Source of the DNA: Dehalococcoidia bacterium
GTDB lineage: Bacteria > Chloroflexota > Dehalococcoidia > SZUA-161
NCBI GenBank assembly: GCA_014874385.1
Contig: JACWAE010000118.1
Coordinates: forward strand, 1-64,000
Length of the DNA: 64,000 nucleotides
Direction of reading: 5' to 3'
Position numbers and translations under genes: made by a program. Positions 1 through 64,000 of this stretch are shown in pieces (the stretch's first letter is position 1; the number at the start of each line of letters is the position of its first letter). A model generated the notes under the pieces. It made no database searches. It was not told the DNA's origin and worked only from the letters and a program-made list of their open reading frames with translations.

Positions 1-105
1 CTACTATGCTTGGCTGGAGCGGCCTCCCTCTGAGCGAGCGAAGGAGGAAATGCGGCGGGGGGTGGAGATTAGGGCAGCACACAAGCGGACCCGGCAGACC
101 TATGG

Positions 106-180
106 GGCAGAGCGGCTGCTCTTCCCTGGGAGGTCAGCGAGTAGAACACTCGCTGCTGGAGACAGCCATACTGGGCGGGT
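106..180. repeat. Diverged direct repeat, copy A (copy B at 2148-2221)
   Basis: About 70 bases containing CTGCTCTTCCCTGGGAGGTC and GAGTAGA recur at 2148-2221 with scattered substitutions. Copy B covers the last codons and the downstream flank of the small gene ending at 2186. In copy A the matching frame also reads AAALPWEVSE-stop, but it is closed by stops just upstream. Copy A is therefore probably the remnant of the 3' end of a third member of that small gene family. Bases 1-301 hold no other gene I can support. Confidence 0.6.
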
Positions 181-301
181 TTGCGCTTCGCTCTGCGCCG
201 CATCAAACCGGGGATGAGGAACCAGTGGAAGTATGGAACAGTCTGGCCGTTTAGTCGGCTTGTTGCCGTTCCTGGCAGGTTCTTCATCGAGGCTGATGAT
301 G

Positions 302-730
302 TTATCCCACAGCCCCTGATAGAAGAGTCATCGATTCGGTTTCCCTGGCCAGGGCTACCAAGTTCAATCCGTGCTTAAATCCACAGTGTACATCGGCAGC
401 GCACACCATGAAGTCCTCTTTCGCGTGGCCCTCGGTGAGATAAGGTTCTGCATACGTAAGTCGCTCTTGATATGCCTGGGTCTTCTCATCCAATCCTACT
501 CTGTTGACGATCTTGGTAGGGGCGACTTGTGGTCCGCCGAAATGCGCCGATTCTTCGTTTGAAATCGCAGGCGCATAGCTTGGGGTCGGTGTCTCAGTCA
601 GCACGCCCTTATTCTTAAGGCTCTGTGCGAACTGGTCGAAGTCTTTAACCGAGTCCCGCTGCAAGAATTTCTCCAGCGGTAGCCTGGGGATTACGTTGAC
701 TATGCCCATCACGATATCCCAGCCATCCAT
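302..730 (-). CDS. Hypothetical protein, 142 aa, mobile-element gene
   Basis: I do not recognise the family. I start it at the ATG for MDGWDIVMGI because a strong AGGAGG lies 7 nt upstream; the track's longer form starts at an ATG with no such site. The product is soluble, has no membrane segment, and carries a late CAADVHC cysteine/histidine cluster followed by GFKHG, which might bind metal. Its coding strand contains a short stretch (around 533-551) nearly identical to the CCGAAATGCGCCG that begins the iteron blocks at 1268 and 1583, so part of its DNA is shared with the element's repeat region. It runs divergently from the small gene at 989, with repeat boxes in between. Confidence 0.6.
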   Translation of the reverse strand: MDGWDIVMGIVNVIPRLPLEKFLQRDSVKDFDQFAQSLKNKGVLTETPTPSYAPAISNEESAHFGGPQVAPTKIVNRVGLDEKTQAYQERLTYAEPYLTEGHAKEDFMVCAADVHCGFKHGLNLVALARETESMTLLSGAVG

Positions 731-784
731 AACTGTGCCTCCTAAGCTTAATTTTCCTGCTTTTTTCGTCATTGTCAAGAAAGC

Positions 785-859
785 GAAAAGTCACTGACAA
801 ATAGAACTGAAAAGTCACTGACAAATACGTTCGGTACGACTTTTAAAAGTCAGTGACTC
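785..859. repeat. Triple GTCACTGAC box in divergent intergenic region
   Basis: A 19-bp sequence, GAAAAGTCACTGACAAATA, occurs twice in direct orientation (785-803 and 809-827, a 24-bp period). A third copy of the 9-bp core lies inverted at 849-857 (GTCAGTGAC). The array sits between divergent genes at 730 (minus) and 989 (plus), where an operator or an additional replication-protein site would be expected. Just before the gene at 989, GACTCATA is also repeated twice at a 10-bp period (961-978). Confidence 0.6.
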
Positions 860-988
860 AAGGAAAGTCGGGCGTCACGTTTACGCTAATAAAAAAGTTT
901 CGAACCTGACAACGCCAAAAAGTGCGTTAATCTAAAAATGTAAGTATGACGGTCATAGATGACTCATAACGACTCATAGGGGGTCAAC

Positions 989-1264
989 ATGGCGAAATGG
1001 CTAATTCAGGGCACGGATAAGACAGAGGAAGGGACTCAAAAAGGCTGGCAGCGACTAAATGCGACCAGGAATAGAGAGAAGCTATTCAAGGCGAAGCCCA
1101 TAATCTTTGTTGATGACCGTGGAACGACTCATGCCGACGTCGATAACCCAATGGATGCAAGAAAGGCCGGCCTGCTGGTTAAGGGGAAGGAAAAGGAAGT
1201 GCAGGGCCGGTCCTCAGCTCGATTTTCCTTCAAGTTTCTGCGGTTGCCAAGCGGCCTGCTGTAA
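989..1264 (+). CDS. Small hypothetical protein, MAKW family copy 1
   Basis: 91-aa product of unknown family. It is clearly paralogous to the gene at 1896: both begin MAKW-(L/I)-IQ, then share G(W/Y)-x-R-(L/I)-NA, RNR, FVDD-x-G, HAD and ARKAGLL before diverging at the C terminus. The mix of Trp/Tyr, acidic and basic residues suggests a compact alpha/beta domain of roughly 65 residues with a variable tail. The start follows AGGGGG with suitable spacing. The iteron block begins right after its stop. Because both copies flank the iteron array, a role in replication, partition or copy control is an inference only. Confidence 0.65.
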   Translation: MAKWLIQGTDKTEEGTQKGWQRLNATRNREKLFKAKPIIFVDDRGTTHADVDNPMDARKAGLLVKGKEKEVQGRSSARFSFKFLRLPSGLL

Positions 1265-1267
1265 TCC

Positions 1268-1837
1268 GCCGAAATGCGCCGTTCAAAAGCCTCTAAATCC
1301 GTTCAAATGACAAAGGGATAGACGGACACACCGACGGAAGGAATTACGTTCAAATCACTGGAGAAATGGAGATGGACGGACAGAAAAATGATAATACGTT
1401 CAAACGTCTAGCAGAAATTCACTAAAAAATGTCACGGGGGTCCAGCGGAGATCGTGTAATACCATCCTCCCTATGTTCCTCCCTATCCTCCCTATGTTCC
1501 TCCCTATCCTCCCTATATTCCTCCCTATCCTCCCTGTTATCCTCTGTGTAGGAGGTATAGTTGTTCCATGAACCTGTGGTGCGCCGAAATGCGCCGTTCA
1601 AATGCGTCTAAATCCGTTCAAGTGACAAAGGGATAGATGGACAGACCGACTGAAGGAATTACGTTCAAATCCCCAGAGAAATTGAGGTCGTCGGACGGAC
1701 TGACGAGAATACGTTCAAATATCGGGAAAATTCATTGAAAAAACCACTGAATCGTGACGATATCGTGGGGTACTATTCTCCCTATGAAGCTATGGCGTAC
1801 CAAAATCAGCGTTTAAGTGCATCCAAATCCGTTCAAA
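1268..1837. repeat. Iteron array, ten CGTTCAAA sites in three blocks
   Basis: CGTTCAAA (one G-ending and one TTTAAG variant) starts at 1280, 1300, 1347 and 1397, then 1595, 1615, 1662 and 1712, then 1810 and 1830. The spacing 20/47/50 is identical in blocks 1 and 2, and the 20-bp step repeats in truncated block 3. Blocks 1 and 2 are diverged direct repeats of roughly 165 bp, both opening with CGCCGAAATGCGCCGTTCAAA-like sequence. Repeated short sites with fixed phasing next to an element-borne primase-helicase resemble an iteron origin, a partition site or a repressor array. I infer an origin-like function and cannot tell these apart. No gene is visible between 1265 and 1895. Confidence 0.75.
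1466..1540. repeat. 21-bp tandem repeat, 3.5 units
   Basis: The unit is CCTCCCTATGTTCCTCCCTAT: a 12-mer and a 9-mer that share the core CCTCCCTAT. It is repeated three and a half times, giving seven pyrimidine-rich cores on the plus strand. The array lies exactly between iteron blocks 1 and 2. A strand-biased pyrimidine/purine tract like this could ease melting, form unusual DNA, or bind a protein. Confidence 0.8.
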
Positions 1838-1895
1838 ATTGACAAGAGAAAAAGTGTAGTAGCATAGAATTAATCGAGGGCGTCACGAGGTCGTC

Positions 1896-2186
1896 ATGGC
1901 GAAATGGATAATTCAGGACACAGATAAGGAAGAGGAATGTAGCGAGGAAGGCTACAAGCGTATCAATGCGCTCAGGAATAGGTTCTTTAAGAATAGAACA
2001 TTGGTCTTTGTTGACGACAACGGTGTCGCCCACGCGGACATCAATAGCATCACTGCAGCCAGGAAAGCCGGCCTGCTGCCGAAGAAAAAGGATGTTCATG
2101 ATGGCAAGGGTGCCCCAGGACGAGTAGGCGCTATCCGGTCTGGCCAGGGCAGCGCTGCTGCTCTTCCCTGGGAGGTCAACGAGTAG
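1896..2186 (+). CDS. Small hypothetical protein, MAKW family copy 2
   Basis: 96-aa paralogue of the gene at 989, sharing MAKWIIQ, TDK, RINALRNR, FVDDNG, HAD and ARKAGLLPKKK. Its C terminus extends through a Gly/Ala-rich linker to AAALPWEVNE, the sequence preserved as a fragment at copy A near base 140. The ATG is preceded by a Shine-Dalgarno-poor but purine-containing stretch (CACGAGGTCGTC). The third, truncated iteron block (1810-1837) lies 59 nt upstream, so the gene may be controlled by whatever binds the iterons. Function unknown. Confidence 0.65.
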   Translation: MAKWIIQDTDKEEECSEEGYKRINALRNRFFKNRTLVFVDDNGVAHADINSITAARKAGLLPKKKDVHDGKGAPGRVGAIRSGQGSAAALPWEVNE

Positions 2187-2329
2187 AGGATTTGCTCCTG
2201 GAGAAAAGCATACTGAGCAGGTTCCCGCCTGCCTGTACGCTGCGCCCGGGCCAGAACCTAGCAGGTGGACCAGCTCGGATCACCGGAGCACCGCCAGGGC
2301 CAAGACCATGGCCAAGCGGCAGACACCAA

Positions 2330-2356
2330 AGGGCCAGAGCTTTGAGCTCTGGCCCT
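2330..2356. terminator. Strong 11-bp hairpin in gap 2187-2509
   Basis: AGGGCCAGAGC, TTTGA, GCTCTGGCCCT forms a perfect 11-bp stem with a 5-nt loop. It lies downstream of the plus-strand gene ending at 2186 and downstream of the minus-strand gene ending at 2510, so it may stop transcription from either side. There is no long U-run on either strand. Nothing else in the 2187-2509 gap is supported. Confidence 0.5.
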
Positions 2357-2509
2357 ACTTGTCAACCCCAATTATTATGTTAAAAGTGATATCGCCGCGA
2401 CCCAAAAATTCGTAGCTACCTGCAGCACCGGCAGCAGCTCACGGGTGAGGCTAAACTCGCAGGCATAGATATTGAGACAAGCCCTGGCCTACATCACCTT
2501 TGAGCGATG

Positions 2510-3058
2510 TCAAGTTTTCCTAGCACCAGGGTAACGCTCTATACTGCCTTCCATCTGCCGTTGCAGCCGCTGCGTTCTTTTCCTAATACACACTTCATAC
2601 GCCTTGTCACCGAGCCACCCTAACTGATCGGGATCCAAACGGTTAAGCCAAGCCTCCACATCGCCAGAATTTGACGGAGCTCGAACATCTTGAATCACAA
2701 ACCTGGGCACCACTTGAATCAGTCGCCTTCTACTCTCCACCTCAGCGTCTAACATGGCTAACTCGTTTTTCTTAGCCGAGAACTCTCGATCTAGCCCCTG
2801 GGCTAATTGGTTTTTCGCAACCTCGATAGAATGGGCTAATGTGTTATTATAGCTTTGCTTTTGCCGAATTTCTTCGTTCAAACGCTCGATTTCTTCGTTC
2901 AAGCTGGTCTTCTGCCGCTCCAAAGCCCCGAAGTCAATACCCAGGTCCTTCCTAACCTTCGCAATATCACGAAGACTAACCTTAAGGTTAGTGGCTATCG
3001 TCCGGGTCGAGTCACCACGGGCCAGTGCCTCCCTAATTTGGTCAATCTTTGATACCAT
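2510..3058 (-). CDS. HTH plus coiled-coil DNA-binding protein
   Basis: 182 aa. Residues 1-40 form a helix-turn-helix (IREALARGDSTRTIATNLKV then SLRDIAKVRKDLG) of the resolvase/Trp-repressor-like type. Residues about 45-115 are a long charged coiled coil rich in Glu, Gln and Lys. The basic C terminus (RKRTQRLQRQ) may also bind nucleic acid. The ATG has GGAGGT four bases upstream. An array of four GATACC-like hexamers covers both the ribosome site and the start codon, so the protein probably represses itself. The architecture (short HTH, dimerising coiled coil) resembles regulators or partition adaptors of mobile elements. I cannot assign a named family. Confidence 0.65.
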   Translation of the reverse strand: MVSKIDQIREALARGDSTRTIATNLKVSLRDIAKVRKDLGIDFGALERQKTSLNEEIERLNEEIRQKQSYNNTLAHSIEVAKNQLAQGLDREFSAKKNELAMLDAEVESRRRLIQVVPRFVIQDVRAPSNSGDVEAWLNRLDPDQLGWLGDKAYEVCIRKRTQRLQRQMEGSIERYPGARKT

Positions 3059-3084
3059 TGATACCTCCTGATACCGTTGATATC
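3051..3084. promoter_or_regulatory. Four-hexamer GATACC operator over start of HTH gene
   Basis: GATACC at 3051, 3060 and 3070 and GATATC at 3079 are spaced 9, 10 and 9 bases, close to one helical turn. They form two copies of GATACCRTTGATAYC. The array spans the start codon and Shine-Dalgarno of the HTH gene, a position suited to autorepression at transcription and translation. Confidence 0.6.
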
Positions 3085-3348
3085 ATTATTCTATGAGATT
3101 ATTTTGACGTGTCAAGCGAACGCATTTCTCGGCGCATTTCCGCGCGTCACAGCAGGCCAAAAAGCTGCCTCAGAACCTCCCTATGGGGAGAAAGTGCTCT
3201 TTGTCAGTTCCGCGGACCCGGAAGACGATGAGGTTGAGCGGGAGTTAGAGAACCTCGAGATATGTCACTCTTTTGACATGTGAAGCTGTCACTTATTTGA
3301 CTTATGCGGGGTTTGTCTCTTTTTTGCTATCATTTTGTGGGGGCGAAT
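3085..3348. other. Gap without a supported gene
   Basis: The gap lies between the HTH gene and the minus-strand ORF ending at 3349. It contains two related boxes, TGTCACTCTTTTGACATG (from 3263) and TGTCACTTATTTGACTTATG (from 3287), on the plus strand. The first is partly palindromic (TGTCA...TGACA). A 68-codon open frame at 3077-3283 has no ribosome site and is not called. Confidence 0.4.
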
Positions 3349-3594
3349 TCAAATCTTACCATCGAATTCGTTCCGTCGTACGAGCAAAGGCTCACCAGCT
3401 TGCCCAGCAGCTATAACATCGGCGATGGCCGGCCAATCGCCTAGCACCTCTCCACTCCTGGGCCGAATATCTATCAGGACCCGGCTACCCTGCGACGTGG
3501 TCTTCTCAGCGGAAGCCACTACCAAGCACTGGAGCCGGTCAGAGTGAGGATGTGTAAACGTCGTATACTTCGCATATCCCCAGGAACCTCTTCC
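3349..3594 (-). CDS. Start-less ORF overlapping gene end; possible frameshift C terminus
   Basis: This frame is missing from the ORF track because it has no early start codon. It is open from just after a TGA (3595-3597) to a TGA at 3349-3351 and reads protein-like throughout: KYTTFTHPHSDRLQC, then VLIDIRPRSGEVLGDWP and EPLLVRRNEFDGKI. It overlaps the last 56 bases of the 388-aa gene in another frame. The only usual start is a TTG at 3525 (58 aa) with no ribosome site. Two readings fit: a small gene with a non-standard start coupled to the upstream gene, or the true C terminus of the 388-aa protein reached by a frameshift (mutational, programmed, or an assembly error). Confidence 0.4.
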   Translation of the reverse strand, partial: GRGSWGYAKYTTFTHPHSDRLQCLVVASAEKTTSQGSRVLIDIRPRSGEVLGDWPAIADVIAAGQAGEPLLVRRNEFDGKI

Positions 3595-4705
3595 TCAAAG
3601 CTACTAGAACCAACTTCTGCTTCATTGGCACCAGATGTCCCTCAGCCTGCCTGTAGGCCTCCTGCGCTGCCTTGAATGCCTCCCATTCCTTGGCTTCCTT
3701 GATAAGGGCTGTATGGACATCCTGAAGGCGGGGCCGCTCGGCGGCATTGCGAGCCCAAGCCAATATGCCCATATCACCAAACAGGGTCACCCCATCATCC
3801 TTCCGACTTGACGGAAACCCGTATGTGGGAAGCCTTCCTGCGAGGGCGTATTCGAATACTCTCTGTGCAAAGCAGAAGTTCAGCGTTCCAATCTGAACGC
3901 TTCCGTAGGAGTGCTTAAGTCCAGTTCTTTCTTCAGCCTCGACCCTAATCCTTTGGGCCAATGAATAAGTGAAACGGTGGAGATCAGCCAGGCTTTTCCT
4001 CAAGTCAAATAACCTAGCATCCCACTGACTATCCTCTGCCTTCAGGTGAGTCGATAGATAGGGGTAGAGCTGGAAATTCACCGCGCTCTCGCCGGGGTGG
4101 TAAGGCAGGTCTGCGTATCTGAACTGATAATTGCGTTTTAGAAACATGATTGCTTCTAGGCCATCCCTATCTCTGGGAATCTGTTCTGGGCTCGCTGGGT
4201 CAGTGAATCCTGGAAGTTCCCAGATCGCGGGCAAGCGCAGATGATCACCCCTTACCATGAAATCTGCCAGGGCAGCCAGGTCTTTCCAGTGCTCTCGCAC
4301 TTCGGGCAAGCGGCCGTCCTCATTTGTTTGAAGGGGCTCGCGCATTTTCTGCTTGTGTGGAGTCTCTTGGTATGGCTTCTCTTCGATTGGGGCCTCTCTC
4401 CGCGCTTCTTGCTCCGCTTCTTTAATTTGTTCATGCCTAGCCTCATCGACAGTTGGACAGTGTGAAAGATAAGCCAAGTATGGCTCAAGTTCACCTTCAT
4501 CGTATAGCTTCTTGATTTTATAAACGGAACCCTTGCCGCAAACAGGTGCTCCCTTATCTGGTCTCGTAGCGTAGAGCGAATAAAGAGACTCAAGAGCTTT
4601 ACCAGATAGCACGTTTACCACTTGACGAACCACTGACTCATCTATGTGGAGGCCCAGTCCTTGCAGCAACCTTTTCGCATCTTCGGAATTATTCAACTTG
4701 TCCAT
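3539..4705 (-). CDS. Hypothetical protein, 388 aa, element-borne
   Basis: No family recognised. The N-terminal 90 residues are helical and include GKGSVYKIKKLYDEGEL, which could be a winged-helix or HTH unit. Residues about 95-140 are a low-complexity Glu/Gln/Arg linker. The rest is a globular domain rich in aromatic residues. There are no membrane segments. The start ATG has no clear Shine-Dalgarno, and four GGACAA direct repeats (on the coding strand) surround it. Its end overlaps the protein-like frame at 3349-3594, so the product may be longer than shown. It runs divergently from the AbrB-like gene at 4832. Confidence 0.55.
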   Translation of the reverse strand: MDKLNNSEDAKRLLQGLGLHIDESVVRQVVNVLSGKALESLYSLYATRPDKGAPVCGKGSVYKIKKLYDEGELEPYLAYLSHCPTVDEARHEQIKEAEQEARREAPIEEKPYQETPHKQKMREPLQTNEDGRLPEVREHWKDLAALADFMVRGDHLRLPAIWELPGFTDPASPEQIPRDRDGLEAIMFLKRNYQFRYADLPYHPGESAVNFQLYPYLSTHLKAEDSQWDARLFDLRKSLADLHRFTYSLAQRIRVEAEERTGLKHSYGSVQIGTLNFCFAQRVFEYALAGRLPTYGFPSSRKDDGVTLFGDMGILAWARNAAERPRLQDVHTALIKEAKEWEAFKAAQEAYRQAEGHLVPMKQKLVLVALRKRFLGICEVYDVYTSSL

Positions 4706-4748
4706 ATGGTCAATTTATTTGTCCGTATTTGTCCACTGGCGCTTGTCC
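4698..4748 (-). promoter_or_regulatory. GGACAA direct-repeat array at gene start
   Basis: On the minus strand GGACAA occurs four times (plus-strand TTGTCC at 4698, 4719, 4729 and 4743). The two central copies are ten bases apart as GGACAAATACGGACAAAT, and the last lies just inside the coding region of the 388-aa gene. The gene lacks a ribosome site, so the array is more likely a protein-binding operator than translation signals. Confidence 0.5.
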
Positions 4749-4831
4749 GCATTCATGTGCTTCCATGAAAGCATACAGAAATATTATATGCCTGCGTTAA
4801 TGATAAAGCACAGGAACGATGACGGTCAAGG

Positions 4832-5041
4832 ATGCCTACGTTAAATGAACGGGTTTTGCACAAACTTGGGCCGCGGGGCAGCGTGGTAGTAGCCATCCCA
4901 CAGGACTGGCTACGCTATTACGGGCTGAAACCAGGTGACAGGGTTCAAGTGATCGCCAACGGTGAACTCACCATTCGCCCACTGAGGGGACAAGACAGTG
5001 GCACAACAGATAAGAAAGCGAACCAGCAAACCACAGATTAA
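4832..5041 (+). CDS. AbrB/SpoVT-type DNA-binding protein
   Basis: 69 aa. Residues 5-50 match the swapped-hairpin AbrB fold: a short strand, GSVVVAIPQDWLRYYGLKPGD, then RVQVIANGELTIRP, ending in a disordered polar tail. Such proteins dimerise and bind DNA, acting as antitoxins or transition-state regulators. No toxin gene sits next to it. Here it heads a run of overlapping genes ending in the primase-helicase, so it is more likely the regulator of the element's replication operon. The last 44 bases overlap the GTG-started ORF at 4998. Confidence 0.75.
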   Translation: MPTLNERVLHKLGPRGSVVVAIPQDWLRYYGLKPGDRVQVIANGELTIRPLRGQDSGTTDKKANQQTTD

Positions 5042-5156
5042 GGTCATTGTGGACATTCAGCCTGCGCCAGCTTCACCGGCTCAAAAACAGGCTTGGCGCA
5101 AGTTCTGGCGGCGCCTTATTGCGGAAGCGAAGCAAAGCGAGGCTAAAAATGGGTGA
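4998..5156 (+). CDS. 52-aa basic protein, overlaps both neighbours
   Basis: This ORF is too short for the track. It starts at GTG with GAGGGG eight bases upstream, inside the AbrB-like gene, and ends TGA at 5156, overlapping the ATG of the next gene (ATGGGTGA). The product is a basic N terminus (QQIRKRTSKPQIK), a strand-like KVIVDIQP, and an amphipathic helix AQKQAWRKFWRRLIAEAKQS. I recall similar AWR-x-FW-containing peptides in other mobile elements but cannot name a function. The chain of overlaps implies translational coupling to the primase operon. Confidence 0.6.
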   Translation: MAQQIRKRTSKPQIKVIVDIQPAPASPAQKQAWRKFWRRLIAEAKQSEAKNG

Positions 5157-5328
5157 GGCTTATGCTACTGCTTTCAAGTTGCTAAACCTGGGGTTTAGCG
5201 TCATTCCGTCTGGCGGCGGCATGGAGAGCAACGTAGGCGAAGTTTCTATCGAAAGGCCGGGACCAACAGGAAACGAAGGCGCGACAGGGCAAGGATACGG
5301 AGCGAATGGAAGCGAAGCAATCAACTAA
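5149..5328 (+). CDS. 59-aa fragment resembling primase N terminus
   Basis: I start it at the ATG of MGEAYATAF because it overlaps the previous stop. Its first 20 residues (AYATAFKLLNLGFSVIPSGGG) match the start of the primase-polymerase domain encoded immediately downstream (PYTLAYKMLTLGFHVAPSGGG). The remainder is low-complexity Gly/Glu sequence without domain character. It looks like a partial tandem duplication of the primase 5' end that has degenerated, or a small decoy or regulatory peptide. It overlaps the primase start by 23 bases. Confidence 0.5.
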   Translation: MGEAYATAFKLLNLGFSVIPSGGGMESNVGEVSIERPGPTGNEGATGQGYGANGSEAIN

Positions 5329-7684
5329 TGCACGCGGCAACCCACTGGACAACATAGCGTCTGACCCTGATATCCCCAGCGATCCCTATACCCTTGCTTA
5401 CAAGATGCTCACTCTCGGTTTTCACGTAGCCCCTAGCGGCGGCGGCTCCACAGGAAAGGAGCCAATCGCAGGCTGGAAAATCTATCAGCCCAAGAATAAT
5501 CCCCCCACTGAGGCGCAACTTGAACGATGGGAACAGGAATTACACCCAAAAGTGTGGGGTGCAGTCACTGGGATTGACTTCCTAGATATAGAGGTTGACA
5601 CTCCCGAATGGGCCAATTTCATGCTTGCCTCTGGACTCAAACCACATTTGCAGTCCCCCCACGGCGGAGGTCATTTCCTTTGCACAAAGCCCCCTTGGAC
5701 AGTCAAGACGAACGCTCCCATACCAGGGCTGACCAGGGGGATTGATATACGCGGTGATCGCGGTTTCATGAACTTTGCCGGGATAGTTGATGGCCATCCC
5801 TACAGGCTGATCCGGTGGCCGACTCCTGAGAATCTTATCCCCTTCAATTCGTTACCAGCTATCATCCAGAAGGCGCTAGCGCCTGAATCTGCTACTCAGC
5901 CTCAGCCTGACAAAGACAAAGCAGGCACCTTCCCATCTTTAACTGCTGAGGATTGCCATAAGTGCATAGAAATGCTCAGAACTTTACCCTGTGTCAAGTA
6001 TTGTGATGATAATAGGGCCATGCTTTCCGAATCCCTTTGGAAAGACGTGGTAATTGACCAGAATATCACCTTTGGGCCAGAGGGAGATAACGAGGCTCAT
6101 AGACTGTCAACAGGCTACGTGGGAAAAGATAATCGGGGCTATTCCGAGCAAGATACCGCTAAGAAGATCAAGTACGCTCGGGAAGCAAGGGAAACGAAGC
6201 ACTTGGGGCCAACGCTATGCGCAACTATCCGCACGGCTGGCTTTGACTGTCCGGCAACGTGCATAGCTCAGACAGAGAAACTCGAAGTCCACACACCGGC
6301 AACGCTGGCAATCAAGCTAGCCTTAGCACATGAGCGATTACCACTTAATGACGTGGGGAACGCCAAGCGGTTATTCAGGCTATTTGGTAACAGAATCCGG
6401 TTTGTCTTAGATATGGACAAGTGGATTGTCTGGACTGGAAAATTCTGGCAATTCGACCACGGAGAGCAGCTAGGACGCATGGCCAAAAGGGTAGTTTCCA
6501 GCATCTATGCTGAGGCAGCGAACGCAGATGAGGATATGGCCAATAAATTAGGGGCCTGGGCCAGGCAGTCCGGCTTCGACGCTCGGATCAAGGGGATGAT
6601 TAACCAGGCTAAAACCCTCGACGGCATTACCGTCTTGCCGGACGAACTAGATAGTAATCCTTGGCTGCTGAACGTCAAGAATGGAACCGTGAATCTGATA
6701 ACCGGAGAGCTGCTACCACACAGCCCAGATGATCTGATAACCCGGATCATTTCTATAGATTACAAGTGTGATGCTGAAAGTCAGCTATGGGAAGATACGC
6801 TGAGGCAGATTTGCTCAAACGATGACGATCTTATCTTGTTTATGCAGAGAGGGCTAGGCTGTTCCGCGACTGGCTCCAATAAAGATATGGCCTTCTTCCT
6901 ACCGCAAGGTGCGGGTTTTAATGGGAAGTCAACACTGTTGGGTGTAATCCATGACGTGTTAGGGCCATACGCGCACGAAGCAGACCCAAGGGTGTTCATG
7001 GTTTCAAGGAATGACCGCACAGGCCCAAATGAAGATATTGCAGATTTATACCGCAAACGTTTTGTATTGAGTGCTGAGATCAACACTCAAATGCGTCTGA
7101 GCGTCAGCCTGGTAAAACGCATGACCGGCGGCGAACAGTTGAGATACGAGCGCAAATACGAGCACGGATTCAACTTCAAACCGGACTTCAAGCTCTGGCT
7201 GATGAGCAACCATGAGCCAACTATTGCGGATTCGACTAATTCAATTTGGTGTAGAGTTAAGAAGATTCCCTTCAGGCACTTCTTTGGTCCCGAAGAGCGG
7301 AACCCTAGTCTACGGCAGCAGTTAGTCACGGAACATGGCGAAGCAATCCTAGCTTGGCTCGTACATGGTGCGATGGAGTGGTATGAGTTTGGATTATCTG
7401 AGCCGATGGTAGTCAAGACTGCAACAGAGGAATACCGAAGGTCCCAGGACGTGCTACAGGAGTTCTTGGCCGAGAAGTGCAACATAGAAGAAAATGCCAC
7501 TGTGTTAGGCCATGACCTTTATCGTTGCTATCAAAACTGGTGTGCTGCGACTGGAGAAAAGGACGTGCTGGGCAAGATCAACTTTGGCAAGCTACTAAGG
7601 GAAAAGGGATTTTGTACATTCGCAGGAACAGGCAACGCTCAATTTTGGAAGGGGATAGAATTATCAGAGGGGGTAATTAATTAA
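5306..7684 (+). CDS. Primase-polymerase/SF3 helicase replication protein
   Basis: 792 aa. Residues about 25-200 are a bifunctional primase-polymerase domain: AYKMLTLGFHVAPSGGG...KEPIAGW, GAVTGIDFLDIEVD (the acidic metal-binding motif, written DIEVD rather than the usual D-x-D), SPHGGGHF, and GIDIRGDRGFMNFAG. Residues about 380-760 are a P4/D5-type superfamily 3 helicase. The Walker A motif is GAGFNGKST at 535-543 with Lys541; RFVLSAEIN follows as Walker B, then LWLMSNHEP and NSIWCRVKKIPF with the sensor and arginine-finger region. The protein would unwind and prime an origin, presumably the iteron region. It shows that the element can start its own replication. Confidence 0.88.
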   Translation: MEAKQSTNARGNPLDNIASDPDIPSDPYTLAYKMLTLGFHVAPSGGGSTGKEPIAGWKIYQPKNNPPTEAQLERWEQELHPKVWGAVTGIDFLDIEVDTPEWANFMLASGLKPHLQSPHGGGHFLCTKPPWTVKTNAPIPGLTRGIDIRGDRGFMNFAGIVDGHPYRLIRWPTPENLIPFNSLPAIIQKALAPESATQPQPDKDKAGTFPSLTAEDCHKCIEMLRTLPCVKYCDDNRAMLSESLWKDVVIDQNITFGPEGDNEAHRLSTGYVGKDNRGYSEQDTAKKIKYAREARETKHLGPTLCATIRTAGFDCPATCIAQTEKLEVHTPATLAIKLALAHERLPLNDVGNAKRLFRLFGNRIRFVLDMDKWIVWTGKFWQFDHGEQLGRMAKRVVSSIYAEAANADEDMANKLGAWARQSGFDARIKGMINQAKTLDGITVLPDELDSNPWLLNVKNGTVNLITGELLPHSPDDLITRIISIDYKCDAESQLWEDTLRQICSNDDDLILFMQRGLGCSATGSNKDMAFFLPQGAGFNGKSTLLGVIHDVLGPYAHEADPRVFMVSRNDRTGPNEDIADLYRKRFVLSAEINTQMRLSVSLVKRMTGGEQLRYERKYEHGFNFKPDFKLWLMSNHEPTIADSTNSIWCRVKKIPFRHFFGPEERNPSLRQQLVTEHGEAILAWLVHGAMEWYEFGLSEPMVVKTATEEYRRSQDVLQEFLAEKCNIEENATVLGHDLYRCYQNWCAATGEKDVLGKINFGKLLREKGFCTFAGTGNAQFWKGIELSEGVIN

Positions 7685-7999
7685 AAGTTAATTCTTGTAA
7701 GGCTTCTTCTATAAAGTGTTATATACGCGCGTATATAAAGATTTTCCGAACAAGCCTTGAGGGTTTTAACTTTTAACGGTTTTTTGACAAGCTCTTTGGG
7801 CTTATATGGATAATATATGGAGCACGATGGACGGTTTTAGAACTTTTGGGAGTAGGTTAAACAAAATGGTGCAAAAGAGCCAGAGATCTCTCCCCCGGCT
7901 CTGTGTGCGAGGGGGCGGGTATGCTCTCCCTACGCCGACCCCTTATTTCGCCAAGTGGTACAAATGCACCACCTCATTATGTTAAGGGTAAGGGGAACA
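7685..7999. other. Non-coding gap with 20-bp perfect palindrome
   Basis: No gene is visible. TTATATACGCGCGTATATAA at 7719-7738 is a perfect palindrome of alternating purine/pyrimidine character. It could be a dimer-binding operator, an extruding cruciform, or the resolution site of the element. Further on, AGAGCC (7876) pairs with GGCTCT (7897) around the palindrome AGAGATCTCT, a weak terminator-like structure after the replication gene. Confidence 0.6.
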
Positions 8000-8206
8000 A
8001 TGGCTGAAAAAGAGGTGAAACACCTTGAAAAATGCCCGTCCTGTGGCACCGAGGGCCCGGTAGAGCACTGGACGAAGGTTGACCGGGTGCTTGAAAGCAT
8101 CGAGTGCTTCCCATGCGGGAAAATTTATGGGAGAATTATGGGCTGTGCGCACACAGGAAGCTGGCACTATCTCAGTATAACTGAAGCTCATGCGTTGATA
8201 GCTTAG
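8000..8206 (+). CDS. Small zinc-ribbon protein, 68 aa
   Basis: The start is the ATG after AAGGGGAACA rather than the upstream GTG of the track. Two CxxC knuckles, KCPSCG and ECFPCGK, are about 30 residues apart and suggest one structural zinc. A conserved-looking tail (HTGSWHYLSITEAHALI) follows. It probably binds nucleic acid or a partner protein. It is one of five very small cysteine-rich proteins in the last 4 kb of the element. Confidence 0.6.
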   Translation: MAEKEVKHLEKCPSCGTEGPVEHWTKVDRVLESIECFPCGKIYGRIMGCAHTGSWHYLSITEAHALIA

Positions 8207-8345
8207 CCCGGGGCTACAGATAGCGAAATGGGGATGAAAATGGGATAAAGGACGGCGGGTAAGAACCTACTTGTCTGTGTGGCAATTCCCTAAAGAGCGC
8301 TGAACAGAGTTAATCCGGTGTCCGCACTGCGGGGGAACGGTAGCG

Positions 8346-8573
8346 GTGAATGGTTTAGGACGGAAAGCGTTTGATATGCCAGTCACTAAAGTTTGTGACG
8401 CTCTACGGCTTCACCGTAGCGTAGTGACGGCGGCTAATGAGCTGGGGTGTAGCCGCGCATACATTTACAAAGTCCTGAAAGCCGATGGGCTAACACCGGC
8501 GGAAGTAATAAAGGTATTAGCAACAAAAGATAACAGTTTGTTGCATAAGGGGGCGGCAAGTGACGGACGGTAA
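8346..8573 (+). CDS. HTH protein with possible upstream zinc knuckle
   Basis: 75 aa from the GTG. A helix-turn-helix is clear: VCDALRLHRSVVTAANELGCSRAYIYKVLKADGL, resembling Fis or phage/transposase-type HTHs. Directly upstream and in frame, without an intervening stop back to 8303, the codons read ELIRCPHCGGTVAV, a zinc-knuckle sequence that fits the protein but has no ATG, GTG or TTG. Either a rare start codon (ATC at 8313) is used, or the start was lost and a shortened protein is made. The gene overlaps the recombinase start by 14 bases, so the two are coupled and it may regulate integration or excision. Confidence 0.6.
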   Translation: MNGLGRKAFDMPVTKVCDALRLHRSVVTAANELGCSRAYIYKVLKADGLTPAEVIKVLATKDNSLLHKGAASDGR

Positions 8574-9237
8574 GAATGAGACGGCCTTGACGGTAAGGGC
8601 GGATAATGCCGCTTTACGCAACAAAACTTCTCAAGTGTTCGCAATTCAACGGGCGGAAGCCGGAGCCGACGACTATGTACCGCACGTCAGCGCGGGCCAG
8701 GTCAAGCTAATGGCAGTGGTGGCCGGACAGAATAAGCGGCATGGCGAGCGAAACGCCTTGCTAATCAAGTTTTTGTTTGACAGTTGCCTGAGAGTAAGTG
8801 AGGCGCTAGGGGTAAGGCCCGTTGACTTGCAGCGGACGCCGGACGGCTGGACGGTGCGAGTGTTGGGTAAGGGCAGCAAGCCGGGCGTGGTAGCAATATC
8901 AGCCAGCATAGCGGCTGAGTTGCAATCCTACTGCTACCGGGCCAGGATAGGCGAAAGCGAGCGCATATTCCCGCTGAGTCGGTCACAGGCTTTCAGGGTA
9001 GTGACCGAGGCTTTTGACAAGGCGGGCATACCGAGGCCGTCAAAGGAACGTGACCACGTGGGCGGCGTCCATATCCTTCGGCATAGCGGGGCTATTGAGC
9101 GCCTACGGCTTACCGGCAATCCGAGAGCTACCCAAAGCCAGTTAAGGCACAAATCAGCCTTAATGACCCTGCGCTACTTAAAGACATTAAGCGCGGATGA
9201 ATCATTGAAAATTCAACAAGGCGTTGAACTATGGTGA
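8560..9237 (+). CDS. Tyrosine recombinase/integrase
   Basis: 225 aa from a GTG with AAGGGGGCGG upstream. The catalytic domain fills most of the protein. Arg lies in FLFDSCLRVSEALGV, Lys in the beta hairpin VLGKGSKPG, HxxR in HILRHSGAIERLRL, the second His in LRHKSALMT, and the nucleophilic Tyr in RYLKTL. The N-terminal arm-binding and SAM-like region is very short, as in XerH-like or resolution-type recombinases. It could resolve element dimers or integrate the element. A second, unrelated serine recombinase follows 230 bases later. Confidence 0.85.
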   Translation: MTDGKNETALTVRADNAALRNKTSQVFAIQRAEAGADDYVPHVSAGQVKLMAVVAGQNKRHGERNALLIKFLFDSCLRVSEALGVRPVDLQRTPDGWTVRVLGKGSKPGVVAISASIAAELQSYCYRARIGESERIFPLSRSQAFRVVTEAFDKAGIPRPSKERDHVGGVHILRHSGAIERLRLTGNPRATQSQLRHKSALMTLRYLKTLSADESLKIQQGVELW

Positions 9238-9273
9238 GACTAATAATAGTCCTAAAAAACAGGGCAAAGAGTG

Positions 9274-9302
9274 TTGACATTCTACAGATATGTCCTTATA
9301 AT
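9274..9302 (+). promoter_or_regulatory. Consensus sigma-70 promoter, TTGACA-17-TATAAT
   Basis: TTGACA (9274-9279), a 17-bp spacer and TATAAT (9297-9302) match the full vegetative consensus. Transcription should begin near 9308-9310, and the ATG of the next gene is at 9310. The transcript would be leaderless or nearly so. It drives the rubredoxin-like gene and the serine recombinase. Confidence 0.8.
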
Positions 9303-9309
9303 AACAGGC

Positions 9310-9468
9310 ATGAATAGTATTGAACTTCCGAAATTAACCTGTACCAGGTGCGGACATACGTGGATACCACGCACATCACACCCTAAGAATTGCCCTAAGT
9401 GTGACAGTCCTTATTGGAACAAGCCAAAGGTAAAGCAATCAGGGCCAAAAAGGAAGGTGAAGCCATGA
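9310..9468 (+). CDS. Rubredoxin-like zinc-ribbon protein, 52 aa
   Basis: Start at ATG 9310 (MNSIELPKLTC). The two knuckles CTRCGHTWIPR and CPKCDSPYWNKP are typical of the tiny rubredoxin-like zinc ribbons that precede recombinases or toxin genes in many elements. A basic Lys-rich tail follows. Its stop overlaps the ATG of the serine recombinase as ATGA, so the two are translationally coupled. It probably binds DNA or the recombinase as an accessory factor; that role is inferred from position. Confidence 0.7.
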   Translation: MNSIELPKLTCTRCGHTWIPRTSHPKNCPKCDSPYWNKPKVKQSGPKRKVKP

Positions 9469-11180
9469 AAGCAGGTGTCTATTGCCGGGTGTCTACAGAC
9501 AATCAGGAGCGCGAAGGCACGAGCCTACACACGCAGCTAGAGGCTTGCCAGAAGCATTGCCAGACTAAAGGTTATCAGATAGCCTATCAATTCAGTGAGG
9601 CATATTCAGGCTTGAGCCTGGAACGGCCTAAGCTGAACGAAGTGCGCAGCCTGATAAGAGACAAACAAATAGCCGTTTTGGTGGTTTACTGCTTGGACAG
9701 ACTGAGCCGCGATCCGGTGCATGGTGTTATTCTCACTGAGGAACTTGAAAAGTACAAAGTTGCACTTGAAGCAGTAACCGAGAATGTCGATAGCTCCGAT
9801 TTGGGCAAGCTGATAAGCTATATCCGGGGCTATGCCAGCAAGCTAGAGGCTGAGAAGATACGGGAGCGCTGCACACGCGGTAAGCGGGCCAGGGCAAGGG
9901 AAGGCCGCATACCTGGCGGCGGCGGTACAACTATTTACGGCTATACCTATAAAAAGGTGTCAGAAAAGAACGGCGGGCGGCGGGTCATAAACGAAACTGA
10001 GGCGTCCTGGGTGCGCCAGATGTATCAATGGCTAGTCAATGAGGGCTTGTCTACCAATGCGATCACCTATCGTCTGAGGGCTTTGGACGCGCCTACCAAG
10101 TTCGGTAAAATGTGGAATAGGCACAGCGTACAGGCGATACTGATTAACCCGGCTTACACTGGCAAGACCTACACTTTCACCACCGTTAGGGGCCGTGGGC
10201 GACTCACCCGGCCAGAATCAGAGTGGATTGAGATTGAGGGCGTTACACCGGCCATAATCAGCCAAGAGGTATTTGACGCGGCACGGAAACAGCTACAGGT
10301 AAACCGGACTAAGACAGTACCCGCTACCAAGCATGAATACCTCTTGCGCGGGCATTTACGCTGCCGCCAGTGTGGACGTGCCTACGTGGGCTGCATAGCC
10401 CGCAGGAGCCTGCAGAACGGCAAGCAATATGTCAAGCTATATTATCGCTGTATGGGCAAGTCGAAGGTCGACGTGCCGCTTGAGCGGTGCTGTAACAAGG
10501 GCTGGTCCGCTAAGAGGCTTGAGGGCATGGTATGGGCCGAACTTGAACGCTATTTGAGTGACCGTGACCTTATAAAAAATGAGCTTGAAAAAGAGCGCCA
10601 GGACGCGGGCCAGTTAGGGGCATTTGAGGCTGAACTAGAGCGCGTGGAGCGCCAGCTTAAGGCAGCTGATGGTGAGCAGCGCCAGCTTTTACAGTGGGCC
10701 TTAAAGGACTTCCCGGCTAACCTAGTAGAGGCAGAAAATAGGCGTCTGAACAAGGCGAAAGAAACACTGAAGGCTCAAAAGACCGAGCTAGAGGCACAGC
10801 TTAAGGCCAGCCAGGACGCCGTTATCAAGGTGCCGAACCTTGAACGCTTTATTGAGGATATGCAGAAGCGATTGCCGGAACTGGACTTTGAGGGCAAGCG
10901 CCTTGCCTTAGATATGCTCGGTATCATGGTATACCTTGACGGTGAGAATGTGGAAGTCACCGGCATAATTGATCCTGAAAAACAGGTGTTACGCTGCCCA
11001 AGCAATATCAGTTGCACGGCTCTGGCCCTCGGCAAAAACATAGATGACGATTGTCCCCATAAGCAGGAGCTTTGCGACATGCTGGCCGAGGACTCGGGCT
11101 CGTCATCCCGCATCTGGGGGAGGCTCGACCCTAACGTAGCCCGCAGGGCGCTGGGCATAGAGCCAGACCTTAAGGAGTGA
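9465..11180 (+). CDS. Large serine recombinase (integrase)
   Basis: 571 aa. I start at ATG 9465, which has AGGAAGG upstream and overlaps the preceding stop; the track start is 17 codons too early. The catalytic domain is at the N terminus (KAGVYCRVSTDNQ with nucleophile Ser10, then DRLSRDP). The recombinase domain spans about 150-300 (GYTYKKV, INPAYTGKTYTF). A zinc ribbon follows (LRCRQCGRAYVGC, YYRCMGKS, CCNKGWSAKRLE) and then a long coiled coil (about 370-470). This is the phiC31-like class that moves large elements between attachment sites. Its place near the right end fits an integrated element whose attR lies close by, probably between 11181 and 11660. Confidence 0.92.
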   Translation: MKAGVYCRVSTDNQEREGTSLHTQLEACQKHCQTKGYQIAYQFSEAYSGLSLERPKLNEVRSLIRDKQIAVLVVYCLDRLSRDPVHGVILTEELEKYKVALEAVTENVDSSDLGKLISYIRGYASKLEAEKIRERCTRGKRARAREGRIPGGGGTTIYGYTYKKVSEKNGGRRVINETEASWVRQMYQWLVNEGLSTNAITYRLRALDAPTKFGKMWNRHSVQAILINPAYTGKTYTFTTVRGRGRLTRPESEWIEIEGVTPAIISQEVFDAARKQLQVNRTKTVPATKHEYLLRGHLRCRQCGRAYVGCIARRSLQNGKQYVKLYYRCMGKSKVDVPLERCCNKGWSAKRLEGMVWAELERYLSDRDLIKNELEKERQDAGQLGAFEAELERVERQLKAADGEQRQLLQWALKDFPANLVEAENRRLNKAKETLKAQKTELEAQLKASQDAVIKVPNLERFIEDMQKRLPELDFEGKRLALDMLGIMVYLDGENVEVTGIIDPEKQVLRCPSNISCTALALGKNIDDDCPHKQELCDMLAEDSGSSSRIWGRLDPNVARRALGIEPDLKE

Positions 11181-11184
11181 AACC

Positions 11185-11403
11185 TTGGAATATGATTTTA
11201 GCTGGGTATACTGTCCTGAATGCAATATTACCCTTGTCTTTGAGTGCCGCCTGGAGAAAGATGGAGGGCGCACCGAGATGATAGTCTGCCCTAAATGTGG
11301 ACTCGAGTTAGGAGAGATAAGAGCTGACTGCGGCTGTGACTGCATCGGTATGGCCTGCGGCTATATCTACCCGGGGCGACCCTGCTGCGGCGGAGGTTAC
11401 TGA
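11185..11403 (+). CDS. Cysteine-rich small protein, 72 aa
   Basis: TTG start with AAGGAG eight bases upstream, four bases after the recombinase stop, so it belongs to the same operon. The N-terminal zinc ribbon is CPECN...CPKCGLEL. The C terminus is remarkable for cysteine density (CGCDCIGMACGY, then RPCCGGGY). Unknown family; metal binding is likely. Because it follows the recombinase directly it may act as a directionality or accessory factor, which is conjecture. Confidence 0.6.
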   Translation: MEYDFSWVYCPECNITLVFECRLEKDGGRTEMIVCPKCGLELGEIRADCGCDCIGMACGYIYPGRPCCGGGY

Positions 11404-11408
11404 GAATC

Positions 11409-11624
11409 TCACTTCTTGGACTTCGGCTTCTTGGCCTTCTTGAATCCGGACAGGTCCAATCCCTCAACCCAGGCATCGTTCAATTTCTCGAGCTTCTGCT
11501 CCCGCTTCTTGCCTTTCCGCCAGAAATCCTTGCACCCTTCTTCGGGCGTGACATTGGGCCGTTTGGGGTTGCGGCAGCCCCGCCAATCATACTCACAGTA
11601 GTTGCATAAAAAAGTCTGCTTCAA
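11409..11624 (-). CDS. Small conserved-looking protein, 71 aa
   Basis: TTG start behind GGGAGA. Four cysteines in two groups (CNYCEYDWRGC, EEGCKDFW) are followed by a long Lys-rich tail (KKAKKPKSKK). The tail suggests nucleic-acid binding and the cysteines suggest one metal site. It is tail-to-tail with the plus-strand gene ending at 11403, only five bases apart, and lies in the same direction as hypE, so it could be the first chromosomal gene beyond the element or its last gene. Confidence 0.5.
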   Translation of the reverse strand: MKQTFLCNYCEYDWRGCRNPKRPNVTPEEGCKDFWRKGKKREQKLEKLNDAWVEGLDLSGFKKAKKPKSKK

Positions 11625-11660
11625 AATTCTCCCTGGGTCTACGATAAAATTTTGAACTGA

Positions 11661-12665
11661 TTAGCAAATCCGCGGCAGTTGCTCGCCGACCAGCATATCC
11701 ACGATGCGGGATGCGCCCATGCGGGTCTTCATCACCACCCGCCCTAGGTGCTCCGACACCACCTCGCCGATAATGGCAGCCTCTTTGCCGTACTTGTTGC
11801 GGCGCATCACCTCAATCATCTTCTCTGCGCCATTCGCAGCCACCACGGCCGCCAGCTTGCCCTCGTTGGCTACATATAGCGGGTCGAATCCCAGCAGCTC
11901 GCAGGCAGCCTGCACCACTTCATGAACCGGTAAGTTCGCTTCCTCTATCCTGATGCCCACCCTGGAACTCTCGGCGAACTCGTTCAAAGTACTCGCTAGC
12001 CCTCCTCTGGTGGGGTCGCGCAGGCAGCGTATCTCGACACCGCTATCCAGCATCTCGGCCACCAGCTTATTCAAAGGAGAGCAATCGCTCTTGACAGAGG
12101 AGGAGAATTGCAGACCCTCTCGCTGGCTGATCACAGCGATGCCGTGGTCGCCTATGGAGCCGCTGAGTATGACCTTATCGCCTGCCCTGGCATTGGAGCC
12201 CGAGATTTCCACGCCGGGCGGGATAACCCCTACGCCGGCGCTGTTGATGAACAGCTTGTCGGCACTTCCCTTGTTCACCACCTTGGTATCACCGGTAACC
12301 ACCTTGACCCCGGCCTCCTGAGCAGCCTTCTTAATCGAGCCGATGATGCGCTTCAGGTCGGACATGGGAAGACCTTCCTCGATAATCAAGGCTATGCTCA
12401 TGTATTTGGGGACAGCGCCGCTCATGGAGAGGTCGTTCACCGTGCCGCAAACCGCCAGTTTCCCGATGTCGCCCCCGGGAAAGAAGATGGGATTGACCAC
12501 ATAGCTATCGGTCGTAAAAGCGAGGCGCCCTTTAAGCTCGAAAACCGCTGAATCATCCAGCTTGTTCAGAAAGGTGTTGTCGAACAGGGGAACGAAGTTC
12601 TGCTTCACCAGGTCGTGGCTGAGCTTGCCGCCGCTGCCGTGAGCCAGCAGAATCTTATCTTCCAT
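11661..12665 (-). CDS. hypE: Hydrogenase maturation factor HypE
   Basis: 334 aa, normal length. HypE dehydrates the thiocarboxamide made by HypF on its own C-terminal cysteine to a thiocyanate, the source of the cyanide ligands of [NiFe]-hydrogenases. The ATP-binding AIR-synthase-like core shows HGSGGKLSHDLV, FTTDSYVVNP and CGTVNDLSMSGA, and the protein ends in the required PRIC. It belongs to the minus-strand operon hypF-C-D-E but is separated from hypD by an unrelated gene on the other strand. Confidence 0.95.
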   Translation of the reverse strand: MEDKILLAHGSGGKLSHDLVKQNFVPLFDNTFLNKLDDSAVFELKGRLAFTTDSYVVNPIFFPGGDIGKLAVCGTVNDLSMSGAVPKYMSIALIIEEGLPMSDLKRIIGSIKKAAQEAGVKVVTGDTKVVNKGSADKLFINSAGVGVIPPGVEISGSNARAGDKVILSGSIGDHGIAVISQREGLQFSSSVKSDCSPLNKLVAEMLDSGVEIRCLRDPTRGGLASTLNEFAESSRVGIRIEEANLPVHEVVQAACELLGFDPLYVANEGKLAAVVAANGAEKMIEVMRRNKYGKEAAIIGEVVSEHLGRVVMKTRMGASRIVDMLVGEQLPRIC

Positions 12666-12725
12666 AGCCCTCTCACTGTGAGCCTATCACATACTATAGT
12701 CCCAGTCAACGGCTTCCGAATCTTC

Positions 12726-12754
12726 TTGACACCCCTGTCCTCTCAATATATGAT
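12726..12754 (+). promoter_or_regulatory. Sigma-70 promoter, TTGACA-17-TATGAT
   Basis: TTGACA at 12726, a 17-bp spacer and TATGAT at 12749 point to the gene at 12815, with a leader of about 55 nt. The inserted gene therefore carries its own promoter within the hyp cluster. Confidence 0.65.
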
Positions 12755-12814
12755 GCTACCATTCATAAAAAGAGTTCATTAGCAATGTGTAGAGTTGACG
12801 GTGGTGTTTAAATA

Positions 12815-13540
12815 ATGACTTTCAAATCAATGACAAAATTTGGCTCTCTGTTTGCCCCAGAAGGAGCAATTTATGTCGCTAGGGGCAAAGAAGGCGTTGT
12901 TCAGCTTTTTGCCGACATTTGTAAAAGCGCGTTGAAGTTGAAAGGTGAGAAAATAACGCCAGCAATTGAAAAAGAAATCCTAGAAGTAGTTCAAAAAAAA
13001 TTAGATGAAATGGATAGTGAAATTAATATAGAAGGAATACCAGACAAATTGATGCCCCTATTTGAAATCAAGAAAAAATCTAAAGTCTTAGGATACTGCA
13101 AGAACCTCGAATTATCAGAAAGCGAATTGTTCCTTCTGATGCATAATTGTTATCAAATAGGCTTCAAGCATAGAGCTAAGTTCACAGAGTTCATTCCTAC
13201 TCACCTAAGAATTCTAGACTCTGACATTTCTGCTATGAAGAACAGAAATTCTCGTCAATTTTTAAAAAAGGTACGTGGGGTTTTCCAGGAGCGGAAACGA
13301 ATCCACATTCATGTACTCGAGAAGGATAATGAATGGCATTGTTTCTATTACACTTACAGCGATATAGAATCTGGTAATAAAAGTCACTGGAACTATGGTT
13401 CCCATCTTCATTACGTGAGCTACCTATGGCCTAATCTAAGGAAACGTCAAGTCTGGGAATCATTTGACCAGCGTACTGTTGAAATCCAAGGGAGTGCTCA
13501 CATTAGACTGCGACCATTCGTTTTTGATTCGAACAGGTAA
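12815..13540 (+). CDS. AT-rich unknown gene inserted in hyp operon
   Basis: 241 aa, family not recognised. The N-terminal half is helical and charged. The C-terminal half (from RKRIHIHVLEKDNEWHCFYY through HWNYGSHLHYVSYLWP) is rich in His, Trp and Tyr and looks like a beta domain with possible metal or nucleic-acid sites. No signal peptide or membrane segment is visible. Its base composition is visibly more AT-rich than the flanking hyp genes, it lies on the opposite strand, and it has its own promoter and a hairpin at its end. It appears to be a recent horizontal insertion. Confidence 0.65.
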   Translation: MTFKSMTKFGSLFAPEGAIYVARGKEGVVQLFADICKSALKLKGEKITPAIEKEILEVVQKKLDEMDSEINIEGIPDKLMPLFEIKKKSKVLGYCKNLELSESELFLLMHNCYQIGFKHRAKFTEFIPTHLRILDSDISAMKNRNSRQFLKKVRGVFQERKRIHIHVLEKDNEWHCFYYTYSDIESGNKSHWNYGSHLHYVSYLWPNLRKRQVWESFDQRTVEIQGSAHIRLRPFVFDSNR

Positions 13541-13578
13541 ATCATTAGTTAGCGGATGAATTTTCAATACCCACATAC

Positions 13579-13596
13579 AGGAGAATTAGTTCTCCT
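13579..13596. terminator. Short hairpin between convergent genes
   Basis: AGGAGAA-TTAG-TTCTCCT is a perfect 7-bp stem. It lies between the stop of the inserted gene (13540) and the stop of hypD (13608). It probably serves as a bidirectional terminator or processing site, although no U-run follows. Confidence 0.45.
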
Positions 13597-13607
13597 AGCT
13601 GAATTAG

Positions 13608-14699
13608 TTACCGGCCAACCTCACCGTACTGAAAATAGGCGGCGCAGGTGCCCTCGGAGGAGACCATACACGGCCCTATGGGGTGCTCAGGGTTGCACAC
13701 CTTGCGGAATAGCTTGCAGTCCAGAGGAGTCTTTACGGCACGCAGGACGTCTCCGCAGATGCATCCCCTGGGCTCAATCGGCTTGCCAGGCCTGATTTCG
13801 AAATTGTGCTCTGCGTCGTAGCTCTGATATTCCTTCCTCAACCTCAGTCCGCTGCCCGGGACAACGCCTATACCCCGCCAGTTCCCCTCACATACCTCGA
13901 AGACCTTATCCATAAGCTCCAGGGCTATTTTGTTGCCTTCGGGTTTCACGCCGCGGCGATAGGCTATCTCCACCCTGGGCTGCCCGATTTCAATCTGAGC
14001 CACCAGCATATCAACACACTGCAAGATATCCAGAGGCTCGAAGCCTGATACGACGCAGGCGATTCCGTAGTCGCGTGGTATGAACTCGTAGGGCCGCGAA
14101 CCGATGATGGCGCTGACGTGTCCGGGGCAGATGAGGCCGTCAATCTTCACCTCACCGGAATCAAGCAGTGCTTTTACTACAGGGGGACACAGCTTATGCA
14201 ACGATAGTACATAGTAATTGTCTATGCCCTGCTGCTGCGCCTGGAGCACCGAGGCGGCGACAGTAGGAGCAGTCGTCTCAAAGCCGACGCCGATGAATAT
14301 GACCGGTCTCGAGAGGTTGCTCCGAGCAATCTCGATGGCATCAAGCGTGGAGTAGACTATCCTGATATCCTTACCCTCTGCTTTGGCCTGCTGCAGGCTG
14401 GAACGGCTTGCAGGCACCTTCATCATATCGCCAAAAGTGGTGATGATAACACCGGGCAATTCAGCTAAGGCGATAGCTTTATCCAAATCAGCGTTGGCGG
14501 TTACGCAGACAGGGCAACCCGGCCCCGAAAGCATCGTGATATTAGGCGGCAAAAGCTGTCTGAGGCCGTGCCTGGCGATGCTGACGGTATGACTGCCGCA
14601 GAACTCCATAAGCCGTGCCGGTTTGGTTGACCTCTGTCGAATCCTGGCTATCAGGCTCTTACCTAATTCAGCATCGCGGAATTCGTTAATATATTTCAT
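13608..14699 (-). CDS. hypD: Hydrogenase maturation factor HypD
   Basis: 363 aa from the ATG of MKYINEFRD, which matches the usual family start; the track adds nine codons from a GTG. HypD is the iron-sulfur scaffold that works with HypC to assemble Fe(CN)2CO. Visible signatures are MEFCGSHTVSIARHGL, LSGPGCPVCVT (the thiol motif for iron coordination), GFETTAPT, and the C-terminal CICGDVLR...CKLFRKVCNPEHPIGPC cysteines that hold the [4Fe-4S] cluster. It is followed in the transcript by the interrupted junction to hypE. Confidence 0.95.
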   Translation of the reverse strand: MKYINEFRDAELGKSLIARIRQRSTKPARLMEFCGSHTVSIARHGLRQLLPPNITMLSGPGCPVCVTANADLDKAIALAELPGVIITTFGDMMKVPASRSSLQQAKAEGKDIRIVYSTLDAIEIARSNLSRPVIFIGVGFETTAPTVAASVLQAQQQGIDNYYVLSLHKLCPPVVKALLDSGEVKIDGLICPGHVSAIIGSRPYEFIPRDYGIACVVSGFEPLDILQCVDMLVAQIEIGQPRVEIAYRRGVKPEGNKIALELMDKVFEVCEGNWRGIGVVPGSGLRLRKEYQSYDAEHNFEIRPGKPIEPRGCICGDVLRAVKTPLDCKLFRKVCNPEHPIGPCMVSSEGTCAAYFQYGEVGR

Positions 14700-14772
14700 C
14701 TTCGTTATTATGAGGGGGTTCACCAATCATTTTTTCAACCCCTGCACCCCACGACCTTTGTAATCCCCCTGT

Positions 14773-14795
14773 ATCCCCCTTTAAAAAAGGGGGAT
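14773..14795. repeat. ATCCCCCTTT hairpin repeat
   Basis: A 10-bp perfect stem, ATCCCCCTTT/AAAGGGGGAT with a 3-nt loop, in the hypC-hypD gap. Related AATCCCCC/GGGGATT wording recurs in the palindrome cluster near 27737-27795, so it belongs to a dispersed palindromic repeat family. Confidence 0.55.
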
Positions 14796-14857
14796 TTGAC
14801 GCTAAAGGAGCTTTGTACCTGAACCCCTTTTAATGAACAAACTCATATTATGTCAAT

Positions 14858-15094
14858 TCAGCCGGAGGACTCTCTGTCCTCGGCCTCGGCGATCTCCTGA
14901 AATATCTTAAGAGTCTCCTGAGCCTCCTCCTCGTCGATAACGTTTATGGCATAGCCCGTGTGAAGCAGCACATAGTCGCCCACCCTAGCCTCGGGTGTGA
15001 GCATAATGCTGGCCTTGCGGCTCACCCCGCCGACCTCCACCTCGGCCTCCACGCCATCTATTGATTTGACCTTCGCCGGTATTGCCAGGCACAT
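14858..15094 (-). CDS. hypC: Hydrogenase maturation chaperone HypC
   Basis: 78 aa, normal size. It begins MCLAIPAKV, in which Cys2 coordinates the iron precursor after removal of Met1. A small beta-barrel follows (EAEVEVGGVSRKASIML, GDYVLLHTGYAINVID) and an acidic helical tail. HypC shuttles the Fe(CN)2CO group from HypD to the hydrogenase large-subunit precursor. It lies between hypF and hypD in the same direction, separated from hypF by palindromic repeats. Confidence 0.95.
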   Translation of the reverse strand: MCLAIPAKVKSIDGVEAEVEVGGVSRKASIMLTPEARVGDYVLLHTGYAINVIDEEEAQETLKIFQEIAEAEDRESSG

Positions 15095-15156
15095 AATCTC
15101 AACCCTCTTTCATGCCCTACAGGTAGGTTGGAGCATCCGCGCCAACCACGTCTTGT

Positions 15157-15216
15157 TAGGGGCGAACCAATGTGTTCGCCCTACCCCTCAATTCGGGCAG
15201 ACACATAGGTCTGCCC
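15157..15216. repeat. Two palindromic repeats abutting hypF stop
   Basis: Hairpin one: TAGGGGCGAAC with GTTCGCCCTA (15157-15183). Hairpin two: GGGCAGAC with GTCTGCCC (15195-15216). Both end in CCTACCCC-type sequence as in the cluster at 27796. The hypF stop codon (15217-15219) lies immediately after hairpin two, within repeat-derived GCCCCTACCCC. Confidence 0.7.
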
Positions 15217-17535
15217 CTACCCCGTCCTGATGAAATTGGCGATGACTGCCTGGCCCAGGGAGACCCCGCCGTCGTTTGTGGGTACTTTACTGTGCGTGAG
15301 CACCTCGAACCCGGCCTCCTCCAGAGCAGCCGCCGTCAATCTCAGCAGCAATCTATTCTGGAACACGCCGCCGCTTAAAGCCACCCTGTTAATGCTACTC
15401 ATCTTTGCCAGACGTTGGCACATCTGCACAACCATTTCAGCCATAGTGCGGTGGAACTTCATCGCTATTCTTGACTGGGACATATTGTTTACAATGTCTT
15501 GAATTATGGCACTAAACAAACCCTTGAGATGAACGATGTTCACCCCATTTTGTTCAACGATAGCGAACGGGTAAATTCCGCGCTCGCTCTCGTCCGCTGC
15601 CATCTCCATCTCGATAGCTGCCTGAGCTTCGTAATCTATCCTGCCCCTGATACCGATTAAAGCTGAGACAGCGTCGAACAGCCTGCCGCAGCTTGAGGTC
15701 AGGGGCGAGTTGATTCCCTTCTCCAACTGCTTCTTAATAAGCTCAAGCTCCTGATTGTTCACCTCTTTCAGAAAAGCTAAATCTGGCGTCAGCGCATCTT
15801 TGCCCAGCAGCGTGAGCAGATAGCTGATAGCCATGCGATAAGGCCGCTCGATAGCGACCGTGCCGCCGGGCAGCGGCACATATGCCAGATGCCCTCCTCT
15901 TTCGAATCCCTTGTAGTCTGCTATAAGAAACTCACCGCCCCATATATGTCTGTCACTCCCGTAGCCCGTACCATCGAATGAAACCCCTATCACTTTATCT
16001 TCAACGCCGTTCTCCACCATGCAGCTTACAATGTGGGCGTGGTGATGCTGGACCGGGATAAGCTTCAGCTCCTTCTGCTTATCGCCGAGCGACTTCGCGT
16101 ACTTAGTGGACAGGTACTCAGGGTGCATATCGTAGGCCACTATCCCTGGTTCGATGCGGAACAGCTTCTTGTAGAGCTCGAGTGTAGCCTCGAAGTGCTC
16201 CATCGTCTCCAGATTTTCCAGGTCGCCGATGTGCTGGCTCACAAATGCATAGTTATCCTTAGTCAAACAAAACGTGCTCTTAAGCTCAGCCCCGCAGGCC
16301 AATATCTGCTTTGCCTGGAAGGGAAGATGGACAGGGTATGGGGCATAGCCGCGGGCCCGTCTCACTATCTGTGGCTTGTTCAACTCCACAACAGCCACGC
16401 TATCGTCGTAGCGTGAGTAGATGTCGCGGTTATGTTGCAGAAAATAGTCAGGTATGCCCTTGAGCCGCCGCAATGCTTCGTCATTGTCCTTGGCAATGGG
16501 CTCCTCGCTGAGGTTGCCGCTGGTCATCACCAGAGGCAGGCCAGTCTCTCTAAGTAATACATGATGCAGCGGGGTGTAAGGCAGCATCACCCCGAGATAT
16601 TTGAGATTAGGCGCTACCGATGGCGATATCGTAGAGTCCTCCCTCCGTCGCAACAGCACTATGGGGCACTGCGCCGACGTCAGCAACTCCTCCTCAGGTT
16701 CAGATACCAGGCAATGCTTTTTCACGTCGTCCAATGTGGCAACCATTATGGCCAGGGGCTTGAAAGGACGCCTCTTTCTCTCCCTGAGCAGCTTGACTGC
16801 CTTTTCGCTGGTAGCATCGCAAGCCAGGAGAAAGCCGCCGAGCCCCTTTACAGCCAGAACTTTCCCCTGCTTGAGAAATCCGGCGGCGGTAGCCAGAGCA
16901 TCGTCACACGGCACAGTATTCCCAGCACCGTCAACTAGCTTCAAACTGGGGCCGCACCTGGGGCAGGCATTGGGCTGGGCATGGAAGCGCCGGTCCATAG
17001 GGTCTTCGTACTCGTGCTGACATTGAGGACACATCTTGAAGCCGCGCATGGTGGTCTTGGGACGGTCATAAGGAATGTCCTCGATGATAGTGAAGCGAGG
17101 GCCGCAGTTGGTGCAGTTGGTGAATGGATAACGATAACGCCTGTCGCCCGGATTCAATACCTCACCCAGACAGGGCTTGCAGGTAGCAATGTCAGGCGAA
17201 ACAAGCTGATACTTGCCTTCCTCGGCAATGCTGTGTCTAATCTCAAAGCCGCTGTAGCCCTGCGGTGTATGGCTGGTTACAGAGACGTCTTCCAAACGCG
17301 CCAAAGGCGGTGCCAGAGCTACCAGCTCATCGAGAAATCTGTCTAAAGCGCTCCTCTCCCCTTCCACCTCGATCTTGACATCGCCCGAGGTGTTGCATAC
17401 CCATCCCTTGAGATTGTGTTTGGTGGCAAGCTGATAAACAAAGGGACGGAAGCCAACCCCCTGCACTACACCGCGCACGCTGATGCGCAAGAGCTCTAAA
17501 TTCCCTACCTTAATTGCACACCTCCACCAATTCAT
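15217..17535 (-). CDS. hypF: Carbamoyltransferase HypF
   Basis: 772 aa. HypF makes carbamoyl-adenylate from carbamoyl phosphate and transfers it to HypE. In order: N-terminal acylphosphatase domain (SVRGVVQGVGFRPFVYQLA), two zinc knuckles (CKPCLGEV...CTNCGP, CPQCQHEY...CPRCGP), a YrdC-like domain (PLAIMVATL, LPLVMTSGNLSEEPI) and a Kae1-like domain (VQHHHAHIVSCM, GVSFDGTGYGSD, ALSGGVFQNRLL). The track start at ATG 17535 has no ribosome site; a GGAGGT lies inside the first codons, so the true start may be a few codons later. hypA and hypB are not in this window. Confidence 0.95.
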   Translation of the reverse strand: MNWWRCAIKVGNLELLRISVRGVVQGVGFRPFVYQLATKHNLKGWVCNTSGDVKIEVEGERSALDRFLDELVALAPPLARLEDVSVTSHTPQGYSGFEIRHSIAEEGKYQLVSPDIATCKPCLGEVLNPGDRRYRYPFTNCTNCGPRFTIIEDIPYDRPKTTMRGFKMCPQCQHEYEDPMDRRFHAQPNACPRCGPSLKLVDGAGNTVPCDDALATAAGFLKQGKVLAVKGLGGFLLACDATSEKAVKLLRERKRRPFKPLAIMVATLDDVKKHCLVSEPEEELLTSAQCPIVLLRRREDSTISPSVAPNLKYLGVMLPYTPLHHVLLRETGLPLVMTSGNLSEEPIAKDNDEALRRLKGIPDYFLQHNRDIYSRYDDSVAVVELNKPQIVRRARGYAPYPVHLPFQAKQILACGAELKSTFCLTKDNYAFVSQHIGDLENLETMEHFEATLELYKKLFRIEPGIVAYDMHPEYLSTKYAKSLGDKQKELKLIPVQHHHAHIVSCMVENGVEDKVIGVSFDGTGYGSDRHIWGGEFLIADYKGFERGGHLAYVPLPGGTVAIERPYRMAISYLLTLLGKDALTPDLAFLKEVNNQELELIKKQLEKGINSPLTSSCGRLFDAVSALIGIRGRIDYEAQAAIEMEMAADESERGIYPFAIVEQNGVNIVHLKGLFSAIIQDIVNNMSQSRIAMKFHRTMAEMVVQMCQRLAKMSSINRVALSGGVFQNRLLLRLTAAALEEAGFEVLTHSKVPTNDGGVSLGQAVIANFIRTG

Positions 17536-17638
17536 ATTATACAGGAAAGTGACGTTCAGGGGAAATTCGAATCACACTCATCCATCTAATAAGTTGATTG
17601 ACTCTTCAATTAGCCTTATAGTATTGCAGGGGATGAAA

Positions 17639-18343
17639 ATGGGTAGCAGCAAAATCCTTGTCGTTGAAGACGACCAAAACCTGCTCGATGTCCTGAAGTA
17701 CAACCTCGCCAAAGAAGGCTATGACGTACTCACCGCTGCCGATGGTGTAGAGGCCTTGGATACTGCCCGTAGCAAGAAGCCCGACCTGATTGTCCTCGAT
17801 ATTATGCTTCCCAGGATGGATGGACTCGAGGTCTGCCGCATCCTGCGCAGAGAGATGACTGTGCCCATCCTCATGCTCACCGCCAAGGCTGAAGAAACCG
17901 ACAAGGTAGTTGGACTTGAGCTGGGCGCTGATGACTACATGACCAAACCCTTCAGCATCAGAGAGTTCCTGGCTCGCATCAGGGCAATGCTGCGCCGCGC
18001 AGAGATGATGATAGCCGCTAGCTCCGCTCAAGAAGCGATTCCATCGCTCATTAAGGTCGGCGAACTGGAGATAGACCTCGCTCGCCACACGGTATCCCGA
18101 AGCGGTACCCTTATCGAGCTGAGCCCCAAGGAGTTCGACCTCCTTGCCTTCCTGATTAAGAACAGGGGGCAGGTATTCAGCCGCGACCAGCTACTGGAGA
18201 AGGTCTGGGGCTATGATTACGCAGGCGATACCCGCACCGTAGACGTCCACATAAGGTGGCTAAGGCAAAAGATCGAAGCAGACCCAGCAACCCCCGGCCA
18301 CCTTTTGACGGTGCGGGGCATCGGCTACAAATTCGAGGGATGA
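17639..18343 (+). CDS. phoB: PhoB-type response regulator
   Basis: 234 aa. I start at the ATG of MGSSKILVVEDD, which has AGGGGAT at good spacing; the track start adds about 50 codons of leader. The receiver domain has acidic DD at the start, phosphorylation Asp54 in VLDIMLPRMDG, and KPF. The C-terminal OmpR/PhoB winged helix carries ELSPKEFDLLAFLIKNRGQVFSR and YKFEG. It overlaps phoR by ATGA and precedes a Pho box and the pst genes, so it is the phosphate-starvation regulator. Confidence 0.88.
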   Translation: MGSSKILVVEDDQNLLDVLKYNLAKEGYDVLTAADGVEALDTARSKKPDLIVLDIMLPRMDGLEVCRILRREMTVPILMLTAKAEETDKVVGLELGADDYMTKPFSIREFLARIRAMLRRAEMMIAASSAQEAIPSLIKVGELEIDLARHTVSRSGTLIELSPKEFDLLAFLIKNRGQVFSRDQLLEKVWGYDYAGDTRTVDVHIRWLRQKIEADPATPGHLLTVRGIGYKFEG

Positions 18344-19725
18344 CAGTGTTTCGCAGTATCAGATGGCGCATAGGCATAGTTTTCGCCGTATTCGTCATAG
18401 CATGTATAAGCGGTCTCGGCGTCTATTTGTCCCAGAGGGCCGGAGATGAATCCCTGGGCGTTAATCTCGTTATCGTCATTGGAGATGTCATTGCCGCAAT
18501 CATCGCTATTCTGCTGGCGTTTCAGATATTGCGAATCACCACAGAGCCAATCAAAAAATTAACTCACTTGTCCAGGAAAGTGGCTGAAGGCGAACTTGAA
18601 CTCGACCAGGATTTCCAGATAACGTCCCGGGACGAGGTGGGCGAGCTTGCCACAGCATTCAAGCAGATGGCAGCCAGGCTCAGGGAAATGGTAGCCCTCA
18701 TCACTAATGAACGCGACAGGATGGCAACTATCCTATCCAACATAGATGATGCCATCTTCATGGTAGGCAGTGACAGCAAGATAACCACAATGAACCGCGC
18801 AGCAGAGAATATATTCCAGGTTTCAGAGAAGAAAGCCCTGGGACATACTTTTATTGAAGCAGTGCGTGACCATGAGGTCAACGGGATACTTCAGCGCTGT
18901 CTGAGCACAAGAAAACAGCAAACCGGAGCTGTGGAGATAAAGCCCAAAAAACAGTCTTTGACAATTATAGCCACGCCCTTACCGGGTGACGGCGGCTGTC
19001 TGATGCACATCCAGGACCTTACCGAGTTGCGCAGGCTCGAGATGGTTCGCCGGGATTTCATCTCGAACATATCCCACGAACTTCGCACTCCTATAGCCTC
19101 AGTTAAGGCCCTGGCTGAAACACTGAATGAGGGTGCTATAGAAGACACTGCGGTAGCGAAAGATTTTTTGAACAGGATAAATGTCGAAATGGATAAACTG
19201 GCTCAAATGGTGCAGGAACTGGCAGAGTTGGCCCACATCGAAAGCGGAGAAACACCTCTCAACAAAAGACGCGTCAACATGGCCGACGCTATAGGGCATG
19301 CTGTGGACAGGCTCAGGGCACAGGCTGACCGCGCGGGGCTCAACTTCGATTTTGTTATTCCTCCCGCCCTGCCTGAGGTGATGGCCGACGAGTCGCGCGT
19401 GGAGCAGGTTCTGGTCAACCTCATCCACAATGCCATCAAATTCACCACATCCGGTGGTAAAATTACTATCTCCGCCAGAGCCAGGGACACTGATATTTTA
19501 GTCTCAGTGGCCGACACAGGCAGCGGCATTCCCGCAGACGATTTGCCCCGGATTTTTGAGCGTTTCTACAAGGCCGATAAATCCCGCTCCGGCGGCGGCA
19601 CAGGGCTGGGCCTGGCAATCGCCAAGCACATCATCGAAGCCCACGGAGGTAAGATTTGGGCGGATAGTGTGGAAAGAAAGGGCTCTACTTTCAGCTTCAC
19701 TCTGCCCCTTGAGCAGAAGGCTTAA
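18340..19725 (+). CDS. phoR: PhoR-type sensor histidine kinase
   Basis: 461 aa from the ATG that overlaps the phoB stop. Two N-terminal membrane helices (WRIGIVFAVFVIACISGL and VNLVIVIGDVIAAIIAILL) leave only about 17 residues between them, so there is almost no external sensor domain, as in PhoR proteins that sense through the Pst/PhoU complex. Then come HAMP (about 60-110), PAS (about 120-215), HisKA with His246 in SHELRTPIA, and HATPase (NLIHNAIKF, DTGSGIP, GGGTGLGLAI). It phosphorylates PhoB. Confidence 0.88.
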   Translation: MTVFRSIRWRIGIVFAVFVIACISGLGVYLSQRAGDESLGVNLVIVIGDVIAAIIAILLAFQILRITTEPIKKLTHLSRKVAEGELELDQDFQITSRDEVGELATAFKQMAARLREMVALITNERDRMATILSNIDDAIFMVGSDSKITTMNRAAENIFQVSEKKALGHTFIEAVRDHEVNGILQRCLSTRKQQTGAVEIKPKKQSLTIIATPLPGDGGCLMHIQDLTELRRLEMVRRDFISNISHELRTPIASVKALAETLNEGAIEDTAVAKDFLNRINVEMDKLAQMVQELAELAHIESGETPLNKRRVNMADAIGHAVDRLRAQADRAGLNFDFVIPPALPEVMADESRVEQVLVNLIHNAIKFTTSGGKITISARARDTDILVSVADTGSGIPADDLPRIFERFYKADKSRSGGGTGLGLAIAKHIIEAHGGKIWADSVERKGSTFSFTLPLEQKA

Positions 19726-19740
19726 TAACCCACAAAAAGT

Positions 19741-19799
19741 TTAACAAAGCTTTAACAAAACCTTAAACACCTCTTAACAATCGCCTGCTAATCTTAACT
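19741..19799 (+). promoter_or_regulatory. Pho box: four TTAACA sites at 11-bp phase
   Basis: TTAACA at 19741, TTAACA at 19752, TTAAAC at 19763 and TTAACA at 19774 are each exactly 11 bases apart; TTAACT follows at 19794. Direct TTAACA-like hexamers with 11-bp period are the form of the PhoP box described in Gram-positive bacteria. The array lies 8 to 66 bases before the arsC-like gene that starts the pst operon. It is almost certainly where phosphorylated PhoB binds. Confidence 0.8.
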
Positions 19800-19806
19800 A
19801 AGAAGC

Positions 19807-20229
19807 ATGAAGAAAATCCTGTTTGTATGTGTTCACAACTCGGGCCGAAGCCAGATGGCTCAGGCCTTTTTTAATAGCTATGCGAAGGGCAAAGCACAAT
19901 CCTTTTCTGCCGGAACTCAGCCAGCCAGCCACACGGACCGCACCGTGTTGCAGGCCATGAAAGAAATAGGAATAGATATCAGCTCTCAGCACCCCAAAAT
20001 GCTGACCCTCGAGATGGTGGAAAACGCTGACAAAGTTGTCACCATGGGCTGTGGAGTGGAAGGTGTTTGCCCCGCTACCTTTGTTCCCACCGAAGATTGG
20101 CAATTGGAAGACCCCGAAGGCAAACCCATAGAGCGGGTAAGAGCCATTAGAGACGAGATCGAAACAAAGGTAAAGAAGTTGATTGAGGAGATACAGGATA
20201 TCCTGCCTGACACGAGTCCCATAACTTAA
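19807..20229 (+). CDS. ArsC-like low-molecular-weight phosphatase
   Basis: 140 aa. The P-loop near the N terminus is CVHNSGRSQ (C-x5-R), the nucleophile loop of low-molecular-weight tyrosine phosphatases and thioredoxin-coupled arsenate reductases. GCGVEGVCP supplies two more cysteines, placed as in the redox relay of the arsenate reductases. As first gene after the Pho box it is probably induced by phosphate starvation. That suits arsenate detoxification, since arsenate enters through Pst, although a protein phosphatase role cannot be excluded. Confidence 0.8.
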   Translation: MKKILFVCVHNSGRSQMAQAFFNSYAKGKAQSFSAGTQPASHTDRTVLQAMKEIGIDISSQHPKMLTLEMVENADKVVTMGCGVEGVCPATFVPTEDWQLEDPEGKPIERVRAIRDEIETKVKKLIEEIQDILPDTSPIT

Positions 20230-20252
20230 ATAAAGTGAACAGGAGGCAAAAA

Positions 20253-21329
20253 GTGAAAATTAGAAAGAGATGGAAATGGCTCATATTTCCTGCGGTAGCA
20301 GCTTTGCTCGTGGCAACAATTTTGCTTGCCGGATGCAGCAGCGGTAACACCGTGAGCCTGAACGGTGCGGGCGGCACATTCCCTCTACCTCTGTACACCA
20401 AGTGGTTTGCCGAATACTATAATCTCACAGGCGTAAAAATAAACTATCAGCCGGTCGGTTCCGGTGCAGGTATCAATCAGATTACAACAGGCACCGTCGA
20501 CTTCGGCGCCAGTGACGCTATCATGACTCCTGAACAGCAGGCGAAGGCGGAGGCCGCTGGGGGCCCGATTCTGCATATACCGATGACCAGCGGCGCAATC
20601 GCTATAATCTACAACTTGACCAGTATCAGCTCGGGACAGCTCAAGCTTACAGGTGATGTCCTGGCGAAGATATACCTGAAGCAAATAACATCCTGGAATG
20701 ACCCTCAAATAACAGCTCTGAACCCGGGATTGAACCTTCCTAACACGCCGATTGCAGTGGTGCACCGGTCTGATGGTTCGGGCACTACCTTCATCTTCAC
20801 AAACTATCTCTCGAAGGTAAGCTCCGACTGGAGCACCCAGGTAGGCAGTGCAACTTCGGTCAGTTGGCCCGGAGATATCGGTGCCGAGAAAAATGCCGGG
20901 GTGGCAGGTATGGTACAGCAGACACCTGGCGCCATCGGTTACGTTGAGCTGGCTTATGCCGAGCAGAATAACCTGCCCTGGGTATTACTGCAGAACGCCG
21001 CAGGCAATTACGAAGCTCCTACCCTGGCCGGAACCACCAAAGCGATGGAGGGCGTTGTTTTACCTGACGACATGAAAGTCATGATTACCGACTCGTCTAA
21101 CCCGGACGCTTACCCGATTTGCGGCCTTACCTGGATACTGGTCTACGTAAACCAGACTGATAAAACCAAAGGTGAAGCGCTGGTAAACGCGCTCTGGTGG
21201 GCGATACATGATGGACAACAGTATGCAACGTCGCTTGACTATGCCCCCCTATCAAGCACGGCGGTGGCCAAGGCGGAAAACGAGATAAAGTCCATTACGT
21301 ACAAGGGGCAGCCATTGCTCAGTCCATAG
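20253..21329 (+). CDS. pstS: Phosphate-binding lipoprotein PstS
   Basis: 358 aa from the GTG that has AGGAGG six bases upstream; the track's GTG 18 bases earlier would place the ribosome site inside the gene. The lipoprotein signal is basic KIRKRWK, a hydrophobic stretch, and the lipobox LLAGC. The mature protein shows NGAGGTFPLPLY, YQPVGSGAGINQ, DFGASDA, and VHRSDGSGTTFIF, the phosphate-contacting loops. It delivers phosphate to PstCA. Confidence 0.92.
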   Translation: MKIRKRWKWLIFPAVAALLVATILLAGCSSGNTVSLNGAGGTFPLPLYTKWFAEYYNLTGVKINYQPVGSGAGINQITTGTVDFGASDAIMTPEQQAKAEAAGGPILHIPMTSGAIAIIYNLTSISSGQLKLTGDVLAKIYLKQITSWNDPQITALNPGLNLPNTPIAVVHRSDGSGTTFIFTNYLSKVSSDWSTQVGSATSVSWPGDIGAEKNAGVAGMVQQTPGAIGYVELAYAEQNNLPWVLLQNAAGNYEAPTLAGTTKAMEGVVLPDDMKVMITDSSNPDAYPICGLTWILVYVNQTDKTKGEALVNALWWAIHDGQQYATSLDYAPLSSTAVAKAENEIKSITYKGQPLLSP

Positions 21330-21357
21330 GGCGGCCAGGACAGCAATCAATAGGAGG

Positions 21358-21387
21358 AATGCAGGGAGGTGAACCCTCTTCTGCATT
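21358..21387 (+). promoter_or_regulatory. Intercistronic hairpin between pstS and pstC
   Basis: AATGCAG (21358-21364) pairs with CTGCATT (21381-21387) around a smaller GAGG/CCTC stem. There is no T-run, so it is probably a transcript stabiliser or partial attenuator that keeps the binding protein more abundant than the permease. Confidence 0.5.
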
Positions 21388-21429
21388 CGCTGTTTGTCTC
21401 GCAAAGGAGGCAGGAGAGCAGTAGGCGCG

Positions 21430-22407
21430 ATGAAGTATAACGCACCGGATATATTACCACCTCCAGGGATAAAAGGCTGGATATTTGGCCGCCACAGGCG
21501 CTTCGGCGACAGGATATTCTCGAATCTTACACTTGTTTTTGCCCTGGTCATAGTCGCGATTCTGTTGGGCCTGGTTGTAGTCCTGAACATAGATGCCGCG
21601 CCATCTATCAGCAAGTTCGGGCTTTCCTTTCTCAGTAGTACATCGTGGGACTCGGTCAAAGAATCATTTGGTGCTCTTCCAGCAATTTACGGGACGCTGC
21701 TAAGCTCGGCAATCGGCGTTCTAATCGCTCTACCGATAAGCCTGGGAGCAGCTATTTTTCTGGTGGAAATGGCGCCATCGTGGCTGCGAGGACCGTGCTC
21801 TTTTCTCATCGAAATGCTGGCGGCCATACCCAGCGTAATCATCGGGTTGTGGGGAATCTTTGTTCTGGTGCCGTTCTTGAAACCGATTGAGACCTGGCTG
21901 GGAGACCATCTGGGGTTCATCCCGATATTTCACGGGCAGGTGTTCGGTTATAGTTTCTTTTCCGCAGGGGTAATCCTCGCGCTGATGATTATTCCCATCA
22001 TCACCGCGGTGAGCCGGGACGCGATTCGGGCTGTCCCTGACCATCAACGGGAAGCAATGCTAGCGCTGGGGGCAACACGCTGGGAGACGATCCGCCGGGC
22101 AGTCCTTCCTTATTGCCGCTCCAGACTGGCAGGAGCGACAATCCTGGGGCTGGGCCGCGCCCTCGGTGAAACCATGGCGGTGACTATGGTCATCGGTAAT
22201 GCATACAAGTTGACCGCCTCGCTTTTCTCTCCCGGCACTACTATTGCCAGCAAGATTGCCAGTGAGTTCGGTGAGGCTTCTAGCGGGCTCTTCATTGGCA
22301 GCCTCGTAGAACTGGCACTGGTGCTCTTCGCCGTCACACTGCTGGTAAATGTGGTTGCCCGCCTGCTTGTGTGGCGTTTGACAGCAGGGAAGACGGCAGG
22401 TGAATAA
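21430..22407 (+). CDS. pstC: Phosphate ABC transporter permease PstC
   Basis: 325 aa from the ATG of MKYNAPDIL; the track start twelve codons earlier is a TTG inside the hairpin leader. Six membrane segments are visible (for example LVFALVIVAILLGLVVVL and VILALMIIPIITAV). The EAA loop REAMLALGATRWETIRRAVLP contacts PstB. It forms the inner-membrane channel with PstA. Only two bases separate it from pstA. Confidence 0.9.
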   Translation: MKYNAPDILPPPGIKGWIFGRHRRFGDRIFSNLTLVFALVIVAILLGLVVVLNIDAAPSISKFGLSFLSSTSWDSVKESFGALPAIYGTLLSSAIGVLIALPISLGAAIFLVEMAPSWLRGPCSFLIEMLAAIPSVIIGLWGIFVLVPFLKPIETWLGDHLGFIPIFHGQVFGYSFFSAGVILALMIIPIITAVSRDAIRAVPDHQREAMLALGATRWETIRRAVLPYCRSRLAGATILGLGRALGETMAVTMVIGNAYKLTASLFSPGTTIASKIASEFGEASSGLFIGSLVELALVLFAVTLLVNVVARLLVWRLTAGKTAGE

Positions 22408-22409
22408 TC

Positions 22410-23252
22410 ATGTCTGAAAATAGCCAGTTACGACGGAAGTGGTCCAACCGGGTAATGCTCGCCCTGAGCGGTTGCGCCGCCGGACTAGCTATCATGATTC
22501 TGGCCCTTATCCTGGGTTATATACTGTTCCACGGTATCTCTTTCATCAACATAGGCTTCCTTACCCACGCAGCCAAACCGGTTGGTGAGGCTGGCGGCGG
22601 AATGCGCAACGAAATTATCGGCACCCTTATCTTGATAGGGCTAGCTTCAATACTGGCTATCCCGGTGGGACTGATGGCAGGCATTTTCGTGTCCGATTTC
22701 GCCGGCCCGAAAATGGCTGCGACAGTCCGGTTCGCAGCGGATATACTAGCTGGAGTGCCCTCAATTGTGGTGGGCGTGTTCGCCTATGCCATTTTAGTCC
22801 GGCCAATGCACTCATACTCCGCACTCTCAGCCGGTGCAGCGCTGGCAATAATCATGGTTCCCATTATCGCCCGGACAGCCGAGGAGTCATTGCGTCTGGT
22901 ACCAAACTCAATGCGAGAGGCAGCGCTCGCCCTGGGTATCACGCGGTGGCGAGCAGTGGTAGGAGTAGTTATACCAGGCGCTCTCACCGGCATTGTTACC
23001 GGGGTAATGCTGTCCATTGCCCGCATTTCCGGCGAAACTGCTCCGCTCCTCCTCACAGCCCTGGGCAGCAACTTCGGCTTTCAGGGCCTGACCAAGCCCA
23101 TAGGGGCGTTGCCGTTGCAGATATACCACTACGCCCTGTCGCCTTACTCGGACTGGCAGCAGCAGGCCTGGGCCGGAGCTTTCCTCCTAGTACTGCTGGT
23201 TCTTGGTATAAGCATCCTCGTCCGTTGGATTAGTGGTCGCAGGCATGCGTGA
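22410..23252 (+). CDS. pstA: Phosphate ABC transporter permease PstA
   Basis: 280 aa, six membrane segments. The permease signature MREAALALGITRWRAVVGVVIPGA and SIARISGETAPLLLTALG are characteristic of PstA. It is the partner of PstC and is nearly fused to it in the operon. The start ATG follows the pstC stop after two bases with a purine-rich AGACGGCAGGTG site. Confidence 0.9.
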   Translation: MSENSQLRRKWSNRVMLALSGCAAGLAIMILALILGYILFHGISFINIGFLTHAAKPVGEAGGGMRNEIIGTLILIGLASILAIPVGLMAGIFVSDFAGPKMAATVRFAADILAGVPSIVVGVFAYAILVRPMHSYSALSAGAALAIIMVPIIARTAEESLRLVPNSMREAALALGITRWRAVVGVVIPGALTGIVTGVMLSIARISGETAPLLLTALGSNFGFQGLTKPIGALPLQIYHYALSPYSDWQQQAWAGAFLLVLLVLGISILVRWISGRRHA

Positions 23253-23295
23253 TAAGTCCGGAAGAATAGAGTAATATTTAAGAGAGGGAAGAAGA

Positions 23296-24150
23296 ATGGC
23301 TACGGTATATGATAAGGTCGGTCACATTACTAAACAGGACAATACTTGTGAAGTGCCAACCCACCTTGAAGGTAATAAAGGTATTCTGGAAGTCCAAAAC
23401 CTGAGTGCCTGGTATGGGAAAATGCTGGCAATCAAGGATATTAAAATGAGTATTCAGTCGAGAGCGATTACTGCTATTATCGGTCCCTCCGGCTGCGGAA
23501 AGTCCACATTCATTCGCTGTCTGAACCGAATGCATGAGGTCTCGCACGGAGGTCGAGTAAGCGGCAGCGTTTTTCTGGACGGAAAAGACATTTACGCCAG
23601 AGATGTCGACCCCGTTACCATACGCCAGCGTATCGGCATGGTCTTCCAGAAGCCGACCCCTTTCCCCACGATGTCCATCTTCGACAATGTAGCGGCAGGT
23701 CTCAAGCTAACACGCCTCTGGAGCCGGCGCGGCGATTTACAGGAAGTTGTGGAACGCAGCCTGTGCCAGGCAGCCCTGTGGGACGAGGTGAAAGACAAGC
23801 TTAACCAGTCCGGGGCTTCTCTCTCCGGCGGACAGCAACAGCGTCTCTGCATTGCCCGGGCTTTAGCTGTAGCGCCTGAGATAATATTGCTGGATGAGCC
23901 CTGCAGCGCTCTTGACCCGGCAGCTACTCTCAAAATTGAAGATTTGATGAGAAGTCTGGCCCAGGCATACACTATCGTCATTGTTACCCATAACATGCAG
24001 CAGGCAGCGCGGGTATCGGATATGGCAGCTTTTCTGTTGATGGACCAGGACCGGGCAGGTATACTGGTAGAATATGGGAAGACATCTCAGCTATTCGCCA
24101 ATCCCAAAGACAAACGGACCGAAGACTACATCACCGGCCGCTTTGGCTAA
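23296..24150 (+). CDS. pstB: Phosphate ABC transporter ATPase PstB
   Basis: 284 aa. Walker [11 protein letters not shown]-loop [12 protein letters not shown] signature LSGGQQQRL, Walker [13 protein letters not shown] and the switch histidine in VTHNMQQA are all intact. About 30 extra residues precede the conserved start ([14 protein letters not shown]). It powers phosphate import with PstCA. RBS GAGGGAAGAAGA. Confidence 0.93.
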
Positions 24151-24162
24151 AGGAGTGTCAAC

Positions 24163-24828
24163 ATGCCAAGAACAAGTTTCGAGCGACACCTTCATGAGCT
24201 TCAAGATGATGTCCTGGTTTTAGGCAGCATGGCTGAGAAGGCTACTTACCGCTCTATGGAAGCCCTCAAAAACAGGGACTTAGAGCTGGCAAAGCAGGTC
24301 ATTGCAGATGACGACGAGATAGACCGAAAGCGTTTCGATATCGAGGAGAAGTGCATCGAACTCATCGTTACCCAGCAGCCTGTGGCCAGCGACCTGAGGA
24401 TAATTGTCGCTGTTCTGAACCTCATTATCGACCTCGAAAGGATAGGTGACCATGCTGAGGGAGTTGCTAAAATAGCCATTATGATCGGCAATGAGCCCCC
24501 TCTGAAGCCCCTCATAGATTTGCCCCGCATGGCACAGAAGACAGGTGATATGCTGAGACGGAGCCTCGATGCCTTCGTCAACCGCGATGCAGAGGCAGCC
24601 AGGCAAATTGCCAAAGAGGATGATGAAATTGACGCCTTATACGACCAGGTCTTTCGAGAGCTACTTACCTACATGGCAGAGGACCCCAGGACCATCACCA
24701 GGGCTACCCGCCTCATCTGGGTAGCACATAACCTGGAGAGAAGCGCTGACAGGGTCACCAACATCTGTGAGCGTGTCGTTTTCGTGGTCACCGGGAAGAT
24801 GGAGGAGATAGGGGTTTCCAAATATTAG
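24163..24828 (+). CDS. phoU: PhoU phosphate signalling protein
   Basis: 221 aa, all-helical. Two PhoU repeats each carry the metal-binding E/D-x3-D pattern (DDEIDRKRFDIEEKCIELI and DDEIDALYDQVFRELL) and the R-x2-D-x2-ER-GDHAE motif (LERIGDHAEGVAKI, LERSADRVTNICE). It damps PhoR signalling when phosphate is plentiful. Last gene of the operon, RBS AAAGGAG. Confidence 0.93.
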   Translation: MPRTSFERHLHELQDDVLVLGSMAEKATYRSMEALKNRDLELAKQVIADDDEIDRKRFDIEEKCIELIVTQQPVASDLRIIVAVLNLIIDLERIGDHAEGVAKIAIMIGNEPPLKPLIDLPRMAQKTGDMLRRSLDAFVNRDAEAARQIAKEDDEIDALYDQVFRELLTYMAEDPRTITRATRLIWVAHNLERSADRVTNICERVVFVVTGKMEEIGVSKY

Positions 24829-24858
24829 GATATTGCTTGATGGGCGAGCTTGCCAGCT

Positions 24859-26439
24859 CTAAAGCTTTACCGCCTTAGCGGTATGCACGTCGGGGATAGC
24901 CAGAAGCCGCTGACGTTGCTCCTCAGTCAACTGCTCATCGACAGCAAGCACCATAAGCGCGGGGCCTCTCGGTTTAAGGCGAGCTACCAGCATCGAGCTG
25001 ATATTGATATCGGCGGCGCCGGTTACCATGCCCACCGCACCGATGAGGCCGGGACGGTCGAGATGGTCGCTGAATATCCAATAGCCTCCCGTGGGAACAA
25101 TGTCGAGCCAGTAGCTGTTGACGCGAACTATATGCGTCTGGCCCCTCATCAATGTGCCTGAAACTGTAGTCGTTCCCTTGTCGGTGGTTACTTCAACAGT
25201 GATAAGACTGGCATAGTTCTCGCACTTCGCCGTCTTCTGCTCTACGACCTTTAACCCGCGGCTTTGGGCAATGACATTAGCGTTAACAAGGTTAACCCGT
25301 TCATCGGTCATCGACTCCAGAAGCCTGCCTATGATGGTAGCCTTGAGAGCGCTGCTATCGTAATCGGCGATCTCGCCTTCGTACTTAATCACAATAGTGC
25401 TTAAACGTCCCTCAGCGAGCTGGATGCACAGCCTAGCTACGTCGGAGGCCACAGCCAGAAACGGCGTCACCATCAATGCAGTCTCGGGAGATATCAGAGG
25501 GACATTGACCGCATAGCGGGCAGGCTGGCCATTGAGCACAGTCAAAACCTGCTCCGCTACATCCACTGCTACGCTCGTCTGGGCCTCGGCAGTCGATGCA
25601 GCGAGATGAGGAGTCACAATCACCTTATCGCTTTTGAGCAGGATATTATCCAGAGCTGGCTCCTTGGTGAAGACATCTACGGCAGCCCCGGCTACCTTGT
25701 CCTCCTCGATGGCATGGTAAAGCGCTTCTTCATCAATCACCCCACCCCGCGCGGCGTTGATAAACCTCACTGTAGGCTTGACCATGCCTAATTCTTTCTT
25801 ACCTATCAGCCCTTTTGTCACAGAGGTCAAAGGGACATGGACTGTGATGAAGTCGGAGCGTTTCAGCAGCTCCTCCAGGGATACCAGCTCCACACCCGTG
25901 TGGTTGGCCTTCTCCGCGGAGACAAAGGGGTCATAGACGATAAGTTTCATCTCCAGACCTTTGGCCATCCTTGCTACCTCGGAACCCACACGACCCAGCC
26001 CAACGATACCCAGAGTCTTGTTGCGCACCTCGGTGCCCATGAAGCCTTCCCGCTTCCACTCGCCCGATTTCAAGCGAGTGCAGGCTTGAGGGATATGGCG
26101 GGCAAGCGAAAGCAACAGGGCTATCGTATGTTCAGCAGTGGAGATAGAGTTGCCTGCCGGAGCGTTGACCACTACAATGCCGCGCCTGGTTGCCGCATCG
26201 ACGTCTATATTATCTACGCCGATCCCGGCACGGCCGATTACCTGGAGCTTTTCCCCTGCTTCGATAACCTGAGCAGTGACCTTGGTTTCACTGCGAACCA
26301 CCAGTGCATCGTAGCTGCCGATAATATCTATCAACTCCGCAGGCTTCAGCTTCAGCTTTATCTCAACATCAGCCTCCGGGCGCAGGACATTTATACCCTC
26401 TTCGGCAATATTATCGGCAACAAGAATCTTCGGTTTCAT
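24859..26439 (-). CDS. serA: D-3-phosphoglycerate dehydrogenase
   Basis: 526 aa, the long form. The first step of serine synthesis oxidises 3-phosphoglycerate with NAD. Catalytic and NAD-binding regions are visible (VVRSETKVTAQVIE, GRAGIGVDNID, LGIVGLGRVGSEVA, NAARGGVIDEEAL, VTPHLAASTAEAQ). An intervening domain and a C-terminal ACT domain (HLDRPGLIGAVGMVTG, NISSMLVAR) follow, where serine probably feeds back. It is 18 bases downstream of the aminotransferase gene in one operon. Confidence 0.93.
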   Translation of the reverse strand: MKPKILVADNIAEEGINVLRPEADVEIKLKLKPAELIDIIGSYDALVVRSETKVTAQVIEAGEKLQVIGRAGIGVDNIDVDAATRRGIVVVNAPAGNSISTAEHTIALLLSLARHIPQACTRLKSGEWKREGFMGTEVRNKTLGIVGLGRVGSEVARMAKGLEMKLIVYDPFVSAEKANHTGVELVSLEELLKRSDFITVHVPLTSVTKGLIGKKELGMVKPTVRFINAARGGVIDEEALYHAIEEDKVAGAAVDVFTKEPALDNILLKSDKVIVTPHLAASTAEAQTSVAVDVAEQVLTVLNGQPARYAVNVPLISPETALMVTPFLAVASDVARLCIQLAEGRLSTIVIKYEGEIADYDSSALKATIIGRLLESMTDERVNLVNANVIAQSRGLKVVEQKTAKCENYASLITVEVTTDKGTTTVSGTLMRGQTHIVRVNSYWLDIVPTGGYWIFSDHLDRPGLIGAVGMVTGAADINISSMLVARLKPRGPALMVLAVDEQLTEEQRQRLLAIPDVHTAKAVKL

Positions 26440-26457
26440 ATCACATATCCTTGCCGC

Positions 26458-27555
26458 TTACTTATGCGGCACTGCGTATCCTACTTTGGGCAAAGCCTGG
26501 CGCAATTCCCTGAGCAGGTCATCGATATCGGAGTCAGTCACACAGCCGAGGTGGCCGATGCGGAATATCTTCCCCGCCAGGGTGCTCTGCCCTCCTGAGA
26601 TGACTATGCCGTGTTCATCCCGCATGACCTCTTGAATCCTCTTGGCGTCGATTCCATTCGGGGCATTGACTGCGGTGACCGTATTCGAAGCGTATTTCTC
26701 ATCGGCAGCATACAGCGTCAATCCCAGTGATTTCATGCCATCCCTGGTCTTCTGTCCCAGACGTGCATGTCTGGCGAAGATATTTGACATCCCTTCCTCC
26801 AGCATCATCGCCAGAGCAACATCTAGAGCGTAAAATATAGAAACCGCCGGAGTCCAGGGGGTCTGCTTCTTCTGGAGAAAGTTCGCCGCCAAAGTGAAGT
26901 CCCAGTAGAAACGCGGCATCTTGGCAGCTTGATGCGCCTGCCAGGCGCGCTGGCTGAAGCTGACGAAAGCCAGGCCGGGGGGCACCATCCAGCCTTTCTG
27001 CGAGCCGGTGACCACCACATCGCAGCCCCAGTTATCAACCTGTAAATCGATGCAGCCCAAGCTGCTGATAGCATCGACCAGGAGCAGCTTGTCGTGCTTT
27101 CTCACTATAGAGGCGATAGCTTTCAGGTCGTTGGTCATCCCTGTGGACGTCTCGTTATGCGTGACCAAGACCACCTTTATCTTGGGGTCAGCTTTAAGGG
27201 CTTTATCCGCAGCATCGGGATCAACAGGCCGGCCCCAATCGAACTTTACCCGGGTCACATCGGCACCGAACCGCTCCGCTATGGTAGCGAATCTATCCCC
27301 GAAAACACCGTTGGAGAGCGAAAGCACTTTGTCTCCCGGGGACATGGTGTTGACGACAGAGGACTCCATCCCACCGGTGCCTGAAGAAGTGAGGATGAAG
27401 ATGTCGCCCTTGGTTTGAAACAACTCTTTGAGCCTCGCGGTAGCCCGGGTCATCAGCTCTGCGAACTCCTTACCGCGATGGTTAATCATCTGCTTGGACA
27501 TAGCTTGAAGCACATTTTCAGGGCATGGCGTTGGGCCAGGGATACGCAAACTCAT
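26458..27555 (-). CDS. Class V aminotransferase (serine/alanine-glyoxylate type)
   Basis: 365 aa PLP enzyme. RIPGPTPCPENVL begins the protein, SSGTGGMESSV binds the cofactor phosphate, and the PLP lysine lies in TGSQKGWMVPPG. Members of this alanine-glyoxylate/serine-pyruvate family serve as phosphoserine aminotransferase substitutes in some archaea and Chloroflexota. Pairing with serA suggests it makes serine or phosphoserine from the SerA product; this is inference from the neighbour. RBS GAGGAGGAG. Confidence 0.85.
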   Translation of the reverse strand: MSLRIPGPTPCPENVLQAMSKQMINHRGKEFAELMTRATARLKELFQTKGDIFILTSSGTGGMESSVVNTMSPGDKVLSLSNGVFGDRFATIAERFGADVTRVKFDWGRPVDPDAADKALKADPKIKVVLVTHNETSTGMTNDLKAIASIVRKHDKLLLVDAISSLGCIDLQVDNWGCDVVVTGSQKGWMVPPGLAFVSFSQRAWQAHQAAKMPRFYWDFTLAANFLQKKQTPWTPAVSIFYALDVALAMMLEEGMSNIFARHARLGQKTRDGMKSLGLTLYAADEKYASNTVTAVNAPNGIDAKRIQEVMRDEHGIVISGGQSTLAGKIFRIGHLGCVTDSDIDDLLRELRQALPKVGYAVPHK

Positions 27556-27578
27556 CAGGGTCTCCTCCTCAAAAAGAC

Positions 27579-27598
27579 TAAGTTACAATAATAACTTA
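27579..27598. promoter_or_regulatory. Inverted repeat upstream of serine operon
   Basis: TAAGTTA, six bases, TAACTTA is a perfect 7-bp dyad lying 24 to 43 bases upstream of the aminotransferase start on the minus strand. The spacing suits a dimeric repressor site overlapping the promoter. Confidence 0.45.
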
Positions 27599-27690
27599 AA
27601 GGTTGCCAGGAATCAACTGCCACTGCATCGTGGATTTTGTAAATCACAACGTTCTGCGTGAATTCCGCCAAAACATTCTTTTAATCGGGT

Positions 27691-27977
27691 ATTCTCCCTT
27701 GAGGAAAGGGAGATTACATACCTTTCCATCTTCAAAATCCCCCCTTTTGTAAACTTGTCCCTGGCTCAGACCAGGGAGAGGGCAATGGGGATTACGTAGG
27801 GGCAATTCATGAATTGCCCCTACCACGAAAGGTTGGAGCAGGTGCTCCAACCTACCCATTCGGATGCCTCCCAATCAGCCCGTTTGGGCGGGTTGGGAAA
27901 CCCGCCCTACAATAAAATTGCCCCCCAAATCGACCATAGGGTAGGGGCTCTGTCCCCTACCAGGGAATGCGGGTGCC
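27691..27977. repeat. Cluster of about seven palindromic repeats
   Basis: Successive hairpins include: TCTCCCTT/AAGGGAGA; TCCCTGG-CTCAGA-CCAGGGA; a perfect 28-bp palindrome at 27796-27823 with half-site GTAGGGGCAATTCA; GGTTGGAGCA-GG-TGCTCCAACC at 27831-27852; GGGCGGGTT/AACCCGCCC; GGTAGGGG/CCCCTACC; and GGGTGC/GCACCC. They are different sequences sharing a TAGGGGC/GCCCCTA theme and also resemble the repeats at 14773 and 15157. This is an intergenic nest of REP-like or miniature elements. No gene is visible from 27556 to 28205. Confidence 0.75.
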
Positions 27978-28090
27978 AGAGCACCCACGCTATCGAGAAT
28001 CCAAGGCTGTCCCGTGATTGAACTTTGTAGTTACCTTGCCAAGCGAATCAGGTCAGGAAAGCCCGATGAATTGGGCAACCATAATGACCT

Positions 28091-28163
28091 TTCTGCTCTG
28101 GGGGGATGATAACATCCCACCAAAAACACATGCTGTGGATGATAACATCCACAGCGAGCAGAA
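28091..28163. other. 73-bp three-way-junction element
   Basis: The outer stem TTCTGCTC (28091-28098) pairs with GAGCAGAA (28156-28163). It encloses two hairpins with identical ATAA loops: GGGATG-ATAA-CATCCC (28103-28118) and GCTGTGGATG-ATAA-CATCCACAGC (28132-28155). The core GGATGATAACATCC is thus present twice. It is not a tRNA: no anticodon or T arm. It could be a structured RNA at the 3' side of the minus-strand gene ending at 28206, or a compact mobile palindrome. Confidence 0.65.
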
Positions 28164-28205
28164 GATTCACACTTTCCTATAAAAGGGAACCAAGGGGATT
28201 ACTTA

Positions 28206-29036
28206 TTACTTATTGGCGAGCCATCCTTTCGTCCCTTCCAGGTTCCTGGTCGACATGCTCAATATATCTTCAATGGGATACACTTTATGAATGCCTTTCA
28301 TTAATGTGTGAATGCATGCGCCGAGCCCATAAAACAGCATTGAAAATTGCTCGTTGAACCTCCGCTCCAGTTCATCTTTTGTAGATGGCACACCACTTGT
28401 AAAGACACCTATATGGAAAATCGACCCATATAGCGTACCATGCAAAGCTTCAGAGGCGTCATCATAGATCGCCAAAATTGCCAACATTAGAAAGCCAATC
28501 TGAATGTTCCCTTTCTCTGAAATAATTTTCAACATTTCCTCCAGATTGGATGTAGTCCAACGCGTTATTTGTCGACCTTTCTTGCTAGTATAGAGTTCCA
28601 CTGCTTTCTTAAGTTCCAATTCTTTGTTTAAATCGATAGAACCAGACCATTCCAGCTTAGCAGTCAGGTCACCAACAGTAATGCTACGCTTTAGGACTCT
28701 AACCGCTTTTTGCTTCGTATAAGCCAAGTAATTTAAGTACTCTGTTTCTTCACAGAACAATAGGTATAGATATGAAATCAAACGCTCCAATAACGACCTA
28801 GCCAACATGAAGCACTCGTTCAGTTGACCGTAGCAGAACAAAATACTGATAGACTTGCCTATCTCATGCAAACTGAACAATAATGGATAAAGAGAGTCTA
28901 TACGGCTACCTCGTACATTATCAAGTTCATAAAACTGACGCTGATATAGTTTCTCAAGCAGACCGAGTTGGTCACTATAAAAATCAAAATAGCGACGCAT
29001 TAACCCTTTAGACCCAAACTCACTTAAACCAGTCAT
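28206..29036 (-). CDS. DUF5677-like helical protein
   Basis: 276 aa, almost entirely helical and rich in Leu, Tyr and Phe. ECFMLARSLLERLISYLYLLF resembles the core helix of DUF5677-type proteins, which have no established function. No signal peptide is visible; the hydrophobic stretches (FLMLAILAIYD) look like buried helices. The gene is AT-rich compared with its neighbours and isolated between repeats and a 300-bp empty gap, suggesting acquisition. Family assignment is tentative. Confidence 0.5.
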   Translation of the reverse strand: MTGLSEFGSKGLMRRYFDFYSDQLGLLEKLYQRQFYELDNVRGSRIDSLYPLLFSLHEIGKSISILFCYGQLNECFMLARSLLERLISYLYLLFCEETEYLNYLAYTKQKAVRVLKRSITVGDLTAKLEWSGSIDLNKELELKKAVELYTSKKGRQITRWTTSNLEEMLKIISEKGNIQIGFLMLAILAIYDDASEALHGTLYGSIFHIGVFTSGVPSTKDELERRFNEQFSMLFYGLGACIHTLMKGIHKVYPIEDILSMSTRNLEGTKGWLANK

Positions 29037-29372
29037 CTATTCTTTCTCAAGCTAACATCGTTTTGCCATCTGCGTGCTCTTGCCATCCGCTTGCCCTTCC
29101 CAAACTAACTTTAAAATTGTAGCTCTTCAAAGGTAATATAGCAAGAAACTATTACTCTGAATTTAAGATTAGGCTACTTCCATTCGCTTATAACCCGTCA
29201 ACATATATCTCCTTAGTCAAAGCAAATTTAAAATCGACATCGCTCTAGCATGGCTATGTTCTATGGTTCATAATAAATTCGTCCTTTCATTATGAATCAG
29301 CTTGGGCAGTTAGCTTCGGGGGTTGCAACCTCCCCGATTCCCTGCTAAAATTTGCCATATACGGAGATTATC
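29037..29372. other. AT-rich gap without gene
   Basis: Nothing coding is visible. TTCATAAT (29267-29274) and ATTATGAA (29289-29296) form an 8-bp inverted repeat. GGGGGTTGCAACCTCCCC (near 29319) is a short hairpin before the HNH gene. Confidence 0.4.
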
Positions 29373-29882
29373 GTGATCAATGCCCCGGTTTTGGTACTGA
29401 ATCAGAATTACGAGCCGCTCGATGTCTGCCGCGCCCGGCGGGCCATTGTCTTGCTCTGGCGGGGCAAGGCAGAGATGCTGGAGAAGAACTCAGGTTCAAT
29501 CAGCAGCGCCTCCATGACTATCGACCTGCCCTCAGTGATCCGCCTGGTTTACCTGATTAAACGTCCCCGCGTGCAGCGGAAGCTGAGCCGCCGTGAGGTA
29601 TTTCTGCGCGACAACTATACCTGCCAGTATTGCGGCAAGCAGACCAGAGACCTCACCATTGACCACGTCGTCCCGCGCCATCTCGGAGGCAAACATACCT
29701 GGGATAACGTGGTGAGCGCCTGCAAGTCCTGCAATCAGCGCAAAGCAGGACGTTCGCCCAAAGTGGCAGGCATGGATCTCCGCCACCAGCCCTCTGCACC
29801 ACCCATAGTTGGCTACCACATAGTGTATCATCGCTTCGACGAACACCCCGAATGGGAGAAGTATATCCCCATCCGTAACTGA
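29373..29882 (+). CDS. HNH endonuclease
   Basis: 169 aa. I start at the GTG of MINAPVLVLNQNYEPLDVC, which has GGAG at good spacing. The N-terminal 80 residues (NYEPLDVCRARRAIVLLWRGKAEML) match stand-alone housekeeping-type HNH proteins. The HNH module is at about 95-145: CQYCGK, LTIDHVVPRHLGG, WDNVVSACKSCNQRK, with four zinc-binding cysteines. It probably nicks or cuts DNA; the biological role of this common bacterial type is unsettled. Confidence 0.8.
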   Translation: MINAPVLVLNQNYEPLDVCRARRAIVLLWRGKAEMLEKNSGSISSASMTIDLPSVIRLVYLIKRPRVQRKLSRREVFLRDNYTCQYCGKQTRDLTIDHVVPRHLGGKHTWDNVVSACKSCNQRKAGRSPKVAGMDLRHQPSAPPIVGYHIVYHRFDEHPEWEKYIPIRN

Positions 29883-29927
29883 AAGAGGCGCAGGGCACTG
29901 CTATTTTCCCTGGTAACTAAAGTAAAC

Positions 29928-29955
29928 TTGACAATACTACTAAAGTTGGTATAAT
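29928..29955 (+). promoter_or_regulatory. Promoter of pan operon, TTGACA-16-TATAAT
   Basis: TTGACA at 29928 and TATAAT at 29950 with a 16-bp spacer, both hexamers consensus. Transcription should start near 29962, giving a leader of about 170 nt before panG. Confidence 0.8.
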
Positions 29956-29961
29956 TATTAT

Positions 29962-30107
29962 GTCTATCGATCCTTCCCTAGAAGGACGGTAAGATTCTCT
30001 GGATGCACCTTTAAACATTAGTCGCTTGGATCGGACACGACCGAGACGGCAGAATAGAATAGAGCAGCTCTCAAAGCCTTCTCGGATTAATGTCTGAGAA
30101 GGCTTTT
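29962..30107 (+). ncRNA. Structured leader of pan operon, probable pan RNA motif
   Basis: The leader begins with a stem (29963-29994) TCTATCG-A-TCCTTC, loop CCTA, GAAGGA-CGGT-A-AGA. It has two single bulged adenines, A29970 on the 5' side and A29991 or A29992 on the 3' side. The published pan motif, found upstream of pantothenate genes in Chloroflexi, Firmicutes and deltaproteobacteria, is a stem with two conserved bulged A residues, often in pairs. A second stem (GC..G-GA-TCGG/CCGA-GA-C..GC, 30033-30054) has a tandem GA internal loop. An intrinsic terminator ends the leader. The identity rests on location and structure; the ligand is unknown. Confidence 0.65.
30073..30107 (+). terminator. 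Leader terminator (attenuator) before panG
   Basis: AAAGCCTTCTC pairs with GAGAAGGCTTT (11 bp) across a 12-nt loop and is followed by T residues. Lying between promoter and first gene, it can only be an attenuator, so the pan operon is controlled by premature termination. Confidence 0.75.
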
Positions 30108-30132
30108 GTAATTTCCGGGAGAGATGAGAAGG

Positions 30133-31050
30133 ATGCCTAAGATCGGCTTCATCGGGGCAGGCACAGTGGGCACAGCGCTGGCGATAACGCTCCATGAAAG
30201 AGGCTACGCCGTGATAGCGGTTGCCAGCCGCAGCAAGTCGTCAGCAGACAGGCTGGCATCGAGGGTGCCCGAGTGCAAGTCGTTCGAGAACAAACAGTCC
30301 GTTGCCGATGTCGCCGAGCTTGTCTTCATCACCACCCCCGACGATGTCATCGGACAGGTCGCCTCAGAGCTCAAATGGCACCCCGGACAAAGCGTAGTTC
30401 ACTGCAGCGGCGCCCACTCACTGGATGTGCTTGAGCCCGCAAAACGAGACGGCGCTAATGCAGGCGCCTTCCACCCCCTGCAAACCTTCGCCAATGTTGC
30501 CCACGCCATAAAGAACATCCCCGGCTCCACCTTCGCCCTGGAAGCAGAGGGGGAGCTTTTAGAAACGCTAAAAAATATGGCCCAGGACCTCGATGGAACC
30601 TGGGTAAAACTTAGTGCAGGCGACAAAGTGCTCTACCATGCAGCAGCAGTTGTCGCCTGCAACTACCTGGTAACCCTGATGCAGATGGCTACCGACCTGT
30701 GGCGGACCTTCGACGTGTCCACCCCGGAAGCAACCCGCGCTTTACTGCCATTACTGCGCGGCACCCTCAACAATCTCGAAAATATCGGTTTGCCCAACTG
30801 CCTCACCGGCCCCATTGCCCGCGGAGACCTGGGAACCATAAAGAAGCACCTGGAGGCCCTGGAGAAATCGGCCCCGGCGCTCCTTTCCGCTTACCGGGAG
30901 CTGGGACTGCAGACTATCCCCATAGCTCTAGGCAAAGGGAAGATAGATAACGACAGAGCTGAAGAGATGCGTCAACTTCTAACTAACCCGTGCAGGAGGG
31001 ACATAACATGCGAACCATGCTCAAAGGAAAAATCCACCGCGCTCGCGTAA
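30133..31050 (+). CDS. panG: PanG-type ketopantoate reductase (Rossmann/DUF2520)
   Basis: 305 aa. Start at the second ATG ([13 protein letters not shown]), nine bases after GGGAGAG; the track's first ATG has no spacing. N-terminal Rossmann fold ([24 protein letters not shown]), then the helical DUF2520 domain ([30 protein letters not shown]). Proteins of this layout were shown in Francisella to be an alternative ketopantoate reductase, PanG. With panB, panC and panD downstream and no panE seen, it should supply pantoate. It overlaps panD by 43 bases. Confidence 0.8.
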
Positions 31051-31391
31051 CCGAGGCTAACCTGGCGTATGAAGGCAGTATCACTATAGACAAAGACCTC
31101 ATGGATGCTGCGGACATCCTGCCCTACGAGCAGGTCCATGTACTGGATGTAGACAACGGAGCCCGTTTGGTGACCTACGCCATAGAGGGAGAGCGCGGCT
31201 CCGGGGTGATCTGCATTAATGGAGCTGCTGCCAGGATAGTTACCAAAGGAGACCTGGTCATCATTATCTCTTACTGCACTGTTAGCGATGCTGAAGCGCA
31301 CAGCATTGTCCCCAAGCTGGTCTATGTTAACTCCAGGAACGCTATCGCTAAAAAGGACAAAGAGGTTTGCCCTGCTTTCAGCGACAACTGA
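31008..31391 (+). CDS. panD: Aspartate 1-decarboxylase PanD
   Basis: 127 aa from the ATG after GGAGGGACATAAC. The family start [24 protein letters not shown] is clear. Self-cleavage between Gly and Ser in YEGSIT creates the pyruvoyl group that decarboxylates aspartate to beta-alanine. INGAAARIV is the conserved C-terminal loop. Its ribosome site and first 14 codons lie inside the end of panG in another frame. Confidence 0.93.
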
Positions 31392-31439
31392 GTCTTTCAG
31401 CCCTTGCTGTCTGCGGCTAATGCTCAGAGGAGGTAGCCG

Positions 31440-32285
31440 GTGAGAGTCACCATTACCCAGATCAAAGAGATGAAGCAAAAAGGCGAGAAAATCGCCATGC
31501 TCACCGCCTATGACTACTCCACAGCCAAGCTCATTGACGAAGCAGGGATACCCCTAATACTCGTTGGAGATAGCCTGGGAATGGTGGTTCTGGGCTATAG
31601 CTCGACCATCCCCGTTACCATGGACGAGATGATCCATCACACCAAGGCCGTGGTCAGAGGCGCGACTAGGGCGCTCGTTATCGGCGACATGCCTTTCATG
31701 ACGTATCAGGTATCCGTTGAGGATGCTCTGCGTAACGCCGCCCGCTTCATGCAGGAGGGTGGCGCCCAGGCAGTCAAGCTCGAGGGCGGCGAGATCATGG
31801 CAGAGACAGTGAAGAAAATCGTTTCGTATGGCATACCCGTAATGGGGCACATCGGACTCACCCCTCAATCGATAAACCAGCTTGGTGGATTCAAAATCGT
31901 AGGCAAGACGCCGGAGGCGGCAGTCCGCATGCTCAACGATGCTATAGCCCTCGATGAGGCTGGCGCTTTCGCCGTTGTACTTGAGTGCGTGCCCGAGCCG
32001 TTATCGAAACTCATCACCGAGTCGATAAGCGTGCCCACCATCGGCATCGGCGCAGGTAAGTACTGCGACGGGCAGGTACAGGTAATAAGCGACCTCCTGG
32101 GTCTATACACCGATTTCATGCCCAAACACGCCAAGCAATACGCCAAATTGTTCGAAATCATCAAGAAGGCGACTGCCGATTATATAGCCGAAGTCCAGGC
32201 GGGGACTTTCCCCACCCCTAAACAGAGCTACGCCATGGATGAGAGCGTTCTCGCCGAGTTGAAGAAGTCTTCACGGAAACACTAA
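31440..32285 (+). CDS. panB: Ketopantoate hydroxymethyltransferase PanB
   Basis: 281 aa from a GTG with GGAGGTAG upstream. A TIM-barrel enzyme that adds a one-carbon unit from methylene-tetrahydrofolate to ketoisovalerate. Motifs: MLTAYDYSTAKLIDEAG, VGDSLGMVVLGY, VKLEGG, GHIGLTPQS, and VPTIGIGAG. Full length. Six bases separate it from panC. Confidence 0.95.
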   Translation: MRVTITQIKEMKQKGEKIAMLTAYDYSTAKLIDEAGIPLILVGDSLGMVVLGYSSTIPVTMDEMIHHTKAVVRGATRALVIGDMPFMTYQVSVEDALRNAARFMQEGGAQAVKLEGGEIMAETVKKIVSYGIPVMGHIGLTPQSINQLGGFKIVGKTPEAAVRMLNDAIALDEAGAFAVVLECVPEPLSKLITESISVPTIGIGAGKYCDGQVQVISDLLGLYTDFMPKHAKQYAKLFEIIKKATADYIAEVQAGTFPTPKQSYAMDESVLAELKKSSRKH

Positions 32286-32291
32286 ACGCCG

Positions 32292-33131
32292 ATGAAAGTC
32301 ATAAATACTATCGCCGAGATGAAAGAGGCACGGCATAAGCTCAGGGGCTCAGTGGGCTTCGTGCCTACTATGGGCTACCTCCACGAGGGTCACCTCGAGC
32401 TGGTGCGCATAGCGCGTGCGGAGAATCGTAATGTGGTCGTGAGCATCTTCGTCAACCCTGCCCAGTTCGGCCCCAAGGAGGATTACGCCTCCTATCCCCG
32501 CGATACAGAACGAGACCTCGCCATGCTCAAAAAAGAAAGGGTGGGCATCGTGTTCATGCCCAGCGCCGAAGATATGTATCCCCCCGGATATAGCACCTGG
32601 GTAGATGTGGAAAAAGTCACCGAACGGCTGGAGGGAGCTGTCCGCCCCGGTCACTTTCGCGGTGTGGCTACAGCGGTCAACAAGCTGTTCAACATCGTCG
32701 ATCCTACCAGGGCCTACTTCGGCCAGAAGGACGCCCAGCAACTGGTGGTAATCAAGAAGATGGTTGCCGACCTCAATATGAACCTCGAAGTCATCGCTGT
32801 GCCCACGGTGAGGGAGCCCGACGGGCTGGCGATGAGCAGCCGTAACGTATATCTAAACCCGGAGGAGAGGAAATCAGCGCTGGTACTTTACAAAGCATTG
32901 ACCCTGGCGCAGAAGCTCTGGAATAAAGGCGAAACGAACGCCGGTCTTATCCGCAAAGAGATGAGCTCGCTTATACAGAGAGAGCCGCGTGCAGCCAGAA
33001 TAGACTATGTCAGCATCGCAGATGCCGAGACCCTGGAGGAGCTTGCCAGAATAGACCGCCCGGCGGTGGTCTCTCTAGCGGTCAAAATCGGCAAGCCCAG
33101 ACTCATCGACAACATAATACTGGGGGCCTAA
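32292..33131 (+). CDS. panC: Pantothenate synthetase PanC
   Basis: 279 aa. It joins pantoate and beta-alanine with ATP through a pantoyl-adenylate. [15 protein letters not shown] is the HIGH-type motif, [12 protein letters not shown] and [16 protein letters not shown] line the active site, and the nucleotide loop reads [11 protein letters not shown]. Last gene of the operon, ahead of a strong terminator. The ribosome site is weak, so translation is probably coupled to panB. Confidence 0.95.
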
Positions 33132-33201
33132 TAGCCGGTTACAAGCCGGCTATTTATATTTTGAGAGGATGGGGGAGACACCCCCATCCTCTCTTTTATT
33201 T
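33131..33201 (+). terminator. Double hairpin terminator of pan operon
   Basis: ATAGCCGG/CCGGCTAT (33131-33153) is followed by a perfect 13-bp stem, GAGAGGATGGGGG-AGACA-CCCCCATCCTCTC (33163-33193), then TTTTATTT. The second hairpin is a textbook intrinsic terminator for the plus strand. Confidence 0.9.
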
Positions 33202-33236
33202 CATGCTTTAACTGATTACTGAAAAGCGCCTGTACC

Positions 33237-34334
33237 TCAAACATGGGTATGGGTAAATATCAAGGCGATAAAATAAATGACCATGATAACTGCCCCTAGT
33301 GGAATTCCTATCCTTGCCCATTCTCCCATGTTTATCTTCAGCCTCTCTGCCGCCACTATGTTCGGTATATTGCCCGGTATCAGCATCCCTCCGGCAATGA
33401 GCAGGCCCAGGATAGCGCTGAGAATCTGAAATCGTGTCATAAGAGGCCCTATCTCTACAGCAGTCAGGGTGGCATTATCGAGGAACGCAGAAATCGTGTT
33501 GATCCAATAAAGCACCCAGGGTGAAATCTTATCTAAATACCACACTATCAGTGGCTTCATGCCTTCACCCAGCAATATGAGTGCGGCAACGAAAATAAAG
33601 ACCTTAACCGCTCTAATTATTACTCCCCTTACGGTCTCGCTATACGTGGAATCTACGGTCTCGGTCTGAAGAGAAATATCGCGGCCGATATACACCACAC
33701 CGAAAATAGCCAGGGCGATGACGCCGGGGATTACATAGATTCCGAAGATATCTACAGGAAATAGGAATCCGGCATTGTACGGCGCTCCCGTCAGCTTACT
33801 CACCAGGATGGTGGATAAAGGCTCGCCCACCGGCGTTAAAACAGCACCCAGGCCCGCAGCGAAACAGGTAACGATTATGGTCTTTATTTTGTGACGCCGT
33901 GAGAAGGGAAGCACCGCCACGATTTCAGCCAGGATGACAGCCGTAACAATCACCGAGATAATGCTGGAGAGCAGACCCAGAATAGCTATGAAAAGGAAGA
34001 GGAAGATTTTGGGGCCGAGCCTATCGGCCAGATTTACTATGCCGTTGCGGAAAGGTTTGTTGAAATGGTGTATGAGAAGGCCAAATATGAGCACCACCTG
34101 GAAAATGCCTATGGGGAGTGACCGTATTATAACCGGGGCTTTCAGGGCGTCTTTCACCAGCCCCCAGCTCCAGAGCCCGGAAACGCTCACGGCGATTATG
34201 CCCATGACCAGGAAGAATGGCTCTAGATGTTCCCCTATTTTCTTAACTCTGAAAGGAAGGACCAGCACCATTAAGGTTATGATAACTAGTCCTATGACTA
34301 TGTAGAGGACCGGCTCCTGCGCGATATTATCCAA
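33237..34334 (-). CDS. DUF1646 family ion transporter-like membrane protein
   Basis: 365 aa with about ten membrane segments. GAVLTPVGEPLSTILVSKLTG and FLDNATLTAVEIGPLM are the re-entrant-loop motifs of the ion transporter superfamily to which DUF1646 belongs. IPGNIPNIVAAERLKI near the end is also typical. Likely a sodium- or proton-coupled carrier or antiporter; the substrate is unknown. It stands alone between the pan terminator and surE. Confidence 0.75.
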   Translation of the reverse strand: MDNIAQEPVLYIVIGLVIITLMVLVLPFRVKKIGEHLEPFFLVMGIIAVSVSGLWSWGLVKDALKAPVIIRSLPIGIFQVVLIFGLLIHHFNKPFRNGIVNLADRLGPKIFLFLFIAILGLLSSIISVIVTAVILAEIVAVLPFSRRHKIKTIIVTCFAAGLGAVLTPVGEPLSTILVSKLTGAPYNAGFLFPVDIFGIYVIPGVIALAIFGVVYIGRDISLQTETVDSTYSETVRGVIIRAVKVFIFVAALILLGEGMKPLIVWYLDKISPWVLYWINTISAFLDNATLTAVEIGPLMTRFQILSAILGLLIAGGMLIPGNIPNIVAAERLKINMGEWARIGIPLGAVIMVIYFIALIFTHTHV

Positions 34335-34485
34335 CTAATCTTTCTCCTGATTTCAAGGTTTCAATTATAAGCCAAGCTCCCTGACCAGGCAAACTTATTG
34401 TCGCTTCAGAACGCTATCGCAGGCTGAGAAATTGTCTCACCCAACTCCATTGTGTTAAACTAAGACGAGATAAGGAGAATGCATT

Positions 34486-35292
34486 TTGAGAATCCTGGTC
34501 ACTAACGACGATGGCATTGCCGCCAGGGGGCTTTGGGCGCTGGTTCGAGAACTCAGGAGAATAGCTGAAGTAGTTGTAGTCGCTCCTGACCGCGACCAGA
34601 GCGGGATAGGGACGGCAGTCACCCTGCACCACCCGGTGAGAGTAAGCCCCGTGCCGGCAGGGATTACAACGGTCAAGAGCTATTCCGTTGAGGGCACCCC
34701 GGCCGACACTGTTATTTTAGCTTTGAAAACACTATTAAAAGATGGCGTAGACATGGTGTTCTCAGGCATCAATGAAGGTTCAAACCTGGGCAACGATGTT
34801 CTAATCTCAGGCACAGTGAGCGCTGCCCTGCAGGGGTACTTCTATGGACTGCCCTCTGTTGCTATCTCTGTTGCCGCTATCAAAAGGGTACGCTTCGATG
34901 TGGCAGCTAAGTTTGGCGCTCTCATCGCTCAACAGGTTGCTGCCAGCAATATGCCACAGAAGTTTTTGCTCAATATTAACCTGCCCAACCTGCCACTTGA
35001 TAAGATTGCCGGAATCGAGATAACCCGGCTCGGCGAACGAAGCTATATGGACAATATCAAAGCGGGGCACGATGGGAAGAGAAAATACTACTGGATTGTG
35101 CGCGGCAAACCCGACTGGAAAGAAGTAGAGGGAACAGATATCTCCGCGCTGGGGAAAAAGAAAATCTCAATTACGCCGCTTCATAGCGACTTAAGCAGCG
35201 ACATACATCTTGAATCGCTGGGTAAAGCGTTTTCCTCGTTGTTTCAAGGTCTGAGGACAGGTAGTCCCCGCACACACACCAAATCAAAGTAG
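34486..35292 (+). CDS. surE: 5'/3'-nucleotidase SurE
   Basis: 268 aa from a TTG with AAGGAG eight bases upstream. SurE is a metal-dependent survival phosphatase acting on nucleoside monophosphates. The active site is visible: ILVTNDDGIAARG (metal Asp pair), APDRDQSGIGTAVTL, GTPADTVILAL, SGINEGSNLGNDVLISGTVSAA. Full length. The C terminus carries a short basic tail. Confidence 0.93.
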   Translation: MRILVTNDDGIAARGLWALVRELRRIAEVVVVAPDRDQSGIGTAVTLHHPVRVSPVPAGITTVKSYSVEGTPADTVILALKTLLKDGVDMVFSGINEGSNLGNDVLISGTVSAALQGYFYGLPSVAISVAAIKRVRFDVAAKFGALIAQQVAASNMPQKFLLNINLPNLPLDKIAGIEITRLGERSYMDNIKAGHDGKRKYYWIVRGKPDWKEVEGTDISALGKKKISITPLHSDLSSDIHLESLGKAFSSLFQGLRTGSPRTHTKSK

Positions 35293-35331
35293 ACCCTAAC
35301 CCAAAGTGCAGTGCTCCCGGCTACTTTCCCT

Positions 35332-37614
35332 CTACCCAAGGGGACGTAACTTACTTCTTGCCGCCGCAATCTGACTGTCGAGGATAGCACCCTGAGCCGC
35401 TGCCAGCTTGGCTATCGGTATTCTAAACGGGCTGCAGCTCACAGAATCAACACCGGCAGTGTGGAAAAACATGATGGAGCGCGGCTCTCCGCCATGCTCT
35501 CCGCAGACACCAATATCCAGCTCTTTCTTCTCCCTGCGGGCCCAGGTTATAGCGGTTTCCATCAGCCTGCCCACGCCCTTCACATCCAGAATCAAAAAGG
35601 GATTGTCCTGAAGGATACCGGCGTCAAGATATATGGATAAGAACTTCTTTTCCACGTCCTCCCTGCTGAAAGAATATACAGCCTGGGTCAGGTCATTAGT
35701 ACCGAAAGAGAAGAAATCGGCCACCTGAGCAAGCCTTCCTGCTCGCATGCAGGCGCGCACAGTCTCCATCATTACCCCAAACTTAACGCCCCTATCTTTA
35801 ACCATCCTCTTTACCCAGAGGAGCTCCTGGGAAGTAACCACCTGCGGCACCATGATAGAGACATCGCAGTTGACCTCGGCGCAAGCGTCGGCAATAGCAT
35901 CGATCTGCATCTGGTAAATCTCAGGATAGGTAACAGCCACCCTGACACCCCGGTGACCCAACATAGGGTTTGTTTCCCTCAACTCGCGTATTCTTCGCTT
36001 GAGCTCTGGGTCCGTTGTCTCCGCTTCCGAGGGCAGGAACTCATGCAGAGGCAGGTCGAGAAGCCGGATTATGATAGGCATCCCTTCAAGCTCTCGGAAG
36101 ATCGCCATGAAATCTTTTTTCTGCAGCTTGTGCAGCAGGACCAGGGCCTCAGCCCTTTGCTCCGGGGTCTCCGCCAGTATGAACGCTCTGATAGCAGAAA
36201 GCCGCTCCTCGCCGGTAAACTGCCGCTCGGTGCGGCAGAGCCCGATACCCTCAGCTCCGAACTTTCTAGCCAGAGCTACGGTTTCCACCGTATCAGCATT
36301 AGCCTTCACCCTCAGTCTCCTGAAGCTGTCAGCCCATGTCAGCAACTCTGCGAGCTCGGGGCTGCCTTCGGCTTCTGTCAGCGGCAAATCGCCGAGATAG
36401 ACTTTACCCGCACTGCCATCAATGGTAATAATATCACCCTTATTGACGGTATGTGAGTTAACCTCGAACTTCTCAGCATGAAGGTCTATTTTCATCTCCT
36501 CAGCCCCACAGATACAGGGTTTGCCCATGGCTCTGGTGACTATGGCTGCGTGGGAAGTAAGGCCGCCCCGGGATGTCAATACCCCCATAGCGGCTGAGAC
36601 ACCGAGGATATCATCAGGGCTTGTCTCAGGCCTGACCAGTATCACTCGCTCGTTCCTCTTCATGGCCGCCACAGCATCCAAGGTATTAAATACTACCTTC
36701 CCCGAGGTTGCCCCGGGGGCAGCGCCCAGTCCGCTGGCAATAGCTTGGTATTTCTCCACGTGCTCAATGCGCCTGTGCAGGAAAGACCTCACATCTTCGG
36801 CAGACACCCGCAGCAGAGCTTCCTGACGCGAGATAAACCCTTCCTTCGCCATCTCAACTGCGATCTTAACCGATGCCCGGCCGCCGCGCTTGCCCGACCT
36901 GGTCTGGAGGATATAAAGCTTGCCTGACTCAATAGTAAATTCCACATCCTGCATGTCGCGGAAGTGGTTCTCCAGTATACTGGCTACCTCCTCCAATTGA
37001 GCATACATGTCAGGCATTTGCGATTTGAGAGCATCCATAGTCTGCGGCGTTTTGCGGCCGGATACCAGGTCCTCCCCCTTAGCTTCGGTTATATATTCAC
37101 CGAACAACACTTTTTCGCCTGTGCTGGGATTGCGAGTAAACATCACGCCCGTCCCCGAATTCCCATCCAAATCGCCGAAAACCATGGCTTGAATTATGGC
37201 AGCCGTGCCCATATCAGCAGGAATATTGTTGAGGCGGCGATATTCCACTGCCCTGGGATTGTCCCAGGAATCAAAGACCTTCTTTATAGCGGAAAGCATC
37301 GCCTCCCGATCCCTCACATCAAGTACCGTATCCATCATCCCCGGCATAGACGCTGCCGCCGAGGAGCGCACCGATACAGACAGCCCTTTCCCTAATTTCT
37401 TCCGGGTCTGCTTCTCCAGAGCTTCCAATGCCTGCTTGATTTCTTCTTCAGGGAGCTTGCCAGTGCGTTTGTATTCCTTATAGGTTTCAACTGATACTGC
37501 AAAGCCCGGAGGCACCGTGAGCCTCAACTTGGTCATGGCAACCAGGTTGGCCCCCTTGTTGCCCAGAAGGTTTTTATCATCCCAGGCGCCTGTAAAGTGG
37601 TAAATTGTGGACAT
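35332..37614 (-). CDS. ppdK: Pyruvate, phosphate dikinase, shortened form
   Basis: 760 aa, about 110 shorter than the usual 870-880. It interconverts pyruvate + ATP + phosphate with PEP + AMP + pyrophosphate. ATP-grasp start GNKGANLVAMTKL and SVRSSAAASMPGMMDTVLD are present, but the next helical subdomain is missing and the protein continues at once with IKKVFDSWDNPRAVEYRRLNN. The phospho-histidine is His355 in GGLTSHAAIVTRA (His455 in the Clostridium symbiosum enzyme). The PEP/pyruvate barrel is intact (SFGTNDLTQ, CGEHGGEPRS). It is probably active, as only a peripheral subdomain is lost. Confidence 0.9.
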   Translation of the reverse strand: MSTIYHFTGAWDDKNLLGNKGANLVAMTKLRLTVPPGFAVSVETYKEYKRTGKLPEEEIKQALEALEKQTRKKLGKGLSVSVRSSAAASMPGMMDTVLDVRDREAMLSAIKKVFDSWDNPRAVEYRRLNNIPADMGTAAIIQAMVFGDLDGNSGTGVMFTRNPSTGEKVLFGEYITEAKGEDLVSGRKTPQTMDALKSQMPDMYAQLEEVASILENHFRDMQDVEFTIESGKLYILQTRSGKRGGRASVKIAVEMAKEGFISRQEALLRVSAEDVRSFLHRRIEHVEKYQAIASGLGAAPGATSGKVVFNTLDAVAAMKRNERVILVRPETSPDDILGVSAAMGVLTSRGGLTSHAAIVTRAMGKPCICGAEEMKIDLHAEKFEVNSHTVNKGDIITIDGSAGKVYLGDLPLTEAEGSPELAELLTWADSFRRLRVKANADTVETVALARKFGAEGIGLCRTERQFTGEERLSAIRAFILAETPEQRAEALVLLHKLQKKDFMAIFRELEGMPIIIRLLDLPLHEFLPSEAETTDPELKRRIRELRETNPMLGHRGVRVAVTYPEIYQMQIDAIADACAEVNCDVSIMVPQVVTSQELLWVKRMVKDRGVKFGVMMETVRACMRAGRLAQVADFFSFGTNDLTQAVYSFSREDVEKKFLSIYLDAGILQDNPFLILDVKGVGRLMETAITWARREKKELDIGVCGEHGGEPRSIMFFHTAGVDSVSCSPFRIPIAKLAAAQGAILDSQIAAARSKLRPLG

Positions 37615-37691
37615 ATGTTACCCTTTCCCCTAAATTCTACCCAACTCTAGTCCGTATGGATGTTGTTCCCTTAGATGACGACTGATTCTCT

Positions 37692-37724
37692 TTATCTACA
37701 TATTATATATTATCTACATATTAT
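37692..37724. repeat. 15-bp direct repeat upstream of ppdK
   Basis: TTATCTACATATTAT occurs at 37692-37706 and 37710-37724 (18-bp period), 78 to 110 bases upstream of the ppdK start. On the minus strand the stretch also provides TATAAT. It may be a regulator-binding site over the ppdK promoter. Confidence 0.4.
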
Positions 37725-37752
37725 CAAAGGCTTTTTGCCCTGAGACAAGAGG

Positions 37753-39909
37753 CTAATGCGAAATATGCCGACGTGCACGCAATCCAGCGGCTGGTACATA
37801 CAATTGCTCAGTATAATCCTTTATCATTCGCCGGGCACTGAACTTGGGCACGACCGAGCTAATCGCCTCTTTGATAACACTAACCCAGTTATGAGGCACG
37901 CCACCACGGTCTCTATCATAATAAAGCGGCACTATCTTCTCTTCCAACAGACGATACAACGCCTCTGCATCAGCTCTATCTTCCTCTTCCGAGCTGTATG
38001 TCCCGGGGCCATCGCCAATCGCCCAGCCGTTTTCTCCATTGTAACCTTCGTACCACCACCCATCCAATACGCTGAGGTGAGGAACTCCGTTCAGCGACGC
38101 CTTCATACCACTGGTGCCACATGCCTCGTTGAGACGCCGCGGCACATTCAGCCATACATCTACACCCTGTACCAGGTAGCGCGCCATGTGCATATCATAG
38201 TCTTCCATAAAGGTTATCCGACCATGGAAATCACGGTCGGTGGCCAGGCAGTAAACATGCTGAAGCAGGCCCTTTGATGGAAAATCAGCGGGGTGAGACT
38301 TACCAGCGAATACTATCTGAATAGGACGCCAGCGGTCCTTGACCAGCCTCTTCAGACGTTCGACATCCTGGAAGATAAGCGCTGGCCGCTTGTATTCAGC
38401 AAACCGCCGCACAAAACCAATAGTGAGCACCTCGGGGTGGAGCAAGGCTCCCATCGCCAGCACCTGCTGCGGCATTACCTCAGCTTCTGTCCACCGTTGC
38501 TGCGCCCAGTCGAGCATGGCTCCCTTGAGCTTGCGCTTCAGAGCCTGACGCACCGCCCAGAGTTCCTCGTCGGGGATATCCATCACTCGCTCCCAGAGCT
38601 TGGGGTCATCGTGCCTGTCCATCCAGTCCTTTCCCAGATATTTCTCGTAAAGACGCGCCATTTCCGAGGCAATCCAGGTAGGTACGTGAATCCCATTGGT
38701 AACATGTGAGATAGGCACCTTCTCTTCCTTAATATCCGGCCAGAGCATATGCCACATTCTTCTTGAGGCTGTACCATGTAGCTGGCTCACAGCATTGCAC
38801 TTATCAGCAGTTCCTAAGGCAAGTATCGTCATATTGAAAGCCTGATTACCCACGCCATTCCCCTGACCCAGTCCCAAAAACTTCCCCTGGTCGATCCCTA
38901 GCGAACCCCAGTAATTATGAAAGTACTTCTCCACAAGCTGGGAAGAGAAAACGTCATGCCCGGCAGGGACCGGCGTATGGGTGGTGAAAATGGTAGTTGC
39001 CCGCACCTTTTTCACGGCTTTGTCAAATGTTGCACCCTGCTCCACTTCCTCGCGGATACGCTCCAACATCATGAAAGCTGCATGGCCTTCGTTCGCATGC
39101 CAGAGGGCCGGTTTGATGCCCAGGGCCCGGAGAACGCGCACACCGCCGATCCCCAAAACTATCTCCTGCTGGATGCGCAGCTCCCGGTCGGCTATGTAAA
39201 GACGGGCGGACAATTGGCGGTCCTGAGGAGTATTTTCCTCAACATTAGTATCCAGTAAGTAGAGGGTCGTGCGGCCCACCTGGATTTGCCAGGCGCCAAT
39301 ATATACAGGCCTATTGTCCAGTTGAACCTCGGCCAGTGATTTGCACCATTGCGAGGAAAGGACAGGAGCCATAGGCGCTTCGCTAAAATCCAACTGCCTG
39401 TATATCTCCTCCTGCCAGCCATCAGCAGAGATACGCTGATGGAAATAGCCCTGGGGATACATAAATCCCACTCCGACCATCGGCAGCCCCAGGTCGCTTG
39501 CCTCCTTGCAAATATCGCCAGCAAGGATTCCCAGACCTCCTGCATATATCGGAATCGAGCTGTGGATAGCGAATTCCATTGAGAAGTAAGAAATAGGGCC
39601 CTGCAGCACGTCGGGATATTTGGTGGTAAACCAGGTATTATCGTCTGACATGTCAGCATCAAATGCTGACATTATGGAATCATATGAGGCTAAAAAGGCG
39701 GGATCGCTGGCAGCCGCCTGTAGTTTATCAGGGTTAATGTCCCTCAATTGCTTGACCGGATTACGCCCACTCGTTAGCCATAGTGTATAATCCAGCGCCC
39801 TGAACAGCTCGCGCCCCTGATAATGCCAGCTCCACCATAGATTATGAGCAAGCTCATCCAGCCTATCTATACGCTTGGGCAGTTTAGTTCTTGCAGCCTG
39901 TTTCAACAT
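37753..39909 (-). CDS. glgP: Alpha-glucan (glycogen) phosphorylase
   Basis: 718 aa, the short bacterial/archaeal type. It releases glucose 1-phosphate from glycogen or maltodextrin with phosphate. LAHNLWWSWHYQGRELFRAL, YFSMEFAIHSSIPIYAGGLGILAGD, HANEGHAAFMML, and HVTNGIHVPTW are characteristic. The PLP-binding lysine lies near NEACGTSGMKASLNG. It feeds the aldolase and phosphofructokinase downstream on the same strand. Confidence 0.93.
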   Translation of the reverse strand: MLKQAARTKLPKRIDRLDELAHNLWWSWHYQGRELFRALDYTLWLTSGRNPVKQLRDINPDKLQAAASDPAFLASYDSIMSAFDADMSDDNTWFTTKYPDVLQGPISYFSMEFAIHSSIPIYAGGLGILAGDICKEASDLGLPMVGVGFMYPQGYFHQRISADGWQEEIYRQLDFSEAPMAPVLSSQWCKSLAEVQLDNRPVYIGAWQIQVGRTTLYLLDTNVEENTPQDRQLSARLYIADRELRIQQEIVLGIGGVRVLRALGIKPALWHANEGHAAFMMLERIREEVEQGATFDKAVKKVRATTIFTTHTPVPAGHDVFSSQLVEKYFHNYWGSLGIDQGKFLGLGQGNGVGNQAFNMTILALGTADKCNAVSQLHGTASRRMWHMLWPDIKEEKVPISHVTNGIHVPTWIASEMARLYEKYLGKDWMDRHDDPKLWERVMDIPDEELWAVRQALKRKLKGAMLDWAQQRWTEAEVMPQQVLAMGALLHPEVLTIGFVRRFAEYKRPALIFQDVERLKRLVKDRWRPIQIVFAGKSHPADFPSKGLLQHVYCLATDRDFHGRITFMEDYDMHMARYLVQGVDVWLNVPRRLNEACGTSGMKASLNGVPHLSVLDGWWYEGYNGENGWAIGDGPGTYSSEEEDRADAEALYRLLEEKIVPLYYDRDRGGVPHNWVSVIKEAISSVVPKFSARRMIKDYTEQLYVPAAGLRARRHISH

Positions 39910-39957
39910 ATTTCGTCTCCCGTCCTGGGCAATTTGCCTGTGCTCGACCTGTTTTTG

Positions 39958-41226
39958 TCATTTAACTACAAACTTGCTAACCAGGTCCCTTGTCCCTATT
40001 ACATTCAGCTTCTGGAAGAGTAAAGAAAAGCGACCTTCGAGCTCATCACTTAACCCTTTAAGATTGCTTTCAGGGATGTTCCACATCTCCGCCTTGAAAT
40101 CGCCGAACGCCCTCTTTCGGTTTTTGTACAGAAATTGCTCTTCCGTTTCCCCTTGTTTTCTTTCATTTGCGTATTTATCGGAGATATGTCTATTGATTCT
40201 ATCCATAAGTTCCTTGGGGAAATACTTGCTTTCATAAATAATATTCTGAAATCCCGTAGCCAGATGCACTTCTCCAGCTCCAACCTGGGGAAAATGATGA
40301 AACGCCTCATCGGGAAGGGTAGAGGCTCCGTGTTGCACAGCGCCGCACATACCATACTCCTCACGTGCCAGCTTGGAAAGCTCTTTCAGGGTCTTGAAAT
40401 CTATTTCTACGTTTGCAATCGACCCGTCGGGCAGGACCACCCCGCCGTGAGTAGTTCCGGTCTGCACGCTGATTTTGGAGATTCCTTTTATATTTGGGCC
40501 CAGCCGTTTTAGATACCCCGACATAAATGCCCTGAGGTCCTCCACCGTGCTGTTTCTCTTCCCCACCTCTCCGATCTCACCACCAACAGAGACTGTTACC
40601 CCTTTAGGCTCGATACTGCGGATGAACTTTGTCATCTCAGCAGTGACCACGCAGTTCTTCTCCTGCTGCTCATCAAGAGTCTTTTTGCTTAAATCCACGA
40701 TGGTGGAAGCATCTATATCGATGTTCAGAAACCCGGCAGCCACCGACTCACGGATAAGCTCCTTTATTGCGTTCAACTCCTTATCAGGCTCCGAGCTATA
40801 TTTGCTGTGGTTAACCTGATAATGATCACCCTGCAGAAAAACCGGGCCCTCGAATCCCTCCCTGATGGCAGCGGCCAGCACGCAGGCAGCGTACTCACCG
40901 GGCCTCTGACCTGTATAGCCCATCTCAGAGCGGGCTATCTCGAAGATAAAGGCGCCAACCTTATTTTTCAAAGCGGCCCTGAATACTGCCCTTGCGACAT
41001 AATAGGTGATGCCGCGGATATTCATGGCCGGGACAGTTATGCCGCTATACATCTCTTTACCTGCCGCTTCGTACAAGCCTTGAATACTAGATACAAAGAT
41101 GCCTTGCCCGGAAGCTAATTCTCTAATAGTCCGCTGAGCTTTGTCCTTAACTTTAACGTCAGCAGCAAGAGCAGCATCCCTCGCCAAGGCATCGATTTTA
41201 TCAGGCGCAACAGATTCTTTAGGCAT
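39958..41226 (-). CDS. Class II fructose-bisphosphate aldolase family protein
   Basis: 422 aa, longer than usual class II aldolases. The zinc-dependent core is recognisable: VPAMNIRGITYYVARAVFRAA, FLQGDHYQVN, VGGEIGEVGKRNSTVEDL, and VQTGTTHGGVVLPDG. The extra C-terminal 100 residues (RINRHISDKYANERK onward) are seen in a divergent aldolase-like clade. Position between glgP and phosphofructokinase supports fructose 1,6-bisphosphate cleavage or synthesis; a tagatose- or other ketose-bisphosphate substrate is possible. Confidence 0.8.
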   Translation of the reverse strand: MPKESVAPDKIDALARDAALAADVKVKDKAQRTIRELASGQGIFVSSIQGLYEAAGKEMYSGITVPAMNIRGITYYVARAVFRAALKNKVGAFIFEIARSEMGYTGQRPGEYAACVLAAAIREGFEGPVFLQGDHYQVNHSKYSSEPDKELNAIKELIRESVAAGFLNIDIDASTIVDLSKKTLDEQQEKNCVVTAEMTKFIRSIEPKGVTVSVGGEIGEVGKRNSTVEDLRAFMSGYLKRLGPNIKGISKISVQTGTTHGGVVLPDGSIANVEIDFKTLKELSKLAREEYGMCGAVQHGASTLPDEAFHHFPQVGAGEVHLATGFQNIIYESKYFPKELMDRINRHISDKYANERKQGETEEQFLYKNRKRAFGDFKAEMWNIPESNLKGLSDELEGRFSLLFQKLNVIGTRDLVSKFVVK

Positions 41227-41240
41227 ATTATTCCTCCATT

Positions 41241-42350
41241 CTACCTTAGTATTGTCCGACGCCCGTTGTACCTTTCAGTATCATACTGCGTCTTCACATC
41301 AACCAACCTCAGCTTTCCACTCACCTCTTTGAGCAGGACAGCGGTGATCTCACCGTTTCTGTAGCTGACCATCTTACCGAAATCCTTCTTCACCACCAAA
41401 TCAACAGCAGCGATGCCGAAATACCTGCCCATCCTTCTGTCATAAGCGCAAGGAGAGCCGCCACGCTGCAAGTGGCTCAACACAATACTCCGCGTTTCCA
41501 GCTTGGTAGCATCCTGGATTTCGTTAGCCAGAACCTCGCCGATTCCCCCCAGAATCTCATGGCCAAAGCTGTCCCCGCCTTTTCGGGTCACAAACTGAGT
41601 GCCACCCGCTGGCTTCGCCCCCTCAGCTATTACGATAATGTCATACCTGTTGCCCTTTATTTTACCCTCCAGGACCAACTCATTGACCTTCTCAATAGAA
41701 AAATCGTATTCAGGGATCAGTATAATAAATGCTCCGCTGGATTCTCCACCCTCCAAAGCCAGCCAGCCCGCATGCCTCCCCATTGTTTCCACCACAAATA
41801 TCCTTTTATGAGAGCCAGCAGTGGTCCTCAGCCTGTCAACTTCCTCTGTGATGACATTGAGAGCCGTCTCAAATCCCAGGGTGTAATCTGTACCGGGAAG
41901 GTCCTTGTCAATTGTCTTGGGAATGCCTACGACATTCACCCCCTCCTGAGATAGCTTATAAGCCACCCCCAAAGTATCCTCCCCCCCGAGGGCTATCACG
42001 ACCTTCAAATCGAGCTTATCTACATTGCTTAATACTGTCTTCGAGCGATCATTCTTAGGGTCATAAGGATTTGTCCGCGAAGTCCCCAGCATGGTGCCAC
42101 CATATCTGTCCCAGGTCCTCACCAGTTCCTGATCCAGCGGCACAGTATACTCTTTTAAACTATCCGGGTTTGTAGGATCGGCATAAACCAGCCCCTTCCA
42201 CCCATCTCGAATCCCCAACACTTCATACTGGACACCCCTCTCCCGCTGCAGTCGGTCATCCAGAGCAGTCTTGACAACCCATTTAATAGCAGGGTTCAGC
42301 CCGGCGCAGTCTCCGCCACCGGTGAGAATGCCTATCCTACATTTCTTCAT
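41241..42350 (-). CDS. 6-phosphofructokinase, probably pyrophosphate-dependent
   Basis: 369 aa. GILTGGGDCAGLNPAI starts the phosphoryl-donor site. Two specificity positions decide the donor: ATP enzymes read GGDG and PGTIDND, while this one reads GGEDT (Asp125) and PKTIDKD (Lys145), the residues of pyrophosphate-dependent enzymes. MGRHAGWLALEGG and LSHLQRGGSPCAYDR bind fructose 6-phosphate. With PPDK nearby making or using pyrophosphate, a reversible PPi-linked glycolytic step is likely. Prediction only; mixed-donor enzymes exist. Confidence 0.85.
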   Translation of the reverse strand: MKKCRIGILTGGGDCAGLNPAIKWVVKTALDDRLQRERGVQYEVLGIRDGWKGLVYADPTNPDSLKEYTVPLDQELVRTWDRYGGTMLGTSRTNPYDPKNDRSKTVLSNVDKLDLKVVIALGGEDTLGVAYKLSQEGVNVVGIPKTIDKDLPGTDYTLGFETALNVITEEVDRLRTTAGSHKRIFVVETMGRHAGWLALEGGESSGAFIILIPEYDFSIEKVNELVLEGKIKGNRYDIIVIAEGAKPAGGTQFVTRKGGDSFGHEILGGIGEVLANEIQDATKLETRSIVLSHLQRGGSPCAYDRRMGRYFGIAAVDLVVKKDFGKMVSYRNGEITAVLLKEVSGKLRLVDVKTQYDTERYNGRRTILR

Positions 42351-42518
42351 AAAACCTATCTCATCCTCACTTTACCTGTCTTTAATTAATAATACTCTTT
42401 CAACATTAACATACATAACGCAAGATGTACAATAGTCATTTTGGCCATTCATGAAGGGGAGAAATGGTACTAGCAACTTTATAAACTTTAGTATGGGAAG
42501 CTCCTGTGCTTGTGAAGC

Positions 42519-42547
42519 TTGACAAAGTCCTGAAAAAGTGTTATATT
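42519..42547 (+). promoter_or_regulatory. Promoter of ncRNA copy 1
   Basis: TTGACA (42519), 17 bp, TATATT (42542). The same arrangement with TACATT precedes copy 2, and the spacers are alike (AAGTCCTGAAAAAGTGT against AAGGGCTAAAAGGGTGT). Start predicted near 42554. Bases 42351-42518 hold nothing else I can support. Confidence 0.8.
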
Positions 42548-42553
42548 AAATCT

Positions 42554-42677
42554 AATCTCGGGTGGGCGAACCAGTTAGAGAAGACCAAATCCGCAAGAGG
42601 AAACGAGTAGGAAACCAAAGGGACCGGGAGGGCGGAAAAGGTCGAGGAAGCTGGGGAGGTCACCCGAGATTTTTTAT
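42554..42677 (+). ncRNA. Novel structured ncRNA, copy 1
   Basis: About 123 nt with four nested helices: P1 CTCGGGTG/CACCCGAG (42557-42564, 42661-42668), P2 CCAGTT/AGCTGG, P3 GACC/GGTC, a symmetric AAA/AAA loop, P4 TCCGC/GCGGA. A purine-rich apical loop of about 37 nt holds GGA several times. P1 is followed by a T-run, so the terminal helix doubles as terminator. The T-run contains the stop codon of the convergent gene at 42674. Differences from copy 2 fall in loops or keep pairing. It matches none of the RNAs I know (6S, SRP, tmRNA, RNase P, common riboswitches). Confidence 0.8.
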
Positions 42678-44113
42678 GTGCCTGGCTCGGTGCCGGGCTT
42701 TTCCTCGCTCATCAGCGCTACAAAAGGCAAGTTGCGGTACTCCTCTTGATAGTCTAGCCCGTAACCCACCAGGAACTCATCGGGGACCTCGAATCCCACA
42801 TAGGTCAAGGGGGCTTCAGCCAGCCGACGTACCTTCTTATCGAGCAGGGTACAAACCGTCAAGCTGGCTGGCTTATGTTCCCTTAGATGGCCAATGACGA
42901 AGCTCAATGTCATTCCGGTATCTACAATATCCTCCACCAGTAGAACATGGCGGCCCTCCAGACTCAGATCGACGTCTTTGGTGACATGCACTGCCCTACC
43001 GCTCTCAGCCCCATAGTAGGAAATAGCCATGAAATCCACATCCGCAGGAACCGTGAGGTATCGCATCAGGTCCGCCATAAAGCAGAATACCCCCCGCAGT
43101 ACACCTACCAATACCGGGTGACGTCCTTCGTAGTCACGGGATATCTCTTTGGCAAGCTGCCGCACCCTTCTCTGTATCTGTGCGGCGCTGAAGAATACCC
43201 GCCCTACACCGCGCGTCTTCGTCCCTGCCAGAGGGCCATGTCCATATTTGGCAATCAGACGGTCATAGTCTCGACGTGCCAGAAGCTTGATGTTCACTTC
43301 AGGATAGAGTTCCCGCATACGGCGAACCCTGCGGTTCTTCACCCTGGTAAGCCCCGGCTTCAGAGTAGTCATCTCGACATAAAGGTCCAAGACAGGCAGA
43401 TAAAAATCAGGGGTGAACATCTCGCTGCCCTTGCCATCGTCCCACCTTAGCTCGAATGAGCGGGGCTCATAGAGCCACTCGATCTGGTAGAAGTCGAGGA
43501 GATGGGCGAACTCCTCCTCACTGGGATGGGCAAAAGTGGTCGGCTTGAGTTGTGAAGCTAGAGAAGCATGATGAGGTACGACTCTGGCTTCTGATTCTAG
43601 TAGAGGTTTTTCAATCTCGGCAAAGCGACCTGACTCCAGGACGATACCGGCCAGATTTGCTGCGGTGGTGAGGAACATCTCCTCCCTTAAAGTGAACTCA
43701 CGGCTGGTGCGGCTGTAGGCACGCAGGGTTCCCACTACCTCTCCTTTTATTTTCAAAGCAACGCTCAGGATAGAGGAGATATGTTCCAGTTGCGCTAATT
43801 CGTGAAACTGTATCCTGGGGTCAGTGGCTACATCGTGGATTGCCACTGTTTTTCCATCTAAGACCTCGGAAAGACTTTTCTCCGATTCCAGAAAGCCCTT
43901 CCTGAGATAGCGTTCGCTGAGGCCATGCGAAGCTGCATGAACGAGTCTCTTCCTCTGTGCGTCCAGCAACATGATGGAACAACCCCGGACTCCCAGAGCC
44001 CGGGCTGTGGCCTTCACCAGTAAACGGAGCTTCTCACTGGCGGTAAGGCTTGAGTTAACCGCCTCTGCAATCTCACTCAAGGATTTATTGAAACCATGAG
44101 TCTGTTTGCTCAC
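42674..44113 (-). CDS. GAF - PD-(D/E)XK-like - hypoxanthine phosphoribosyltransferase fusion
   Basis: 479 aa. Residues about 15-165 are a GAF domain (LVKATARALGVRGCSIMLLD, LFLTTAANLAGIVLESGRFAEI). About 205-295 resemble a PD-(D/E)XK nuclease fold (EWLYEPRSFELRW, TPDFYLPVLDLYVEMTT, VKNRRVRRMRELYP). About 315-475 are a hypoxanthine phosphoribosyltransferase with the PRPP loop VLLVEDIVDTGMTLS and the base hood GFEVPDEFLVGYGLDY. The last domain salvages hypoxanthine or guanine; the first would sense a small molecule. Whether the nuclease-like domain cuts DNA is doubtful because the lysine of E-x-K is not obvious. Confidence 0.8.
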   Translation of the reverse strand: MSKQTHGFNKSLSEIAEAVNSSLTASEKLRLLVKATARALGVRGCSIMLLDAQRKRLVHAASHGLSERYLRKGFLESEKSLSEVLDGKTVAIHDVATDPRIQFHELAQLEHISSILSVALKIKGEVVGTLRAYSRTSREFTLREEMFLTTAANLAGIVLESGRFAEIEKPLLESEARVVPHHASLASQLKPTTFAHPSEEEFAHLLDFYQIEWLYEPRSFELRWDDGKGSEMFTPDFYLPVLDLYVEMTTLKPGLTRVKNRRVRRMRELYPEVNIKLLARRDYDRLIAKYGHGPLAGTKTRGVGRVFFSAAQIQRRVRQLAKEISRDYEGRHPVLVGVLRGVFCFMADLMRYLTVPADVDFMAISYYGAESGRAVHVTKDVDLSLEGRHVLLVEDIVDTGMTLSFVIGHLREHKPASLTVCTLLDKKVRRLAEAPLTYVGFEVPDEFLVGYGLDYQEEYRNLPFVALMSEEKPGTEPGT

Positions 44114-44332
44114 CGCAACTTCCTTTCGCTGGCCGGGCGATAATCATCCTTGCTACGTCTCAGGCAGATTATTGGTGCCATTATAGGTGAAGGAAAGGTG
44201 TCAAGCAACCTTCTGTAATGAAAAAACATGGTAGTTTAGGAAGCAGACGAAAAGATTACACGTACAGGGAATATAAATACAAGCGTCATTGCTGCCAGTA
44301 GATGTCAGAATCACAAAGCAGCGATGGAGTCC

Positions 44333-44551
44333 CTAACCCACAGCCTCCCTTAGCTTCTTGATGAAATCGCGATGTTTCTGCTCATCACCAATTATCTGCT
44401 GCTTGAGCGTTCTCCAGGTAACGGGGCAATCTTTGTACTCAACCCCAACAATCTTATGAATCGCCTGGTCGATTTCTTTCCTGTTGCCAGGAGTCACCTC
44501 AACACCGGCCTCAGCCAGAATATCTTTCAAATGGCGGAAATAGCAAGACAT
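44333..44551 (-). CDS. Small conserved-looking helical protein, 72 aa
   Basis: MSCYFRHLKDILAEAGVEV, an EIDQAIHKIVGVEYKDCPVTWRTLK core and a QKHRDFIKKLREA end. All-helical, no metal site; two cysteines. It resembles short uncharacterised proteins common in anaerobes, but I cannot name one. It is the first gene downstream of ncRNA copy 2 on the same strand, about 45 bases after that RNA's terminator. The 44114-44332 stretch holds nothing visible. Confidence 0.6.
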   Translation of the reverse strand: MSCYFRHLKDILAEAGVEVTPGNRKEIDQAIHKIVGVEYKDCPVTWRTLKQQIIGDEQKHRDFIKKLREAVG

Positions 44552-44594
44552 CGAATGTTAACCTCTAGAGGAAAATTTGAGGCGCTGAAGACAT

Positions 44595-44717
44595 AAAAAA
44601 ACCTCGGGTGATCTCCCCAGCTTCCTCGACCTTTTCCGCTTCCTGGTCCCTTTGGTTTCCTACTCGTTTCCTTTTGCGGATTTAGTCTTCTCTAACTGGT
44701 TCGCCCACCCGAGGACA
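44595..44717 (-). ncRNA. Novel structured ncRNA, copy 2 (inverted)
   Basis: Near-identical to copy 1 on the opposite strand: a handful of substitutions and one single-base indel over about 113 bases. P1 (44706-44713 with 44603-44610), P2 and P4 are unchanged. In P3 GACC becomes GACT, which still pairs with GGTC through a G-U pair. The other changes are in the apical loop or the P1-P2 internal loop. A T-run of seven follows P1. Preservation of helices, promoter and terminator argues for a functional RNA gene rather than a random repeat. Confidence 0.8.
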
Positions 44718-44723
44718 TTATTT

Positions 44724-44752
44724 AATGTAACACCCTTTTAGCCCTTTGTCAA
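44724..44752 (-). promoter_or_regulatory. Promoter of ncRNA copy 2
   Basis: Read on the minus strand: TTGACA (44752-44747), 17 bp, TACATT (44729-44724). Start predicted near 44717. It lies back-to-back with the kdp regulatory region. Confidence 0.8.
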
Positions 44753-44783
44753 TATTATGGGTAGAGCATCGTATACAGCTTAA

Positions 44784-44848
44784 TTGACACTTTCTTGACC
44801 GCCTACCCTATTTTCTTGACATCTTTTTGACCTCTATATCGCTATAAT
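44784..44848 (+). promoter_or_regulatory. Phased TTGAC array and kdp promoter
   Basis: TTGACA at 44784, TTGACC at 44795, TTGACA at 44816 and TTGACC at 44827 are spaced 11, 21 and 11 bases, two direct-repeat pairs in helical phase. OmpR-family regulators such as KdpE bind such pairs. TATAAT follows at 44843, but no TTGACA lies at 16-18 bp from it, as expected for a promoter that needs an activator. Confidence 0.65.
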
Positions 44849-44870
44849 GCGGCCAAGTGGTACTTATCAT

Positions 44871-44963
44871 ATGAATGACCTGATATTTCTAACGATAACT
44901 GTATTGTTTTTCCTGGCAAGCCTGGGGCTGATATGGGTCTGTCAGCGCTTAATGAGGCCATAA
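44871..44963 (+). CDS. 30-aa single-span membrane peptide before kdpF
   Basis: Below the track's size limit. ATG start; product MNDLIFLTITVLFFLASLGL then IWVCQRLMRP: one hydrophobic helix and a short basic end. Its stop (TAA) directly precedes the kdpF ATG (TAAATG). Similar short membrane peptides precede kdpF in other bacteria, but this one has no assigned role. It may be a second KdpF-like stabilising subunit. Confidence 0.6.
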   Translation: MNDLIFLTITVLFFLASLGLIWVCQRLMRP

Positions 44964-45056
44964 ATGCATATCCTTTACATTATTTCAGGTGTGCTTTCCC
45001 TGGGTTTGTTGGTGTACCTTATGCTGGCACTTTTGAAACCTGATTGGTTGGAATGA
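44964..45056 (+). CDS. kdpF: KdpF, small subunit of potassium ATPase
   Basis: 30 aa, below the track limit. MHILYIISGVLSLGLLVYLM then [10 protein letters not shown]: one membrane helix ending in the typical ALLKP-x-W(F/L) signature. KdpF stabilises the KdpABC complex. Its stop overlaps the kdpA start as ATGA, which also fixes the kdpA start. Confidence 0.85.
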   Translation: MHILYIISGVLSLGLLVYLMLALLKPDWLE

Positions 45057-46789
45057 CGACCTTCGACTGGCTTCAACTCGGTCTGTACTTATTTGTCCTG
45101 CTGCTGCTCGTTAAGCCGCTGGGTTCCTACATGGCGCGTGTCTATAAGGGTGAACGCACGTTCCTTTCCCCCGTGGTTCGACCTGTCGAGCGCCTCCTCT
45201 ATCACATCGCAGGCTTGCACGGCGACGAAGAGATGGACTGGAAGACGTACGCCGTTGCCATGTTGTTCTTCAATCTGGTGGGATTGCTACTCCTGTATGC
45301 TCTGCAGCGTTTTCAGTCCTCACTGCCGCTCAATCCCCAGAATTTAGGAGCAGTTCGCCCCGATACGGCTTTCGATGCTGCGGTCAGCTTTGCTACCAAC
45401 ACGAACTGGCAGAGCTACAGCGGAGAGACCACCATGAGCTATCTGATCCAAATGCTTGGGTTTACTGTACAGAACTTTCTGTCAGCGGCTACAGGCATGG
45501 CGATACTGGTTGCTCTGGTACGCGGCTTTGTGAGGCATTCTGGCAATACCATAGGCAATTTCTGGACTGACATGACTCGAACCATCCTCTATATCTTATT
45601 ACCCCTGGCTTTTGTACTGGCACTGGCTCTGGTATCACAGGGTGTAGTTCAGACGTTTCACAGCGCTCAGCAAGTGTCGCTCTTACAATCAACACAGGAC
45701 GCAGGTAATCAAACTATAAACCAGCAGACCCTGGCACTCGGGCCGGCGGCTTCCCAGGTTGCTATCAAGCAGCTTGGAACGAATGGCGGCGGTTTCTTCA
45801 ATGTTAATTCGTCACATCCCTTCGAAAACCCCACGCCTTTTTCCGACTTCCTGGAGATGCTGGCAATTCTGCTCATCCCCGCGTCGCTGTGCTATACCTT
45901 CGGCAAGATGGTAGGGGACACGCGCAAGGGCTGGGCTATACTTGCCGCCATGACTATCATCTTCGTGGCGCTGTTGTCCGTAACCGTATGGGCGGAGCAG
46001 AGCGGTAACTCCGCTGTAACCAGCCTCGGCGTTGACCAAACGGCCAGCAATCTTCAGTCCGGTGGCAACATGGAGGGCAAAGAGGTGCGCTTCGGCGTCG
46101 CTAACTCAGCTTTATGGGCCACCGCTACGACCTCTGCTTCAAACGGCTCGGTGAATTCCATGCACGACTCATTTACGCCGCTTGGCGGCTTAGTGCCGAT
46201 GTGGCTCATCCAGCTAGGAGAGGTGGTGTATGGTGGGGTCGGCTCAGGTCTATACGGCATGCTGGCCTTCGTGATAATTGCGGTCTTCGTGGCCGGGCTC
46301 ATGATAGGACGTACTCCTGAATACCTGGGTAAGAAGATTGAATCATACGAAATGAAGATGGCTTCGCTAATGGTGCTGCTCCCGGTACTGGTCGTGCTCC
46401 TGGGAACAGCAATCTCTGTGATAGTACCTGCTGGTAAAGCGGCGGCGTATAACCCCGGCGCACACGGCTTCAGTGAGATACTGTACGCCTTCTCTTCGGC
46501 GGGCAATAATAACGGCAGCGCCTTCGCCGGTATCGCTGCTAATACATCATACTACAATATCATGCTTGGTTTCGCCATGCTCCTGGGTCGCTACTGGCTG
46601 GCCATTCCCGCGCTGGCCATAGCCGGTTCGTTGGTGCGTAAAAAGAGTGTGCCTGTAAGCTCCGGCACACTCCCCACACATACGCCGCTATTCATTGGCT
46701 GGCTCATAGCGGTAGTCATTATTGTGGGTGCTCTCAGCTTCTTACCTGCCCTTTCTCTCGGACCTTTAGTAGAACATCTGATGAGGTAA
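45053..46789 (+). CDS. kdpA: Potassium-binding subunit KdpA
   Basis: 578 aa from ATG 45053 ([13 protein letters not shown]), overlapping the kdpF stop; the track adds three codons. About ten membrane segments. Selectivity-filter loops are visible: [52 protein letters not shown], and [13 protein letters not shown]. KdpA is the channel-like subunit of the high-affinity K+ pump. Confidence 0.95.
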
Positions 46790-46794
46790 CAGAA

Positions 46795-48921
46795 GTGACA
46801 CAGGACCCGCAGCTATCAGGCACTGGACCGACCGAAGGCGTGGCGACTACCTATCCCAGAAAGCAACCACGCCTGGGAGTGAAGGTCTACCGTCAGGCGA
46901 TTATCTACGCTTTCCTTAAACTCAATCCACGCTGGATGGTGCGCAACCCCGTCATGTTTGTGGTGGAAGTGGGCAGTATACTGACAACTGCTCTGTGGGT
47001 GCAAGCACTTCTGGGACATGGTGAAGCAAAAGCCAGTTTCATTGGCGCCATTACTTTGTGGTTGTGGCTCACTGTGCTCTTTGCCAATTTCTCCGAGGCC
47101 CTGGCCGAGAGTCGGGGTAAAGCGCAAGCGGCCGCCCTGCGTCGAGCCCGGCAAGAGACTCAGGCCAAGAAACTCAGTCATCCTAAATACGGGGCTGAAT
47201 ATGACCTGGTTCCGTCTAGCGCCTTGAAGCAGGATGATATGTTCTTTGTGGAGGCTGGTGATATTATTCCGGCTGATGGCGAGGTGATTGATGGTATTGC
47301 CTCAGTGGATGAGAGCGCCATCACTGGCGAGAGCGCACCCGTTATTCGTGAATCTGGAGGAGACCGGAGCGCCGTCACCGGTGGGACACGTGTGCTATCG
47401 GATTGGTTGATAGTGCGAGTAACGGCTAGCCCCGGCGAAGGGTTCCTTGACCGTATCATCGGTCTGGTAGAAGGAGCAAAGCGCCAGAAGACGCCTAACG
47501 AAATCGCTCTTAATACCCTGCTAGCAGCATTTACCATCGTCTTTCTCGTTGTCTGCATTACGTTGCTGCCCTATTCGCTATTCAGTGTTGAAGTGAACCA
47601 TCAGGGCACGCCTATTACTATTACTGTGCTGGTGGCGTTGCTGGTCTGCCTTATTCCAACTACTATTGGCGGGCTATTGCCAGCCATTGGCATTGCGGGA
47701 ATGGACCGCTTTATCCGACGCAACATCATTGCATTATCCGGCCGTGCGGTAGAAGCTGCTGGGGATGTAGATGTACTATTGCTGGACAAGACAGGCACTA
47801 TCACTCTGGGCAATCGCCAGGCAGTAGAGTTCATCCCTATGGGCAAGGTGAACGAGCGGGAGCTGGCAGAAGCGGCACAACTCGCTTCTCTGGCTGACGA
47901 GACGCCAGAGGGTCGCAGTATAGTTGTATTAGCCAAGGAAAAGTATGGGCTGCGGGGCAGCGCAGGTCGCGACGAACCACGCGGCATGCACTTTATCCCG
48001 TTTTCGGCACAGACGCGTATGAGCGGTGTAGACCTGGATGGACTGAGCATCCGCAAGGGCGCCTATGATGCCATCATGGCTTACATTCAACAGCAGGGCA
48101 AGTCGGTGCCGCCGGAACTGAAGGCTATAGTTGAGAGCATTTCTAAAGCAGGTGGCACGCCCCTAGTGGTAGCACGCAACGGTGAAGTACTGGGTGTGGT
48201 CCATCTCAAAGATATTGTCAAGGGTGGAATAAAAGAACGTTTTATCAAAATGCGAAAGATGGGTATCAAGACAGTGATGATTACCGGCGATAATCCGCTC
48301 ACAGCAACTGCCATTGCGGCTGAAGCGGGGGTGGACGACTTTCTGGCGGAGGCCACCCCTGAAACCAAACTCAAGCTGATACGCGAATACCAGGCCGGCG
48401 GACGGTTGGTAGCCATGACCGGCGATGGCACAAATGACGCTCCGGCGCTGGCGCAGGCCGATGTCGCCGTAGCCATGAACACCGGGACACAACCGGCGCG
48501 CGAAGCCGCTAACATGATTGACCTCGAGAGCAACCCAACCAAATTGATTGAAATAGTGGAGATAGGCAAACAACTGCTGATGACGCGCGGCGCTTTGACC
48601 ACGTTTAGCATCTCCAATGACGTGTCCAAATATTTCGTTATCATCCCTGCAGCATTTGCCAGTACTTACCCCGCACTGAGAGCCCTGAATTTCATGCACC
48701 TGTCTACGCCGGAAAGCGCTGTTATGTCAGCCGTGATATTCAATGCACTAATTATCATCGCGCTCATACCGCTGGCCCTGCGCGGTGTGCCCTACCGTCC
48801 GGTGGGAGCGGCAACACTGCTGCGTAACAACCTCCTAGTCTACGGGTTAGGAGGGTTAATCGTGCCATTTGGCGGCATCAAATTAATAGACATGATTCTG
48901 GTGGCTCTGAGGTTGGCATAG
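46795..48921 (+). CDS. kdpB: Potassium-transporting ATPase KdpB
   Basis: 708 aa from a GTG. P-type ATPase: actuator TGES in [12 protein letters not shown], phosphorylation loop [13 protein letters not shown], nucleotide-domain GTR(V/L) and KGAYDAI, hinge [22 protein letters not shown]. Membrane helices are as in the family. Drives K+ movement through KdpA. Confidence 0.95.
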
Positions 48922-48945
48922 TTCATAACATAGGAGGTAGGCTCT

Positions 48946-49518
48946 ATGCTGCGTCAGCTTCGAATCGCCATAATATTTCTGGCTCTGTTCACCGTGCTCA
49001 CAGGGATAATTTATCCTCTGGTCGTGACCGGCATTGCTCAAACCGCGTTTCCTCATCAGGCTAACGGCAGCCTGATTGTGAAAGATGGAAATTACACCGG
49101 CTCCGAGTTGATAGGTCAGCCGTTCAGTGACCCCAAATACTTCTGGGGCAGGCTCTCAGCGACGGCGCCTTTCCCGTACAATGCAGCAGCCTCCTCGGGC
49201 TCAAACTACGGGCCACTCAACCCTGCATTGACTGAGGAAATTCAAGCGCGGATAGATGCACTGAAAGCGGTCGATCCTACAAACGATCAACCAATCCCTG
49301 TGGACTTGGTGACCTCCTCAGCAAGTGGCCTCGACCCGGACATCAGCGTCGCGGCTGCTCTCTATCAAGTCCCTCGTGTGGCACGGTACCGCGGACTTAG
49401 TGAAGAACAAGTTTATGGCCTTGTAAATCGCTTCATTGAAGGCCGCCAGTTCGGCATCTTAGGCGAGCCGCGAGTAAACGTCTTGAAGCTTAATCTGGCG
49501 CTGGATGAACTGAAATAG
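48946..49518 (+). CDS. kdpC: KdpC subunit of potassium ATPase
   Basis: 190 aa. One N-terminal membrane helix ([21 protein letters not shown]), then an external domain with [34 protein letters not shown] and [16 protein letters not shown], the family signatures. KdpC promotes ATP binding by KdpB. RBS AGGAGGTAGG. Confidence 0.95.
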
Positions 49519-49571
49519 ACTTGCCCGTAACAGAGTATAATATGTGGCTGTGACTTGGAGAGGCAAATCAT

Positions 49572-52265
49572 ATGGCCGAAAAGAGTTCTGGCCCTAATCC
49601 CGATGAAGTGCTGGCGCGAATCAAAGCCGAGGCCAAGCAGCCAAAGCGTGGCAAACTCAAAATCTTTCTCGGCTACGCCGCCGGTGTGGGCAAGACCTAT
49701 ACCATGTTGGAGTCCGCTCGCCAGCTCAGAAAGGACGTCGATCTTGTTGTCGCCTATGTAGAGACGCATGGCCGGCCTGAAACTGAGGCTCTTCTGGAAG
49801 GGCTTGAGATCATTCCACGCAGAGAGGTGGGGTACCGCGGCGTGACGCTGACTGAGATGGACCTGGATGCGGTGCTGGCGCGTCGGCCCCAGTTGGCACT
49901 GGTAGATGAACTCGCCCATACTAATGCCCCGGACTCGCGCCACCCCAAGCGTTATCAAGACGTAGAGGAACTGCTGGAGGCCGGAATAGATGTTTACACT
50001 ACACTCAATGTCCAGCATATCGAGAGTTTACAGAGTACGGTAGCGCAAATGTCAGGCGTCTGGGTACACGAAACAGTCCCCGACACTGTTGTTGACAATG
50101 CGGCGGAGATTGAGCTGGTTGACCTGCCTCCCGAAGACCTGCTGAAACGACTTAAAGAAGGCAAAGTCTATGTCCCCCAGCAAATAACGCGTGCAGCTAC
50201 TAATTTCTTCCGCGAGGGTAACCTCATCGCACTGCGCGAGTTGAGCATGCGCACTGCCGCGCAGCGTGTGGACGAGCAGATGCGGGCTCATATGGAGACT
50301 CGTGCTATCCCTGGCCCCTGGCCAACTGTCGAACGCATTCTAGTGTGCGTAAGGCCTGGCCCTCAGGGCAATCGCTTAGTGCACTCTGCTTACAGGCTGG
50401 CCTCTCGACTGGGTGCCGAATGGTTTGCCATCTACGTTGAGACACCCGATAGCGCCCAGCTGTCGCCGGACCGGCAGGACCGGCTCATGAATATGTTGCG
50501 GCTGGCTGAACAGTTGGGAGGCAAGGCTGCGACCGTTCAGGGACGCTCTGTCGGCGCAGCCATAGCAGAATATGCCAGCAAGAACAACATCACCAAGATA
50601 CTTGTCGGTAAGCCTGATGATAGACGTTGGTGGAACCTGCCGGGCAGATCAGTTGCGAGTCAAATCATTCGCCAGACCGAACATATTGATGTGTACATTG
50701 TCGGCGGCAATAGAGAAGTGCGCCCGAAGCGAGAAGAAACGGCAGCCAGGCAGCTATCACATCGTTGGTGGCGCTACCTTTTGGGCTTGGCATTGGTAGG
50801 CTTGTCTACCTTGCTGGGTCTTGCGATGCGTCCCCATTTCTCACCCACTACCATAGTAATGATCTACCTGCTGAGCGTTGTCGTTTCGGCCCTTTACCTT
50901 GGCCTCGGCCCTTCTATCCTGGTCTCCGTCCTTGGTGTGTTAGTATTTGATTTCTTTCTTATTCCTCCGTATCTCACCTTTGCTGTGACAGACACGCAAT
51001 ATGTTTTCACCTTCATCGTATTACTAGGAATAGGTATTGTGGTCAGTTATTTGACGTCACGGGTTCGCCGACAAACCAGAGTGGCGCGTCACCGCGAATC
51101 CGCAACAGCTACCCTTTATGCTCTAAGTCGTAACCTGACCACCACGATGGAATTGGAGGCTACTGTACAGGCTATTATTAGCAGCGCCAGGGAGACATTT
51201 GGACGAGATGCAGCAATCTTTCTGCCCGATGACCAGAATAAGGAAATACTTAAGCACCATGCTGAGAACCCAAACCTTGTCATTGATAAGAATGAAGTCG
51301 CTGCAGCAGTATGGTCTTTTCAGCACCGAAAGAGGGCAGGACAGAGTACTGATACGCTCCCTAATGCCAAAGCGCTATATTTGCCGCTGAATACAGCCAG
51401 CGGCGTAGTGGGAGTAATGGCTCTATGGGTATCTGACACAACAAGCCAGTTGACGATCGAACAAACACGGCTTTTAGAGGCCTTCGCCGACCTTGCCGCA
51501 GTGGCAATTGAGCGCACTCAACTGGCTGAGGAGGCGCGTAATGCGCAAATCTTGGCAGCCACGGAGAAACTGCAAACAGCACTTCTCAATTCAATCTCGC
51601 ATGACTTGCGCACACCATTGGTGTCTATCATCGGCGTGCTGACCAGTCTTCGAGAAGAAGGAATGGGCCTGGATGATGCAGCCAGAACGAATCTAATCCA
51701 GGTCGCGACTGAGGAAGCGGAAAGGCTGAACCACTTGATAACCAATCTGCTTGATGTCTCCAGAATTGAAGCTGGTGCAATCAGGATATCCAGGCAGTCA
51801 TCCGATGTGCAGGACATAATAGGCGTAGCTTTGGAACAGTTGGGCAGCCGCTCCGGCAGCCACCCTATCAATATAGACATATCCTCAGCGCTACCCTTTG
51901 TGTCTGTGGATTTTGGCCTTATCGTACAGGCGCTGGTTAACATTATGGACAACGCGCTCAAGTATTCACCTCCCGATTCGCCTATTGAAATCAGCGGGCG
52001 GCAGGTTGCCCAGCAGGTCGAGATCGAAGTGGCGGACCTGGGGGCCGGTATCCCGCCTGAGGACTTGCAGCATGTTTTCGACAAGTTCTATCGTGTGCAC
52101 CGCCCAGATAATGTGACCGGCACAGGGTTGGGGTTATCCATCAGCAAAGGGATTATTGAGGCACACGGCGGTCACATTGTGGCCGGGAACCGTCCTGGTG
52201 GCGGCACGATTATCAGGTTAACGCTGCCGGTTGCGGAGGTTATTTCGAAGGACAAGGGGCAATGA
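49572..52265 (+). CDS. kdpD: Osmosensitive potassium sensor kinase KdpD
   Basis: 897 aa, full length. N-terminal KdpD domain (about 20-230) with Walker A FLGYAAGVGKTYTM and DELAHTNAPDSRHPKR; a universal-stress-like domain (about 250-370); four clustered membrane helices (about 395-500); GAF region (about 520-655); HisKA with His677 in SHDLRTPLVS; HATPase (NIMDNALKYSPP, TGTGLGLSISKG). It controls kdpFABC through KdpE. The gene follows kdpC in the same direction. Confidence 0.95.
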   Translation: MAEKSSGPNPDEVLARIKAEAKQPKRGKLKIFLGYAAGVGKTYTMLESARQLRKDVDLVVAYVETHGRPETEALLEGLEIIPRREVGYRGVTLTEMDLDAVLARRPQLALVDELAHTNAPDSRHPKRYQDVEELLEAGIDVYTTLNVQHIESLQSTVAQMSGVWVHETVPDTVVDNAAEIELVDLPPEDLLKRLKEGKVYVPQQITRAATNFFREGNLIALRELSMRTAAQRVDEQMRAHMETRAIPGPWPTVERILVCVRPGPQGNRLVHSAYRLASRLGAEWFAIYVETPDSAQLSPDRQDRLMNMLRLAEQLGGKAATVQGRSVGAAIAEYASKNNITKILVGKPDDRRWWNLPGRSVASQIIRQTEHIDVYIVGGNREVRPKREETAARQLSHRWWRYLLGLALVGLSTLLGLAMRPHFSPTTIVMIYLLSVVVSALYLGLGPSILVSVLGVLVFDFFLIPPYLTFAVTDTQYVFTFIVLLGIGIVVSYLTSRVRRQTRVARHRESATATLYALSRNLTTTMELEATVQAIISSARETFGRDAAIFLPDDQNKEILKHHAENPNLVIDKNEVAAAVWSFQHRKRAGQSTDTLPNAKALYLPLNTASGVVGVMALWVSDTTSQLTIEQTRLLEAFADLAAVAIERTQLAEEARNAQILAATEKLQTALLNSISHDLRTPLVSIIGVLTSLREEGMGLDDAARTNLIQVATEEAERLNHLITNLLDVSRIEAGAIRISRQSSDVQDIIGVALEQLGSRSGSHPINIDISSALPFVSVDFGLIVQALVNIMDNALKYSPPDSPIEISGRQVAQQVEIEVADLGAGIPPEDLQHVFDKFYRVHRPDNVTGTGLGLSISKGIIEAHGGHIVAGNRPGGGTIIRLTLPVAEVISKDKGQ

Positions 52266-52266
52266 T

Positions 52267-52956
52267 ATGAGCGAGGGTAAGCCGCGAGTGCTGGTAGTTG
52301 ACGATGAGCAAGCTATCCTGAGATTCCTACGCGTTGCGCTGGAATCTCAGGCGTACGCGGTTTTTGAAGCGGCCTCGGGGCAGGAAGCGCTCTCCGATGC
52401 TGTCAGCCGCAAGCCCGATATAATTATTCTGGACCTGGGTTTACCTGATATCGACGGTGTTGAAATCACTCGTCTGCTACGCCAGTGGACACAAATCCCG
52501 ATTATTATACTGTCTGTCCGGGGCTCGGAGAGCGACAAGATCGCGGCACTTGATGCTGGGGCAGATGATTATCTGACTAAGCCGTTTGGTGTAGGAGAGT
52601 TGCTGGCCCGGTTGCGTGCTGCCTTACGCCATGCATCTCAACCCAAAGGCGAACCGATCTTCACAAGTGGTGACCTCAAAGTCGACCTGACGCGAAGACT
52701 GGTGACAGTAGCGGGCCGCGAGGTGCAATTAACACCAAACGAATACGACCTGCTCCGTATACTCGTAGCTCACGCAGGAAAGGTATTGACCCACCGTCAT
52801 TTGCTGCGCGAAGTGTGGGGAATAGTCTACGAGCAGGAATTCCACATTTTGCACGTGAATATCAGCAATTTGCGCCGGAAAATCGAGCCTGATCCAGCGC
52901 GCCCGCGGTTTATAATCACCGAGCCGGGGGTAGGCTATCGCTTGAGGACCAGCTAA
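52267..52956 (+). CDS. kdpE: Response regulator KdpE
   Basis: 229 aa from ATG 52267, one base after the kdpD stop; the track start lies in kdpD. Receiver domain with DDEQ, phosphorylation Asp56 in ILDLGLPDIDGVE and TKPFGVGELLARL. Winged-helix domain with LTPNEYDLLRILVAHAGKVLTHRHLLREVWG. It should bind the TTGAC array before kdp. Confidence 0.92.
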   Translation: MSEGKPRVLVVDDEQAILRFLRVALESQAYAVFEAASGQEALSDAVSRKPDIIILDLGLPDIDGVEITRLLRQWTQIPIIILSVRGSESDKIAALDAGADDYLTKPFGVGELLARLRAALRHASQPKGEPIFTSGDLKVDLTRRLVTVAGREVQLTPNEYDLLRILVAHAGKVLTHRHLLREVWGIVYEQEFHILHVNISNLRRKIEPDPARPRFIITEPGVGYRLRTS

Positions 52957-52974
52957 AGCTTAACCTTCCTACAT

Positions 52975-54501
52975 TTACCCTATTTTTTCGTACAAATCTT
53001 CCAGCCATTTTGCAGTGAGTAGCCACCTTTCGTAGTAACTAGAATACTCCTGCCCGCATTGAGCATCAGGTTCAAGTACCCTGTATTTGGGCCTCATAGC
53101 TACCATAGCCCTCTTCAGGTCAGGATAGACACCGGAGCCAACCGCAGCGCACATTGCCGACCCCCAGGCAGTGACCTGCGGCGACTCGAAACATGTCACA
53201 GGCATGGCGAGTATATCGGATAGTATTTTTACAAGGCAGCGGCTCTGCGCAAGTCCTCCGCCCATGCTAACTTCTTTTACTTTCTGCCGTGATACCTCCT
53301 CCAGTTGAGCACAATTAGCCTTAAAAGCGAAGGCGAGGTTCTCCAGGGCCGCCCTGACGAAATGTTTCTTCTCCACAGCCGTAATACTTGGTGTTACAGA
53401 GAAAATGAAACCGCCCAGGCTGGGCTTCATTCGACTCATATCCATCACTGCGGGCCCGATGAAGGCTAGCATCCCTCCGGCGCCAGGCGGCACCTCCTGC
53501 GCCAGAGTATCCATCAAGCCATATACTTCTTCCGGCTTACCTGAGGCATCGAAGAGTAACCCCTTGAGCCAGCGATGCGCGCCTCCCGACTCCTGGGCAT
53601 TGCTCTCCAGAACCCACCTATCCGGCAGAGCGTGGCAGCCCGACCAGAGCCTGCCTTTAGGGTCAATGATAGGCCGGGTTGTCACCATCTGAATGGCGCC
53701 ACTCCAGCCCCCTATTATCCCCACCTGGCCTTTGTCTTTAACTCCCATTCCCAGCAAGCCGCACTGGGTGTCAGCTCCACCCGCAACCACTACTGTGCCT
53801 GTAGACAGTCCTGTCTTTCCGGCAGCCTCAGACGTAACCATCCCAACGCGAGTGCCGGCGGTGACGATCCCGGGACAAATTTCCTGAGACAACTGGAGCC
53901 TTTCACCTAACCTGTCCGACCATTTGACCTCGTGAATATCAATCAGCCCCAAATCGGCAACGCAGGAGACCTCGGCTACCCGCTCTCCCGACAGCCTGAA
54001 TGTAATCCAGTCGCCGATGGAAAGAGCAGTAGCTATTTTTTCATAAATACGGGGGCGATTCGCCTGGAACCACTTCAGCCTTGCAGGTACGAAAAGAAGG
54101 GACGGCTTATGGCCTGTGATACGGTAAACCTCATCGCCAAATTCGCCATCTATGGCGAAACCTTCCATTATAGCCCTGATGTCTGTATTAGGACCGGCAT
54201 ATAGCTCATGGCCCTTCTTATCCAGGAAGACCACACCCTGCCTCTGGCTGGCAGAGCTTACTGCAATTATGTCAACAGGAGTTACATGAGCCTTTTTAAT
54301 GGACTCCCTGATTAAACGGCAGATTATGTCCCAGAACTTTCTCGGGCTGAATTCCTTGCCCATGGGTGCAACCTCAGGAGGTGTTAAATCGTAAAACCAT
54401 TCCTGAGCAGCCGAGGAAACCAGATTGCCCTTGAGGTCGATAATAAGGGCACGGCAACCTGAAGAGCCGGCATCTATAGCCAGAAAATATTTACTTGGCA
54501 C
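52975..54501 (-). CDS. FGGY-family carbohydrate kinase
   Basis: 508 aa. AIDAGSSGCRALIIDLKGN is the phosphate-1 motif. SASQRQGVVFLDKKG, GGADTQCGLLG, GGWSGAIQM and SMGGGLAQSRCLVKILSD follow the FGGY pattern. Overall wording is closest to xylulose- or autoinducer-2-type kinases; the substrate cannot be read from sequence. It overlaps the upstream dehydrogenase gene by 11 bases, so both are one operon and may handle the same sugar acid or polyol. Confidence 0.8.
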   Translation of the reverse strand: MPSKYFLAIDAGSSGCRALIIDLKGNLVSSAAQEWFYDLTPPEVAPMGKEFSPRKFWDIICRLIRESIKKAHVTPVDIIAVSSASQRQGVVFLDKKGHELYAGPNTDIRAIMEGFAIDGEFGDEVYRITGHKPSLLFVPARLKWFQANRPRIYEKIATALSIGDWITFRLSGERVAEVSCVADLGLIDIHEVKWSDRLGERLQLSQEICPGIVTAGTRVGMVTSEAAGKTGLSTGTVVVAGGADTQCGLLGMGVKDKGQVGIIGGWSGAIQMVTTRPIIDPKGRLWSGCHALPDRWVLESNAQESGGAHRWLKGLLFDASGKPEEVYGLMDTLAQEVPPGAGGMLAFIGPAVMDMSRMKPSLGGFIFSVTPSITAVEKKHFVRAALENLAFAFKANCAQLEEVSRQKVKEVSMGGGLAQSRCLVKILSDILAMPVTCFESPQVTAWGSAMCAAVGSGVYPDLKRAMVAMRPKYRVLEPDAQCGQEYSSYYERWLLTAKWLEDLYEKIG

Positions 54502-55489
54502 TTTTCCCCCAGACTTGAGGATTAAGCATGTTCAGAGGACGCTCCCCCCTGAGAAATCTTTCTACATCGTCAACTATCATCTGTGAGTAGCGTACTATAG
54601 TCTCGGCAGTAGCCCCTCCGATGTGAGGCGTCAGGACGACATTATCCATTTTCAAGAGGGGGCTATCAGAACGCACAGGCCAAGTCTCAAAGACATCGAA
54701 AGCAGCGCCAGCGATGCGCTTTTCTTTTAAGGCCTGGATTATGGCCTCATTATCCAGGACAAAGGCGTTTGCAGCATTAATAAGATAGGCTGTAGACTTC
54801 ATCAACGCTATCCTTTGAGCGCTGATCAAGCCCATAGCCTCGGGAGTGGTAGAGGCGTGGAGCGTTATGATGTCAGACTGTTTCATAAGCTCGTCCAACT
54901 CCACCGGCCTGGCACCTGCCTTTTTTATTGTATCGGGGTCTAAGAAGGGGTCGTACACCAGTATGGATGTTTCGAAAGCGCTGACAATCTTCGCCACCCG
55001 CCGTCCGATAGCTCCAAACCCCACTATGCCCACAGTCTTGCCGCCAAGCTCGTTGCCACGCATGGAATGGTAGGCAGCGGTAGGGTCAACCCATGCGCCG
55101 GAGCTGACCATCTGGTGCGCCTTGGGGATGTTCCGCAGCAGAGACAGCATCAAACCCACTGTAAGCTCTGCCACACTGGCAGCATTCCTGGCGGGTGTGT
55201 TGACCACCGGTATGCCGCGCTCTGTGGCTGCTTTAATATCTACGAAGGCCAGGTCGGCCCTGCAAACGCCGAGGAACTTCAGTTTCGTCGCCTTCTCGAA
55301 AATCTCCCTGGAAATGAAATCAGCCTCTACCACCACGATTCCGATGTCCTGCCCCTGAATGCGTTCGATAAATTCTTCCGCAGAAAGGAGCTTGTTTTCA
55401 TCCATCCAACTCTCATAGATAACTTCCAGCTTCTTTCTCAGTCTTTCCAGAGCAGCAGGCCAGAATGGAGCGCGAACAAGAGCTTTCAT
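54491..55489 (-). CDS. D-2-hydroxyacid dehydrogenase
   Basis: 332 aa NAD-dependent enzyme. Rossmann loop VGIVGFGAIGRRVAKIV, catalytic-region INAANAFVLDNEAI (Arg replaced in the usual NxARG position, which reads NAANA), and VVLTPHIGGATAETIVRYS with the catalytic His. The missing arginine is unusual, since it normally binds the carboxylate of the substrate. It leads the operon with the FGGY kinase. Confidence 0.8.
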   Translation of the reverse strand: MKALVRAPFWPAALERLRKKLEVIYESWMDENKLLSAEEFIERIQGQDIGIVVVEADFISREIFEKATKLKFLGVCRADLAFVDIKAATERGIPVVNTPARNAASVAELTVGLMLSLLRNIPKAHQMVSSGAWVDPTAAYHSMRGNELGGKTVGIVGFGAIGRRVAKIVSAFETSILVYDPFLDPDTIKKAGARPVELDELMKQSDIITLHASTTPEAMGLISAQRIALMKSTAYLINAANAFVLDNEAIIQALKEKRIAGAAFDVFETWPVRSDSPLLKMDNVVLTPHIGGATAETIVRYSQMIVDDVERFLRGERPLNMLNPQVWGKSAK

Positions 55490-55533
55490 ATCATACCTCG
55501 CAACAAATTATATCATTAATCGCAACAGCTTAC

Positions 55534-56496
55534 TTAAGGGACCACTTTGTAATCTTTAGACCCCAACCCATGCCTGAGGGCTGTTGCGATTTGAGGGGAA
55601 TCATAGGGATTGGGCAACAGCCTATTTTTACCCTTATAAGAGCCGAGTATTTTCAATGCTTCGACATCTATGGCAATCTGATCTCCTGAGGCCATGATAA
55701 CCCCCGGCTCCACCAGTTCGCCTTTAGCAGGCCCTCCAGATATAAAAGCCTTCCTTCCATCCATTATTATCAGGTCAGGCTGCAAGGCTAAGTTGAATTC
55801 AGCGATTTTCCGCTCCAGATTTCTCATGTGCATGGAGCGACGCTCTCCAGGATGCACGTAGCCTACCGCAAGCTTTAACGAAAGGCTAAACCTGGCTAGC
55901 TGATGAGTCTTCATGCAGGGCAAATACACTATCTTGTCAGCCTCATAGACTGACCTGGGCACAGTGACCTCCTTGCGGTAATCACCATCTATTCTGACCT
56001 TGACCCAGTCCCAGCGCCTATCGTCGAAGGCTATAACCTCAGCCCCTATGTCGGTCAATTTGCGCAATGCATCCAGTTTTTCCATAACCTTCCTGGTAGG
56101 TCTCCATATTGCGCCTGAGCTTTCCCCAACCACAACCTTTGCCCCGGCCTCCCTGAGGATTTGCACCACAGCCTTCACGAAATCGAGGTCACTGGAGCCC
56201 GGATAGGGGTCGGGGCTGTTGAAATTCGGCTTCACCATCACCCTGTCCCCCGGAGATATAACCTTCCCCAGACCACCGATGAGTTCCACTGCCTTGATTG
56301 CAGAAGCCTTGAGGTCGTGCTCAACCCTAACCTTGCTCACCAATGTCATACTGTCTTTGCGAAAGGGATTCTCTTTGCGCGGCCTCGGCGGCACGATATC
56401 CAACCTTTTGGGTACCCTGTCAAACATGAAATGGTAAAGCCCGGCCATCGTGTCGGCAAACCCTTGTGAGGAACCTGAAGAGCCCTTGGTCCCCAT
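55534..56496 (-). CDS. DUF362 domain protein
   Basis: 320 aa from the ATG with GAGGAGGT six bases upstream; the track begins five codons earlier. DUF362 proteins are iron-sulfur-associated or lack clusters, with no settled reaction. Here PGDRVMVKPNFNSPDPYPGS, KVVVGESSGAIWRPT, YLPCMKTHQLARFSLSLKLAVG and MDGRKAFISGGPAKGEL are typical. No ferredoxin CxxCxxC is present in this copy. Lies one base after a 43-aa ORF in the same direction. Confidence 0.75.
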   Translation of the reverse strand: MGTKGSSGSSQGFADTMAGLYHFMFDRVPKRLDIVPPRPRKENPFRKDSMTLVSKVRVEHDLKASAIKAVELIGGLGKVISPGDRVMVKPNFNSPDPYPGSSDLDFVKAVVQILREAGAKVVVGESSGAIWRPTRKVMEKLDALRKLTDIGAEVIAFDDRRWDWVKVRIDGDYRKEVTVPRSVYEADKIVYLPCMKTHQLARFSLSLKLAVGYVHPGERRSMHMRNLERKIAEFNLALQPDLIIMDGRKAFISGGPAKGELVEPGVIMASGDQIAIDVEALKILGSYKGKNRLLPNPYDSPQIATALRHGLGSKDYKVVP

Positions 56497-56497
56497 C

Positions 56498-56629
56498 TCA
56501 GACCTCCTCAAGAGTTAATTCTCCACCTGAGAGGCAGTCAGTTCCTTTTTTGTTTAGCCCCTTCCGCACCGTTCCCACTATTTGAGGCAGAACCTCTCCG
56601 GTCTTTCCCTGTATGAAATAATCCGACAT
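56498..56629 (-). CDS. 43-aa ORF between radical SAM and DUF362 genes
   Basis: Too short for the track. It reads MSDYFIQGKTGEVLPQIVGT then VRKGLNKKGTDCLSGGELTLEEV. The ATG follows GAGGGA very closely. The stop TGA is one base before the DUF362 ATG (TGAGATG), and that gene's ribosome site lies in its last codons, so the two are coupled. The composition is protein-like rather than random. Unknown function. Confidence 0.5.
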   Translation of the reverse strand: MSDYFIQGKTGEVLPQIVGTVRKGLNKKGTDCLSGGELTLEEV

Positions 56630-56644
56630 TCCCTCGTGCGTGAG

Positions 56645-57595
56645 CTACAACCCTCTCAAAAACTCAGGTCTAAGCAGAGAGGGGTCTTTTCTAGACAGAA
56701 CGCGCTCAAGCTCCTTTAGCATTCTTTCTTTGTCCCGGGGCAATCTTCCCCGGATAGAAAGGTAATTCGAGGCGTGCATCGAGCTGAAGAAACAATCTGT
56801 AAAGCTCGAGTTTTCTATGAGCCCTTTTAGCTCTTCGAGTGACTCGAAAGGAGTAATGGGATGGAAAGTGCCCTGCTGCCACTCCTGCCATAGAGGTGTG
56901 CCGGGAACCAGGGTCAGGGTTAAAGCTCCGGCATATCCCGGGTCGATAGCGGAGAGAACCCTCGCTGTCTCGAGCACGTGTTTCCTGCTTCCTTCCACTC
57001 CCCCCAGCCCCAGAATCACCGTCAGCGAAAGGGTTATTCCTGCCTCTTTCGCTTTTCTACCCGCCTCGATCATCTGGCTGCTATTTACACCTTTGCCAAT
57101 CTTCAGCAGAACCTCATCATCGCCGCTTTCGATACCCGTATAGAAGATGCTCAGCTTGAGCTCTTTCAGCTTCCTGAGTTCGTCAACGCTCCTTCGCAGA
57201 ATATCCTGAGGCGTGGCGTAGGAACCTATTCTCTCCAGGTCAGGGAATTTCTCATTTAAATATTGAAGCGCTGCCACCAGCTTGGGGAAGGGATAGACAA
57301 CGGCGTCGCCATCTTGAAGGAACACCCTTCGCCCATCCCACCTCTGAGCTACGGCGTAGACTATATTATCGATGTCGGGGACACGAACGCCATGCCTCAC
57401 ATACATAGATAGGGCGTCTATCTCCCTTTGGACCTCGCGCACGTCTCTCAACCTGAGTTTGCAGCCATACAAGCCGCAGAAGGTGCAGGTGTTATTGGAG
57501 CAGCCGCTGGTCAGAGGTAGAAAATAGCTCTCCCTCTCGCTGGGAGGCCTGAATATGTCAGGCCTTTCGAACTTCTCGGCTTCTCGCCTCTGCAT
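56645..57595 (-). CDS. Radical SAM protein
   Basis: 316 aa. The cluster motif is CSNNTCTFCGLYGCKLR (C-x4-C-x2-C, the spacing of many Elp3-like or B12-free members). SIFYTGIESGDDEVLLKIGKG is the SAM-contacting strand, LSLTVILGLGG and TLVPGTPLW follow. No extra iron-sulfur domain. The reaction is not predictable. It runs in the same direction as the DUF362 gene. RBS AGGAGA. Confidence 0.85.
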   Translation of the reverse strand: MQRREAEKFERPDIFRPPSERESYFLPLTSGCSNNTCTFCGLYGCKLRLRDVREVQREIDALSMYVRHGVRVPDIDNIVYAVAQRWDGRRVFLQDGDAVVYPFPKLVAALQYLNEKFPDLERIGSYATPQDILRRSVDELRKLKELKLSIFYTGIESGDDEVLLKIGKGVNSSQMIEAGRKAKEAGITLSLTVILGLGGVEGSRKHVLETARVLSAIDPGYAGALTLTLVPGTPLWQEWQQGTFHPITPFESLEELKGLIENSSFTDCFFSSMHASNYLSIRGRLPRDKERMLKELERVLSRKDPSLLRPEFLRGL

Positions 57596-57621
57596 AATTT
57601 TCTCCTGAGATCAGAAAGCCC

Positions 57622-57993
57622 TCATTCTGTCCGTATGGTTATCTCCTCGCCGTCTTTTACCTTTTTGAGCGACTTATAGTCCCCTTCAAGCTTCCCTATT
57701 ATGTTAACCGCGCTGGCCGGCCTGATCTCATCTCCTTTGCTGACAGGAGTTTTCCCGAAAAAGATGCACATCGCTTTCCCCGGAGGCCAGTAGGCGATAT
57801 CACCAAGACTCACCACTTCCCTGGCATCCTCCGGCCCCGCCGTCACAGGAATAGTGAAATATATCTCATCACCCCAGGTATTCACCGTAGAATTGATAGC
57901 AAGCGCCTCGAAGACCTTGCTGGCCGTCTCAGTCTCATTGAGCCAGGCTTCCAGCTCAAGCTTGCCCACGGTAATCTTTATCTTTCTTTTCAT
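57622..57993 (-). CDS. Cyclophilin-like fold protein
   Basis: 123 aa from the ATG after GGGAGGGAT; the track start is inside cutA. KRKIKITVGKLELEAWLNET, INSTVNTWGDEIYFTIPV, VSLGDIAYWPPGKAMCIFFGKTP resemble the TM1367-type cyclophilin-like family. No peptidyl-prolyl isomerase residues are evident. Coupled to cutA by an ATGA overlap. Confidence 0.7.
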   Translation of the reverse strand: MKRKIKITVGKLELEAWLNETETASKVFEALAINSTVNTWGDEIYFTIPVTAGPEDAREVVSLGDIAYWPPGKAMCIFFGKTPVSKGDEIRPASAVNIIGKLEGDYKSLKKVKDGEEITIRTE

Positions 57994-58319
57994 ATCCCTC
58001 CCGTCTCCTTTTTCAGCCATTCCAGATAATCGGGATTCCCCTCCACAATGGGCAAGGCGATTATCTCCGGCACTTCGTAGCTATGAATGGACTTAACCAG
58101 GCTGACAACATCGGGGAAAAGCTCCGCTCTGGTCTTGACCACCATAAGGCTTTCCTCGGTTTCTTCGATTTTGCCCTTCCACCTGAACAGCGAGCTCACC
58201 CCGGGCACTATATTTACGCAGGCTGCTTTTTTCCGGTCAACAAGTGCGTCAGCTATTTTGCGAGCCTCCTCATAGCTTGAGGTGGTGATGAAAACAACTA
58301 AGTACGCAGGCTTCGCCAT
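57990..58319 (-). CDS. cutA: CutA divalent-cation tolerance protein
   Basis: 109 aa, family length. VVFITTSSYEEARKIADALVDRKKAACVNI, SLFRWKGKIEETEESLMVVKT and HSYEVPEIIALPI are diagnostic. Trimeric cytosolic protein; exact role in metal tolerance remains uncertain. Confidence 0.93.
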   Translation of the reverse strand: MAKPAYLVVFITTSSYEEARKIADALVDRKKAACVNIVPGVSSLFRWKGKIEETEESLMVVKTRAELFPDVVSLVKSIHSYEVPEIIALPIVEGNPDYLEWLKKETGGI

Positions 58320-58340
58320 CCGCTCATTCCTTATCCCGGC

Positions 58341-59126
58341 CTACCCTTGAGCCACCACGAAATTTCTCAACGTTCCAACCCCCTCTATGCTGACCTCGAC
58401 CACATCGCCCGGACTCATTCTGCCGATGCCCGATGGAGTTCCCGTAGCGATAATATCGCCCGGCAGCAATGTCATCACGCCCGAGATGAAACTCACCACC
58501 TCGGCAACACCGAAGATAAGGTCGCTGGTGCAAGCAGACTGCCGAATCTCTCCGTTCAGGCAGGTCTCAAGCTTCAGGTCATTCGGGTCGACATCAGTCT
58601 CAATCCAGGGGCCTATGGGGGCAAAGGTGTCATAACCCTTGGCCCTGGTCCACTGACCATCCGCTTTCTGGATATGGCGCTCGGTCACATCATTAACACA
58701 AGTATAGCCCAGAATATAACCCTCGACCCTATCACTTGGTACATCCTTCGCCTTCCTGCCGATAACGACGCCCAACTCGCCTTCGTAGTCAACCCTACTC
58801 GAACCACGGGGCAAGACTATTTTATCGTCTGGCCCTATGACCGCCGTAGATGGTTTAAGGAAGATGAGCGGCACCGAAGGCAGAGCCATTTTAATCTCTG
58901 GGGCATGGCGACCGTAGTTCAGCCCCAGGGCCACTATCTTCGAAGGAACACATGGGGCAAGCAATCTCACTTCATCAAGCCTGTAGGTGCTCCCCTCGAA
59001 CTTGAAGGAACCGACCGAACCCTTAAATCCGGCAAACGGGCTGCCTCGAAAGCACCGTATAGTATTATCGCCCTCCAATATGCCGTACTTGATTTTGCCT
59101 TGAGCAGCGAAGCGAACGATGCGCAA
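58341..59126 (-). CDS. Fumarylacetoacetate hydrolase family protein
   Basis: 261 aa from a TTG with AGGAGG five bases upstream ([10 protein letters not shown]); the track's start lies upstream of that site. [51 protein letters not shown] and [16 protein letters not shown] are the metal-binding and active-site motifs. It hydrolyses or decarboxylates a diketo acid; the substrate is unknown. It lies in the same direction as cutA. Confidence 0.88.
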
Positions 59127-59233
59127 AATTACCTCCTCTTTGTAGCCTATTATAACCACATCTGTATACCTTATTCCACAGGCAATTCAGAGCATCCGTC
59201 CAGGATTTAATTGTGAAAGCACATCGGAAAAAG

Positions 59234-59262
59234 TTGACAAAGAACAAACCTTTATGATATAC
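59234..59262 (+). promoter_or_regulatory. Probable promoter of SDR gene
   Basis: TTGACA at 59234 is followed by an AT-rich stretch with TATGATATA (59252-59260). It lies in the divergent gap between the FAH gene and the SDR gene, about 45 bases before the SDR start. Confidence 0.5.
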
Positions 59263-59305
59263 GCAACGCAAGCGCAGCCAATGGCTGCAAAAGGAGGTAT
59301 CAGGC

Positions 59306-60088
59306 ATGGGAAGACTGGAAGGAAAAGTTGCCATCATAACCGGCGCAGGCCAGGGGGTAGGCAGAGGCATAGCCCTGGCATTCGCTAAAGAAGGAGCCGG
59401 GGTAGTCATCGCCGAGATAAATCCAGAAACCGCCAAAGCCGTTGCTGGAGAAATCAAGCAGCTTGGGGCAGAAGCGCTCGCGGTGGTTTGCGATGTCGGT
59501 GACGAGAAACAAGTCAAGAAAATGGTCACCAGGGCTGCCAAGAAGTTCGGTCCCATCGACATCCTGGTGAACAACGCGCAGAGATGGACCGGCGGGTCAG
59601 CGTATCACCTGAGCTCTCCCATAGAATCGTTACCCGAGGAATGGTGGGACATGGCTTTTCAGAGCGGCGTCAAGGGCACTTGGTATTGCTGTAAAGCCGT
59701 TTTCCCCTACATGAAGGACAGAGGCGGCAAGATAATCAACTTCGCCTCTTATATGGGCGTTGTGGGACTGGAAGGCTCTGTTGACTACAACTCCAATAAG
59801 GAAGCCATTCGCGGCTTCTCCAGGACCGCAGCGCGTGAGTGGGGCAAATACAAGATCAGTGTGAACGTAATCTGCCCTTCAGCCCTGACACCGTCGATGA
59901 TAGCCTATGGTATGGCCTTCCCTGACAAGATAGAGGAAATGACCAAAGAGATGGAGAAAATCCCTTTGAAGCGCGTGGGAGACCCCGAAAAGGACATCGG
60001 CCCTGTAGCTGTTTTCCTGGCCTGCTCCGATTCGGATTTCGTCACCGGGCAGACCTTGATGGTCGACGGCGGCCTTCACATGTTCTAA
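59306..60088 (+). CDS. Short-chain dehydrogenase/reductase
   Basis: 260 aa. NAD(P) loop TGAGQGVGRG, NNAQ replacing the usual NNAG, and a catalytic Asn-Ser-Tyr-Lys set in which the typical YxxxK reads YNSNK within GSVDYNSNKEAIRG. IGPVAVFLACSDSDFVTGQTL and VDGG close the fold. Classical SDR with unknown substrate. RBS AAAGGAGG. Confidence 0.88.
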   Translation: MGRLEGKVAIITGAGQGVGRGIALAFAKEGAGVVIAEINPETAKAVAGEIKQLGAEALAVVCDVGDEKQVKKMVTRAAKKFGPIDILVNNAQRWTGGSAYHLSSPIESLPEEWWDMAFQSGVKGTWYCCKAVFPYMKDRGGKIINFASYMGVVGLEGSVDYNSNKEAIRGFSRTAAREWGKYKISVNVICPSALTPSMIAYGMAFPDKIEEMTKEMEKIPLKRVGDPEKDIGPVAVFLACSDSDFVTGQTLMVDGGLHMF

Positions 60089-60158
60089 GTGATATAATTT
60101 TTATAATAAGCCTTTTTCAAATATAATCAGCTCCAGCTCGAGAAAAGAAGGTGCCTTA

Positions 60159-60386
60159 ATGCCAGACGAGGCAAAGTTCAGATGCGGAGCACTGTACTGC
60201 AGCCAGTGTCAGAGAACCTTCTATTACCGTATGCACATGCTGCCTGACCAGCCGGACAATGAGGTCTACAAATGCCCTGAGTGCGGCCATGAGTTGCAGG
60301 AGGTGCTTGCCGATAACTTCCTGGACAGCACAGAGGAGACACTTCAGGTGCTGCAGCAGCTCGACGAAGAATTCAGGGAGAGTTGA
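60159..60386 (+). CDS. Small zinc-ribbon protein, 75 aa
   Basis: Two CxxC knuckles (ALYCSQCQRTF and YKCPECGHEL) about 30 residues apart, followed by an acidic helix (STEETLQVLQQLDEEFRE). It could be a regulator or RNA-associated protein. Unrecognised family. Confidence 0.6.
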   Translation: MPDEAKFRCGALYCSQCQRTFYYRMHMLPDQPDNEVYKCPECGHELQEVLADNFLDSTEETLQVLQQLDEEFRES

Positions 60387-60417
60387 AAGAAAGTACACGC
60401 AGTAGAGCATACTGCGC

Positions 60418-61167
60418 CTACAGCTCTTTCGCCTTGAAGACCTGCCAGCCGATTACAGTTACTATGATTATCAGAGCCAGGCTGACTGCCAGCACCCACC
60501 AGGTATTCGGGCCTCCCGACGAAGCTATATTGTCCGCCCAATTCAGCAGAGCGCCCGGACTGTAGTACTTCATCCCCGGCAGCCCGGCAGTCGCTTCTAT
60601 GATGACCAGAGTAACCAGAGACAGTCCTCCTGCCACTATCGGGGTTTTAACAAACCCGCTGTACATTACCGTAACTGCAAGGCAGAACAACAGGAAGAGC
60701 GCCCCCAGCAGGTTGGCTACGAAGAAATCGAGTCCTCCCGGGTTGCCAAAGAGCACCACGGTGTACAGGTAGCAGCCCCCGGCCCCCACCACTATGGCTA
60801 CGCCGAAGGTCACCGCTAGGGCAGCTAGTTTGGCCAGGATAAAGCTGCCGCAGCCTACCGGCTTGCTCAGCGTCATGGCAGCCGTGCCTGACTCCCTTTC
60901 AGTGGCTACCGAGCCCATAGCCACCAGTATCGCCACAATCAATCCTAATTGTCCCAGACTGCTAATATACGATTGGACTGCATCTACAGCGGTGAACTCA
61001 GGGATACCTATGGCCACATTCTCAGCAGGCACGAGCGCATGAAGATATTTCAACAGCAAAGGTGTAATCAGGCCAAAGATGAAGAACACAGCGACCACTA
61101 TGAGAAAGCGGTACGTCCGGAGCTGGCCTTTGAACTCCTTCCTGAATAGAACGAAAAAGCTGGACAT
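60418..61167 (-). CDS. ABC-2 type permease
   Basis: 249 aa, six membrane segments (for example FLIVVAVFFIFGLITPLLL and LGLIVAILVAMGSVATERES). EKESGTA-like ATERESGTAAMTLSKPVG is the conserved coupling region. Its last-gene position after the ATPase, with one shared base (61167), makes an exporter pair. Confidence 0.85.
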   Translation of the reverse strand: MSSFFVLFRKEFKGQLRTYRFLIVVAVFFIFGLITPLLLKYLHALVPAENVAIGIPEFTAVDAVQSYISSLGQLGLIVAILVAMGSVATERESGTAAMTLSKPVGCGSFILAKLAALAVTFGVAIVVGAGGCYLYTVVLFGNPGGLDFFVANLLGALFLLFCLAVTVMYSGFVKTPIVAGGLSLVTLVIIEATAGLPGMKYYSPGALLNWADNIASSGGPNTWWVLAVSLALIIIVTVIGWQVFKAKEL

Positions 61168-62108
61168 CAGTCCTTCCTGTTTCCCACAAGTTCGATAAAC
61201 ACTTCCTCCAGCGTGGGCAGCACCATCTGGTACTGGCGCATAGTGAGCCCGCTTCCGGCTATTATCCTGGGAAGCTCCACCTTTGCCGTAGCTATGTCGC
61301 GGGCAGTTACCCTGAGCTTGAACAGATTGCCGTCTTCCCCGGCACTCACCTTCTCCACCCAGGGCAGCGACTCAAGCAGCCTGACAAAAGGAGTGGCTGC
61401 CTCCTCGAACTCTATTTCGAAAACAGGGTGGGCGAAACGCTGGCGCAACTCCTCGACTCCAGATTCAACCACGAGCCTGCCTCTGTCTATGATGCCCACG
61501 GTGTCGCAAACCCGCTCCACATCGGCGAGGATGTGGCTCGACATGAAGATAGTGGTCGCCTGCTCCTTGAGCCGAACAAGGGTATCCAGCACCTCAGCCC
61601 TGCCCAGGGGGTCGAGCGCAGAGCAGGGCTCGTCCAGAAAGAGCACTGCGGGCTTGTTCATCAGAGCCTGTGCGATGCCCAGTCTCTGCCTCATCCCTCG
61701 CGAATAGCCGCTTATTCGACGCGAAGCATCGCGGGATAAATCTACCAGTTCCAGCAACTCGCTGCACCGTTTTACGATATCTCGGGAGGATAAACTGAAG
61801 AGCCGCCCCACAAAAGTGAGGTATTCCTTCGCCGTCATCCAGTTGTAGAAGGCAGGCTCCTCGGGGAGATAGCCTATCCTGCTTTGAAGAGAACGCGAGT
61901 GTGAGACAACTTCTTCGCCCGCTACCCACGCCCTGCCGCTAGTCGGCCTGCTCAGGCCGGTGAATATCTTGAGGGCTGTGGTCTTGCCTGCCCCGTTAGG
62001 CCCCAGAAAGCCGAAGATAACCTTATCTTCGATGGTCAGGTCAAGGTTGTCCAGAGCGACAACACTGCCGTAGTGCTTGGTGAGGCCCTGGCAACTAATG
62101 GCTGGCAA
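61167..62108 (-). CDS. ABC transporter ATPase
   Basis: 313 aa. Walker A GPNGAGKTT, Q-loop, signature SGYSRGMRQRL, Walker [14 protein letters not shown], His in MSSHILADVERV. The C-terminal accessory region is typical of ABC-2 exporters. With the 69-aa PLDc_N protein and the permease, the order matches yxlE-yxlF-yxlG of Bacillus subtilis, which relates to sigma-Y control and antimicrobial tolerance; no sigma factor is next to it here. Confidence 0.9.
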   Translation of the reverse strand: MPAISCQGLTKHYGSVVALDNLDLTIEDKVIFGFLGPNGAGKTTALKIFTGLSRPTSGRAWVAGEEVVSHSRSLQSRIGYLPEEPAFYNWMTAKEYLTFVGRLFSLSSRDIVKRCSELLELVDLSRDASRRISGYSRGMRQRLGIAQALMNKPAVLFLDEPCSALDPLGRAEVLDTLVRLKEQATTIFMSSHILADVERVCDTVGIIDRGRLVVESGVEELRQRFAHPVFEIEFEEAATPFVRLLESLPWVEKVSAGEDGNLFKLRVTARDIATAKVELPRIIAGSGLTMRQYQMVLPTLEEVFIELVGNRKD

Positions 62109-62113
62109 AGGGG

Positions 62114-62323
62114 TTACTCCTCCTCACGCCCCAAAACGAAGTAGAGAATAGGCCCGAAAAACTCGAATACCACTATGATAATTCCCCACAGCAACTTACT
62201 GCCGCCCCTGACATGCTTTCTTTTCACCAAGTCATATAAGGCAAAACCGAGAAGACCGAGCTCCACCAGCACCAGAGGGACGAGAAGCGCTATTAGCTGT
62301 CCCACATTCACGTTGTCGTTCAT
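62114..62323 (-). CDS. PLDc_N-type membrane protein (YxlE-like)
   Basis: 69 aa, two membrane helices (ALLVPLVLVELGLLGFALYDL and LLWGIIIVVFEFFGPILYFV) with the GPILYF-x-GR end typical of phospholipase D-like N-terminal domains without the enzyme. Overlaps the upstream acyl-CoA synthetase by four bases and precedes the ABC ATPase by five. Confidence 0.75.
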   Translation of the reverse strand: MNDNVNVGQLIALLVPLVLVELGLLGFALYDLVKRKHVRGGSKLLWGIIIVVFEFFGPILYFVLGREEE

Positions 62324-63726
62324 TCAATGCCTCTTTTGAACTCGGAGTACCGCACAAGCGCGCCGAGCGCCTTTACAGAAGTCTCCTGGTCAGTATAAGT
62401 CGGCACCCTCAGCCCCTCCAATTGTCGTGATATGTCCTCAATTAGAGACAGCTTCGTGCCATAAAACCAGACTGTTAAGGGTTTCGAGACACGCTTCATT
62501 AGCCGCTCGAACATCTGCACAATGTATGATGCCGGCGCCATCGTGCCAACGTAGAGGATGATAGTAGCGCAATCCACGTTGGTATCATCGAGGACTGTGG
62601 CTATTACTTCCTCCTGGAGGGACATGGGGTCATCTACCGTAGATAGTGGCGGGCCCAAATCAATCGGATTCCTGGCCAGCCTGGGAGACAGCCTCGCCAA
62701 CTTCTCCAATGTAGCATCAGTATATCTGGAGATCGTCAGTCCCGACTCAACCGCCGCATCGGCTGCCACCACGCCTGCACCTCCGCTGTGGCTGATAATA
62801 GCGATCCGGTTGCCCAACGGCAAGGAATGGTATGCGAAGACCTTGGGTATGTCCCAGAATTCCTGCCAGGTATTCACCCGGATCACGCCCGCCTGCCGAA
62901 TCGCGTTGTCGTAGATTAGGTCATTTACCAACAGAGAGCCGGTGTGAGATGCGGAGGCTCTGGCTCCCGCTTCGCTCCGCGCAGGTTTAAAAATTATCAG
63001 CGGCTTGCGGTCTACAAAGCTTCGAGCTGCATTAAGGAAGTCGCGCCCATTCTTCACATCTTCGATATGCAGGGCAGCTACCTTCGTCTCCTTGTCGGCT
63101 GCCAGGTAATTAAGCAGGTCAACCTCATTGACATCGCACTTATTGCCCACATCGCACATTTTGCTGATAGGATAGCCCCTATCCCCAATAGGTTGGCATT
63201 GGGGAAGGACAATGCCTGTCTGGCTGCAGTACGCTATCCCTCCCCTTCTAACCTTATCGTACCCGAAAGGATAAGGGATAGTCGTGAAGCCGTTAGCAGC
63301 ATTGAAAACGCCGACTGTATTTGGTCCCACGATGCGAATGCCCCTCTGCGTTGTTATGTCAACCAATTGCTGTTGGAGTTTAGCTCCTTCGCCGCCTGCG
63401 TCTGCGAAATTCTCGGATACAATAACCGCAGCCTTCACCCCCTTCCGAGTACATTGCTCTATGATCGTCGGCACTGTGGAGGGAGGAGTAATCACAACAG
63501 CTAAATCAACAGGGTCAGCTATCTCATTCACAGTCTGATAGGCTCTCATCCCCAGGACTTCAGTGCATGAAGGGTTGACAGGGTAAAGCCTGCCGGTGAA
63601 GCCGAAGTCCAGCATGTTCTTCAGCGCCCAGTAGCCATGCCCCATCCCATCTTTTAGCGAGCCTAGTACGGCCACGGTGCGGGGCTCAAAAAATGGCCAC
63701 AGGTCGCTTCCATTCCTTGATTTCAT
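62320..63726 (-). CDS. ADP-forming acetate-CoA ligase alpha-type subunit
   Basis: 468 aa. CoA-binding domain (VAVLGSLKDGMGHGYWALKN, YPVNPSCTEVLG), succinyl-CoA ligase-like domains and the phospho-histidine in SASHTGSLLVNDLIYD. The ATP-grasp beta domain is absent, so it is an alpha-only protein that should need a separate beta subunit. It would couple acyl-CoA cleavage to ATP formation. Confidence 0.82.
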   Translation of the reverse strand: MKSRNGSDLWPFFEPRTVAVLGSLKDGMGHGYWALKNMLDFGFTGRLYPVNPSCTEVLGMRAYQTVNEIADPVDLAVVITPPSTVPTIIEQCTRKGVKAAVIVSENFADAGGEGAKLQQQLVDITTQRGIRIVGPNTVGVFNAANGFTTIPYPFGYDKVRRGGIAYCSQTGIVLPQCQPIGDRGYPISKMCDVGNKCDVNEVDLLNYLAADKETKVAALHIEDVKNGRDFLNAARSFVDRKPLIIFKPARSEAGARASASHTGSLLVNDLIYDNAIRQAGVIRVNTWQEFWDIPKVFAYHSLPLGNRIAIISHSGGAGVVAADAAVESGLTISRYTDATLEKLARLSPRLARNPIDLGPPLSTVDDPMSLQEEVIATVLDDTNVDCATIILYVGTMAPASYIVQMFERLMKRVSKPLTVWFYGTKLSLIEDISRQLEGLRVPTYTDQETSVKALGALVRYSEFKRGIE

Positions 63727-63781
63727 CAGAAACCTCGCACGTCGGTACTACTTGTCAGCCGCGGTAGAGAAAGGCTAAAAG

Positions 63782-64000
63782 CTACTTTTGAGTTTTTCTG
63801 GTTAAAGGAGCTTTGACAAAAAGGGCACAATTCAGGTAGAGCCGGGATGCCTGCACTACCTGGCGAAAGTCCACTGATTCCTCCGCAGTGTGGGCCGTCT
63901 CCAGACGTCCCGGCCCCAGTATAATAGGGTCTACCCCCGCAGCCCAGAGCACATTCCCATCGGAATGGCTTCTGAAGTCCTGGGGCTCCCACGGCAGAGA
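63782..64000 (-). CDS. M20 peptidase (ArgE/DapE type), C-terminal fragment
   Basis: Cut by the window edge and therefore absent from the ORF track, whose frame there is a shadow. The minus strand reads QDFRSHSDGNVLWAAGVDPI then GPGRLETAHTAEESVDFRQV and ends at TAG 63782. G(P/D)GR-LE-AHTAEESV with a metal-binding His is the C-terminal signature of ArgE/DapE-like amidohydrolases. 73 codons are visible. Confidence 0.75.
   Translation of the reverse strand, partial: SLPWEPQDFRSHSDGNVLWAAGVDPIILGPGRLETAHTAEESVDFRQVVQASRLYLNCALFVKAPLTRKTQK

Follow-up and report, generated by a model that had tools for sequence, protein, structure and literature searches.

Ten near-identical octamers lying between two small orphan genes of a Dehalococcoidia mobile element raise the question of whether they mark a replication origin, a partition site or a transcriptional operator, or are only the residue of local duplications. 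All positions refer to the window, that is, the whole 64,000-nt stretch that was analysed. The sites fall between 1280 and 1837, all on the plus strand, and comprise eight exact copies of CGTTCAAA (1280, 1300, 1347, 1397, 1595, 1662, 1712 and 1830), one CGTTCAAG variant (1615) and one CGTTTAAG variant (1810), with successive spacings of 20/47/50, 198, 20/47/50, 98 and 20 bp, just as the sequence-only reading had described. The array is real and non-random. Exact CGTTCAAA occurs 10 times in the 64-kb window versus 1.7 expected, a count reached in 0 of 100 shuffles, and the two exact matches outside the array (2875 and 11981) are both within coding sequence. No octamer exceeded four copies when the array region was shuffled, and in the first repeat unit alone CGTTCAAA occurs four times, compared with a maximum of two copies for any octamer in 3000 shuffles. 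A second CGTTCAAA array was not found elsewhere in the same genome, the only further match being block B with its changed second site, and no copy was present in the related genomes, phages or plasmids searched. Viral contigs with three CGTTCAAA within ~110 bp yielded 19 matches, most of them tandem or inverted repeats of an unrelated kind; a primase, HTH or MAKW relative was present in none of the stretches examined.

The array is built from three plus-strand blocks. Block A (1259-1404; octamers at 1280 to 1397, with GCCGAAATGCGCCG preceding) and its duplicate, block B (1574-1719; octamers at 1595 to 1712, the second being the CGTTCAAG variant), are copies of one 146-bp unit placed 315 bp apart, which align without gaps at 85% identity, with similarity reaching 217 nt at 78%. 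Block C (1769-1845; octamers at 1810, the CGTTTAAG variant, and 1830) is a truncated, shorter and more diverged copy (72% identity to 1554-1628). A pyrimidine-rich 21-bp tandem repeat of ~3.4 copies lies between blocks A and B (1464-1544, plus strand). It had been proposed that the sequence between the sites has diverged while their spacing was held by selection on site phasing, with simple duplication named as the finding that would undo this view, and it is duplication that accounts for the spacing: because blocks A and B arose by a gap-free duplication, their equal spacing was inherited. Nor has the intervening sequence diverged throughout, as the spacer between sites 2 and 3 differs at 3 of 39 positions and is nearly as well kept as the sites, most change being concentrated between sites 3 and 4 (13 of 42). 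Over the whole unit, mismatches affect 1/32 site positions versus 21/114 of the remaining sequence, a borderline contrast (p=0.047), and no helical phase common to the spacings was found at 10, 10.5 or 11 bp. The repeated 20/47/50 spacing is no evidence of selected phasing, and the regularity comes mostly from plain duplication.

Block duplication does not, however, explain the four exact octamers with different flanks inside unit A, which are a stronger sign of function than the spacing. Because these four octamers share one unit and have unrelated flanks, it is plausible that the array sites are functional DNA-binding sites. An RNA element was considered and rejected: the array RNA has no fold superior to those of shuffled sequences, so that DNA is the likely target, and the single weak Rfam match lies far from the array. 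Separately, CCGCCGAAATGCGCCG of blocks A and B recurs in the coding part of a neighbouring 158-aa gene (525-549; 92% over 25 nt for block B).

The two genes that border the array, MAKW1 (91 aa; 989-1264, plus strand) upstream and MAKW2 (96 aa; 1896-2186, plus strand) directly downstream, are small paralogous orphans, and the array fills the gap between them; a third copy, MAKW3 on contig C29, lacks an array. The core of MAKW1 and MAKW2 has diverged with dN 0.30 and dS 1.17 (dN/dS ~0.26), and the MAKW genes are under purifying selection. Set against this dS, the 15% divergence of blocks A and B indicates that the gene split is far older and that the array was enlarged separately. Apart from the three copies in their own genome, no MAKW relatives were found in viral contigs, GTDB contigs, phages, plasmids or class-level genomes. 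The predicted MAKW fold is a confident model over residues 1-60, for which no structural match was found.

Further upstream lies a divergent 158-aa orphan gene (302-778), the C29 copy of which is broken by stops. Three GTCA(C/G)TGAC palindromes (785-860) sit between this gene and MAKW1 and are possibly a separate operator. A repeat of ~100 bp is present at 105-201 and 2116-2243 and on contigs C29 and C113, with folding only slightly better than shuffles. Window positions 1-118 are likely the remnant of an IS3-family orfB, read by eye from the sequence, and the low end of C29 similarly reads as IS3-like orfA; the contigs may break at a copy of this IS.

These surroundings bear on the least functional interpretation, in which the array is a relic, left by local duplications nested within one another in a region that is decaying and flanked by IS sequences, and the octamers are alike through recent descent, with no present function. 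The tandem arrangement of blocks A, B and C, further repeated fragments in the vicinity, the stop-broken gene copy on C29, the IS3-like sequences at the C29 end and at 1-118, and site-versus-spacer conservation that reaches only the borderline value given above are all consistent with decay. Such a relic is nonetheless unlikely, given that block duplication leaves the four exact octamers with unrelated flanks in one unit unaccounted for, that selection still acts on the MAKW genes, and that the module is found again at the promoter of an HTH gene.

This second occurrence of the module links the array to transcription. The last octamer pair lies directly upstream of a candidate MAKW2 promoter (1839-1870, plus strand), recognised by sequence match as TTGACA (1839-1844) and TAGAAT (1865-1870) with a 20-nt spacer that is longer than optimal; the site at 1830 adjoins the TTGACA, and all octamers point toward MAKW2. 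Downstream, on the minus strand, a gene at 2510-3058 encodes a 182-aa protein with an HTH and a long coiled coil, which is a candidate binder of the array. Its model has helices at 4-39 and 43-116, its N-terminus gave HTH-type PDB matches that were all weak, and no relatives were found in the phages or viral contigs searched. GGTATCA-type repeats surround the start of this gene (3049-3087). Its promoter region (3088-3178, minus strand) contains TTGACA-16-TAGAAT, a strong sigma-70 match (11/12), preceded by a module, CTGTGACGCGCGGAAATGCGCCG...GCGTTCGCTTGACA, that is homologous to block A. Local alignment of this promoter scored 51 against block A (shuffle maximum 35), 41 against block B (31) and 40 against block C (35), the last spanning both hexamers, and in each case 0 of 1000 shuffles did as well. 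CGTTC followed within 3-5 nt by TGACA is common to blocks A, B and C and the HTH promoter. The homology speaks for an operator module, situated upstream of a promoter, of which several copies arose in front of MAKW2. The MAKW1 promoter resembles the HTH promoter at p=0.048 only, and the MAKW1 and MAKW3 promoters are alike.

The best explanation, to which a probability of roughly 45% is assigned, is that the array is a stacked promoter-upstream operator of MAKW2. The ancestral binding module would have consisted of a pair of directly repeated CGTTCAAA sites, spaced 20 bp apart and lying just 5′ of the -35 TTGACA before MAKW2, and two duplications of its upstream part would have produced ten sites over ~560 bp. 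A regulator encoded by the element, for which the HTH/coiled-coil protein is the likeliest candidate, would bind cooperatively to the octamers, controlling MAKW2 and, by way of the related module, its own promoter. The model takes its footing from what was observed: the sites, their non-randomness, the duplications, a homologous module at the HTH promoter and the purifying selection on the MAKW genes. From these we infer that the MAKW2 promoter is active, which protein binds, that it does so cooperatively, and whether it activates or represses. Repeats in one orientation just 5′ of a -35 box, which recur at the promoter of the candidate regulator, are also what is seen in direct-repeat operators of mobile-element regulators, although the ten sites, a product of block duplication, are unusually numerous for such operators and the regulator here is a candidate only. 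Several observations count against the model. The MAKW1 and MAKW3 promoters have no array and only degenerate matches, the HTH promoter holds a single degenerate site, the MAKW2 promoter has a non-canonical 20-nt spacer and was not listed by the promoter scan, blocks A and B have TGACA with no fitting -10, and the number of sites, ten in 560 bp, is high for a simple operator.

Direct repeats together with a promoter and a DNA-binding protein are an arrangement known from ParR/TubR/KfrA-like systems. The HTH/coiled-coil protein could be imagined to assemble on the direct repeats as a plasmid-type centromere complex and at the same time to repress the promoter close by, and the layout around the array does recall parC/TubR-type plasmid centromeres. 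Yet the spacing is irregular, an integrated element needs partition only after excision, and no ParA, ParM or TubZ-type NTPase was present among the genes examined at 1-11180 or on C29, all of which makes a partition site very improbable; the suggestion of a partition centre in the sequence-only reading accordingly finds no NTPase partner among these genes.

The mobile element itself encodes the HTH/coiled-coil protein, an AbrB/MazE-like protein, a P4-family primase-helicase, a tyrosine recombinase and a large serine recombinase. Judged against a same-genus genome, the integrated element has its right end, with the attachment-site core, at 11002-11016 and its left junction around 399-413 of contig C111; as the window starts at a contig end, the element is incomplete in the window. 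This core falls within the 3′ end of the frame for the serine recombinase, the last ~55 codons of which apparently come from the interrupted host gene, and a same-genus genome (G109) carries the empty site. A separate segment at 12673-13618, with a 241-aa ORF beside hypE/hypD, is absent at the matching place in G109.

The presence of the primase-helicase (5306-7684, plus strand; Prim-Pol, D5_N, DUF5906 and a weak Pox_D5 C-terminus) raises the possibility that the array is instead a replication cis-region like crr/ori1 of phage P4 (NC_001609), in which case the C-terminal domain of the enzyme would bind the octamers and the enzyme would start replication after excision. The protein matches TIGR01613, "phage/plasmid primase, P4 family", with 256.6 bits versus a cut-off of 108.7, and has weak BLASTP similarity to P4 alpha (20% identity over 371 columns). 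The likeness of the array to P4 crr is striking: both have ten octamer iterons and include two direct-repeat blocks whose internal offsets agree, on an element that encodes a P4-family primase-helicase. The two 120-bp repeats of P4 crr, with five octamers each, are 82% identical and differ at 1/40 site and 21/80 spacer positions. The P4 octamer, TGTTCACC, shares GTTCA with CGTTCAAA, and an unsupervised octamer scan placed P4 crr, P4 ori1 and the array all above shuffles. In contrast, the P4 octamers occur in both orientations and lie directly 3′ of the alpha gene, whereas the array is one-way, is located ~3.5 kb upstream of the primase gene and overlaps in block C a probable promoter that shows homology to the HTH promoter. 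The array also has no DnaA box and no marked AT-rich region, only local dips. The primase match to PF03288 (Pox_D5, residues 714-766) is just below the cut-off (20.2 versus 21.4 bits), and its C-terminus does not match the origin-binding domain PDB 1KA8, which P4 alpha does.

A similar comparison can be drawn with phage-inducible chromosomal islands (PICIs), which like this element are mobile, carry a primase and have short repeated sites. In the PICI origin (pri-rep-ori), two iteron sets flank an AT-rich region immediately 3′ of rep (PMC6092414). This arrangement is not seen for the array, and no octamer array was found 3′ of the window primase.

Arrays in that position do exist among relatives. 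Within a comparison set of 20 related P4-type primase loci from the same class, octamer arrays adjoin the primase 3′ end in three, L047 (1893-2012), L050 (8661-8843) and L058 (432-615). The octamers of these arrays are CCCGTCACC, GTGACACTT and CCCTTCACC. Two further loci, L043 and L045, show an excess of a TCACC-like motif just 3′ of the primase, where windows were counted from the end of the conserved primase and the motif, [GT]TCAC[CA], was chosen after the arrays had been seen. A GGTTTTC stretch is flanked by two inverted sets in L047 and L058, which recalls P4 crr or PICI origins, while L050 is mostly in one orientation with one inverted site. The window array has neither the primase-3′ position nor the mixed orientation of the best of these arrays, and CGTTCAAA differs from their TCACC-like core. 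The expectation that CGTTCAAA arrays would lie beside primases in related elements was not borne out, as none occurs at any of the 20 primases. The proposal of an origin consequently keeps the P4-family primase and the resemblance to P4 crr as indirect support, but is weakened because the arrays of relatives are of another kind and sit 3′ of the primase, and because block C coincides with a probable promoter. An origin is therefore possible, though less likely than the operator. It is more doubtful still that a P4-crr-like region moved away from the primase, fused with a promoter and acquired a new one-way CGTTCAAA, so that the sites would serve both replication control and transcription of orphan genes.

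If the array is an operator, as preferred here, or an origin, a mobile element from a little-studied lineage would have a defined binding array, the octamer of which was not seen in related elements. The P4-like or PICI-like arrays at the 3′ ends of several related primases make origin-binding specificity directly testable in this primase family, and these by-product arrays may be more useful than the CGTTCAAA array itself.
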